Shown here piece after piece: positions 1 to 40,068 of a stretch of 40,068 nt of DNA. The DNA comes from Myxococcales bacterium (lineage in GTDB: Bacteria > Myxococcota_A > Polyangia > Nannocystales > Nannocystaceae). The position numbers were made by a program, and so were the translations under genes. The stretch covers positions 1 through 40,068 of the forward strand of contig JAAZXR010000038.1 of assembly GCA_014240065.1 (NCBI GenBank). Direction: 5' to 3'. The notes below the pieces were generated by a model. That model did not search any database. It had not been told where the DNA came from and was given only the letters and a program-made list of their open reading frames with translations. Numbering within the stretch: the stretch's first letter is position 1; each line of letters starts with the position of its first letter.

Positions 1-1374
1 GGCCCAGCCGTCGAAACCAAGGTACCCCACGGCGCCTCCATACCACCCGCGCCCCTCCGGCTCGAGCTCGTCGATGATCTCGACGCCGCGCACCTTGGGG
101 GCGCCGCTCAGCGTCCCCGCCGGAAACGTGGCCTTCAGCGCGTCGAGGGCGGTGACGTCCTCGCGCAGCGTCCCCGTGACTTCGGAGACGATGTGCATCA
201 CCTTGCTGTAGCGCTCGATCACGAACTGTGCGCTGGGTCGCACCGTCCCAGGTTCACTCACCCGCCCCACGTCGTTGCGGCCGAGGTCGATCAACATGAG
301 GTGCTCCGCGCGCTCTTTGGGATCGGCCAACAGCTCGCGCTCGAGTTCCACGTCTTCCTCGGGCGTGTCGCCGCGGCGGCGGGTGCCGGCGATGGGTCGC
401 ACGGTGACCTCCCGCGAGGAACGATCCACGCGCACCAACACCTCCGGCGACGCCCCCACCAGCTGAGTATCACCGAAATCAAACGCGTACATATACGGAG
501 ATGGGTTGGTCACCCGAAGCGCTCGATACACATCGAAGAACTCAAAATCATCATCGCGTGTGTCGAAGCGCTGGGACAACACGACCTGGAAGACATCTCC
601 GCGCTCGATATAGGATTTCGCCGTGGCGACCAACGCCTGGAACGAAGGCCCCGTCGACCACGCCTGCGAGGGAGCGGGGGCGGTGGTCTGCGGCGCCGAT
701 GCCTCGATGGGGCGCGACGCCCCCTCCCCGCGCAGCGTCGCCACGACCTCGTCGATTCGTTCCATGGCGGCGTCCCACGCCGCCTCCGCGCCGCCGTCAT
801 CCCGAGGACACGCGGAGGCCACCACGATGACCTCGCTCGAGACGTTGTCGAAGATCACGACCGTGTCTGTGACGAGGAGCTCCACTGTGGGGAGGTCCCC
901 GTCGTCGCCGCGGGGCGACGGGACCTCCTCCACGCAGCGCACGAAGTCGTGCCCGAAGACCCCGACCCATCCGCCCCAAAATCGGGGAAGCGAAGGCGCC
1001 GGCGCCGCTCGAAACGTGCCCAACACCCCCTCGAGGCGCTCGATCCCCGCGCCGGCAGCTGAGATCTCAGGCGTCTTGAACCCTGCGCCGGGCGTGAGTT
1101 CCACCCGCAGCTGTCCGTCCACCATGCGCCCGACGGCGCGCGCGCGCGCCCCCACCCCGATAAAGGAGTACCGCGCCCACCGCTCTCCACCCACCACACT
1201 CTCGAGCAAGAACGCCGGAGAGTGCCGCGCGCGCACCTTGGCGTAGGCGCTCACCGGCGTCTCCGTATCGCAGACAATTGTCCGCCACAGCGGCTGCAGG
1301 GCGGCGCTGTCCTCCCGCGCGGCCCGCAAAAAAGAGTCTCGCTGTGGCTCCACCCTCGGCACTGGCGCGAGCAT
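1..1374 (-). CDS. trpE: Anthranilate synthase component I (3' end outside window)
   Basis: TrpE converts chorismate and glutamine (via the TrpG amidotransferase subunit) to anthranilate, the first step of tryptophan synthesis. The visible 458 codons read through without a stop to the window edge, so only the last few dozen residues are missing (usual length about 490-520). The N-terminal domain carries the LLES...RYSFIG block, the region that binds feedback-inhibiting tryptophan in this family. The chorismate-binding domain shows NPSPYMYAFDFG, PIAGTRRRG, LIDLGRNDVGRVSEPGTV and the hallmark FPAGTLSGAPKVRG. The LLES motif and the genomic setting favour TrpE over PabB or isochorismate synthase. 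The ATG at 1374 is the only sensible start in frame; the ribosome-binding site is weak (GGCGG). It is divergent from glyA with 63 bp between starts. trpG/trpD would be expected just beyond coordinate 1 but cannot be seen. Confidence 0.93.
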   Translation of the reverse strand, partial: MLAPVPRVEPQRDSFLRAAREDSAALQPLWRTIVCDTETPVSAYAKVRARHSPAFLLESVVGGERWARYSFIGVGARARAVGRMVDGQLRVELTPGAGFKTPEISAAGAGIERLEGVLGTFRAAPAPSLPRFWGGWVGVFGHDFVRCVEEVPSPRGDDGDLPTVELLVTDTVVIFDNVSSEVIVVASACPRDDGGAEAAWDAAMERIDEVVATLRGEGASRPIEASAPQTTAPAPSQAWSTGPSFQALVATAKSYIERGDVFQVVLSQRFDTRDDDFEFFDVYRALRVTNPSPYMYAFDFGDTQLVGASPEVLVRVDRSSREVTVRPIAGTRRRGDTPEEDVELERELLADPKERAEHLMLIDLGRNDVGRVSEPGTVRPSAQFVIERYSKVMHIVSEVTGTLREDVTALDALKATFPAGTLSGAPKVRGVEIIDELEPEGRGWYGGAVGYLGFDGWA

Positions 1375-1437
1375 ACCCGCCTGTCGCAAGAGGACAAGCC
1401 AATTGACAGCCTCGCCTCCGCGGGGGATGAAGGAGCC

Positions 1438-2706
1438 ATGACCGCACCGCAGCCGAGCCTGTCCGACTATGACGCCGAAATCGCGGAGATGCTCCGCAGC
1501 GAGGACGAGCGCCAACGAGACTCGATCCGACTCATCGCGAGTGAGAACTACGCGTCGAGGGCGGTCATGGAGGCCTCGGCCTCCACGCTGACCAACAAGT
1601 ACGCCGAGGGCTACCCTGGTCGCCGCTACTACGAGGGCATGGACGTCATCGATCCGCTGGAGTCGCTCACCATCGAGCGGGCGATCGCGCTGTTCGGTGC
1701 GGAGCACGCGAACGTGCAGCCCTACAGCGGCTCCCCCGCCAACCTCGCGATCCTCCTGGCGCTGTGTGAGCCGGGCGACGTGACGATGGGCTTGTCTCTG
1801 CCCGCCGGTGGCCACCTCACCCACGGATGGAAAGTCAGCGCCACGGGCATTTATTATCGCTCGGTCCAGTACGGCGTCCGGCGCGACGATCAGCGGATTG
1901 ACATGGACGAGGTCCGCTCGATGGCCCTCGAGCACCGCCCGAAGCTGATCTGGGCGGGTCACTCCGCGTATCCGCGCCTCCTCGACTTCGAAGCCTTCGC
2001 GAGCATCGCCGACGAGGTCGGCGCCCACCTCGTCGCGGACATCGCTCACATCTCAGGCTTGGTCGCCGGCAAAGCGCACCCCGACCCGGTGCCCCACTGC
2101 GCCGCTGTGTCCACCACCACCCACAAAACACTTCGAGGCCCCCGCGGCGGCCTCATTTTGTGCCGGCAAGAACACGCCAAGGCGATCGACAAGGCGGTCT
2201 TCCCTGGACTCCAGGGGGGGCCCCACTGCCACACCACGGCCGCGAAGGCGGTCGCGTTCAAGGAGGCGAACACCCCTGAGTTTCGCGCCTACGCGGCGCA
2301 GATCGTCTCGAACGCGAAGGCCCTCGCCGACGCCATGCTGGCGCGGGGGATGAGCCTCGTCACCGGTGGCACGGAGAACCACCTCCTCTTGGTGGATCTG
2401 ACGAACCGCGACATCGGGGGCCGCTCCGCCGCCCGAGCGCTCAATCGCTGCGGCGTCGAGCTTAACGCCAACTCGATCCCCTTCGACCCACGAAAGCCCT
2501 TCGATCCCTCGGGGATCCGCATCGGCCTCGCGGCGCTCACCTCGCGCGGCATGACCGAATCGTCCATGCCCGCCGTCGCGGCGTTCATCGACGCGGCCGT
2601 CCAAGAAGCCGCCAAGGGCGACGGAGCTGTCCCAGATGACTTCGCGGCGAAGATGCGGGCGCAGATCAAGGAATTCCTCGCCGATTTCGCTGCTCCGGGG
2701 CTTTGA
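1438..2706 (+). CDS. glyA: Serine hydroxymethyltransferase
   Basis: This PLP enzyme interconverts serine and glycine, transferring the one-carbon unit to tetrahydrofolate in the cytoplasm. The 422-residue product matches the family length (about 415-420). Seen in sequence: N-terminal RLIASENYAS (about 31-40), NKYAEGYPGRRYYEG (53-67), the PLP-contact DIAHISG (Asp201, His204) and the Schiff-base lysine in STTTHKTLRGPRGG (Lys230). The open frame extends upstream to 1222, but that part is low-complexity translation of the trpE antisense strand. The ATG at 1438 gives the normal N-terminus and is preceded by AAGGAG at 1430-1435, a rather tight spacing. The gene is divergent from trpE; a TTGACA at 1403-1408 lies upstream but lacks a convincing -10 partner. 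The lipoprotein gene follows 34 nt later. Confidence 0.97.
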   Translation: MTAPQPSLSDYDAEIAEMLRSEDERQRDSIRLIASENYASRAVMEASASTLTNKYAEGYPGRRYYEGMDVIDPLESLTIERAIALFGAEHANVQPYSGSPANLAILLALCEPGDVTMGLSLPAGGHLTHGWKVSATGIYYRSVQYGVRRDDQRIDMDEVRSMALEHRPKLIWAGHSAYPRLLDFEAFASIADEVGAHLVADIAHISGLVAGKAHPDPVPHCAAVSTTTHKTLRGPRGGLILCRQEHAKAIDKAVFPGLQGGPHCHTTAAKAVAFKEANTPEFRAYAAQIVSNAKALADAMLARGMSLVTGGTENHLLLVDLTNRDIGGRSAARALNRCGVELNANSIPFDPRKPFDPSGIRIGLAALTSRGMTESSMPAVAAFIDAAVQEAAKGDGAVPDDFAAKMRAQIKEFLADFAAPGL

Positions 2707-2740
2707 TCCGCGCCGCCTCCGCCCCTGCTACTATCCCGGC

Positions 2741-4474
2741 ATGACGCGCCGTCGATACGTGGGGCTCTCTCTCTCGCTCGCGACAGCGCTGAGCTGCACG
2801 GGCCCCGCGAGCCGGCCGACAGACTCCGAGAGCGCCGCGAGCTCCGCCGCAGATCAGAGCCCCGCGGCGACCGAGGCGGAGCTCACGGAGGCTCACCGCG
2901 CAGCCCTCGCCCGCGCCATCCCCCTGGCGGTCAAGGCCCTCACCCTCGACCAGCCGATTCGCTCGGGGGCGGCCGGGGTCGCCCCGCTCGCCGGCCCGGG
3001 TTGGTTCGGGACCCGACGCACGATCGCGAGCGAGCAGCTGGCCGCGGCCCTCAAGGAGCTGCGTGAAATCGACAGCGAGCGCCTCGACCCCCTCGACGTG
3101 CAGGTGCTGATCGGGCTTCGATTCGCGCTTGAGCGGGCCCGCCTGCACACGCAAGCGCCCTTCATGTCCTTCGACCCGACCTGGATCACGCGAAAGATCG
3201 GACTGCTCCTCGCAGAGGTCGAGCATCTTCAGGTGTCCTCCGGCTGCACGGAGGACACCTGCGCGGTCGCCCTCCGTGACGCCGTGTTCGGCCTGCAAGG
3301 AGCGCAGCGCGGGCTCCGGCGCACGTCGGCGGCTGCGCTCGACGGCGGGCTCGAAGACCTTCGCGCGATCGATGGGCGATTGGTCCGTCTGCGGCGAAGC
3401 GTCGACGCGACGGCCACGGAGGAGTCGACCGCCACCACGAGCATCGCGAGCGCCATCGAAGCGATGCGGGCCGAACTTGGTCGCGTCCGCGGCGCGTGGG
3501 AGACCCGGCGCGACGGACTCGGCGATCTCGTGGAGGAGCCCTGGACAGCGCTAGACAAAAAACGCCCACCGACCAGTGACTTCCGCCTGCCGGATGTCAT
3601 CGACAGCGCGGTCATGCGCAGAATCCTAGGTCGAGAAGAGCACGTTGAAGATTCCGCGCGCAACCTGCTCGGATCCGCCAGCCGCAACCTCGCCCGGCTT
3701 CGCGCCATGAAGTCGCTCGCGGCCAAAGCCGCGCCCGCTTCGCCTGCGCCCCTCAGCCTCGATCGATGCGTCGCCCTGCGAACGCGCCTGCGAGAGGCGC
3801 TCACCAACGCCACGCCTTCCCCTGTCTCGTGCGAGGCGTTGGTCGCCTGGCACGCAGGAGACACGCTGACCGATGACGCTGTGTTGTTACAGCTGCTCGA
3901 GCACTCCGTCACCGCTCCTGAACGCCGCCAGCGTTGGAGGGCACAGCCCACGCACGTCCGGTTGGTCGCGGGCGAGATGGCGCCGCGCGCCCATCGCTGG
4001 ATCTCGCTGATCGGCTACGCGCACGCGACGTCGCTCCCGGGGCTGGAATCGCTCGCGATCGATGGCGCCGCGCGGGACCTCTGCCGAGCGAGCGCCGCGT
4101 TGCTGCGACACGGCGAAGTCCCGGTCCGCGCGCCACGACGCGGCGAAGCGAGGGCTGCCGTCGAGGTGCACACACAAGACAGCGCGCGCACCTGGCTCCG
4201 CGAGCGCTGCCCCGACGCGCCCACCGACGACCTGTGGAGCTTCGCGACGCAGCACCCGTGGGAGGCCCTCTTCGGCGGAGGCATGGTGCTGCTCAACAGT
4301 GAGCCCTACATCATGGCGGGCCTCGACGCTTTTTGGTGGACCCCCCTTGGACTCACCATCTCCTTCGCGATCCCGGACGCCGCGAAACGCCGCGCGCCTC
4401 GAGCGTCCGACGCGGCGCCCGCGGCCGCAGCCGCGGACGATGGCGGCATCAAGGTCACGGTGGAGAACTTGTGA
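2741..4474 (+). CDS. Hypothetical secreted lipoprotein-like protein, coupled to pseudokinase
   Basis: I do not recognise this 577-residue protein. The N-terminus (MTRRRY, then a hydrophobic stretch ending ATALSC at about residues 14-19) looks like a lipoprotein signal with a non-canonical lipobox, followed by a Ser/Ala-rich linker. The body is rich in Ala, Arg, Leu and Glu and appears mostly helical. It includes a probable helix bundle (about 45-260), several scattered Cys residues, an aromatic patch with a run of small residues near the C-terminus (FGGGMVLLNSEPY, then FWWTPLG), and an Ala-rich linker before a short charged tail. No enzymatic motif is evident. The ATG at 2741 was chosen because it starts the signal peptide; the frame is open further upstream into glyA. 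The last four bases (GTGA) overlap the start of the next gene, so the two are probably translated together and may act in one process. Confidence 0.7.
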   Translation: MTRRRYVGLSLSLATALSCTGPASRPTDSESAASSAADQSPAATEAELTEAHRAALARAIPLAVKALTLDQPIRSGAAGVAPLAGPGWFGTRRTIASEQLAAALKELREIDSERLDPLDVQVLIGLRFALERARLHTQAPFMSFDPTWITRKIGLLLAEVEHLQVSSGCTEDTCAVALRDAVFGLQGAQRGLRRTSAAALDGGLEDLRAIDGRLVRLRRSVDATATEESTATTSIASAIEAMRAELGRVRGAWETRRDGLGDLVEEPWTALDKKRPPTSDFRLPDVIDSAVMRRILGREEHVEDSARNLLGSASRNLARLRAMKSLAAKAAPASPAPLSLDRCVALRTRLREALTNATPSPVSCEALVAWHAGDTLTDDAVLLQLLEHSVTAPERRQRWRAQPTHVRLVAGEMAPRAHRWISLIGYAHATSLPGLESLAIDGAARDLCRASAALLRHGEVPVRAPRRGEARAAVEVHTQDSARTWLRERCPDAPTDDLWSFATQHPWEALFGGGMVLLNSEPYIMAGLDAFWWTPLGLTISFAIPDAAKRRAPRASDAAPAAAAADDGGIKVTVENL

Positions 4475-6375
4475 AGCTCGCCGAGGTCCTCAAGCTGCTC
4501 GAAGAGGACTTGATCACGCGCATCGATCGAGGTGACTACGACGGTGTGGCGCGGCTCCTTGAAGATCGTGAGGACCACCTGCACGCCGCGGTCCTGTGGG
4601 AGACGACCTGGGATTTTGAGCGAGCCTGCCAAGCTTATCTCGCGGCCGGCGCGCTCATCGACGGGCTGCGGTGCGCGCTGAGTACATCCAACACCGCCCT
4701 CGCCGACGAGGTGATCCAGGCGTTCGCTTCAGCTTCGGCGCCCGAGCGGAGCGCCGCCGAGGCCCTCTTGCGGCGACGGAAGCGCTCCGGACTCTTGGCC
4801 AGTCTGCTCTCCCGCCCCGGCGGGGATCCGAGCGCTCACAGCGACGCGCTCGCCGACGCGGGAGACCTCCTCGGCGCGGCGACGGCGCTCGCCGACCGCG
4901 GGAGATATGACGAGGCCCTCCAGCGGCTGCGACCCATCGACGAGGAGCAGTCTCCTCTCCCACACATCGAGCTCGCGGCGTCACTCCACTGGAGACTCGG
5001 TGACGCCGAACGAGCCGCGACGCTCTCCCAGCACGCGCTCCGGCGCGGCGCGTCGGGGAGCCTTAATCGGCAGGTCCTCGCCCCAGCCCTCGTCGCGTTG
5101 GGGCACGGGCTCGCCGCCGACATCGTGCAACGGCGCGCGCCCGCGCAAAACGAGGCGGCCTCTGGTGACGCCGCGCCCCGCCGCGGACGGTACCTGGTGC
5201 AGGGTGTGTCTCCGCACCCCTTCGCAGGCCGAGCCCTCCTGGCCATCGACACCATCGAACATCGCGAGGTGGAGATCCATGATCTGCTGTCCGAGAGCGG
5301 CCACGCGACCCACGGGAGCCCCGAGGCCGCGGACGTCGTTCGCGATTTTATCGAGGCCGCGTTGGCGGCCGCTGAGCTGCGCCATCCCGCGCTCCGCCCC
5401 ATTCTCTGGGGAGATGTCAACGCCGGGCTCTTGATCTTGGAGCGCGGCTCCAAGACGACGCTCCGCTCGCTCATTCGCCCCCCAGGTTTGCTCCAGGATC
5501 AGCTGCGAGTGAAGGCGATGATGCTCTTCATGCTCCGAGGCCTCGCCGCCGCCCACGACCGCGGGCTCGTCCACGGGGCGTTGTTCCCGAGCCTCATCGT
5601 CTTCGATCCGGCCGAGCGCCCCTTGCTGTCACCCTTTGGACTGCATCGGCTCTCTGCGATCGTCGCGACGCGCACGGGGAGCCTCGACGAGCTGCTCTCG
5701 TTGACCGCGCCGGAGGTGAGGGCTGGTCGCGCGCCTACGCCTGCTTCCGATATTTTCTCTCTGGGTAGGATCCTCGCGGCGCTCGCGTTGGGACAGATCT
5801 CCGAGGAGGTCTCCGGGCTCCCGCCGCAGCTTCGTGAGCTCGTCTCGTCGATGACCTCCGAGGCGCCCGAAGATCGCCCCTCCGCCCGACGAGCCATGGC
5901 CCAACTCAGCGCAGCTCGAGATGCGAGCGCCTCCGTGACCACCGCGCGCCTCACCTCCTCGGTCCTCGGTCCTCGCGAACAGACCTCCGAGGTGGCCGAC
6001 CCGTCGCCGCCTCCATCGCTCGCGCACGCCCTCGCGACAGCGCACGATTCGTGGCGTGATGAGGAGCTGGAGATGCTCTGCAGCGAGAGTCACGGTTTCA
6101 TGCAGCCCATCCTTGATCGTCAGGCGCGACAGTTCTTGGTCGCGAGGTGGCCCCACGGTTGCGCGGTCGTCGACATCGGTGAACGCTCCGGCGAAGCGGC
6201 TTCGCGCCCCCTGTTTGAGGCTATCGAACGGCTCCCGCCGACCCTCGCCGCCGCCCTGCGCGGTCGCATGTCGCACGCAAGCGTCGTTCGAACGCCCGCC
6301 GGCGATTGGATGCTCTCCCTCGATGACCTGCTCGGTCGAGGTCCGGAGGACTCAGGCGGCGCAGCGAAGGCCTAG
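4471..6375 (+). CDS. TPR-like / protein kinase-fold protein lacking catalytic residues (pseudokinase)
   Basis: The 634-residue product has two recognisable parts. Residues 1-220 are helical, TPR-like repeats (for example GDYDGVARLLEDRE, GDLLGAATALADRGRYDEAL, LGDAERAATL). Residues about 240-530 match the bacterial Ser/Thr kinase fold: AAAHDRGLVHGALFPSLIVF (about 359-378), an APEV motif (413-416), SDIFSLGRILAALALG (426-441) and PEDRPSARRAM. However, the catalytic HRDLKPEN is HGALFPSL, so the Asp, Lys and Asn are all replaced. DFG is SPFG (387-390). The beta-3 VAIK lysine position reads VEIH and no glycine loop is visible. Phosphotransfer is therefore unlikely, and a scaffold or ligand-binding role is inferred. 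A further alpha/beta-looking segment of about 80 residues ends the protein. The GTG start at 4471 overlaps the upstream stop by four bases. The stop is tail-to-tail with tetR, overlapping by four bases. Confidence 0.85.
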   Translation: MKLAEVLKLLEEDLITRIDRGDYDGVARLLEDREDHLHAAVLWETTWDFERACQAYLAAGALIDGLRCALSTSNTALADEVIQAFASASAPERSAAEALLRRRKRSGLLASLLSRPGGDPSAHSDALADAGDLLGAATALADRGRYDEALQRLRPIDEEQSPLPHIELAASLHWRLGDAERAATLSQHALRRGASGSLNRQVLAPALVALGHGLAADIVQRRAPAQNEAASGDAAPRRGRYLVQGVSPHPFAGRALLAIDTIEHREVEIHDLLSESGHATHGSPEAADVVRDFIEAALAAAELRHPALRPILWGDVNAGLLILERGSKTTLRSLIRPPGLLQDQLRVKAMMLFMLRGLAAAHDRGLVHGALFPSLIVFDPAERPLLSPFGLHRLSAIVATRTGSLDELLSLTAPEVRAGRAPTPASDIFSLGRILAALALGQISEEVSGLPPQLRELVSSMTSEAPEDRPSARRAMAQLSAARDASASVTTARLTSSVLGPREQTSEVADPSPPPSLAHALATAHDSWRDEELEMLCSESHGFMQPILDRQARQFLVARWPHGCAVVDIGERSGEAASRPLFEAIERLPPTLAAALRGRMSHASVVRTPAGDWMLSLDDLLGRGPEDSGGAAKA

Positions 6376-6983
6376 CTACCCTCTTTTTTGAAGCTCTCGA
6401 CCAAGTGCCGAACGAAGTCGGAGATGAATTGATCTTGGTCGTAGATCGGCATGAACGGGTGCTGCTCACTGAGCCTCCCCGCGTTCAGCAGATTGCAGAG
6501 ACCATGCACCGCCGTCCACATCTGCATCGACGACTTGTCTACATTGAACCCGTCGCGCCATCGGCTGGCGTCGAGTCCGTCCTGCAAGCCACGCCGCGCG
6601 AGCAACAACGGCCCGGTGATGTCCTCGCGTTGCTCGGCGGAGAGCTGCTCCCAGTCTGGCTCTTGTTCTGACATCACCTTGTACATCCAAGGGTTTTGTC
6701 TAGCGAAGACGACGTAGCGCTCGGTGAACGCGATCATTCGATCTACCGGGTCACTGATGTGCGCGCACAACCGCAGCTCTTTGTGGAGCGTCCGCGCGGC
6801 GTGCACCCGCACCTCCTCAAGAATTTCCGACTTGCTCTCGAAGTGCTGATACAGGGCTGTCGCGCTCACGCCAAGGCGCGCAGCGATGCCGCGCATGGTG
6901 AGGCCTTCCTCACCGAGCTCCGAACCGATCTCAAGGCTCGCCTTAATGATTGCTTTCCGCAGCGCCTGTTTGTCCATCGCCAT
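6372..6983 (-). CDS. TetR/AcrR-family transcriptional regulator
   Basis: This 203-residue one-component repressor-type regulator has an N-terminal helix-turn-helix at about residues 25-60 (MRGIAARLGVSATALYQHF followed by ESKSEILEEV), the signature TetR_N segment. The C-terminal ligand-binding domain (about 80-200; RMIAFTERYVVFARQNPWMY, MWTAVHGLCNLLNAGRL) resembles the WHG-type TetR C-terminal domain; the ligand cannot be read from sequence. The start is the ATG at 6983, with an in-frame ATG two codons later. It is divergent from the DUF2723 gene with only 19 bp between start codons, and those bases hold a perfect inverted repeat (6985-6999). Autoregulation and control of the 7003-9730 operon are therefore likely. 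The minus-strand bases TATCCT sit exactly 12 to 7 bases before the ATG, suggesting a leaderless transcript whose -10 lies inside the operator. Confidence 0.92.
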   Translation of the reverse strand: MAMDKQALRKAIIKASLEIGSELGEEGLTMRGIAARLGVSATALYQHFESKSEILEEVRVHAARTLHKELRLCAHISDPVDRMIAFTERYVVFARQNPWMYKVMSEQEPDWEQLSAEQREDITGPLLLARRGLQDGLDASRWRDGFNVDKSSMQMWTAVHGLCNLLNAGRLSEQHPFMPIYDQDQFISDFVRHLVESFKKEGS

Positions 6984-6984
6984 G

Positions 6985-6999
6985 GTGATAGGATATCAC
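6985..6999. promoter_or_regulatory. Candidate TetR operator between divergent genes
   Basis: The sequence GTGATA-GGA-TATCAC is a perfect 6+6 bp inverted repeat with a 3-bp spacer. It lies between the tetR start (6983, minus) and the DUF2723 start (7003, plus). TetR-family regulators typically bind such palindromes in the divergent intergenic region next to their own gene. It would occlude both starts. The position and symmetry are directly seen; binding is inferred. Confidence 0.6.
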
Positions 7000-7002
7000 T
7001 CG

Positions 7003-8883
7003 ATGTGCCGCACCGCGCCCCCTCAGCCTCGCGAAGCGCGATCCAAAACGCGAACGGCGCATGTATCCACGACGCCTACAACCCCCCTTGTACTATTCGC
7101 GCTCGCTGTGGCTGCCATCGCGGCCGCCTCGATTCCGAACACTGTTCAGCCGGGAGATGCCGGCGAGTTCTCCGCTGTCATGCTCCGCGGAGGGATCCCC
7201 CACCCATCCGGCTACCCGTGGATGCGAATACTCGGAGGACCCGCGCGCGCGCTCGAATGGCTCGGCGTTCCCTCAGCGGCCGCGGCTGCGATCCCCTGCG
7301 CTTCGCTCGCAGTCGCAGGGTTCGTGGGGATCGGCAGCTCGCTCACTGCGATCGCCCCCCTATCGTACGCCGTCGTGATCCTATCACTAATTGCCATGAG
7401 TCCTGTCTTCGTCCGGCACGCCTACGACGCAGAGGTGTGGGGACCCCACGTCTTTTTTTGTGCCCTCGTCTTGCTTTGTGCGTCCCAACGGAGGAGTCCG
7501 CTGCTCATCGGCCTCGCCCTCGGAGCCGCCGTCGCCAACCACCTCACAGCCATCTTGCTCCTCCCCATCGCGATGGGAGCGGCCTGGCCAGAAGGTGGAG
7601 GAGCCAAGCCTGTCTTCCGGGCCGGACTGCTCGGAATCCTCGGGAGCGCCATCTGTCTCCTCATCTTCGGAACCCTCGCGTTCGGCCACGGAGGCGCGTG
7701 GAGATGGGGAGACACCCAAACGTGGTCCGGGTGGATCCACCACGTCACCCGTGGGGATTTTGGCTCCTTTCAGCTGAGTATCCAAAAGCACGGTGCCCCC
7801 CCCGTCACGGATCGACTGGCGCGGGTGCTCTCGAGCCTGGGCGACACCTGGACCGCGGGCGCGGTGCGCTCCCCCTGGTTGGTCAGCATCCTTCTTGGCG
7901 TCGTGGGGTGGTGCTCTCAGCTACACAAGCGCATGCCCCGGCCGCTCTACGTCGGCTGGATATCATGCCTGTGTCTCACAACTATTGTATTTCCGTGCGC
8001 GCAGAATATTGATCCCAGCACCGCGTTCGGCCGGTGGATCAACGAGCGATTTGATCTCCTCCCAGTCCTCCTCTGGACCCCGGTATTCGTCGCCACCATC
8101 CACCGATTTCACGGTCACGCCGCCATACATCGTGTTCGCGCGGTCTTGATTCCGGCCGCCCTCACGATCCTGGCCGCCCAAGCCATGCGCTCGTGGCACG
8201 AGCGGCCGCGGCTGCTCCAAGGCACCGAAGTCTACGCGCGAGACATGCTCGACAGCCCGGGGACACCCGACGCGATCATTGTTGGCACCGACGACCACCG
8301 CACGTTCCCGGCCCTGTATGTCTCCGCCGTATCCCCAAGCGCAGGCCACGCCCTCTACATCGACGCGGCGCTCCTCTACCATCCTTGGTACCGCGCGTGG
8401 CTGTTGCAGCAGCGTCCCGATCTACCGCTTCAAGATCTTCCACTGAAGACGATCTCTGCGATTTGGGAGACGCCGGCGCTCCAAGACACGCCCATCTACC
8501 TCTCCAATGTGTTCAGCAAGCCCGCCAGCCGGCTCCCGCTCGTCCCTGAGGGGCTGCTCTTGCGCGTCGTCCCGCCCCAGGCCCCGCCCGATTTTATCGC
8601 CCCGGAGGCGCTGGCGCGACGCCACCTCGAGGCGACCGCGCGGATCGTGGGCACACGCGCAGACTTTCGAGGCGCCGATGAACCTGAAACGGACCCCTTC
8701 GGAGCCAACCTCTGGACCCATTACGCGTTGGGTGCGAGCGAGCTGGCGCGCAACCTCGACGCCGTCGGTCGTCCCGACTTGGCCGAGGAGATCGCGTCCG
8801 ACGCGTGGAGCCGCGGCGTGACTCCCATCGAGCTTGGATACGCACCCTCGGGACCGGTGGGGGCACCTCATGTCTCCGACTGA
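7003..8883 (+). CDS. DUF2723 multi-pass membrane protein (GT-C glycosyltransferase-like)
   Basis: The 626-residue product begins with a short positively charged stretch and a transmembrane helix (about 28-45). It then has the DUF2723 signature PGDAGEFSAV...GGIPHPSGYPW (about 50-75), followed by around nine further hydrophobic segments to about residue 400 and a soluble C-terminal domain of about 220 residues. DUF2723 proteins resemble the GT-C fold of protein O-mannosyltransferases. The Asp/Glu in the PGDAGEF loop corresponds to the usual catalytic acidic position, so transfer of a lipid-linked sugar at the outer face of the inner membrane is the likely reaction (inference). The ATG at 7003 is the first in frame after the divergent tetR; no clear Shine-Dalgarno is visible, which fits a leaderless or near-leaderless message. 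The 3' end overlaps the phosphatase gene by 14 bases, indicating an operon. Confidence 0.85.
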   Translation: MCRTAPPQPREARSKTRTAHVSTTPTTPLVLFALAVAAIAAASIPNTVQPGDAGEFSAVMLRGGIPHPSGYPWMRILGGPARALEWLGVPSAAAAAIPCASLAVAGFVGIGSSLTAIAPLSYAVVILSLIAMSPVFVRHAYDAEVWGPHVFFCALVLLCASQRRSPLLIGLALGAAVANHLTAILLLPIAMGAAWPEGGGAKPVFRAGLLGILGSAICLLIFGTLAFGHGGAWRWGDTQTWSGWIHHVTRGDFGSFQLSIQKHGAPPVTDRLARVLSSLGDTWTAGAVRSPWLVSILLGVVGWCSQLHKRMPRPLYVGWISCLCLTTIVFPCAQNIDPSTAFGRWINERFDLLPVLLWTPVFVATIHRFHGHAAIHRVRAVLIPAALTILAAQAMRSWHERPRLLQGTEVYARDMLDSPGTPDAIIVGTDDHRTFPALYVSAVSPSAGHALYIDAALLYHPWYRAWLLQQRPDLPLQDLPLKTISAIWETPALQDTPIYLSNVFSKPASRLPLVPEGLLLRVVPPQAPPDFIAPEALARRHLEATARIVGTRADFRGADEPETDPFGANLWTHYALGASELARNLDAVGRPDLAEEIASDAWSRGVTPIELGYAPSGPVGAPHVSD

Positions 8884-9730
8884 AGTGCGGCACGAGGCCG
8901 CAATGGAGATCGCGATGGCGGCTGGCGCCCGCGCCCTCGCGTGGCAGCGAGGCGAGCATGGCCCGATCTCGGTCCAACAAAAACCCGAGGGTGCGGGTCC
9001 TGTCACCCAAGCCGATCAGGAGACCGAGGCGCTCATCGTCAAACGAATCCGGGAACGCTTCCCCTCCGATGACATCGTCGGAGAGGAGAGCGGCCATCAT
9101 CGAGGTCGCGCTCACGCCCGACGATGGCTCATCGATCCCATCGATGGCACCCGTGACTTCGCGGCGGGGGGCCCTGATTGGGCGGTACACCTCGGGCTTT
9201 GTGAGGGCGGCGCGGTGACCATGGGCGTCGTCTTTCAGCCTCGCGCGGCGCAGCTCACCTGGGGAATCCTCAGAGGGGATCCGCGCGCGGGCGTCGTCGA
9301 GGGCAATGGCGAGGAATCTCGCGCGCACTCCCTGCGAGCCGCCGCACCCGAGACGCGAGCACCGAGGGTCGTGATCAGCCACGTCGGGCGCAGCCTCCGC
9401 ACCGAGAAAATGATCACCAAGCTCGTACGCTCGACCCATCGACCGCTACGCGCAGGAAGCACGGGGGTCAAACTCTCCATGCTCGCCCGAAACCTGGCCG
9501 ACATCTACCTGTACGCCGAGCCCAAGACCAGGGTGTGGGACACCTGCGCGCCGATGGCTGCCGTGCTCGCGGTGGGCGGTGTGGTCACCGACCTTCGAGG
9601 CGCCCCGCTCTCACACGACGACCCCGACGCCCCTCACCTCCACGGAATCTTGGCGGGGCGAAGCGCCGAAGCGCACGCGTGGGCGCTTGAGCGGCTCCTC
9701 CGCGAGGGGTCGACCTCCCCGGGGCCCTAG
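8870..9730 (+). CDS. Inositol monophosphatase / CysQ-family phosphatase
   Basis: This 286-residue member of the Mg-dependent, Li-sensitive phosphatase superfamily (inositol-1-phosphatase, histidinol phosphatase, 3'(2'),5'-bisphosphate nucleotidase) carries all metal-site motifs. They are VGEESG (Glu72, Glu73), WLIDPIDGTRDF (Asp89, Asp92, Gly93, Thr94) and the C-terminal VWDTCAPMAAV with its metal-binding Asp. Exact substrate cannot be read; CysQ (PAP hydrolysis) or histidinol-phosphatase (HisN) are the main alternatives. The start is the ATG at 8870, which lies inside the end of the DUF2723 gene and follows a G-rich ribosome-binding site. Coupling to a glycosyltransferase-like gene under a TetR operator may point to sugar-phosphate or polyol-phosphate metabolism. 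The stop overlaps the convergent pmbA stop by four bases. Confidence 0.88.
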   Translation: MSPTEVRHEAAMEIAMAAGARALAWQRGEHGPISVQQKPEGAGPVTQADQETEALIVKRIRERFPSDDIVGEESGHHRGRAHARRWLIDPIDGTRDFAAGGPDWAVHLGLCEGGAVTMGVVFQPRAAQLTWGILRGDPRAGVVEGNGEESRAHSLRAAAPETRAPRVVISHVGRSLRTEKMITKLVRSTHRPLRAGSTGVKLSMLARNLADIYLYAEPKTRVWDTCAPMAAVLAVGGVVTDLRGAPLSHDDPDAPHLHGILAGRSAEAHAWALERLLREGSTSPGP

Positions 9731-11106
9731 TTGCCGGAGATCGTCATCTGATCGACGCGGAAGGACGGCGCCGCCACCGAGGTCCTAAACTCCAGATCGT
9801 TCGCGACCGCCTCGATGCCTTTAAGAATCTCATCGAGGTTCCGCGAAATCGTGATCTCTCCCACCGGCGTCGTGAGCTCTCCCGACTCGATCAAAAACCC
9901 TCCCGCGCCTCGCGAGAAGTTGCCGGTCATCGCGTCGAAGCCGAATCCCATCATGTTGGTCACGTAGAGCCCCTTGTCGATCCCCTTGAGCAACGAGGCG
10001 GGTTTTTGGCGCCCCGCCTTCATATAAAAGTTGCTGGAGGTGGGATGAGGGACGCCGCCACCGCCCGCCGCCGAGCCCGTGGGCTTCATCTCGAGTTTTC
10101 GCGCGCTGTAGGTGTCGAGCAAGAACCCGTCGAGCACGCCCTTCGTCACGATCTTGTTCTTCCGGGTGCGCCGGCCCTCCGCGTCGTAGGGCCGCGTGCC
10201 TGGTCCCCGCGGGATCCGGGGGTCGTCGATCACTGTGACCAGCGGGCTCGCCACCGCGTCCTGGAGGCGAGCGGCCAGATAGCTCTGCTCACGATAGATG
10301 CGATCCCCCATGATGCAGCTACCGAGCAGCCCGAGGATCGTCCCCGCGGCCTCCTTGTCAAACACCACGGGGTAGACCCCGGTGGCCATCTTTCGCGAAC
10401 CGATGGCGCGACACGCCCGCGCGGCCGCCTCGCGCCCCACCGCCTCGGGCGAGCCGACCAAATCGAAGTGTCGACCGCCGCTCCAGTAGTGGCCGTTGCG
10501 CTTCTTGCCCCCCTCGTCGTCGGCGACGACGTGGGCCACCAAGTACTGGTTCGATCCAAAGTTTCGGCCGACGAATCCCCCGGAGGTCGCGAGCACGGAG
10601 AACCCGATGGTCCGGCTAAATCCCGCCCCCTCGGACGACGTGATCCGCCGGTCTTGTTTAAACGCCGCTTTCTCCGCCCGCGTCGCCATGGAGATGGCGC
10701 GCTTGGGCCCTATCCGCGCCGTCTTGGGATCGTAGAGATCGAGGTCGTCCCACGCGCCGGTCTGCTCTCGCGGCGACGGGGGGAGCGCGAGCGGGTCCTC
10801 TTCAGAGAACCGCACCATGTCCGCGAGGCCCGCCACGAACGCCTGCACCGCCTCGACGCCGAGGTCTGTCGTCGCCGACGTCGCCACGCGGCCGTCATGG
10901 ACGATCCGCATGCCGATCCCGCGACTTCTCGACTCCTTGACGAGATCGGCCGCCCCCTGTCGCACGTTCACCTCCAGCGATTCGCCTTCGCTCGCGGAGA
11001 CCTCGGCGTGATCGAGGCCGAGCGCAGACGCGCACTCGAGCGCGCGCATGGCCGCCTCTTCGAGGATGTCCAGGCGCGCCCTCGTCGCTCTCGACGGTCC
11101 GCTCAT
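9727..11106 (-). CDS. pmbA: TldD/PmbA-family protein, PmbA (TldE) subunit
   Basis: The 459-residue product is the non-catalytic partner of TldD. In characterised systems the two form a heterodimeric metalloprotease that degrades or matures peptides such as microcin B17 precursors and the antitoxin CcdA. Seen: the N-terminal half with ALGLDHAEVSASEGESLEVN and SRGIGMRIVHDGR typical of the family, a central VVFDKEAAGTILGLLG, and a C-terminal GAGGFLIESGELTTPVGEIT. There is no HExxxH, as expected of PmbA/TldE. The ATG at 11106 overlaps the tldD stop by four bases (ATGA), so the pair is translationally coupled. The frame is open upstream, but that region is the end of tldD in another frame. Confidence 0.93.
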   Translation of the reverse strand: MSGPSRATRARLDILEEAAMRALECASALGLDHAEVSASEGESLEVNVRQGAADLVKESRSRGIGMRIVHDGRVATSATTDLGVEAVQAFVAGLADMVRFSEEDPLALPPSPREQTGAWDDLDLYDPKTARIGPKRAISMATRAEKAAFKQDRRITSSEGAGFSRTIGFSVLATSGGFVGRNFGSNQYLVAHVVADDEGGKKRNGHYWSGGRHFDLVGSPEAVGREAAARACRAIGSRKMATGVYPVVFDKEAAGTILGLLGSCIMGDRIYREQSYLAARLQDAVASPLVTVIDDPRIPRGPGTRPYDAEGRRTRKNKIVTKGVLDGFLLDTYSARKLEMKPTGSAAGGGGVPHPTSSNFYMKAGRQKPASLLKGIDKGLYVTNMMGFGFDAMTGNFSRGAGGFLIESGELTTPVGEITISRNLDEILKGIEAVANDLEFRTSVAAPSFRVDQMTISGN

Positions 11107-12512
11107 GACCCCACCGCCGTTCCGCCCACCGTGAGCTGATCGAGCTTGACGGTCGGCATCCCCACGCCCACCGGGACGCTCTGCCCGTCCTTGCCGCAGG
11201 TCCACATGCCGTCGCTGAGCCGAAAGTCGCTCCCCACCATGCTCACTGTGGCGAGCGCGTCCGGACCGTTCCCGATGAGGTTCGCCCCCTTGAGCGGAGC
11301 TGTCACCTTCCCATCTTCAATCAAGTAGCCCTCGGTCAAGGAGAACACGAAGTCCCCGTTGGAGATGTTGACCTGCCCGCCGCTGAAACGAACCGCGTAG
11401 ATGCCACGCTTCACAGAGCGGATGATGTCCTCGGGCGCGTCCTCGCCCGCCTCCATATACGTGTTGCTCATGCGCGGCATGGGGACGTGGCGAAAGCTCT
11501 GCCGGCGGCCGCTGCCGGTGGGCTCCACCCCAAAGTGCTTCGCGCTGATTTTGTCGTAGAGATAACGTCGCAGCTTGCCGTTCACGATGAGGCGATGGGC
11601 CGAGGGCACCACCCCCTCGTCGTCCACGTTGATCGACCCCCGCTCCCCTCCGATTCGGGGGGCGTCCACCACTGTGACCAGCGGAGACGCGACCGACTCG
11701 CCGATCTGCCCGGTGTAGTTGGAGGTCTCCTTGCGGTTGAAGTCGGCCTCGAGGCCGTGCCCCACCGCCTCGTGCAACAAGATGCCGGAGTCACCGTTGG
11801 CCAACACCACCGGCATCGTCCCCGCCGGCGCCTCTCGACTGTCGAGGTTCACGAGCGCCACGCGGGCGGCCTCCTCCCCGTGTGACTCCGGGGTGTGCGC
11901 GTCAAAATATTCGAGGCCGAACCGCCCTCCGCCGCCGCTCGACCCCTGCTCGGTGCGCCCCTTGGCGCGCGCCGCCGCGGACACCCCCATGCGCACCATG
12001 GGCTGCTCGTCAAAGACGATGGCGCCGTCACTCGAAGCCACGAGCACCTCCTTGTGGACGGCCGCGAGCGACGCGTCCACGCGCACGATCTTCCTCGAAG
12101 CCTCGCGGGCCGCCTTGTCCGCCCGCCGCAACAAGGCCACGCAGTCCGCGCCGTCCATGTCCACCACCTCGAGGGTCGGCCGATACATCGCGCGGATGCG
12201 ACGACGCTCCACGGAGACCCGCTTGCGCCTGCCTGCTCGCGCGATTTGGCCGGCGGTGGTCGCGGCGCGGAGCATGGAGTCGAGCTCCAGCGATTCCGCG
12301 TAGGCGTAGCCGACCGCCTCCCCTTTGACCGCGCGGATCCCCACGCCGAGGTCCACCCCGCCTCCGACCGTGCGCACCCGACCATCCTCCATCACGAAGG
12401 AGCGTGAGCGCCGATACTCGAAGTAGACATCCGCGAAGTCGGCACCCCCTTCCAGCGCTGCTCGAAGGAGTTTTTTAATGTGTTCGGGCTCCACCCTCGT
12501 CGCGCCACGCAT
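11103..12512 (-). CDS. tldD: TldD family metalloprotease, catalytic subunit
   Basis: TldD is the zinc-bearing subunit of the TldD/PmbA protease. The signature LLHEAVGHGLEADFNRKETS carries the HExxxH metal site, followed by the expected DEG of NVDDEGVVPS and the C-terminal NGDFVFSLTEGYLIEDGKVT. N-terminal blocks GADFADVYFEYRRSRSFVMEDG and DLGVGIRAVKGEAVGYAYAE align well with E. coli TldD. I chose the ATG at 12512 (469 residues); a GTG at 12563 in the same frame would add 17 residues rich in Arg and Pro. Neither start has a strong ribosome-binding site. The gene lies downstream of rpsN-rpmE but behind an intrinsic terminator (12603-12624), so it probably has its own promoter in 12513-12602. Confidence 0.93.
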   Translation of the reverse strand: MRGATRVEPEHIKKLLRAALEGGADFADVYFEYRRSRSFVMEDGRVRTVGGGVDLGVGIRAVKGEAVGYAYAESLELDSMLRAATTAGQIARAGRRKRVSVERRRIRAMYRPTLEVVDMDGADCVALLRRADKAAREASRKIVRVDASLAAVHKEVLVASSDGAIVFDEQPMVRMGVSAAARAKGRTEQGSSGGGGRFGLEYFDAHTPESHGEEAARVALVNLDSREAPAGTMPVVLANGDSGILLHEAVGHGLEADFNRKETSNYTGQIGESVASPLVTVVDAPRIGGERGSINVDDEGVVPSAHRLIVNGKLRRYLYDKISAKHFGVEPTGSGRRQSFRHVPMPRMSNTYMEAGEDAPEDIIRSVKRGIYAVRFSGGQVNISNGDFVFSLTEGYLIEDGKVTAPLKGANLIGNGPDALATVSMVGSDFRLSDGMWTCGKDGQSVPVGVGMPTVKLDQLTVGGTAVGS

Positions 12513-12602
12513 GAAGGGCGCTTGTGGTGGCCGGGGGCGGGTTCGTTGGCGAGGGCGGGTCACCCCAGGAGCATAGCCGGATGCTCCCCGCCCGTACCCA
12601 CG

Positions 12603-12624
12603 AAAAAAGCGCCCGTAGGCGCTC
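12603..12624 (-). terminator. Intrinsic terminator after rpsN-rpmE
   Basis: On the minus strand the sequence is AGCGCC-TACG-GGCGCT followed by a run of T. This is a perfect 6-bp GC-rich stem closed by a UACG tetraloop (the very stable C(UNCG)G class) and a U tract. It lies about 40 bases after the rpmE stop and should end the rpsN-rpmE transcript before tldD. Confidence 0.85.
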
Positions 12625-12662
12625 TTGTCGTGGTCGCTCCATGCCCCTGCGTGGGGGCGCCC

Positions 12663-12908
12663 TTAGCCCTTGCGAGCGTAGCGTCGCTTGAAGCGATCGA
12701 TGCGTCCCTCGGAGTCGAGGGTCCGCGCTTGGCCGGTCCAAAACGGATGGCTCGCGGAGGAGATCTCAAGCTTGATGACGGGGACTTCCTCGCCGTCCAC
12801 CTCGCGCTTGTCGCTCGAGGACATCGTGGAGAATCCCGGCCACTCTTCGCCCGTGGACGAATCTTGGAACAGGACCTTCTTGTACTCAGGATGAATTCCT
12901 TTGCGCAT
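12663..12908 (-). CDS. rpmE: 50S ribosomal protein L31, type B (zinc-independent)
   Basis: The 81-residue product starts MRKGIHPEYKKVLFQDSSTG and contains SSASHPFWTGQ and FKRRY, the pattern of type B L31 (rpmE2/YtiA class). It contains no cysteine at all, so it cannot bind the zinc held by the type A protein. L31 bridges the two ribosomal subunits. In many bacteria the cysteine-free form replaces the zinc form during zinc limitation under Zur control. It lies 8 bases after rpsN and shares its transcript; a good intrinsic terminator follows. Confidence 0.96.
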   Translation of the reverse strand: MRKGIHPEYKKVLFQDSSTGEEWPGFSTMSSSDKREVDGEEVPVIKLEISSASHPFWTGQARTLDSEGRIDRFKRRYARKG

Positions 12909-12916
12909 AATGTTCC

Positions 12917-13222
12917 TTACCAGCTGGACTTGGTGACGCCGGGGAGGTCGCCACGAAGCGCGAGCTCACGCAGCGCGATGCGGCTGAGTCCAAACTTGCG
13001 ATAGACGGCCCTGCTGCGGCCGGTGAGTTCACAGCGGCGGGTGAGCCGTGTGGGACATGAATTGCGGGGGAGCTTCGCGAGCGCGGCGATGAGCGCGTCT
13101 TTCTCGTCGGGGTCGACGTCTTCACGCTTGATCTTGGCGCGGAGCTCGGCCCGCTTTGAAGCGTGCTTGGCGATCATCTTCTCGCGCTTTTTGTCGCGCA
13201 GAACTTGGGACAGTTTGGCCAT
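12917..13222 (-). CDS. rpsN: 30S ribosomal protein S14, zinc-independent (C-) form
   Basis: This 101-residue S14 of the long class contains [20 protein letters not shown] and ends [19 protein letters not shown] followed by VTKSSW, matching E. coli-type S14. The CxxC...CxxC zinc knuckle of the short class is absent. S14 is a 3'-domain protein of the small subunit head. The ATG at 13222 has a clear GAGG ribosome-binding site 8-9 bases upstream on the minus strand. It is co-transcribed with type B rpmE. This pairing outside a ribosomal-protein operon is typical of zinc-sparing paralogue sets, though a second rpsN cannot be checked here. Confidence 0.96.
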
Positions 13223-13240
13223 GAAATTTCCTCTGAATCT

Positions 13241-13272
13241 GGACGGGTCTGAATAGTCGAGAAAGACCGTCC
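13241..13272 (-). promoter_or_regulatory. Hairpin / inverted repeat upstream of rpsN
   Basis: GGACGGGTCT (13241-13250) pairs with AGACCGTCC (13264-13272) as a 9-bp stem with one bulged G and a loop of about 13 nt. It sits between the rluB stop and the rpsN ribosome-binding site. There is no T run after it on the minus strand, so it is not a standard terminator. It could be an operator or an mRNA leader structure for the rpsN-rpmE pair. It does not match the AT-rich Zur box of gammaproteobacteria. Confidence 0.4.
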
Positions 13273-13317
13273 AGGGGCGCGCAAGCTACACCGACACTTC
13301 CAGCGGCGCAAGCCCCC

Positions 13318-14097
13318 TCACCGTCGCCGTCCCGGGCGCGCAGCCGCCGTTCGCGCAATATGCGCGCGGAGCGTTTCGACCTCGGTTTGAGTCAACGCCC
13401 GAAATTGTCCCTCTCCCAACCCCTCGGTGCCCAGGGCGTCGATCGACACCCGGATCAACTTCAGCACCGGAAAGTCGATCGCGTCCCCCATGCGACGAAT
13501 CTGACGATGGAGGGCCTGCGCGATCCCAAGCTGAACCCAGGTGTTGGTGTCCGTGGTGCGAATGGCGAAGGCCTCCGTCGCGGGCAAGGTCTTGACGCCG
13601 TCTTCCAACACGACGCCCTCCTTGAGCAGCTTGAGCGCCTCCGGGGTGAGGATGCCCTGGAACTTCACGTGATAGACCCGCTCCACCCTGCTGCGAGGAT
13701 GCGTCAAGGCGTCGGAGAGCGCCCCGTCATTGGTCATGAGGAGTAACCCTCGCGTGTGATAATCCAGCCTCCCCACGGGGTAGATGCGCTCGCGCACGCC
13801 AGACATCAACGAGCGGACCGTGGTCCGTCCTTGGTCATCCGTGTGCGGTTCGGCGGAGCACACGACCCCGTCGGGTTTGTGCAGCAGGTAGTACACCTTG
13901 CGTTCGGCCTCCACGCGCCGCCCATCCACCTCCACCTTGTCCCGCGCGGGGTCCACCCGCACTCCTTGGGTGCGGACGACCTTCCCGTTGACCGAGACGC
14001 GCCCCGCGTCGATCATCTCTTCGGCCTTTCGCCGCGAGGCGATCCCGGCGTCCGCGATCAGCTTTTGAAGCCGGAGGCCCTCCCGCGCCCCGCTCAT
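13318..14097 (-). CDS. rluB: Pseudouridine synthase, RsuA/RluB family
   Basis: The 259-residue enzyme isomerises a specific uridine in rRNA, probably in 23S rRNA helix 89 by analogy to RluB. An S4 RNA-binding domain occupies about residues 8-65 (LRLQKLIADAGIASRRKAEE, INAGRVSVNG-like block). The catalytic domain has LLHKPDGVVC (71-80) and VGRLDYHTRGLLLMTNDG with catalytic Asp112. The family's usual EGKNRQVRRM segment is IAQALHRQIRRM, a mild variation. The ATG at 14097 overlaps the scpB stop by four bases. The scpA-scpB-rluB order is common across bacteria. RsuA or RluE/F specificities cannot be excluded. Confidence 0.92.
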   Translation of the reverse strand: MSGAREGLRLQKLIADAGIASRRKAEEMIDAGRVSVNGKVVRTQGVRVDPARDKVEVDGRRVEAERKVYYLLHKPDGVVCSAEPHTDDQGRTTVRSLMSGVRERIYPVGRLDYHTRGLLLMTNDGALSDALTHPRSRVERVYHVKFQGILTPEALKLLKEGVVLEDGVKTLPATEAFAIRTTDTNTWVQLGIAQALHRQIRRMGDAIDFPVLKLIRVSIDALGTEGLGEGQFRALTQTEVETLRAHIARTAAARPGRRR

Positions 14098-15203
14098 GGC
14101 TGCGAATCCTCGTCGTCGATGGGAGGCACGGAGGCGCTGTCCTCGGCCGCGTCCTCAGCGTCGGGGCCCGCCGCCTCGTCGATGGAGGTCGCTGGCGACG
14201 CGCCCTCGGACGCCGCGCTGGCCTCTGAGTCGCCGTCGCCGGCGAGGGTCGGGGACGCTGGCGCCCCCTCCTCGTCGGGTTCCTGGGCGGGCGCTGACCC
14301 GGTCGCCTCCGCTGCACCAGGCTCCTCCCCACCGGCGCGGGCGAAGTCGATGACCTCTTGCCCGAAGACTTCAAGCTCATCCTCGCCCATCGACGTCCGC
14401 AGGCGGTCTTTGCTCACGTCGCTCAGCTCTCTAAACTCATGGAGGTCGGGCAGATCCCGGAGACTCTTGAGATCAAAGAACTCCAAGAACTTCACCGTGG
14501 TCCCGTAGAGCATCGGCCGCCCCGGCTCTTCCTTTCGACCCACGATCTTGATGAGATCGCGCTCGAGCAGCAGCTTGAGGACGGCGCCGCTGTCGACGCC
14601 ACGGACGTGATCGATCTCGGCCCGCGTGATCGGCTGGCGATACACGATGACCGCCAGCGCTTCAAGTTGCGGCCGGCTGAGGCGCACCGGGCGGGCTTGC
14701 AGCAGCCGCTGGACGTACGCCGCGTTGTCGGGGTTGGTCCGCAGCACGAATCCCCCCGCCACCTGTCGCAGCACCACGCCGTTCCCCGCCGTCTCCACCT
14801 CCAGCTGCTTGAGCGCCAGCTGGATCTGTCGCTTCGACGGCTCCGAGGACAGCGCCTTGCGGAGCACACGAACGGTCAGCGGGCGGTTCGCCGCGAACAG
14901 GAGGCTCTCGACGATGCTCACGAGGCGCGCTGACGCCTCCCCCTCGACGCCCGAGAGATCATCGTCGGCTTCGATGGGGAGCGTCTCTACGAGCTCGACC
15001 GCGCCCCCGACGGGCGGGGCCTGCCCTTCGCCAGGATCCGGCTCCCGTTCGCCGCTGTTCTCCGCCGCTGCCGCGTCATCTCCGAGGGCCGCGACCAGCT
15101 CATCAATGGACTTCGACGGGGCCGCCGCGGTGTCCGCGGTGTCCGCGGGCGACTCCGACGAGGTTGGGGTGGGTTCTTGGGGCTCTCCGACTTGCTCCGT
15201 CAT
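14094..15203 (-). CDS. scpB: Segregation and condensation protein B, with long acidic tails
   Basis: ScpB dimers bind ScpA and regulate the Smc condensin that compacts and segregates the chromosome. The core (about residues 90-275) contains tandem winged helices: ARLVSIVESLLFAANRPLTV, LALKQLEVE, VVLRQVAGGFVLRTNP, SRPQLEALAVIVYRQPITRA and a C-terminal PGRPMLYGTTVKFLEFFDL. At 369 residues it is clearly longer than usual (about 180-260). The extra length is an N-terminal segment of about 85 residues and a C-terminal segment of about 80 residues, both rich in Glu, Asp, Ala, Ser and Pro and probably disordered. The ATG at 15203 overlaps the scpA stop by four bases. Confidence 0.95.
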   Translation of the reverse strand: MTEQVGEPQEPTPTSSESPADTADTAAAPSKSIDELVAALGDDAAAAENSGEREPDPGEGQAPPVGGAVELVETLPIEADDDLSGVEGEASARLVSIVESLLFAANRPLTVRVLRKALSSEPSKRQIQLALKQLEVETAGNGVVLRQVAGGFVLRTNPDNAAYVQRLLQARPVRLSRPQLEALAVIVYRQPITRAEIDHVRGVDSGAVLKLLLERDLIKIVGRKEEPGRPMLYGTTVKFLEFFDLKSLRDLPDLHEFRELSDVSKDRLRTSMGEDELEVFGQEVIDFARAGGEEPGAAEATGSAPAQEPDEEGAPASPTLAGDGDSEASAASEGASPATSIDEAAGPDAEDAAEDSASVPPIDDEDSQP

Positions 15204-16177
15204 ATTCCGTCACCTTGAGGGTTGTGCTCTTCTTCAAACGACTCCGCGGCGGACGACAGCGCCTCGGCGTCGCCCGTTCGCTCCAACACGATAGACTCGC
15301 TGCCGTCCGCTTGGTGAATGCCGAGCACGCCAAGCTTCACCAACTCCAGGACGGACATCAGCGTCACCACGAGCATCTGACGCAGCTCTCGTGTCGAATT
15401 CCACGTCCGATCCAAGAACAGCTGCTCAAAGCTCACCCGTGAGTCTTCGTTCAAAATGAGGGACAATTGCCGCATGCGCTGCCGCACCGTGACGGGCTCG
15501 ATCTCGACCTCGTGGCTCTGGGAGATCCGCGCGCGCTCGAGCACCCGGTGGTACGCGTCGGCGAGCCTGAACAAGGTGACCGGCGCCAAGTCCGGGGGCG
15601 GCGGCGTGACGTCGAGTTCGCCTCCCCGGCCAAACACGTCGCGGCCGATGACGGGGCGACTCCCGAGCTGTTCTCCCGCCGATCGGAAGCGCTCGTATTC
15701 CACCAAGCGCGCGATCAACTCGGTGCGAGAGTCCACCTCCGGGTCGAGCAACGGATCGTCGGCGTCCTCCGTGGGGTCCGGCGGCAAGAGCTCGCGACTC
15801 TTCAGGTATGCCAAGGTCGCCGCCATCACGAGATACTCCCCGGCGACCTCGATGTCCATGGAGCGCGCGAACTCCAGGTACTCCACATACTTCTCGGTGA
15901 CGAAGGAGATCGGGATGTCGAGCACGTCCAGCTCGTGCCGCCGGACGAGATGCAGCAGCAGGTCGAGCGGACCTTCGAACATCTCCAGCGTCACCGCGTA
16001 GCCCTCGCGCACGGCGATCCCGTCGCCCACCGTGTTCAGCGAACCACGAGCCGTGACCGGCCGCGCGCGCCCCCCCGCCTCGGACGGAGCGCCACGCTCC
16101 CTCGACGTGTCCTCGTTCGACGACGAGGGCTCGTCCCCACGCCCGATGACCTCGTCTCCGTTCATGTCTTGCTCCAT
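15200..16177 (-). CDS. scpA: Segregation and condensation protein A
   Basis: ScpA is the kleisin that bridges the Smc heads together with ScpB. The 325-residue product has the hallmark FEGPLDLLLHLVRRHELDVL, then VTEKYVEYLEFARSMDIEVA, YLVMAATLAYLKSRELLP, and a C-terminal winged helix (LDRTWNSTRELRQMLVVTLM, LVKLGVLG). An N-terminal acidic, Ser-rich segment of about 60 residues precedes the core. I chose the ATG at 16177, which overlaps the stop of the site-2 protease gene by one base (TGATG); the ATG at 16165 is an alternative. The frame stays open far upstream, but that is antisense-like low-complexity translation within the protease gene. Confidence 0.95.
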   Translation of the reverse strand: MEQDMNGDEVIGRGDEPSSSNEDTSRERGAPSEAGGRARPVTARGSLNTVGDGIAVREGYAVTLEMFEGPLDLLLHLVRRHELDVLDIPISFVTEKYVEYLEFARSMDIEVAGEYLVMAATLAYLKSRELLPPDPTEDADDPLLDPEVDSRTELIARLVEYERFRSAGEQLGSRPVIGRDVFGRGGELDVTPPPPDLAPVTLFRLADAYHRVLERARISQSHEVEIEPVTVRQRMRQLSLILNEDSRVSFEQLFLDRTWNSTRELRQMLVVTLMSVLELVKLGVLGIHQADGSESIVLERTGDAEALSSAAESFEEEHNPQGDGI

Positions 16178-16845
16178 CACGCGATCAACACCTTCCAAAG
16201 AGACTGCGCCCCCATCATGAACGGCCGCACCATCACGGCGAGAAAGCGCCCGCCAACGAGCACCAGCGCCAAGATCAGCATACCGCCGTAGCGTTCCGTG
16301 AACGCGTCGATCTTGCGCCACTTGGGCGGGAGCACGGCCGACAAGATCTTGCCACCGTCCAGGGGATGAATGGGCAACATATTGAAGACGAACAGCACGA
16401 CGTTGAGCGCCACGAAGTCGAAACAAAGCGCCGCGGCGACGGCGTTGAGCGCGCCCACCCGGGCCGCGAGGGCCGCGAGGAGCACCGTGAGCAACCCCAG
16501 CGCGAGGTTCGCGAGCGGCCCCGCCACTGCGACGAGGGCCAGCCCCGTGCGCATCGACACCGAGCGGGTGTACCGATACGGCTGCGTGGGCACCGGTCGC
16601 CCCCAGCCGAGCAACGGGAAGCTCATGACATAGGCCGCGATCGGCATCACGAAGGTGCCCACAGGATCTGCATGGTTGAGCGGATTGAGCGTCAGGCGGT
16701 CTTCGGCCTTCGGGGTGGGATCGCCGAGCCTCGTCGCCACCCACGCGTGCGCGTACTCGTGAATGCCCACCGCCATCACCATAAACACCACGTACGCGAG
16801 GAGCCGCGGGAGGTCGATGTGCTGCATGGAGAGTCCGACGAGCAT
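16177..16845 (-). CDS. Site-2 protease family (M50) membrane metalloprotease
   Basis: The 222-residue inner-membrane zinc protease has the catalytic HEYAH (residues 29-33) in the first transmembrane helix region and NMLPIHPLDGG (155-165), where Asp163 is the third metal ligand. About five hydrophobic helices are visible. It lacks a PDZ domain and belongs to the compact M50B group usually annotated as site-2 protease family protein; its substrate is unknown. It is widely found next to scpA, scpB and rluB in deltaproteobacteria-like genomes, but a functional link to condensin is not established. The upstream gap to xerD (206 bp) shows no clear gene. Confidence 0.92.
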   Translation of the reverse strand: MLVGLSMQHIDLPRLLAYVVFMVMAVGIHEYAHAWVATRLGDPTPKAEDRLTLNPLNHADPVGTFVMPIAAYVMSFPLLGWGRPVPTQPYRYTRSVSMRTGLALVAVAGPLANLALGLLTVLLAALAARVGALNAVAAALCFDFVALNVVLFVFNMLPIHPLDGGKILSAVLPPKWRKIDAFTERYGGMLILALVLVGGRFLAVMVRPFMMGAQSLWKVLIA

Positions 16846-17051
16846 GGTGAACGCGCCAGGAGCGCCTCACCCCATCGTTAGCAGGAGATTCCAGGGATCG
16901 TCAACGCAGTCGACGTCCCCACCCACCCCCTGCGACTCCACGCACCCGCCCCGCAAGGAGATCGCGTCTAGTTCCACCTCCCCCCCTCGGAGGCGCCCGC
17001 TCCCGCCGCCGCGCGCCCCGGCGAAGCCGATGAGGTCGGCGAGAACGGCCG

Positions 17052-17978
17052 CTATCCCCGCGGGTGATGGCGCGCATGGGCATCTGCGAGGTGCCGTTGA
17101 GTCAGGTGGGTGTAGATCTGCGTGGTCGAGATATCTGCGTGACCCAGCATGGTCTGGACCGCGCGTAGATCCGCGCCCCCCTCGAGCAGATGGGTCGCGA
17201 AGCTGTGCCGCAGTTTGTGGGGCGACAAATCGCGAGAGATCCCGGCGCTCTCGGCGTGCTGACGCAGCCGCAAGAAAACCGCCTGCCGCGAGATCGGGCG
17301 CCCACGCTGCGTCAAGAACACGTACGGGCTGTGCTTGGGCGGCTTGTTGCGCCGCGCGTCGAGCACCGGCCGCCCGTCTTCGAGCCACGCCAACATGGCC
17401 ACCGTCGCGAACCCGCCCACCGGGACTAGGCGCTGCTTGCTCCCCTTGCCCTCGAGCAGCACGAGCCCCTGATCGAGCTGCAGGCGGTCCCGGGTCAAAT
17501 TCACCGCCTCGCTAATTCGACATCCCGTGGCGTACATGAGCTCAAGCATCGCCGTGTCTCGCAACCCGAGCGGCGAGTCCACCCCGGGCGCGGCGATCAG
17601 CGCGCGCACCTCTTCTCGCGACAGCACGTCGGGGAGCTTGCGTCCCGACTTAGGCATCCGCACCTGTTGGGTCAGGTCGTGTTGGATCAGCTGCTCGCTC
17701 CTCAACCATCGAAACAACCCTCGCACCGCGACCCACCGCCGCGCTTGGCTGCGCGGGGCGAGCCCGTCCGCAGAGAGTTCGCGCAGGAAACGTGCGAGCG
17801 ACGCCGGCGTCACCTGACGCAAATCGGCGACCTCCACTGCCTCGAAGTACTCCGTGAGTCGCTGCAGATCTCGGCCATAGGCGGCCAGAGTGTTCACGCT
17901 GAGTCCCCGCTCCACGCGCAGATAGGCGAGGTACTCCTCGACTGCCACGTCCGGTTCGAGCGGGGTCTCGCGTTCCAT
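17052..17978 (-). CDS. xerD: Tyrosine recombinase XerD
   Basis: The 308-residue site-specific recombinase resolves chromosome dimers at dif together with XerC, at the septum under FtsK control. The N-terminal SAM-like core-binding domain is about residues 10-100 (VEEYLAYLRVERGLSVNTL). The catalytic domain holds all active residues: Arg154 (GCRISEA), Lys178 (EGKGSKQR), His254 and Arg257 (HKLRHSFATH), His280 (LGHADISTTQIY) and the nucleophile Tyr289. Length and motifs fit XerD better than an integrase; XerC is the alternative. The start is the ATG at 17978; a TTG directly before it would add one residue. It follows cheY by 59 bp and has no mobile-element context. Confidence 0.93.
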   Translation of the reverse strand: MERETPLEPDVAVEEYLAYLRVERGLSVNTLAAYGRDLQRLTEYFEAVEVADLRQVTPASLARFLRELSADGLAPRSQARRWVAVRGLFRWLRSEQLIQHDLTQQVRMPKSGRKLPDVLSREEVRALIAAPGVDSPLGLRDTAMLELMYATGCRISEAVNLTRDRLQLDQGLVLLEGKGSKQRLVPVGGFATVAMLAWLEDGRPVLDARRNKPPKHSPYVFLTQRGRPISRQAVFLRLRQHAESAGISRDLSPHKLRHSFATHLLEGGADLRAVQTMLGHADISTTQIYTHLTQRHLADAHARHHPRG

Positions 17979-18037
17979 CAACGCACCACTCTACGCCGAG
18001 CAGTTGCCGCGTCCAAATTAGCGCTCCGCCCGCCGCG

Positions 18038-18424
18038 TCACGCGTCCTGAGGCGCGCCGGGCACCAAGAGCTGCGCCACCAACGCCGCCACCTCCGCGGC
18101 CTTGACCGGCTTGGTGAGGTAGGCGTTTGCGCCGAGCGCCAGCGCGCGCTGGCGGTCTTCGTCGGCCGCCTCCGTCGTCACAATAATCACCGGAACTGCG
18201 CGATATTTTTCGTCGCTTCGGAGTCGCTTCACGAGCTTGAGTCCGTCGAGGATCGGCATGTTGATGTCGGTCAAGATGATGTCGAACTGCTGCTTGGCGA
18301 TCTTGCGCAAGGCGTCGAGCCCGTCCGCGGCCTCCACGGTCGCGAGACCCTCAACCCGGCTGAGCGCCTCAACCATCATCTCCCGCATCGGGGTGCTGTC
18401 TTCTACGACGAGAGCTTGTGACAT
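18038..18424 (-). CDS. cheY: CheY-like single-domain response regulator
   Basis: This 128-residue lone receiver domain has the acidic pair Glu8-Asp9 (VVEDS), the phosphoacceptor Asp53 (ILTDINMPILDG), the conserved Thr pair in IIVTTEA (about 83-84) and Lys105 (YLTKPV). It is the output or phosphate-sink regulator at the 3' end of the chemosensory operon. A strong GGAGG ribosome-binding site precedes the ATG at 18424. Between cheB and this gene (51 bp) is a small 5-bp hairpin with a GAGA tetraloop (18448-18461). Confidence 0.94.
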   Translation of the reverse strand: MSQALVVEDSTPMREMMVEALSRVEGLATVEAADGLDALRKIAKQQFDIILTDINMPILDGLKLVKRLRSDEKYRAVPVIIVTTEAADEDRQRALALGANAYLTKPVKAAEVAALVAQLLVPGAPQDA

Positions 18425-18475
18425 GCGTCCTCCACCACCCTTATCTCACGGCTCTCGCCGTCCGACCAGCCCCTC

Positions 18476-19564
18476 TCATCGCGTCCAGGCGAAGCGCGCC
18501 AAAAAGCGTCTGATCTCATCGGCGATCTGAGGAATCGGGAGGACGTGGTTCGCCGCTCCCGACTCCAGTACGGAGGCGGGCATGCTTGGGAGCACCGCGG
18601 TCTCGGGGGCTTGCACGATCACCACGCCGCCCGCGTTCGCGATCTCGCGACTCCCGGCGAGCCCATCGACCCCCATGCCCGAGAGCACGACGCCGCACGC
18701 CGCGGTTCCGAACACCTGCGCGGCGGTCGCGAAGAGCGCGTCCCCGCTCGGCGCAAGCGAGGCCATCCCCGGCCGCGACTGCGCGGTGTCGGTCACCCGA
18801 ACGACGACCTCCTCTCCCTCGCGCTTGAGCTCGAGGTTCCGCTGCCCCGGCGCTACCAGCACGTCTCCCGTCATCAGCCTCTCACCGTCACGCGCCTCTC
18901 TCACCGACGCGCTGCATCGCCGATCAAGGCGCGCCGCGAACGAGTCCGTGAAGCGAGCCGGCATGTGCTGGGCGATGACGACCGTCCCTTCGAAGCCCGA
19001 CTCCATCCCTCGGAGGACGGCCTCGATGACGCCTGGCCCCCCCGTCGACGCGACCACGCACGCCACGGCCGGCGAGGGGCGGCGTGCTCGCTCGCCCGCT
19101 CGTCGCGACCCAACACCGGCGGGTTTGGAGACGACGCTCCGCTGTGACACCCGCACGTTGGTGAGCCTTCGCACCGAACGCACGCACCCCAGCAGCCGCG
19201 ACTGGAGGTCGGCCAGCGTCGCCTCCGGCGAGGCGCCTGGCTTCGCCACGAAATCTAGCGCGCCTAGCTCGAGCGCTCGGAACGCCTGCTCGCGGTCCCC
19301 ATGCCCCGACACGACGATAACAGGCATCGGCCTGCGCGCCATCAATAGCCGAAGGAACGCGAACCCGCTGAGTTGCGGCATCTCAAGGTCGAGCGTGATC
19401 ACGTCCGGGCGCAGGCGCTCCACGTCAATCAGGGCGCGGTGGCCGTCGGTGGACGCCCCGACGACGCTGATGTCGTCGCCCTCGCTGAGCACCTTCGCGA
19501 TCAACGCTCTGCTCTCCGCGTCGTCGTCCACGATCATCACACGAACCGGGCGAAGCTCAGTCAC
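18476..19564 (-). CDS. cheB: Chemotaxis methylesterase/deamidase CheB
   Basis: The 362-residue product has an N-terminal receiver (VMIVDDDAES; phosphoacceptor Asp59 in TLDLEMPQLSG; Lys in FVAKPG), a basic linker, and a C-terminal methylesterase domain. The catalytic triad motifs are VASTGGPGVIEAVL (Ser), IAQHMPARFTDSFAARL (His) and LSGMGVDG (Asp). It removes methyl groups from receptor glutamates to reset sensitivity. I chose the GTG at 19564, which has AAAGGA seven bases upstream and overlaps cheR by eight bases; an ATG at 19597 in frame would add 11 residues but would lie deeper in cheR. Confidence 0.95.
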   Translation of the reverse strand: MTELRPVRVMIVDDDAESRALIAKVLSEGDDISVVGASTDGHRALIDVERLRPDVITLDLEMPQLSGFAFLRLLMARRPMPVIVVSGHGDREQAFRALELGALDFVAKPGASPEATLADLQSRLLGCVRSVRRLTNVRVSQRSVVSKPAGVGSRRAGERARRPSPAVACVVASTGGPGVIEAVLRGMESGFEGTVVIAQHMPARFTDSFAARLDRRCSASVREARDGERLMTGDVLVAPGQRNLELKREGEEVVVRVTDTAQSRPGMASLAPSGDALFATAAQVFGTAACGVVLSGMGVDGLAGSREIANAGGVVIVQAPETAVLPSMPASVLESGAANHVLPIPQIADEIRRFLARFAWTR

Positions 19565-20435
19565 GGGCGTCCTTTGGCTTGCGATAGACGAGGTCATTTT
19601 CGAGGCTGACGAGCTCGAACTTCGTCGTCACGTTGATCAGCGACTCGCTGTGCCCGAGGAACAAGTAGCCCCCCGCGCGCAGCCGCATATAGAAGGTCTC
19701 GACCACCTGCGCCCTCGCCGACGCCGACAGATAGATGAGGACGTTGCGACAAAAGATGACGTCGCAGGTCCCGAGCAGCGCGATCTTCTCACGGTTCAAC
19801 AGGTTAAAATGCCCGAACGCCGTGAGCGCCCTGACCTCCTCCACCACCGACCACCCGGAGCGGGCGCGCTCGAAGAAACGGCGCCGCTCTTTATCCTCCA
19901 TCACGCGAAACGACTTCTCCGAGTACACCCCCCGCCTCGCCTTCGCCAGGATCGCCCGGCTTATGTCCGTCCCGAACACGCGCACCTTCCACTCCTTCAG
20001 CGCCGTCTCCTCCGACAACAGCATGGCGATCGTGTAGGTTTCTTCTCCCGAGGCGCAGCCGGCGCTCCAGATGTTCATTCGTCGCAGGCCGCCCAACTGA
20101 GAGACGAGCGCGGGGAGGACCTCCAGTCGGAACGCGTCGAGCTGATAGCGCTCGCGGAAGAAATAGGTCTCGTGGTTGGTGAGTTGCTCGATGAGCACCC
20201 CCAGCTCCTGGCTGCCAGCCTGGTCATATTTCAGGTGCAGGTAGTAGTCCTTGAACGAACCGAGCCCGACCGCGCGCAGTCGAGGGCTGATCCGACGCTC
20301 CATAAACGTCAGCGAATCGAGGCCGAAAATGAGCCCGCACTTTTCCTCCACGAGCTCCCTGATGAGACGGGCGTGATTGGGATCCAACCGTGGGCTAGAC
20401 GGCGACCCCGCGCCCTCAGCCACGGTTCTCTCCAC
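19557..20435 (-). CDS. cheR: Chemotaxis methyltransferase CheR
   Basis: The 292-residue S-adenosylmethionine-dependent enzyme methylates receptor glutamates. Seen: the N-terminal helical domain (LIRELVEEKCGLIFG), TNHETYFFRERYQ, the SAM-binding NIWSAGCASGEETYTIAMLL, VFGTDIS, and CDVIFCRNVLIYL followed by GGYLFLGHSESL. There is no TPR extension. The GTG start at 20435 lies 20 bases inside the end of the HEAT-repeat gene, so cheR translation is probably coupled to it. Confidence 0.95.
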   Translation of the reverse strand: MERTVAEGAGSPSSPRLDPNHARLIRELVEEKCGLIFGLDSLTFMERRISPRLRAVGLGSFKDYYLHLKYDQAGSQELGVLIEQLTNHETYFFRERYQLDAFRLEVLPALVSQLGGLRRMNIWSAGCASGEETYTIAMLLSEETALKEWKVRVFGTDISRAILAKARRGVYSEKSFRVMEDKERRRFFERARSGWSVVEEVRALTAFGHFNLLNREKIALLGTCDVIFCRNVLIYLSASARAQVVETFYMRLRAGGYLFLGHSESLINVTTKFELVSLENDLVYRKPKDARD

Positions 20436-22446
20436 GAGGGTCTTCCGCCGCTGACGCCCCCCCCAACAGGCGGCTGAGCGCTTCTTGGAGGGTCCGCGTC
20501 ACGAGCGCGTCGCTCTCGACGGACAAGACCTCGCGAATCGCCCCGACCGCGGTGGGGTCCTCCCGCATCCCGAGCGACTCCGCGGCCGCCCATCGCACGT
20601 CCCAACGCTCGTGCGCGAGCAAGCCGATCAAGGCCGCAGTGGCCCGATGAGAGGGGAAGCCCCGCAGCACCCGCGCGGCCGCCTTCGCGACCTCGGTGTC
20701 GGAGGATGTACACAGCGACATCACCAGCCCCAATGTCTGCTCATCGCGCGCGACTTTAAGCCCCTCGACCGCATGGACGACCACCGTGGGAGAAGAGTCT
20801 TCAAGGATGATCTCTCGCATTCGAGATGCCGCCACCGGGTTGTCGAGCTGCACCAGCGCCTGCACCGCCGCCGCGCGCACCAAGGACGAAGCGTCTCCGC
20901 TCGCCGCCAGCAGAGAATTCAAGCTCTCGATCCTGCTCAGCGCCCCGAGGCTACGACACGCGGCTGCCCGGACGTGGGCCTCCTCGTCCGCCAGCGCGAA
21001 CACCAGCGCGCCGACCCCCTCGTGCTCGCCCCGAATCGCCCCGAGCGCGTGCGCCGCCGCGACGCGCACGTCGACGTCTCGGCTCGCGAGTAAAAACACC
21101 AGCGAGGCGACGCTCGATTCGCTCCCGAGTCTCCCCGCGACACGACACAGATTCCGCGCGAGCGACCCGGAAGACGGCCATCGCCCGTCCTGCAACACCT
21201 CGAGCGGGACCTCCAGTAGCCCCGCCCGCAGCAGCACCTCGGCGACGGCGTCGGCCGCCATGTCGCCGAGGCCGTCGTCCCGGGCGCACGCGTCGACCAG
21301 GGACGAGACTTGAGGGACTCCTCCGACCTGCCCGAGCGCTTTGATCGCGCCCGCGACCACCGCCTCTTCCTCACATTCAAGCTCGCGTTCGAGGAGCGCG
21401 AGCACCTCGGCGCCGGCGTCAGCGTCCCCCATCGCGCCGACCAGCTCCAACCACTGCGCGTAGCAGGCGCTCTCTCGATCATCTTGGATCGCCGCGTACA
21501 GCATGGCCTGGCCGACCCGACCCAGTCGCCCGAGCATGAGCTTCGCCGACGCGAACACCTCCCCTACGCCGAGCACCTGCAGCAGCGGGGCGAACGATCC
21601 TTCCTCACCGATCAATGCCAGCAGCCTCGCGGCCGCAGAAACCGCGCGGGTGTCGGCGTGCTCGAGCAACGAGGCGATACCATCGAGCAACGGGTCACCA
21701 GCGCCGAGTTCGGCGACCAATTCTGCGGCCTCCGCGTCTGTGTCAACTCGCGCGGAGAGCAGCCGAACCGCCGAGCGCGCGGCGACGCTCCGTACACCAG
21801 GCAGCCCGTCGGAGAGTTGCGCCCACACCAACCGCAGGGCGGACTCATCTTCGCTCTGTCCGAGGAGCTCGATGACCGTTCGGCGGAGCGTCGGACGATC
21901 GAGCAGCGCCCCGAGCACCTCGTTCGAAGGAGCGACCCCCAGCGTCGTGAAACCGTCTAGGACGTGCAGCTTGACGACCTCAGACGGGTCCGCCAACATC
22001 TCGCCGAGGAGCGCGACGCTCTCGTCGCTGTGCTGCTTCGCGACCGCGGTGACCAGGACACACCGCAGGTTCTCGTCGCCCGCTGCGTTCTGGAACAAGC
22101 TGGAGAACAACGGCAACTCGGCCTCGGTCGCGACCGCGCCGAGCACCTCCACCAACGGGCGAGTCGCGTCCGGCTGCTGCGCCAGCGCGGCCTTCAAAAA
22201 CGGCGCGGCCGCCGCTCCGAGGCGAGTCAGCACTTCGCTCGCGGCGGCGCGCGCGCTCGGATTCTCCGGTGACACCACCGCGTCGATAATCTCCCCGACC
22301 CGCGCGCTCATGGTGTCCGAGTCTCCGATCCGCCGCGCCTGCTGCAGCAGGATCACCAGCTCGTCGCTGGCGCGCTTTCGATCTCGCCACGCGTCGCTGG
22401 CCAGCGCGCGCACCGGGTCTACGCGGTCGTTTGGGCTATCGGACAT
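20416..22446 (-). CDS. HEAT-repeat protein of the chemosensory operon
   Basis: The 676-residue protein consists almost wholly of HEAT/PBS-lyase-type helical repeats of about 30 residues. Examples are VRVAAAHALGAIRGEHEG, AHVRAAACRSLGALSRIES, SLVRAAAVQALVQLDNPVAA, TEVAKAAARVLRGFPSHRAT and WDVRWAAAESLGMREDPTAV. There is no signal peptide, membrane helix or catalytic motif, so a cytoplasmic scaffold or protein-binding role is likely. A HEAT-repeat protein (Cpc7) acts in the Che7 chemosensory system of Myxococcus xanthus as an output partner; orthology here is only a suggestion. It lies between cheW and cheR, follows a strong hairpin (22511-22544), and has a candidate promoter immediately upstream. 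Confidence 0.9.
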   Translation of the reverse strand: MSDSPNDRVDPVRALASDAWRDRKRASDELVILLQQARRIGDSDTMSARVGEIIDAVVSPENPSARAAASEVLTRLGAAAAPFLKAALAQQPDATRPLVEVLGAVATEAELPLFSSLFQNAAGDENLRCVLVTAVAKQHSDESVALLGEMLADPSEVVKLHVLDGFTTLGVAPSNEVLGALLDRPTLRRTVIELLGQSEDESALRLVWAQLSDGLPGVRSVAARSAVRLLSARVDTDAEAAELVAELGAGDPLLDGIASLLEHADTRAVSAAARLLALIGEEGSFAPLLQVLGVGEVFASAKLMLGRLGRVGQAMLYAAIQDDRESACYAQWLELVGAMGDADAGAEVLALLERELECEEEAVVAGAIKALGQVGGVPQVSSLVDACARDDGLGDMAADAVAEVLLRAGLLEVPLEVLQDGRWPSSGSLARNLCRVAGRLGSESSVASLVFLLASRDVDVRVAAAHALGAIRGEHEGVGALVFALADEEAHVRAAACRSLGALSRIESLNSLLAASGDASSLVRAAAVQALVQLDNPVAASRMREIILEDSSPTVVVHAVEGLKVARDEQTLGLVMSLCTSSDTEVAKAAARVLRGFPSHRATAALIGLLAHERWDVRWAAAESLGMREDPTAVGAIREVLSVESDALVTRTLQEALSRLLGGASAAEDPRGENRG

Positions 22447-22454
22447 GCGCGACT

Positions 22455-22483
22455 ATTCTCTCGGCTACGAAGGTCATGCTCAA
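22455..22483 (-). promoter_or_regulatory. Candidate promoter for HEAT-cheR-cheB-cheY
   Basis: On the minus strand TTGAGC (22478-22483) and GAGAAT (22455-22460) are spaced by 17 bp, each matching four of six sigma-70 consensus bases. Initiation would fall about two bases before the HEAT gene ATG, giving a nearly leaderless message. No Shine-Dalgarno is visible, which agrees with this. Confidence 0.3.
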
Positions 22484-22510
22484 CCAAAATCTCTCCCGCC
22501 TCGGCGCCTC

Positions 22511-22544
22511 GATCCGGGCTGGCGCTCGCGAACGCTCCCGGATC
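22511..22544 (-). repeat. Strong inverted repeat just after the second cheW
   Basis: GATCCGGG (22511-22518) and CCCGGATC (22537-22544) are perfect 8-bp inverted arms separated by 18 bp that can pair further internally. The upper arm overlaps the stop codon of the second cheW gene. No T run follows, so it is not a classical intrinsic terminator. It could attenuate or stabilise the message between the CheA/CheW genes and the HEAT gene. Confidence 0.6.
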
Positions 22545-23073
22545 ACGGCCGCTCCTTCTGGCCTGAAGACCGCGGTCCACGCTCACGGGACGGCTCGCGA
22601 CCGAGGGCGGCGAGCCCCTCCAAATCGAGGACGAAAATCATCCCTGCATCGACGCGCGCGACGCCTCCAAAGAACCTGGTCGCGTCCTTTCCGTCGCCAT
22701 CCAAGAGCGCCGGTGAAGGGCGCACGTTCTCGCCGTTGATTCGAACCTCCCCCAAAATGCGATCCACCCGCAGCGCGAGGATCTTCCCGGAGACGCTCAC
22801 GACCACATACTTCGAGGTCGCCCTCGTCTCCGAAGCGCCGCCCAATTCGAGACGAGCCCGGAGGTCCATCACCGGGACCACGACCCCGCGAAGCTCGATC
22901 ACCCCCTCGATCATCGGCGGGGCGTGTGGCACCCGCCGCACCGTGTAGGGATGACAGGGAATCACCTCCTTGATCTTCATGATGTCGATCCCGTACAGGC
23001 CGTCGTCTACGTAGAAGACCGCGAGCGAGAGCTGCTCCGCAAGGACCGGATCCATCACCTTCAGATCGAACAT
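22543..23073 (-). CDS. cheW: CheW-like coupling protein (second copy)
   Basis: The 176-residue coupling protein links receptors to the CheA kinase. It has the CheW fold pattern: LAVFYVDDGLYGIDIMKIKE, VIPCHPYTVRRVPHAPPMIE, GVIELRGVVVPVMDLRARL, and a C-terminal MIFVLDLEGLAAL, followed by a short Arg/Gly/Ser-rich tail. The start is the ATG at 23073, which overlaps the stop of the upstream cheW by one base (TGATG) and has GGAG eight bases upstream; an ATG at 23100 in frame is an alternative. Confidence 0.93.
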   Translation of the reverse strand: MFDLKVMDPVLAEQLSLAVFYVDDGLYGIDIMKIKEVIPCHPYTVRRVPHAPPMIEGVIELRGVVVPVMDLRARLELGGASETRATSKYVVVSVSGKILALRVDRILGEVRINGENVRPSPALLDGDGKDATRFFGGVARVDAGMIFVLDLEGLAALGREPSRERGPRSSGQKERP

Positions 23074-23651
23074 CAGCGCTCCCCCTGCCTGTCTCGCCAT
23101 TTTGCCATCACGAAGTCCTCCGGGTTCACCACGGCCGTCAAGTTCAACACGATGAGCAACTTGCCTTCGCGTCGGGCGAGCGCGAACACGAAATCGCTGT
23201 TCACGGAGCCGGCGGCGCTCAAGACGCTCGGCGGCTCTCGCAGCGACTCGGGTTCGAGTGACACGACATCGATGACCTCGTCCACCAGCAGCCCGAACGC
23301 GTCCGAGTCGATCGACACCACCAAGACCCGAGAGGCCCGGGAGATCGAGGCGGGTGACAGCCCGATCCGAGAGGCGAGGCACAGCACGGGCAACAGCTCC
23401 CCACGGAGCGTCCCGACCCCGCGAACATACGCCTGCGTCCGCGGCACCGCCGTGACGGAGAAACACCGCGTGATCTCCCGGACGTGCCGAATGGGGATGG
23501 CGTGGATCTCCGCGCCCAAGCGAAACGACACCATGCGCACGAGGTCATCGCGGAGGCGGCGGCTATACCCGTGCTCGTACTCCGCCTCCGTCGCGATGAC
23601 CTCGCCGCTCTGCAAGAGCGCCTGCCAGAGCCCATGGTCGGGTTCGCTCAC
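23073..23651 (-). CDS. cheW: CheW-like coupling protein (first copy)
   Basis: The 192-residue CheW-domain protein has LVRMVSFRLGAEIHAIPIRH, VREITRCFSVTAVPRTQAYV, GVGTLRGELLPVLCLASRI, VLVVSIDSDAFGLLVDEVID and LLIVLNLTAVV. It differs from the other copy by an N-terminal extension of about 35 residues. Two different CheW genes in one operon suggest an array with two coupling interfaces. The GTG start at 23651 overlaps the cheA stop by four bases (GTGA). Confidence 0.93.
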   Translation of the reverse strand: MSEPDHGLWQALLQSGEVIATEAEYEHGYSRRLRDDLVRMVSFRLGAEIHAIPIRHVREITRCFSVTAVPRTQAYVRGVGTLRGELLPVLCLASRIGLSPASISRASRVLVVSIDSDAFGLLVDEVIDVVSLEPESLREPPSVLSAAGSVNSDFVFALARREGKLLIVLNLTAVVNPEDFVMAKWRDRQGER

Positions 23652-25846
23652 GCCCTCATGCCCTCCACGCGGCGTCGATCACCGGTCCCAAAATCTCGGA
23701 CCGCGTCAGACACAATCGCGGCCAGGTCGAGCAGCAACACCGTCTTCCCGGCCCCAATCTCGGTGGCGCCGGCGACCCCCGGCACCGCGTCGAGACCGGG
23801 CCCGAGCGATTTGATGACGACGTCTTTTTGTTCCAACAGGTCATCCACGACCAAGCCCACGCGGTGCTCCGCGAGCCCCACCACGATCACGTAGAGCTGG
23901 CCGTCGCCGGGCTTTCGCGGGAGATCGAAGATGCGATCCAAATAGACGATGGGGAGGGCCTCTGATCGGAGGCTGATGACCTCAAACCCCTCGATGGTCT
24001 CGATCTCTGAGCGCTCGAACATGAGCGACTCGAGCACGCTCCCCAAGGGCACGCAGAACATCTGCCCGCCGCCCTCGATGACCAGGGCTTGAATGATCGC
24101 CAGGGTCACCGGGAGCGTGAGGCGAAACAAGGTCCCCTTGCCGACTTCACTCTCCACGTCAATCTGTCCCGACAGGCGCATGATATTGGTCTTGACCACG
24201 TCCATGCCCACCCCTCGACCGCTCGATCGAGAGAGGTCATCAAGCGTAGAGAAGCCCGGCGCGAAGATCAGCCGCAGCGCCTCGATGGAGGTCATGACCT
24301 CCGCCTCCTCTCGGGACACCAGCCCCCGCGACACCGCCCGCTCCCGCAGCGCCAACCAGTCCATCCCCTGGCCATCATCCTCCACCCGAATCTCCACGGA
24401 GTTTCCGCGCTGCCTGGCGACCAACGTGATCTTCCCAGTCAGAGATTTTCCCGCGGCCGACCGCCGCTCGACGGACTCGATCCCGTGATCGATCGCGTTG
24501 CGAATCATGTGCATGAGCGGATCACTGAGCTCCTCCACGATGAGCTTGTCTAGCTCCGTTTGCTCCCCGGAGACCACCAGCCGCACCTCTTTCCCGTGCT
24601 CGCGGCTGAGCTTGCGTACGACGCGGGCGAGGGTGTCGAACATCTGACCGACAGGGACCATGCGCACGTCGAGGATCCGATCCCGCAGCTCGTCGATGCG
24701 CCGCGCCATCTGTCGGGTCTGCACGTGGAGCGTCCGCACCTCCGGGACCCCGCGAAGAGTGTTCTCCGCGCGCGCGATCGTGCGCGTGAAATCGCCTTGA
24801 ATTACACGAAGTTCCCCCACAAGGTTCATCAGCGCATCGAGGCGTGAGAGCTCCACCCGGACCGTCTGTACGACGCTCCGAATGGACTGCGGCGGCTCCT
24901 CCACTCCCTCGCTCCCCGGCGCCGATCCAGCCGACCCCGCGCCCGGGAGCCCCACCGAAGACGCGACGCTGCCAACCTCGCGCGGCGTGGCGCTCGGCGG
25001 CGCCCGCCGCTTCCCGGATCCACCGTCGGTGATCGCGACGTCGTCTGGCCGCGTGCTCTCGTGCCCGCGGACCACCGGCACGCCCTCATCGCGCCCCGGC
25101 GATCTTCCGCCGGTGTTGAGGCGCTCGATCGAGGCGGTTTCTCCCGTGAGGCTCGCGCGCAGGACTTCGAGCCCCTCGCCCGATCCGACGAGGATGTCGA
25201 GATCGATACGATCCTCCCGGCTCGCGTCCGCGCTCGGGAGGTAAGTCAGCACCTCTCCGAGCTTCTTGAGCTTCGACTTCAGCCGCTCGATGCCCCCGTC
25301 CACGTCCATCAAATCGAAGGAGACATGGATGGAATAGATCCCCCGGCCCCCCCCGATATTCTCTCGCAGCCGAAACTCCTCGTATTCTGTCAGCACGCTC
25401 CGGACGTCCTCGTGCAACCAGTCGAGAGACACCTGCTCCTCCGCGGATCGGGTCGCGGGTCGCGCGGCTCCTGTGTCTTTGATGCGCGACAAGAACGAGG
25501 TCACATCCGGCACGGCTCGCGAGGGCTCCACCGCGTGAGCCAGCGAGGCCGTATACAGGTCAACCGCGGCGAACAGGAGGTCGAGGCTGGATGCGTCGAG
25601 GGCCCGCTTTCCAAGCCTGATATCGTCGAGGCAGTTTTCGAGCTCATGGCTCAACGCCACCAGCTGTCCCACCTCCACCATCGACACGATGCCCTTGAGG
25701 GTGTGGATCGAGCGAAACGCCGCGTTGACGAGGTCAGGATCGGAGTCTCGCCCCCCGCTCCGCTCCGCCTCGATCTGGAGCAAGCTCCTCGAGAACTCCT
25801 CGACGAGGTCCTGAATTTCAGAGAGCGCGGTCAGCTGAGACGTCAC
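23648..25846 (-). CDS. cheA: Chemotaxis histidine kinase CheA
   Basis: The 732-residue kinase has an N-terminal Hpt domain with phosphoacceptor His48 (FRSIHTLKGIVSM). A mixed alpha/beta domain follows (about 150-250; GIYSIHVSFDLMDVDGGIER). Then come a low-complexity Ser/Gly/Pro linker, a dimerisation helix pair (SRLDALMNLVGELRVIQGDF), an ATPase domain (HMIRNAIDHGIES, VEDDGQGMDW, GRGVGMDVVK) and a C-terminal CheW-like domain (FCVPLGSVLESLMF, GLVVDDLLEQKDVVIKSLG). It autophosphorylates in response to receptors and passes phosphate to the receivers encoded on either side. There is no fused receiver. The GTG start at 25846 overlaps the stop of the upstream receiver gene by four bases. Confidence 0.96.
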   Translation of the reverse strand: MTSQLTALSEIQDLVEEFSRSLLQIEAERSGGRDSDPDLVNAAFRSIHTLKGIVSMVEVGQLVALSHELENCLDDIRLGKRALDASSLDLLFAAVDLYTASLAHAVEPSRAVPDVTSFLSRIKDTGAARPATRSAEEQVSLDWLHEDVRSVLTEYEEFRLRENIGGGRGIYSIHVSFDLMDVDGGIERLKSKLKKLGEVLTYLPSADASREDRIDLDILVGSGEGLEVLRASLTGETASIERLNTGGRSPGRDEGVPVVRGHESTRPDDVAITDGGSGKRRAPPSATPREVGSVASSVGLPGAGSAGSAPGSEGVEEPPQSIRSVVQTVRVELSRLDALMNLVGELRVIQGDFTRTIARAENTLRGVPEVRTLHVQTRQMARRIDELRDRILDVRMVPVGQMFDTLARVVRKLSREHGKEVRLVVSGEQTELDKLIVEELSDPLMHMIRNAIDHGIESVERRSAAGKSLTGKITLVARQRGNSVEIRVEDDGQGMDWLALRERAVSRGLVSREEAEVMTSIEALRLIFAPGFSTLDDLSRSSGRGVGMDVVKTNIMRLSGQIDVESEVGKGTLFRLTLPVTLAIIQALVIEGGGQMFCVPLGSVLESLMFERSEIETIEGFEVISLRSEALPIVYLDRIFDLPRKPGDGQLYVIVVGLAEHRVGLVVDDLLEQKDVVIKSLGPGLDAVPGVAGATEIGAGKTVLLLDLAAIVSDAVRDFGTGDRRRVEGMRA

Positions 25847-26223
25847 CCGGGCGGACCTTCCAACAATCCGCTCACCGCTCGCTTCAACACCTCTGGGTCA
25901 AAAGGTTTCTCGAGCATGATGGACGCGCCGGCGGCCTTCGCCCGCTCGCGATCTACGAGGTGCCCCTCCGTGCTGATGACGACCACGGGCGTGTCTTTGA
26001 GACGCTCCGACTTGCGGACGTATCGCAGCAGCTCGAGCCCGCTGACCTCTGGCATATTCACATCGGTGATGATGAGGTCGGGGTTGGCGTGAGACAAAAA
26101 TTGCAGCGCATGAAAGCCGCTCTCCGCGTATTCGAATTCCATGTCGCCGGTACCTTCAAGGACAGAGGTCACGTACTCCCGCATCGCTCGAGAGTCCTCC
26201 ACCACCAGTACCTTCGCCGGCAT
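25843..26223 (-). CDS. CheY-like response regulator, first gene of the chemosensory operon
   Basis: The 126-residue single receiver domain has the acidic Glu9-Asp10 pair (VVEDS), phosphoacceptor Asp54 (IITDVNMPEVSG), Ser84-Thr85 (VVISTEG) and Lys106 (MLEKPF). All residues needed for phosphotransfer are present. The gene is translationally coupled to cheA. The ATG at 26223 is preceded by TATACT at exactly -12 to -7 and has no ribosome-binding site in between, which suggests a leaderless message. The frame continues open upstream, but that is out-of-frame translation of the neighbouring gene. Confidence 0.95.
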   Translation of the reverse strand: MPAKVLVVEDSRAMREYVTSVLEGTGDMEFEYAESGFHALQFLSHANPDLIITDVNMPEVSGLELLRYVRKSERLKDTPVVVISTEGHLVDRERAKAAGASIMLEKPFDPEVLKRAVSGLLEGPPG

Positions 26224-26229
26224 GCGCAC

Positions 26230-26235
26230 AGTATA
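26230..26235 (-). promoter_or_regulatory. Candidate -10 element giving a leaderless chemosensory transcript
   Basis: Minus-strand TATACT matches the sigma-70 -10 at five of six positions. It is followed by six bases and then the ATG of the receiver gene, so initiation would be at the start codon itself. No good -35 is seen (TGGGTC at the expected place). Confidence 0.4.
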
Positions 26236-26278
26236 GAGGATTTGGACGAGAAGACCCACGCCGGAGGCAACACGTCCG

Positions 26279-26797
26279 CTAGATCCCGGTCGGGTCCCCA
26301 CAAGGCCCCGACAAGACCACCTGCGGCGCGTGGAGGCGGCCCTCTCGCACCAGCGCCGAGTCCGACACGTACGCACACAGCCACAAAAGTCGCGCCTCGC
26401 GCTCGCTCGGGCTCCAATAGCGGGGGAGCTCGAGGAGCGACGGCCCCGCCCCGAGCTCCGCGCCAACCTCCAACGCGCGGTCGAGGAAGCGCCCGCAGGC
26501 TCGCTCCCCCCAATCGCTCCATGGTCCGACGCCAAACAACACCACACGCTGCACATATCCGCTGCGCCGCGCGGGCGTGAGCAGCGTGGTCTCCTGCGCC
26601 CCCGCGAAGCTCCGATCCAGCAGGATGCGAGAGAGCCACTCACGCTCCCTCCAGTCGAGGAACGCGGCCACGCCACGCAGCGGGCGGACATCCTCAAAGA
26701 TCGGGAGCAGCGCCACGTCAAAGCGCATCGCGTCGAGGCTCGCGAACGCCTCCGCCGGCGACGACGGGAGTTCCAGGGGCGTGGGCACTGCTTCCAC
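26279..26797 (-). CDS. Stand-alone peptidase M17 N-terminal-like domain protein
   Basis: The 172-residue protein resembles the N-terminal (macro-like) domain of leucyl aminopeptidases. It shows DVALLPIFEDVRPLRGVAAF, LDWREREWLSRILLDRSF, AGAQETTLLTPA and VQRVVLFGVGPWSDWG. The C-terminal catalytic domain of M17 (NTDAEGR and the metal ligands) is absent, so it should not be a peptidase. Function is unknown; in PepA this domain mediates hexamer contacts and DNA binding. The GTG at 26797 starts nine bases after nusB with GGGG just upstream; a GTG at 26788 is also possible. It is encoded between nusB and the chemosensory genes. Confidence 0.75.
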   Translation of the reverse strand: MEAVPTPLELPSSPAEAFASLDAMRFDVALLPIFEDVRPLRGVAAFLDWREREWLSRILLDRSFAGAQETTLLTPARRSGYVQRVVLFGVGPWSDWGERACGRFLDRALEVGAELGAGPSLLELPRYWSPSEREARLLWLCAYVSDSALVREGRLHAPQVVLSGPCGDPTGI

Positions 26798-26806
26798 GCC
26801 CCTAGT

Positions 26807-27298
26807 CTACGCTCCCGGCGCGTCGTTGGCATCACCGACGAAGGCTGCGACGATGCCGTTCACAAACTTCCCCGAGCGCTCCGCCCCATACCGACCCGCC
26901 AACTTGACCGACTCCGCCGCGATCACCGACGCGGGCGTCCCGAATTTCCCCCGCGACTCCGTGCACGCGATGCGCAGCACGTTGCGGTCGACCTGATCCA
27001 TCCGCGCCAGCCGCCAGCGCTCCGAGACCCCTTCGAGCGCGGCGTCGACCTCGGCCCACTGCGCGAGGAGCCCCTCGAGGAGCGCGTCCGCGAAGGCCCG
27101 CGCGGTCGGGTCGTTGTCCAGCCGCCGCGCGAACGACTCCCCGACCTCATCCGCCGGCGCCTGCTCCCAAAACTCTGCCACGTCTGACTCGCGACGCCCG
27201 GCCCCGACTTGATCGAGGTGACACGCGCCCAAAAACGCGATCTCTCGACCGAGCGCCCTCCCCGAAGCGGCTCCGCCGGCATCCCGCGAGGCGCTCAT
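26807..27298 (-). CDS. nusB: Transcription antitermination factor NusB
   Basis: The 163-residue all-helical protein binds boxA RNA with S10 in rRNA antitermination complexes. The family blocks are clear: an N-terminal LGREIAFLGACHLDQVG (the usual ARexALQxLY equivalent), ARAFADALLEGLLAQWAEVD, RWRLARMDQVDRNVLRIA and TPASVIAAESVKLAGRYGAE followed by RSGKFVNGIV. The ATG at 27298 overlaps the ribH stop by four bases. The ribH-nusB pair is a conserved arrangement in many bacteria. Confidence 0.95.
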   Translation of the reverse strand: MSASRDAGGAASGRALGREIAFLGACHLDQVGAGRRESDVAEFWEQAPADEVGESFARRLDNDPTARAFADALLEGLLAQWAEVDAALEGVSERWRLARMDQVDRNVLRIACTESRGKFGTPASVIAAESVKLAGRYGAERSGKFVNGIVAAFVGDANDAPGA

Positions 27299-27840
27299 TT
27301 TTTCGCCCTTCGAACCTTCGTTGGCTTCGCGGGCTTGGCCTTGAGCTCTTCGTACACGTCGATCATCTCCACCGCCGTGAGGGCCGCCTCAGCGCCCTTG
27401 TTCCCACACTTCGCCCCCGCCCGGTCCATCGCCTGCTCGAGCGTGTCGGTGGTCAGCACCCCGAAGACCACGGGCACCCCAGTCCGCGTCTGGAGGGACG
27501 CGAGTTCACTGGCGGTCTGCCCCGCGATCAACTCGTAGTGCAAGGTGTCCCCGCGAATCAGACATCCAAGCGCCACCACCGCGTCGAACTCCCCAGACGC
27601 CACGGCTTGGGCCGACGCTCCCGGGAGCTCCCACGAGCCCGGCACGCGCACGATGGTCACGTCTTCGGGGCTCGCGCCCGCGCGGCGCAGCGCGCCGACA
27701 GCACCATCCAAGAGCGGCTGTGTCACCAGCTCGTTGAACCGGCTGACGACCAGACAAATTTTGGCGCCAGAAGCGTCGGTGGTGCCCTCGATGGTTCGGA
27801 TGCCGTCGTCGTCGCGGATCATGACAGGGACATAACCCAT
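27295..27840 (-). CDS. ribH: 6,7-dimethyl-8-ribityllumazine synthase
   Basis: The enzyme condenses a ribityl pyrimidine with 3,4-dihydroxybutanone phosphate in the penultimate step of riboflavin synthesis. Motifs in the 181-residue product: CLVVSRFNELVTQPLLDGAV, VPGSWELPGASAQAV, VALGCLIRGDTLHYELIAG and PVVFGVLTTDTLEQAMDRAG followed by GNKGAEAA. The catalytic His is in RGDTLHYE, where most homologues have RGxTxHxD/E. A C-terminal Lys-rich tail is added. The ATG at 27840 has GGGGAG about 7 bases upstream; the frame opens further but without family similarity. No FMN riboswitch is visible in the short upstream gap. Confidence 0.95.
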   Translation of the reverse strand: MGYVPVMIRDDDGIRTIEGTTDASGAKICLVVSRFNELVTQPLLDGAVGALRRAGASPEDVTIVRVPGSWELPGASAQAVASGEFDAVVALGCLIRGDTLHYELIAGQTASELASLQTRTGVPVVFGVLTTDTLEQAMDRAGAKCGNKGAEAALTAVEMIDVYEELKAKPAKPTKVRRAKK

Positions 27841-27892
27841 GCAAATCTCCCCGCGCAAGCTCCGCCGACGCCCGGGCTTGCCGCGACCAGCA

Positions 27893-27928
27893 GAAAAAGC
27901 ACAGACCCGCCCCACAGGACGGGTCTGC
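27893..27928 (-). terminator. Intrinsic terminator of rpsA
   Basis: Perfect 8-bp arms CAGACCCG (27902-27909) and CGGGTCTG (27920-27927) flank a 10-nt loop and are followed on the minus strand by TGC and TTTTT (27894-27898). It lies 25 bases after the rpsA stop and separates rpsA from ribH. Confidence 0.85.
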
Positions 27929-27951
27929 AACGGCACCTACGTAACAGGTGC

Positions 27952-29670
<1,719 letters not shown>

Positions 29671-29780
29671 GTGGGTTTTGTGTTGGAGTCCTTTTCAAGA
29701 GTCCCCGACGTCTGAAGGCCGCGAACGCGACCGTCTGCCAGCGCGCGAGAGGCGCCGCCACGACGAAGAGGCTCGCGCAA

Positions 29781-29807
29781 CGTATAGGTGCAACCCCCCC
29801 ACGTCAA
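29781..29807 (-). promoter_or_regulatory. Candidate rpsA promoter
   Basis: Minus-strand TTGACG (29802-29807) and TATACG (29781-29786) are separated by 15 bp, slightly short of optimal. Initiation near 29774 would give an rpsA leader of about 104 nt. It lies in the cmk-rpsA gap. Confidence 0.4.
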
Positions 29808-29835
29808 GCGACCTAATTCGGGGCGGCGCGGCTGT

Positions 29836-30543
29836 CTAGGAGCCGTCGACGTGCTGAAGAATCTGCGCCACGACCTCGTCGATCGTGGCGCCGGTGGAGT
29901 CCACCTCCCGCGCGTCCTCTGCCCGCGCGAGCGGAGCGACCTCGCGCCCAGAGTCGCGCGCATCGCGCTCCTGCATCGCGGCGAGCACTTGGGCCTCGGA
30001 CGGCACGTCCCCTCCCCGCGCCAGCAGCTCGCGGTGGCGACGCTGGGCACGCACCGGCGTCGACGCCGTCAAGAAAAACTTGTGGTCGGCGTCGGGGAAC
30101 ACCACCGTGCCGAGATCCCGCCCCTCGCCCACGCAGCCGCTCTTGCCGAGCTTGCGTTGCAGCCCGAGGAGCGCCTCGCGAACCGGAGGAAGACTCGACA
30201 CGCGCGACGCCCCGTCGGAGATGTGCGGCGTGCGAATCGCGTCGGTCACCTCCTCTTCGCCGAGCCACACCTCCTGCCGCCCACTGATTGCGACGGTCGC
30301 CGCCACAAAGCCCAGCGGCATCGTCGCCGCCAGGGCCGCGAGCCCCTCGCCGTCTCCCCACCCCACGCCCGCACGATCTCCCGCGAGCGCGACGGTCCGA
30401 TAGATCGCCCCCGTGTCCAACACCGGCAGCTTGAGGGCCCCGGCGACCCGCCGCGCGACCGTGCTCTTCCCCGCGCCGGCCGGTCCGTCGATCACGACGA
30501 TGAGACCTTGGTGTTTCGGTTGGGGCGTCGCGTCCTCAGACAT
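29836..30543 (-). CDS. cmk: Cytidylate kinase
   Basis: The 235-residue enzyme phosphorylates CMP and dCMP with ATP. It has the P-loop IDGPAGAGKSTVARRVAGAL (about 18-37), LDTGAIYRTVAL (substrate side), RTPHISDGASRVSSLPPVRE, CVGEGRDLGTVVFPDADHKF and FLTASTPVRAQRRHRELLAR, all typical of bacterial Cmk. Start is the ATG at 30543; an ATG four codons upstream (30555) is equally possible. The frame extends upstream as antisense of the DUF4266 gene. It is divergent from the DUF4266 operon and upstream of rpsA. Confidence 0.95.
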   Translation of the reverse strand: MSEDATPQPKHQGLIVVIDGPAGAGKSTVARRVAGALKLPVLDTGAIYRTVALAGDRAGVGWGDGEGLAALAATMPLGFVAATVAISGRQEVWLGEEEVTDAIRTPHISDGASRVSSLPPVREALLGLQRKLGKSGCVGEGRDLGTVVFPDADHKFFLTASTPVRAQRRHRELLARGGDVPSEAQVLAAMQERDARDSGREVAPLARAEDAREVDSTGATIDEVVAQILQHVDGS

Positions 30544-30633
30544 GGTGCGCACCATACCCGTTTCCCAGCGAATTGCCCCCCAACCTCTCCGCTGCGCTTG
30601 CTCACATGCCCGCAGTGCGGCAGTGTGGCGGTC

Positions 30634-30861
30634 ATGGAACGAACGGTCGGCCCCCTCCTCCGCGCCTGCGTAGCCACGACGCTCCTCGGAACCACCGGAT
30701 GCGCGATCACCCCCCCCTCCCAACGCGGACTGCTCGCGCAACCCGAGATGGACCCCGCCCTCGAGATCGAGGAGGAGACCTTCCACAGCCACATCGAAGC
30801 GGCCCGGGAGGCCGGTTTCGGAGGCCACGGCGCCCAGGGAGGCGGCTGCGGCTGCGGATGA
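30634..30861 (+). CDS. DUF4266 small lipoprotein with Gly/Cys-rich tail
   Basis: The 75-residue protein has a lipoprotein-type signal (hydrophobic stretch ending LLGTTGC, Cys23). The DUF4266 core follows: TPPSQRGLLAQPEMDP and a helix with HIEAAREAGFGG. It ends in a glycine-rich tail with paired cysteines (GGGCGCG). DUF4266 genes are typically found beside DUF3570 genes, as here; the function of the pair is not known. The ATG at 30634 begins the signal peptide. The stop overlaps the DUF3570 start by four bases (ATGA), so the two are translationally coupled. Confidence 0.85.
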   Translation: MERTVGPLLRACVATTLLGTTGCAITPPSQRGLLAQPEMDPALEIEEETFHSHIEAAREAGFGGHGAQGGGCGCG

Positions 30862-32057
30862 TCCCTCTGCCTCAGCGACGCTCGCCTCCCAGATTCGCGC
30901 GCGCGGCCGCCCTCGCGGCGCTCTTGCTCGCGGCGCTCGCGGTGCTGTCGTGGCCCTCACCGGTGGACGCGGAGGACCGCATCTTAATTCGCGGCAACTA
31001 CTACCGTGAACGCAGCACCCGCGTGCTCCAGCCGTATATTTCGTTCTCCAAGGATCTGCCCGACGAGCGCCTCACCATCGGCGCGGACTACCTGATGGAC
31101 GTGATCTCCAGCGCCTCCATCGGCGCGGCCGCCCTGCAGCTCGGCGGCGACAAGGTCTTCACGGAGATGCGACACGAGGCCGTCTTGCGCGTGGCGTCGC
31201 GCCTGCGGGATTGGAGCGTCGGATCATTCTTCCGCTACTCGACAGAGACCGACTACGAATCGAGGAGTTTCGGGCTCTCCTTGGCCCGTGACTTGCGCCA
31301 AAAGACCATCACTGTAGGCGCCAACTACGGCTACACCAACGACCGCGCGTTCCGGATCCTCGCGAACGTCCCCGGGGTCCGCATCCCATGGAAATCCAAG
31401 GTCCCCACCCAGGACGACCCGAGCGATTTCGTGGACGGTCCGAGCAACGTCCTCCAGGTACACAACGCGTCCCTCGGCTACAACCACGTGCTCACCCGAG
31501 CGCTCCTCGCCTCCCTCCAGATCGAGGGGAGCCACGCGCGGGGCCCGCAAGAAAACCCCTACCGTCGGGTGCGCAACGGCATGGAAGAGGTGCACCCGCT
31601 GCTCCGCCGGCGGCTGGCCGTCTCGGGTTCGGCGCGCTACGCGGTCCCGAAGGCGCGCCTCGTCTTCGAACCCCGCTACCGCTTCAGCGCCGACGATTGG
31701 GGGATCCGCACCCACGCGCCGCAGCTCCGGCTCCACATCCGCGTCATCCCAGAATTGCGCCTTCGCGCGCGATACCGATATTACACCCAGAACGCCTCCG
31801 ATTTCTGGTCTGCGACCGGCGACTACAGCGCCACCGACCGCTACCGCACCGCCGATCCAAAAATGGGGGCGTTCGACTCCCACACCGCGGGGCTGCAAAT
31901 CACCTACCGATTCGATAAACTCGCCAAGACCCCGACCACGAGCTGGCTTCGCGGCTCATGGATTCAGGCGACGTACGACCATGTCTTTGTGGACCGAGAC
32001 GAGTATCGATTTGGCAACGCGCGCATCGGGAGCCTGGCGCTCTCTGTCCCGTTTTGA
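30858..32057 (+). CDS. DUF3570 outer-membrane beta-barrel-like protein
   Basis: The 399-residue protein has an N-terminal signal peptide (positively charged start, hydrophobic Ala/Leu core, cleavage after SPVDA at about residue 36). The mature part is a series of alternating amphipathic strands such as RLTIGADYLMDVISSASIGA, VGSFFRYSTETDYESRSFGL, TITVGANYGYTNDR, LRLHIRVIPELRLRARYRYY, GLQITYRF and the last strand IGSLALSVPF ending in Phe. This is the signature of an outer-membrane barrel, and the DVxSSAS segment is typical of DUF3570. Transport or secretion is possible but not shown. The next gene starts within its last 77 bases. Confidence 0.88.
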   Translation: MIPLPQRRSPPRFARAAALAALLLAALAVLSWPSPVDAEDRILIRGNYYRERSTRVLQPYISFSKDLPDERLTIGADYLMDVISSASIGAAALQLGGDKVFTEMRHEAVLRVASRLRDWSVGSFFRYSTETDYESRSFGLSLARDLRQKTITVGANYGYTNDRAFRILANVPGVRIPWKSKVPTQDDPSDFVDGPSNVLQVHNASLGYNHVLTRALLASLQIEGSHARGPQENPYRRVRNGMEEVHPLLRRRLAVSGSARYAVPKARLVFEPRYRFSADDWGIRTHAPQLRLHIRVIPELRLRARYRYYTQNASDFWSATGDYSATDRYRTADPKMGAFDSHTAGLQITYRFDKLAKTPTTSWLRGSWIQATYDHVFVDRDEYRFGNARIGSLALSVPF

Positions 32058-32979
32058 TCGGCGGGCGGTGCTCGCCGCCTCGACCTGCCTGCTGCTGTGC
32101 GCAGGGGCGTGCGGGGGCGGCGACGCGGCTGACGAGTATCCCCTCTCCCTCGAGAACGGACCTCCGGCCGAGCTCCTCGACGCCCTGGAGGCGGAGGGCC
32201 TCGACGACGACGCTGCCATGGCGCGCTTCGAGCAGGTCATGCTGCTGAGCGACGCCTACCGGACTCGCCAAAAAAACCCGGCGCTCCGACAGCGTGATGA
32301 TGCAGACGGGCGAGCATTCCGGGCCCGAGCCACGCTGGCGAGGCTGTGGCTCACGGAGGTCTTCGAGCGCGATCATGGCTCCGAGTCCCTCCCCGCAGAG
32401 GCGTACTCCGCGGAGCTTCGACGGATCCAGTTTGGTCGGGTCTCCAAGCTCTGCCAGGTCATCCTCATGCCAAAAGGGCTCGAAGGCGACGCGCTCACCG
32501 AGCGCACCCAGAGCGCAGAATTCCGCGAGGTCGTCCGCGGTCCTGCGAACGACCTCACGGCGCTCCTCCGGACCTTCGTCACCGACAACTCACGAACCAA
32601 GCCTTGCGAGATCTTTCAGCGCGTCGTCCACACCTACGCCGGGCCAAGGAACCAGAACATCCCCGAGGGGATCACGATTAAACTTGAGTCGGCCGCGATG
32701 GACACCTGCAACGAAGAGCTGTGGGTGAAGCCATGGGTGGACGCGGTGTGTCCCGTGGAGGAGTTTTCCACCCTCGATCCCGTGTGGACAAAATATGGTG
32801 CCCACGTCGTCACTGTGCTCGACGTCCTCCCTGCGTCGACGCTCAGCGCGGAGGAGCAGGACTCGCTCGCGCGGGAGCAAGCGACCCCCGCGTGGCGAAC
32901 GAAGCGCCTCGCGGCGGAGCTCGAGCGCCTCGCGCAGCGCTTCGACGTGGGCATGTCTCGGGACCTGCCTGCGCCGTGA
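31981..32979 (+). CDS. Lipoprotein with divergent parvulin-like (PpiC) domain
   Basis: The 332-residue product has a positively charged lead (RFDRRA), a hydrophobic stretch and a lipobox-like LLLCAGAC, then an acidic linker, consistent with a lipoprotein. The middle is helical. The C-terminal half (about 150-300) contains segments like the first and last strands of parvulin prolyl isomerases: RVSKLCQVILMP and TKYGAHVVTVLDVLPAST, the latter followed by a SAEEQ helix as in SurA/PrsA-type foldases. The similarity is faint and several active-site positions cannot be assigned, so this is tentative. The start is uncertain. The ATG at 31981 overlaps the DUF3570 gene by 77 bases; a GTG at 32068 would shorten the overlap to none but would lose the basic lead. 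Confidence 0.65.
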   Translation: MSLWTETSIDLATRASGAWRSLSRFDRRAVLAASTCLLLCAGACGGGDAADEYPLSLENGPPAELLDALEAEGLDDDAAMARFEQVMLLSDAYRTRQKNPALRQRDDADGRAFRARATLARLWLTEVFERDHGSESLPAEAYSAELRRIQFGRVSKLCQVILMPKGLEGDALTERTQSAEFREVVRGPANDLTALLRTFVTDNSRTKPCEIFQRVVHTYAGPRNQNIPEGITIKLESAAMDTCNEELWVKPWVDAVCPVEEFSTLDPVWTKYGAHVVTVLDVLPASTLSAEEQDSLAREQATPAWRTKRLAAELERLAQRFDVGMSRDLPAP

Positions 32980-33404
32980 TTCACACCTCTCGCGCAGCAC
33001 CGCGCGCGCTCGTACATGCGCCGCTCAACCTGGGCGTATCGGAGATCGGTGACCGCCTCGGCCTGCTGCTCACCTCGGTGTTGGGGAGCCTCGGCGCGGT
33101 CGTGACCGATTCCTACGGCGACACCATCGACTACGCCTTTGATCGCCGCAGGGCGTCACTGCTGGACGTGGAGCTGACGGGCGCCCAGGTCGGGCAATCC
33201 ATCGAACGGCTCCGGAGCATCGCGGTCATCTTCGGCCTCGGGGACCCCTCGATCCTGTTGGATGGCCATGAGGGCTCCCTGATCGTCCGTGGAATCGACC
33301 ACCAATGCACCCTCGCCATCATGCTCGCGCGCGGCGCAAACCTCGCCCAAGTCTGGCGTGAGATTCCGGCGCTGCTCCGCGATCTGGAGGTGCTCTTGAG
33401 GTGA
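32976..33404 (+). CDS. Roadblock/LC7-like protein
   Basis: The 142-residue protein has the outline of a Roadblock/LC7 fold: LLTSVLGSLGAVVTDSYGDT, DYAFDRRRASLLDVELTGAQ, GQSIERLRSIAVIFGLG, SILLDGHEGSLIVRGID and CTLAIMLARGANLAQVWREI. This class includes MglB, which regulates the MglA GTPase in myxobacteria, but no GTPase gene is adjacent. The assignment is moderate. The GTG start at 32976 overlaps the upstream stop by four bases (GTGA), placing it as the last gene of the DUF4266/DUF3570 operon. It may be a regulatory or scaffold subunit. Confidence 0.65.
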   Translation: MIHTSRAAPRALVHAPLNLGVSEIGDRLGLLLTSVLGSLGAVVTDSYGDTIDYAFDRRRASLLDVELTGAQVGQSIERLRSIAVIFGLGDPSILLDGHEGSLIVRGIDHQCTLAIMLARGANLAQVWREIPALLRDLEVLLR

Positions 33405-33469
33405 AACAGCCCCTCGGGCGCGAGCCACACGCGCGCGCCGCCCCTGATGTTGCCGACGAGGCCAAGGCC

Positions 33470-33830
<361 letters not shown>

Positions 33831-33867
33831 CGTTGAGGCAACACCGCCTGTTCGGACGAGCCGCGGC

Positions 33868-34860
33868 ATGACCCTCCGTGGGGAGCCCGCCCAGCGATTT
33901 CGCGCCGGCCGATTTTGGTCGGCGTTTGCGCGTCTTGGAATCGGCGTGGCGGCCTTCGCGGGCGTGCTGGTGTGGTTGCTCCCGGACTGGCGATCCCTGG
34001 TGGAAGACTTCTCGCCGTCTCCCTCCGGCTTCGCCCTCTCCTTGCTCGGGACGGCGCTCGCGAGCCTCGTCACCGCGCGCCGCTGGCAGCTGTTACTTGA
34101 GGCCATGGGCGGCGACCGCCTCCCATTTTTCATCTACCTCCGAGCGCTCGTCGTCACGCGGCTGCTCGGTCAATTCGTGCCCGCCATCGCCGTCGACTTG
34201 GTGGGCCGCGGGGTCGCGCTTCGCCGCGCCGGCAGCGAACAAGGCCTGGGCCACGCCGCCACGCAGGTCGTGGTGGAGCGCCTGCTCGATCTCCTCTTGC
34301 CCCTCGGTCTCGCGGCATGGATCCTCGTCTCGCCACCCGCGGCCACGGCGAATGACGTCGCGACGCCGCTCGTCTTCGTGACGCTGGTCGCGGGGCTGTT
34401 CGTCCCGCTCGTGAGCCCCATCGCGCGGCTCGCCATCGCGCTCTACGTGCGCGTGTCTTCGATGCGAGCGAGGTCCGACTCGCCTCGACTCAACGCCGGT
34501 CGTCCTGTGAGCGTTGACATCGCCACCGCCGCCCGGGTCTCCGCGCTCAGCGTCGCCCGGCTGCTCACCGTGACCTTGCAATTCTTTGGCGCCGCGGTCG
34601 CTGTGGGGCTGGTCGTCACCGGCCCCCACATGATCGGCGCCACCGGCGTCGCGCAGCTCACCGGGCTCGTCGGGCTCACCCCGGGCGGCCTCGGCCTCAT
34701 CGAGTGGGGCTGGGCGGGGGCGTTCAAGCACTTGCTCGCCGATCCTGTGCGGGTCGCTCAGTTCGTCTTGTGCCAGCGCATGTGTGTGATCGGCAATTTT
34801 GCGATACTGTCCCTGCTCACCAGTTTGCGGGGCCGCGACGCGACGGCCGTCCCCAAATGA
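33868..34860 (+). CDS. Lysylphosphatidylglycerol synthase-type flippase-like membrane protein (UPF0104)
   Basis: The 330-residue integral membrane protein has about seven or eight transmembrane helices. The family landmarks are ALASLVTARRWQLLLEAMGG (the RW motif after the second helix), ALVVTRLLGQFVPAIAVDLV followed by GRGVALRRAG, ATQVVVERLLDLLLPLGLAA, and late LTGLVGLTPGGLGLIEWGWA with the conserved PGGLGxxE. The family is the transmembrane flippase region of MprF and its stand-alone relatives, proposed to translocate lipids. No synthase domain is fused. Start at the ATG 33868; the frame opens a little upstream without support. It is followed 10 bases later by the queuosine transporter gene. 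Confidence 0.88.
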   Translation: MTLRGEPAQRFRAGRFWSAFARLGIGVAAFAGVLVWLLPDWRSLVEDFSPSPSGFALSLLGTALASLVTARRWQLLLEAMGGDRLPFFIYLRALVVTRLLGQFVPAIAVDLVGRGVALRRAGSEQGLGHAATQVVVERLLDLLLPLGLAAWILVSPPAATANDVATPLVFVTLVAGLFVPLVSPIARLAIALYVRVSSMRARSDSPRLNAGRPVSVDIATAARVSALSVARLLTVTLQFFGAAVAVGLVVTGPHMIGATGVAQLTGLVGLTPGGLGLIEWGWAGAFKHLLADPVRVAQFVLCQRMCVIGNFAILSLLTSLRGRDATAVPK

Positions 34861-34870
34861 GAGCCCTCCG

Positions 34871-35599
34871 ATGAGCGTCCCCCCCCTACGTGATCAGGCC
34901 TACGAGCGCGTCTACCTGCTCCTCGGCGCGGTGTTCATCGCGGCGTTGGTCGCCTGCAACCTCATCTTCCAGAAGTTCTTTGAGATCACGATCCCGCTCC
35001 CGGGGGGCGGCTCCTATCAATTCCAGCAGTCGGTGGGGCTGCTCGCCTACCCGGTCACCTTCCTCGTCACCGACGTGCTCAGCGAGGTCTACGGCGCGCG
35101 GAGGGCCAACCGCGTCGTGGCCGTGGGCCTGGTGGCGAGCCTCTTCGTGGTGGGGCTGGTGGCCGTGGCCGACGCCGTCCCGAGCGCGCCCTTCGGCATC
35201 GGGGGCGAGACGTTCTCCCGTGTGTTTGGGCTGTCGTCCGTGGCGGTGTTCGCCTCCATGACCGCCTACCTCGTCGCGCAGTTCATCGACATCCGCCTGT
35301 TTCATTTTTGGCGGAGGCTCACCGGCGGTCGACACCTGTGGCTCCGCAACAACGCGAGCACCTTCGCCTCACAATTCCTCGACACCTTCGTCGTGCTCGC
35401 CCTGCTGGCGACCTTCGCGGCGAAAAGCGGCATCACCTGGGACCGTGTCCCGGCGCTGTTCTTCAACGGCATCCTCTTCAAGTGGGCCTTCGCCCTGGTC
35501 GACACGCCCTTGTTTTATCTCGCCACCCACCTGTCCCACCGGAGCTTCGGTCCCCAGATCGCAGCGGTCCACGGCCACGACCCCTCTGCGCCGCGGTAG
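34871..35599 (+). CDS. Queuosine precursor transporter (YhhQ / VUT family)
   Basis: The 242-residue inner-membrane protein has about six transmembrane helices. It shows the family signature YPVTFLVTDVLSEVYGARRA, FGIGGETFSRVFGLSSVAVF, ASMTAYLVAQFIDIRLFHFW, LRNNASTFASQFLDTFVVL and FNGILFKWAFALVDTPLFYL. Members import queuine or preQ0/preQ1 for tRNA modification. The ATG at 34871 begins the conserved region; the ribosome-binding site is weak (GAG). It is convergent with smc, and 233 bases separate the two stops. Confidence 0.92.
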   Translation: MSVPPLRDQAYERVYLLLGAVFIAALVACNLIFQKFFEITIPLPGGGSYQFQQSVGLLAYPVTFLVTDVLSEVYGARRANRVVAVGLVASLFVVGLVAVADAVPSAPFGIGGETFSRVFGLSSVAVFASMTAYLVAQFIDIRLFHFWRRLTGGRHLWLRNNASTFASQFLDTFVVLALLATFAAKSGITWDRVPALFFNGILFKWAFALVDTPLFYLATHLSHRSFGPQIAAVHGHDPSAPR

Positions 35600-35809
35600 A
35601 CGGGGCGCTCTGCCTGGCCGGGTTCGGCGCCGCCTCGTCCACCCTCAGACCACCCGGGCATAAGCTGCGGCGGTGGGTCATCGTTGTTTCGTGCTGGCGT
35701 GATCGGAGTGGGCGTCGGGCGACCTTCCGCCGACAACCTCCTCGGACATCTCATGGGGCACGAAGGGAGGGCACCCGCGCCGCGCCGTCGGGCCGCGGGA
35801 TCAGCCCCA

Positions 35810-35830
35810 CGCCCGGCCCGCGACCGGGCG
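35810..35830 (-). repeat. GC-rich hairpin just after smc
   Basis: CGCCCGG (35810-35816) and CCGGGCG (35824-35830) form a perfect 7-bp stem with a 7-nt loop two bases after the smc stop. No T run follows on the minus strand, so it is at most a weak or Rho-assisted terminator or an mRNA-protecting 3' structure. Confidence 0.45.
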
Positions 35831-35832
35831 CC

Positions 35833-38800
35833 CTAGTTCAGCTGCGCGGATTCGACCGAGCGGCGGAGATTCACCGACACCAGCTTGGACACCCCGCGCT
35901 GTTGCATGGTCACGCCATACAGGCGGTCCGCGGTCTCCATGGTGCGCTTGTTGTGGGTGATGATGATGAACTGCGTCTGCACCGACAGCTCGCGAACTAG
36001 GTCGCAAAAGCGGCCCACGTTGGCCTCGTCGAGCGGCGCGTCGACCTCGTCGAGCAGACAGAACGGGCTCGGCTTGTTCAAAAAGATGGCGAAGATCAAG
36101 CTCACCGCGGTGAGCGCTTTCTCGCCGCCGGAGAGCAGCTCGAGCGAGACGATCTTCTTGCCCGGAGGCTGCGCGAAGATCTCCACCCCCGTCGCCAACA
36201 GGTCCGTCGGGTCGGTCATCACGAGCTCCGCCCGGCCCCCGGAGAACAGCCGCGGGAACACCTCCTTGAAGCGCTCGTTGACCTGCTCAAAGGTCGTCTT
36301 GAAGCGCTCGCGGGTGGTCTTGTTGATGCGCTCGATCGCCTCCTCGAGCTGCGCGATCGCGTCTTCAAGATCCGCGCGCTGGCTCGTGAGGTACTCGAAG
36401 CGCTCCGACACCTCGTCGAATTCGCGGATGGCGGTGAGGTTGACCTCCCCCATCCGACCGAGGATCCGCTTAAGCTGCACGACCTGCTTGGACTCCGCCG
36501 CTCCAGCCACACCCCGCGCGTGGTAGTCGAGCAACGTCTCCTCGAGGCGGCGGTCGTAGCGATGTGAGATGTCCTCGGTGAGATGTGAGCGCTCGAGGTC
36601 GAGCTCGCGGAGACCGAGTTCCACCTCGGCGAGCGCGTCACGCTGGGTGTCGAGCGAGCCCCGGAGGTTCTTGAGGGTCACCTCGACCTCCGCCACGCTG
36701 TTGCGGGTCTCGTCGCATGCTTCTTGGGCCGTGATCTTCCCGTCGGCGGCGACCTTGTGGGCCTGCACCATGTCTCGGTGCTCTTGCGCCGAGGTGACCA
36801 CGGACGCGTCGATTTCGTCGATCCGTACGCGCCAGCCGGTGACGCTCTCGCTCAGCCTTCGCGCCCGCTCCCGCTCCGCGGAGACCTGTCGCTGCAATCG
36901 CTCCCGCGTGTTCGCCAGCGCGGCGCGGTCTTGCTGCCAACGCGCGAGGGCGACCCGCGCCTCGGACAGCTCGCCTTGCACAGACTCTCGGCGCGCTTCG
37001 GCAGCCCGCTTGCGCTCGGCGGAGTCGACGAGCTCCTCCCGGAGTTGAGGGAGACGCGCGCGCGCGTCGGCGAGCTCTCCTGTGAGCGACTCGACCTGGG
37101 CGGTGGCCTCCGTCAGCTCGGTCGCGAGCTGTTCTCCCTGAGCGCTGCGGCGGCTGAGGTCTCCCGAAGAGCGCTCGGCCCGCTCCCGCAGGGTGTCCCT
37201 GCGTTGGACGGCCCCGAGCCGCTGCTTCTCAAGCTCGAGCAATTCCACCTCGCTCGCTTCCCGCGCTCGCTCCACATCGGCGAGGCGCTCGGCGAACCCT
37301 TGATGACGCTGCTTCGCCACCCGCAGCTCCTCCTCAAGCTGGGTCACCACCCCCTCCAGGTCCCCGATCTCACGTTTTTGTTGGAGCAGCGCCGAGTCGA
37401 GCGCCTCCGAAGAACCACCGACCACGATGCCCGACGGCTCCAATCGGTCGCCCTCCAAGGTCACCAAGGTCCGAGTCAAGCCGCCGCGGCCCCACAGCTC
37501 CAGCGCGCGTGGGAGGCCGTCGACTACGATGGCGTCCCCCAACAGCATGCGACCGATGCCCGTCGCCTTCTCGTCGAGCTCCACCAGGTCGACCAACGAT
37601 CCGAGCACGCCGTCTTCTTCCATGACGGACGGCGCGTTCGTGGGCGCGGGGTCTGCTTCCGTCACCCCACGCCCGGTTAAATCGACAACCTCGATGCCCG
37701 CGCCAGCGGCCCCCGCTGCGTGCGGCGAGCGCCATCCTGCGGCGCCGCTCGAGTCCTCCGCAGGCGTCGCGCTCGCGACCTCCCGCGGCAAGAATGTTGA
37801 GCGGCCCTCCTTGAGCTGCTTCAACAGCGCCACGCCTCCAGCCCCGACGTTCGGGTCGTCGACGACGATGCCTTGGAGGCGATCACCGAGGACCGCCGAC
37901 ACCGCGGACTCGAGGTGCGCCGGCGCGGTCACGTAGTCCGCCATGATTCCGTACACAGCCGGGGTAGACCGCTGCGGTGGCGCCCCAGCCCCAAGCTCCA
38001 TGGCCGCGCCTGCTGCGAGCTCCTCGCGGTGCTCCATCACCACCTGCACCCCCGACGCACACCCGCGATAGCGCTGCTGGATCTCCTCGAGCGAGGTCAA
38101 ACGAGACCGCGCACGCACCAGCTCTTGCCTCGCTGTTTCGACCCCGACCTCGGCGCTCCGCACCTCGTCACGCAAGGTGACCCGCTCACGGTCCAGCGCG
38201 CCCCGCTGCTCGCGAACCGTCACGAGGGCGGCCTCGCGAGTGACGAGCGATTCCTCCGCAGACGTGAGCTCCGCTCGCGCCCCGTCCCGCTCACGGCCGA
38301 GCTCTTCGCGCTCTCGAGTGTTCTCGGCGACCCGCTCACTGAGCGCCTCCACCGCGGCGTGACGCCCCGTGAGCCGCGCCTCCGCCCCCACCACGCTCGC
38401 CTCCACCGCGCTCACGTCGCGCCTCGTCTGCTCGAGTCCCTCGCTGAGCTGCTCCAAGGACGTTCGCAGCTCGTCGTACTGCGCGGTCAAGCGCTCGACG
38501 ATCGCGACCTCGCTGTCGTCACCGTGTCCATCGCCGAGCCCGGCGCTCTGGTCATCCACGGACGCGAGCTCTGCTTCGAGCGACTCCACGGCCCGCTGCC
38601 CCACGTCGATCTCCGCCGCCGACTGCTCGATGGAGCTCTCCAGTTGAGCGCGCTCTTGCCGTTGAAAATTACGATCTTGCTCGTTCAGCGAAATCTTATT
38701 CTCGAGCCCGAACAGCTGCTCTTGCTGCTGCGAGAGCTCCCGCTCACGCGTCGACAGTTCCAAGCGCATCGTCTCGACGCGGGCGTCACGCACCGACACC

Positions 38801-39588
38801 TCTGCCCGCAGGTTGTCGACCTCTTCGTGGAGATCCGCGGACCTCAGCGTGAGCACGTTGGCCATGGTCTTGAGCTCAAGAAACTTATGACTCGCCGCCC
38901 ACAGCTCCAGGTCCGTAAGCTCGTTCTTGTACCGTCGATAGCGCTCCGCCTTTTGGGCCTGGCGCTTCAGCACCGCGAGGCGCGACTCAAGCTCCGCGAT
39001 CACGTCGGTGACCCGCAGCAGGTTCTGCTGGGTTTGACCGATCTTGCGCTCCGCCGCCGCCTTTTGCAGCTTGAACTTCGTGATACCAGCGGCCTCATCG
39101 ATGATGTGCCGGCGATGCTCCGGCTTCGAGGTCACGATCTGGCTGACCCGACCCTGCTCGATGATCGAGTAGCCGCTCTTCCCGATCCCCGTACCGACCA
39201 ACATGTCGTTGATGTCCCGGAGTCGGCACGGCACCTTGTTGATCAAGTACTCGCTGGTGCCGTCGCGGAACAACCGCCGCGTCACAGCCACCTCGGCGTG
39301 GTTCGTGTACGGGGCCGCCACGTCCCCCTCGTTCTCAAACGTGATCGTGACCTCGGACAGGCCCGCGCCGCCACGCGTCGCCGTGCCACCAAAGATGACG
39401 TCCCCCATGCCCGATCCGCGCAGATGCTTGGCCCGCTGCTCGCCCAGGCACCAGCGTACGGCGTCAACGATGTTGGACTTTCCGCATCCGTTGGGGCCGA
39501 TGACGGCGGTGACGCGTTCGTCAAAAACCACCGTTTGGCGGTCAGCAAAGGACTTGAATCCGTTGACCTCGATCTTTTTTAGTCGCAT
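35833..39588 (-). CDS. smc: Chromosome segregation protein SMC
   Basis: The 1251-residue ATPase is the core of the Smc-ScpAB condensin. The N-terminal head has the Walker A motif GPNGCGKSNIVDAVRW (31-46) and FKSFAD. Two long coiled coils (about 170-510 and 680-1015, rich in Glu, Arg, Leu and Ala) flank a hinge (about 525-660; YGIMADYVTAPAHLESAVSA, VLGDRLQGIVVDD). The C-terminal head has the ABC signature LELLSGGEKALTAVSL and Walker B FCLLDEVDAPLD. The hinge carries a low-complexity Ala/Gly/Ser insertion of about 60 residues. The ATG at 39588 starts the conserved MRLKKIEVNGFKSF; a further 22 upstream residues in frame have no family similarity. A strong promoter lies 49 bases upstream. Confidence 0.97.
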   Translation of the reverse strand: MRLKKIEVNGFKSFADRQTVVFDERVTAVIGPNGCGKSNIVDAVRWCLGEQRAKHLRGSGMGDVIFGGTATRGGAGLSEVTITFENEGDVAAPYTNHAEVAVTRRLFRDGTSEYLINKVPCRLRDINDMLVGTGIGKSGYSIIEQGRVSQIVTSKPEHRRHIIDEAAGITKFKLQKAAAERKIGQTQQNLLRVTDVIAELESRLAVLKRQAQKAERYRRYKNELTDLELWAASHKFLELKTMANVLTLRSADLHEEVDNLRAEVSVRDARVETMRLELSTRERELSQQQEQLFGLENKISLNEQDRNFQRQERAQLESSIEQSAAEIDVGQRAVESLEAELASVDDQSAGLGDGHGDDSEVAIVERLTAQYDELRTSLEQLSEGLEQTRRDVSAVEASVVGAEARLTGRHAAVEALSERVAENTREREELGRERDGARAELTSAEESLVTREAALVTVREQRGALDRERVTLRDEVRSAEVGVETARQELVRARSRLTSLEEIQQRYRGCASGVQVVMEHREELAAGAAMELGAGAPPQRSTPAVYGIMADYVTAPAHLESAVSAVLGDRLQGIVVDDPNVGAGGVALLKQLKEGRSTFLPREVASATPAEDSSGAAGWRSPHAAGAAGAGIEVVDLTGRGVTEADPAPTNAPSVMEEDGVLGSLVDLVELDEKATGIGRMLLGDAIVVDGLPRALELWGRGGLTRTLVTLEGDRLEPSGIVVGGSSEALDSALLQQKREIGDLEGVVTQLEEELRVAKQRHQGFAERLADVERAREASEVELLELEKQRLGAVQRRDTLRERAERSSGDLSRRSAQGEQLATELTEATAQVESLTGELADARARLPQLREELVDSAERKRAAEARRESVQGELSEARVALARWQQDRAALANTRERLQRQVSAERERARRLSESVTGWRVRIDEIDASVVTSAQEHRDMVQAHKVAADGKITAQEACDETRNSVAEVEVTLKNLRGSLDTQRDALAEVELGLRELDLERSHLTEDISHRYDRRLEETLLDYHARGVAGAAESKQVVQLKRILGRMGEVNLTAIREFDEVSERFEYLTSQRADLEDAIAQLEEAIERINKTTRERFKTTFEQVNERFKEVFPRLFSGGRAELVMTDPTDLLATGVEIFAQPPGKKIVSLELLSGGEKALTAVSLIFAIFLNKPSPFCLLDEVDAPLDEANVGRFCDLVRELSVQTQFIIITHNKRTMETADRLYGVTMQQRGVSKLVSVNLRRSVESAQLN

Positions 39589-39643
39589 GAAATTGAGCCG
39601 AGAAGCGTGTCGAAGAAGTGGGGTGCAGTGCGATCCTCGCTGG

Positions 39644-39671
39644 ATTATCACCACTAGGGCGCTCCTGTGAA
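39644..39671 (-). promoter_or_regulatory. smc promoter (sigma-70 type)
   Basis: Minus-strand TTCACA (39666-39671) and GATAAT (39644-39649) with a 16-bp spacer match the sigma-70 consensus at five of six bases each. Initiation near 39637 would give a 49-nt leader for smc. No clear Shine-Dalgarno precedes the smc ATG. Confidence 0.6.
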
Positions 39672-39805
39672 GTCTCCTGCAAAGTTAGGCGCGCCAGGTC
39701 TAACATGTCGAAAGCAGGCGGTTAATCCCGCGGAGCAGGAGGATTGGCACACGCGATCCCCCGCCGAGATCCTCGCCCGTTTTCCCGCCAAAACGGCGAA
39801 ACAGG

Positions 39806-39826
39806 TGAGATCTTGGCAAGATCTCA
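39806..39826. promoter_or_regulatory. Perfect 21-nt palindrome
   Basis: TGAGATCTTG-G-CAAGATCTCA has perfect 10-bp arms around a single central base, 118 bp upstream of the plus-strand gene and about 160 bp upstream of the smc transcription start. The odd-length symmetry and AT-richer composition in a GC-rich region suggest a dimeric regulator's operator. It has no T tract, so a terminator is unlikely. Confidence 0.6.
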
Positions 39827-39943
39827 GCATGTTGGCCGCGTCCGCAGCGGCCGGGCGCGGGATCGCGGCACCCGCCGCCAGCGCCCGCCGTGCTCAAGGT
39901 TTGACGCCCGCAACCCGCGGTGGCCTACTCCCGCCAGCCGACC

Positions 39944-40068
39944 ATGCCAGAGCCAATCATCATCGCCCTCGTTGCGCTCGCCATCTTGTCGGCGGGTGTC
40001 TTCGCGGCCCGGCGCCGCCGCGCCGCGCTCGCCGACGCCTCGCCCGACGCCTTGGCTGCGCCGGCGCC
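39944..40068 (+). CDS. Membrane-anchored protein, N-terminus only (possibly FtsY)
   Basis: The frame from the ATG at 39944 stays open to the window edge. The visible 41 residues are one transmembrane helix (IIIALVALAILSAGVFAARR), a basic stop-transfer run and an Ala/Pro/Asp-rich linker. This N-terminus is like that of membrane-anchored FtsY (signal recognition particle receptor), often encoded beside smc, but the defining GTPase domain lies outside the window. ZipA-like or other single-pass proteins are also possible. Confidence 0.5.
   Translation, partial: MPEPIIIALVALAILSAGVFAARRRRAALADASPDALAAPA

Follow-up and report, generated by a model that had tools for sequence, protein, structure and literature searches.

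The window analysed here (the whole stretch of 40,068 nucleotides of contig JAAZXR010000038.1, from a bacterium of the family Nannocystaceae) carries four overlapping genes, and it raises the question of why a DUF4266-DUF3570 pair is coupled to a foldase-like lipoprotein and a Roadblock-type protein, and what such an array might do. Tentatively, and with a confidence that falls a little short of even, we regard the operon as an envelope flavin/thiol redox module of Nannocystaceae, built from two older units, with a retooled foldase as its thiol or chaperone partner. The DUF3570 outer-membrane barrel would carry FMN at Ser87, attached on the periplasmic side by an ApbE whose gene lies elsewhere, and DUF4266 would be its lipoprotein partner, whose terminal CXC may relay electrons or disulfides. 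The DUF4266-DUF3570 pair lies between cmk and the parvulin gene, ahead of an older parvulin/Roadblock pair. The parvulin may have been retooled by loss of a catalytic His and acquisition of disulfide-type cysteines, acting as the dedicated periplasmic chaperone or thiol partner of the barrel in place of the thioredoxin seen with DUF3570 elsewhere; the Roadblock protein would be cytosolic and bound more firmly to a ferredoxin gene than to the barrel. The domains, their conservation, the overlaps and the residue changes are computed results, whereas flavinylation, barrel topology, electron flow and the partner roles are inferred from them. The locus offers a concrete, testable system for the roles of DUF3570 and DUF4266.

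Gene layout and coupling

All four open reading frames are present in the window (Table 1), and the domain assignments made at the outset hold: DUF4266 (PF14086, E-value 1.6e-13, 51.7 bits against a cut-off of 27) and DUF3570 (PF12094, E-value 1.4e-30, 106.9 bits against a gathering cut-off of 25) pass their Pfam cut-offs, gene 3 is a relative of SurA/PrsA-type parvulins, and gene 4 is predicted to have a Roadblock/LC7 fold. Gene coupling is likewise supported. Of the overlaps originally given as 4, 77 and 4 bases, both short ones are exact (ATGA between DUF4266 and DUF3570, GTGA between genes 3 and 4), but the value of 77 depends on the start codon of gene 3, being right for the ATG at 31981 and falling to 47 for a TTG at 32011, which may be the true start. 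An ATG lies at the same distance from the DUF3570 stop in locus L076 and at the equivalent position in L075, but the DUF3570 frame of the latter is broken. When the 15 family loci with DUF3570 and gene 3 on one contig were considered, L075 being left out, an overlapping in-frame start of gene 3 was available in 13 of the 14 judgeable loci, the exception being L073. In L076 no later start than the overlapping one precedes the lipobox, and in L090 the sole later start leaves about 6 residues ahead of it. The DUF3570/gene 3 overlap supports the redox-module reading.

Table 1. Features of the DUF4266-DUF3570-parvulin-Roadblock locus (positions in the window)
Feature	Positions	Strand	Basis
DUF4266 lipoprotein gene, 75 aa	30634..30861	+	PF14086 match; lipobox Cys; C-terminal GGGCGCG
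DUF3570 gene, 399 aa, probable 16-strand outer-membrane barrel, C-terminal Phe	30858..32057	+	PF12094; strand pattern
Candidate ApbE flavinylation site, codons of DUF3570 residues 81-87 (DVISSAS)	31098..31118	+	Invariant residues; motif rule
Gene 3, SurA/PrsA-type parvulin-like lipoprotein	31981..32979	+	Alignment profile; lipobox Cys44; Cys158/Cys209 family-invariant
Gene 4, predicted Roadblock/LC7-fold protein, 142 aa, GTG start	32976..33404	+	Predicted structure; Foldseek
Candidate promoter ahead of ferredoxin gene, TTGACC-16-TACACT	33470..33497	+	Promoter scan
4Fe-4S ferredoxin gene, 3' of the Roadblock gene	33540..33830	+	Fer4, 2e-7

All four genes show purifying selection in comparison with the congener G001, with dN/dS values of 0.10 (DUF4266), 0.09 (DUF3570), 0.24 (gene 3) and 0.13 (gene 4), and their GC3 is 0.82-0.84. 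Between the congeners, conservation is lowest for gene 3 (62% identity past the overlap), which weakens the redox-module reading. The counts given throughout rest on homology searches; a simple gene caller failed to report two genes of the window, DUF4266 and gene 4.

Distribution and origin of the two gene pairs

Among 29 Nannocystaceae genomes, DUF3570, the parvulin and the Roadblock gene share one contig in 15, five have DUF3570 and Roadblock with the parvulin missing, and in three the locus is cut by contig ends. As the original prediction expected of at least some relatives, the last genes are conserved beside DUF3570, Roadblock sharing its contig in 20 of the 29 genomes and the parvulin as well in 15, and such family conservation supports the redox module. 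In the remaining six genomes, which are six of the seven Nannocystis genomes, DUF4266-DUF3570 lies apart from Roadblock, and no full-length relative of the parvulin was found in them. Given these six split genomes and the five others that lack the parvulin, the barrel does not need the parvulin or Roadblock, and its occurrence apart from them weakens the redox-module reading.

Outside the family, the parvulin and Roadblock genes are adjacent, with no DUF3570 beside them, in 37 of the 48 genomes from other families of the class, so this pair is older than its association with DUF3570. The earlier idea that the two genes had replaced the usual partners, ApbE and a TlpA-like thioredoxin, is therefore rejected in its literal form. 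The pair sometimes adjoins rpsA-cmk and genes for MoxR, DUF58 and DUF4350; for instance, it precedes DUF4350, MoxR and DUF58 in L170, L174, L179 and L180. This MoxR-DUF58 link was not found in the seven scanned family loci that contain the pair; in a search of 59 relatives, DUF4350 was matched in all 29 family genomes (E-values 4.9e-17 to 9.8e-4), away from the cluster. No paper on a parvulin-lipoprotein/Roadblock pair was found among the literature matches listed (titles and abstract openings), and the comparison brings this widespread gene pair to light.

The occurrence of the pair without DUF3570 also favors another account, in which DUF4266-DUF3570 came to lie by chance between cmk and a pre-existing parvulin-Roadblock operon, so that the two pairs share transcript and translation but function separately. 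We consider this possible, though on the whole doubtful. It agrees with the splitting of the two pairs in six Nannocystis genomes and with the two Nannocystis-type loci that were read, where Roadblock has kept the ferredoxin gene as its neighbor and not the barrel; it is opposed by the persistence of the arrangement and of the overlapping start within the family, and by the parvulin having changed in precisely the Nannocystaceae.

Proposed flavinylation and topology of DUF3570

The DUF4266-DUF3570 pair had been described as known but functionally unexplained. It is indeed a known pair, but it is not functionally blank, as flavinylation of DUF3570 by ApbE was shown experimentally in 2021, and DUF4266 with its CXC occurs in clusters with thioredoxin and DsbD (PMC8238504); both observations support the redox module. 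The CGC near the C-terminus was present in all 30 homologous DUF4266 ORFs examined. The window locus shares with the clusters of that paper the gene pair, the CXC tail and a motif of flavinylation type at the corresponding place, but it carries one degenerate site rather than two [S/T]GA[S/T] motifs and has no adjoining ApbE. Neither thioredoxin nor DsbD was seen among the surrounding genes that were read; a parvulin lipoprotein, Roadblock and ferredoxin are present instead. By the motif rule of PMC12052999, the FMN acceptor would be Ser87, the last residue of DVISSAS. Four residues of this site (D, the second S, A and the final S) are invariant in 19 of 19 DUF3570 relatives, and ApbE is present in 29 of 29 family genomes, which further supports the redox-module reading. 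That reading is weakened by the Ser in place of the consensus Gly (SSAS), by the loss of the second motif, where GGD is found, and by the absence of an ApbE next to the cluster; a Gly to Ala change alone approximately halves modification (PMC12052999). As originally noted, the ApbE partner is missing beside the window copy: the ApbE genes lie on contigs C176 and C11 and the cluster on C167, with one ApbE copy adjoining an apparent nqrF identified by eye. The usual partners do occur near other DUF3570 copies within the family, ApbE 1.8 kb from a DUF3570 copy in L100 and an adjoining thioredoxin in L108.

The degenerate motifs and the absence of an adjoining ApbE would also fit DUF3570 acting as an unflavinylated structural barrel or porin, which we regard as unlikely and which would be compatible both with independent function of the two pairs and with the outer-membrane assembly unit considered below. 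It is at odds with the invariant site residues, with the L100 copy, whose first motif (TSAS) likewise lacks Gly on a contig shared with ApbE, and with retention of the DUF4266 CXC in 20 of 20 copies adjoining the window-type DUF3570 subfamily.

PF12094 matched 19 of 19 DUF3570 relatives (E-value up to 0.01), and the sequence pattern suggests that the protein is probably a 16-strand outer-membrane barrel, with regularly spaced turns and loops (strands drawn by eye) and a C-terminal Phe or Tyr in all 19. This pattern supports the redox-module reading, which is weakened by the weak alternation in 4 of the 16 drawn strands and by a profile search of the PDB in which no barrel was found. A weak MtrB_PioB match (3e-5, just above cut-off) covers the C-terminal strands in the window and is found in only 2 of the 19 relatives; it adds marginal support for the barrel and resembles MtrB/PioB as a possible electron conduit. 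In contrast to MtrB/PioB systems with their multihaem cytochromes, none of the four proteins contains CxxCH, nor does the ferredoxin. Judged by the strand pattern, a long loop would hold the flavin site, and this would account for flavin redox chemistry reaching or crossing the outer membrane. A bolder version, in which DUF3570 is a 16-strand flavo-barrel with its FMN site in a long extracellular or lumenal loop, forming a haem-free outer-membrane electron conduit fed by DUF4266 and a thiol-redox parvulin, seems improbable at present.

The parvulin-like lipoprotein

As a single sequence, gene 3 gave nothing significant in Pfam, NCBIfam or the PDB. Rotamase_2 was matched by 9 of 19 aligned relatives (E-value up to 0.1), the window protein not being among them and the aligned set including three sequences from other families, and the alignment profile matched SurA at 3.4e-8. 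Among proteins of solved structure, SurA comes closest in both profile and fold; Foldseek of the gene 3 model reached a TM of only ~0.2 for whole chains and, relative to the target, up to ~0.5 for single PPIase domains, and was used only as support for the SurA/PrsA assignment. In common with these chaperones, the family parvulins retain the His of FGxH (18 of 18). They differ in being lipoproteins, in having an invariant cysteine pair and in lacking the first catalytic His, at the position that we take to be that of the first active-site His of parvulins: it is kept in none of the 18 (Gln in 17, Asn in one) and present in 30 of 41 sequences outside the family. Judged by these residues, the window-family parvulin is probably not an active PPIase. 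Cys158 and Cys209 are invariant in all 18 family parvulins and found in none of the 41 others. The outside set had 42 rows, reduced to 41 because L186 and L203 represent a single gene; loci of unclear frame (L174, L176, L178, L179, L184 and L186) were included and L177, cut by a contig end, was left out.

Beyond the lipobox, the family parvulins carry exactly four cysteines (14 sequences) or two (four sequences), and these may be structural disulfides; in gene 3 the expected bonds would be Cys158-Cys209 and Cys243-Cys257. The locus provides an example of a foldase that, within one lineage, lost its first catalytic residue and acquired invariant cysteines of disulfide type. Gain of Cys158/Cys209 and loss of the catalytic His support the redox module, which is weakened by the cysteines not being CXXC and by confounding with lineage, as the new cysteines and DUF3570 both appear in this family.

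It seems quite unlikely that the operon is the outer-membrane assembly unit of the original prediction, with the SurA-like lipoprotein as a barrel-specific folding factor lacking any redox role and Roadblock regulating from the cytosol: kinship with SurA and the overlap of the barrel and chaperone genes speak for it, but the parvulin-Roadblock pair exists without DUF3570 beside it, no inner-membrane link was seen among the four proteins by reading, and the catalytic His is lost, although SurA-type chaperoning need not rely on catalysis.

The Roadblock protein and its ferredoxin neighbor

Gene 4 as a single sequence likewise gave nothing significant in Pfam, NCBIfam or the PDB, and Robl_LC7 was matched in 7 of 25 relatives (E-value up to 0.1) that did not include the window protein. 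Its AF2 model (pLDDT 91.5) has Roadblock3, MglB and MglC as top Foldseek matches, and the best 50 PDB matches comprise Roadblock, MglB and MglC chains, MP1-p14 and Ragulator chains, which we take to be Roadblock-type, and one axonemal chain with no named subunit. On the strength of this model, gene 4 is assigned the Roadblock/LC7 fold. The fold is shared with MglB (TM ~0.7) and the profile matches MglC at 6e-5, whereas the neighbors of gene 4 are a foldase lipoprotein and a ferredoxin.

In 23 of 25 family loci the next gene after Roadblock encodes the ferredoxin, which is part of the conserved array and was missed by the four-gene description. As Roadblock keeps the ferredoxin gene when the barrel lies elsewhere, the idea that gene 4 controls the barrel was downgraded. 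A promoter-like site precedes the ferredoxin gene (one found against 0.3 expected by chance), and both of its hexamers are unchanged in L072.

Conservation of the four-gene operon in Nannocystaceae

All four open frames were borne out at the positions first assigned from the sequence, and of the overlaps of 4, 77 and 4 bases claimed between them, both 4-base overlaps hold, while that of 77 bases depends on the start chosen for gene 3, the alternative being 47. The dN/dS values relative to the congener G001 (DUF4266, 0.10; DUF3570, 0.09; gene 3, 0.24 for the region past the DUF3570 overlap only; gene 4, 0.13), together with a GC3 of 0.82-0.84, indicate that these frames are real genes. Both start candidates of gene 3, ATG 31981 and TTG 32011, are common to the window and G001, and locus L076 has an ATG at the same distance from the DUF3570 stop as TTG 32011. 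The DUF3570 residue overlapping this position is Phe in the window, followed by Gly (TTTGGC, which yields TTG), and Tyr in L076; the difference in start codon fits this difference in codon.

Coordinates of the operon, its surroundings and features in related loci
Feature	Sequence	Positions	Strand
CheW- and CheA-like genes (by eye)	Window	23076-25846	-
Lumazine synthase-like gene (ribH, riboflavin pathway, by eye)	Window	27298-27936	-
DUF4266 gene	Window	30634-30861	+
DUF3570 gene	Window	30858-32057	+
Gene 3 (parvulin-like lipoprotein)	Window	31981-32979	+
Gene 4 (Roadblock)	Window	32976-33404	+
Promoter-like site (TTGACC-16-TACACT)	Window	33470-33497	
Ferredoxin gene	Window	33540-33830	+
Lysylphosphatidylglycerol-synthase-type membrane protein and Vut_1 (YhhQ-type) transporter	Window	33868-35596	
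Long Pro/Ser-rich N-terminal Roadblock extension (repeated in L074)	L074	5214-5823	
Long Pro/Ser-rich N-terminal Roadblock extension	L084	about 4560-5030	
Imelysin-like lipoprotein (by eye)	L098, L099	about 3-5.5 kb	

DUF4266 and DUF3570 both exceed their Pfam cut-offs. Gene 3 gave no significant match as a single sequence; Rotamase_2 was matched in 9 of 19 aligned gene 3 sequences at E <= 0.1 (best 1.7e-9), the alignment profile retrieved SurA at 3.4e-8, and the top structural matches of its model (mean pLDDT 80.8) are SurA chains. For gene 4, 7 of the 25 sequences in the alignment match Robl_LC7 at E <= 0.1 (best 6.1e-5), and the confident model (pLDDT 91.5) matches Roadblock3, MglB and MglC in the PDB.

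The last two genes are conserved next to DUF3570 in relatives, contrary to the condition first set for refutation: among 29 compared genomes (G000-G028), whose family was taken as Nannocystaceae, DUF3570, parvulin and Roadblock genes occur in this order on one contig in 15, including G004 (L075) with a broken DUF3570 frame. Five others (G003, G009, G012, G013, G017) have DUF3570 followed by Roadblock with no parvulin found, three (G010, G016, G024) are interrupted by contig ends, and DUF3570 was not found anywhere in G016 (72% complete). The remaining six (G020, G023, G025-G028), with DUF3570 and Roadblock widely separated, all belong to genus g12 (identified as Nannocystis from named records), whose seventh genome is G012. 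In G003 and G013 a Pro/Ser-rich extension of the Roadblock frame lies in the gap; in genus g3, loci L074 and L084 lack the parvulin and show such an extension at the Roadblock N-terminus.

Two conserved peptides of the window DUF3570 subfamily located 28 loci in a named collection of 84,980 species, mostly the same genomes as the family set, so that this count is not independent. They include Plesiocystis pacifica, Enhygromyxa salina, Paraliomyxa miuraensis, Nannocystis and two Nannocystaceae records; 12 hold parvulin and Roadblock, 5 Roadblock only, 6 (Nannocystis) neither, 2 stop at a contig end, and 3 carry a distant DUF3570 (28-30% identical) without parvulin or Roadblock. Of 25 family loci that hold Roadblock, 23 have a ferredoxin gene after it (exceptions L081 and L089); the 23 include two Nannocystis-type loci (L098, L099). 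In these two, an unrelated lipoprotein, imelysin-like by eye and without a Pfam match, occupies the position of parvulin before Roadblock and ferredoxin, close to a divergent TonB-receptor-like gene (by eye).

An older parvulin-Roadblock pair

Of 240 genomes in the class, 220 contain a match to the gene 4 profile, many of these matches probably being other Roadblock proteins. Among the 48 genomes from other families with both a gene 4 place (among the matches listed) and a gene 3 place (116 genomes searched), 37 have the two genes side by side and in the same orientation. Profile searching of 20 fetched high-scoring non-family loci detected a parvulin relative in 17; a broader profile recovered one in L184, an upstream lipoprotein in L181 was treated as one for the alignment, and L177 is interrupted by a contig end. 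Loci L170, L174 and L179 share the order rpsA, cmk (divergent), two membrane-protein genes, parvulin, Roadblock, DUF4350, MoxR and DUF58, which is seen in L180 with rpsA outside the stretch, in L177 from Roadblock onward, and in its first part in L173 and L175. In L171 (family f6) the order is rpsA, cmk, parvulin, Roadblock, ferredoxin, and DUF3570 was not found in that stretch. In Nannocystaceae, DUF4266-DUF3570 lie between cmk and parvulin, the slot held elsewhere by the two membrane-protein genes, which were not found in nine family loci scanned. From this gene order the operon is read as a DUF4266-DUF3570 unit joined to a parvulin-Roadblock unit. Nothing on the parvulin-Roadblock pair appeared among the papers listed from the literature searched, subscription journals being mostly outside it. 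In all five loci of family f8 (L096, L097, L183, L185, L188) the pair faces a gene for a short lipoprotein with the C-terminal sequence GPRRL, past which a CpaF-like ATPase gene (by eye) lies in the four whose stretch extends there.

The probable DUF3570 barrel and its candidate flavin site

DUF3570 was divided into 16 strands by eye, unblinded and without a shuffled control, with hydropathy alternation of at least 1.5 units in 12 and weak alternation in strands 8, 9, 15 and 16. On one side, six of seven turns are 3-4 residues of constant length and the last is 12-13; the opposite side holds the larger length variation (five loops, plus strand 13 where it ends beside loop 7). All 19 DUF3570 proteins have a C-terminal Phe or Tyr. 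The MtrB_PioB Pfam match is marginal in the window (23.3 bits against a cut-off of 23) and present in 2 of 19 relatives. As short turns and the C-terminus of outer-membrane barrels are periplasmic, by this usual rule the flavin motif, in a 22-23-residue loop, would be extracellular or folded into the lumen.

Among 5.39 million papers searched, again mostly without subscription journals, a single one mentions DUF3570 or DUF4266. Meheust et al. 2021 (PMC8238504) showed flavinylation of Chlorobium luteolum DUF3570 by ApbE at two [S/T]GA[S/T] sites, and described DUF3570 clusters with thioredoxin, DUF4266 (CXC) and DsbD. In the window, residues 81-87 read DVISSAS; over 19 relatives the D, second S, A and acceptor S never vary, and position four holds S or T. 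PMC12052999 gives the consensus D-x-x-[S/T]-G-A-[S/T], with about half of modification remaining after Gly to Ala, so that Ser in place of Gly is a real weakness of the site; it also finds Ser a poorer acceptor than Thr. The second site has GGD instead. All 29 family genomes yielded ApbE; the copies belonging to the window's genome are on contigs other than the cluster's, one of them following an nqrF-like gene (by eye), and a DUF3570 copy on an ApbE-bearing contig (L100) has TSAS at site 1. Immediately downstream of rpsA, and divergent in strand from the operon, is the ribH-like gene; tblastn places it on that side of rpsA in many further family loci. Outside loci gave no tblastn match, their stretches being mostly too short to reach.

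Residue changes in the parvulin

The 18 family sequences were aligned with 42 rows from outside the family, which represent 41 distinct genes. Every family sequence (18 of 18) carries Cys158 and Cys209 and no outside sequence has either; the column of Cys209 falls within an insertion gapped in 40 of the 42 outside rows. The L171 parvulin, from the locus lacking DUF3570, has neither. At what we take, from Pin1/SurA, to be the first catalytic His position, the family has Gln (17 of 18) or Asn (1 of 18), and His occurs in 30 of 41 outside genes; the other 11, five with Gln, all lack the family cysteines. All 18 family members retain the later His, that of FGxH. Past the lipobox, 14 of 18 family proteins have exactly four cysteines and 4 have two, the extra pair being spaced 9-14 residues and falling, for the window protein and the two relatives nearest to it, in slightly different columns from the other 11. 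Such even numbers, gained and lost together, point to disulfides, possibly structural. Given that no parvulin-bearing family genome is known to lack DUF3570 (G016 being incomplete), the cause of the cysteine gain cannot be told apart from lineage.

Regulation and surrounding genes

Both hexamers of the promoter-like site ahead of the ferredoxin gene are conserved in G001, so this gene may have a transcript separate from that of the four-gene operon. In the cmk-DUF4266 gap, 139 of 161 aligned bases are identical between the two congeners, coding ends included. Past ferredoxin lie a lysylphosphatidylglycerol-synthase-type protein and a Vut_1 transporter, relatives of one or both occurring near ferredoxin in many family loci, and CheW- and CheA-like genes lie upstream in the window.
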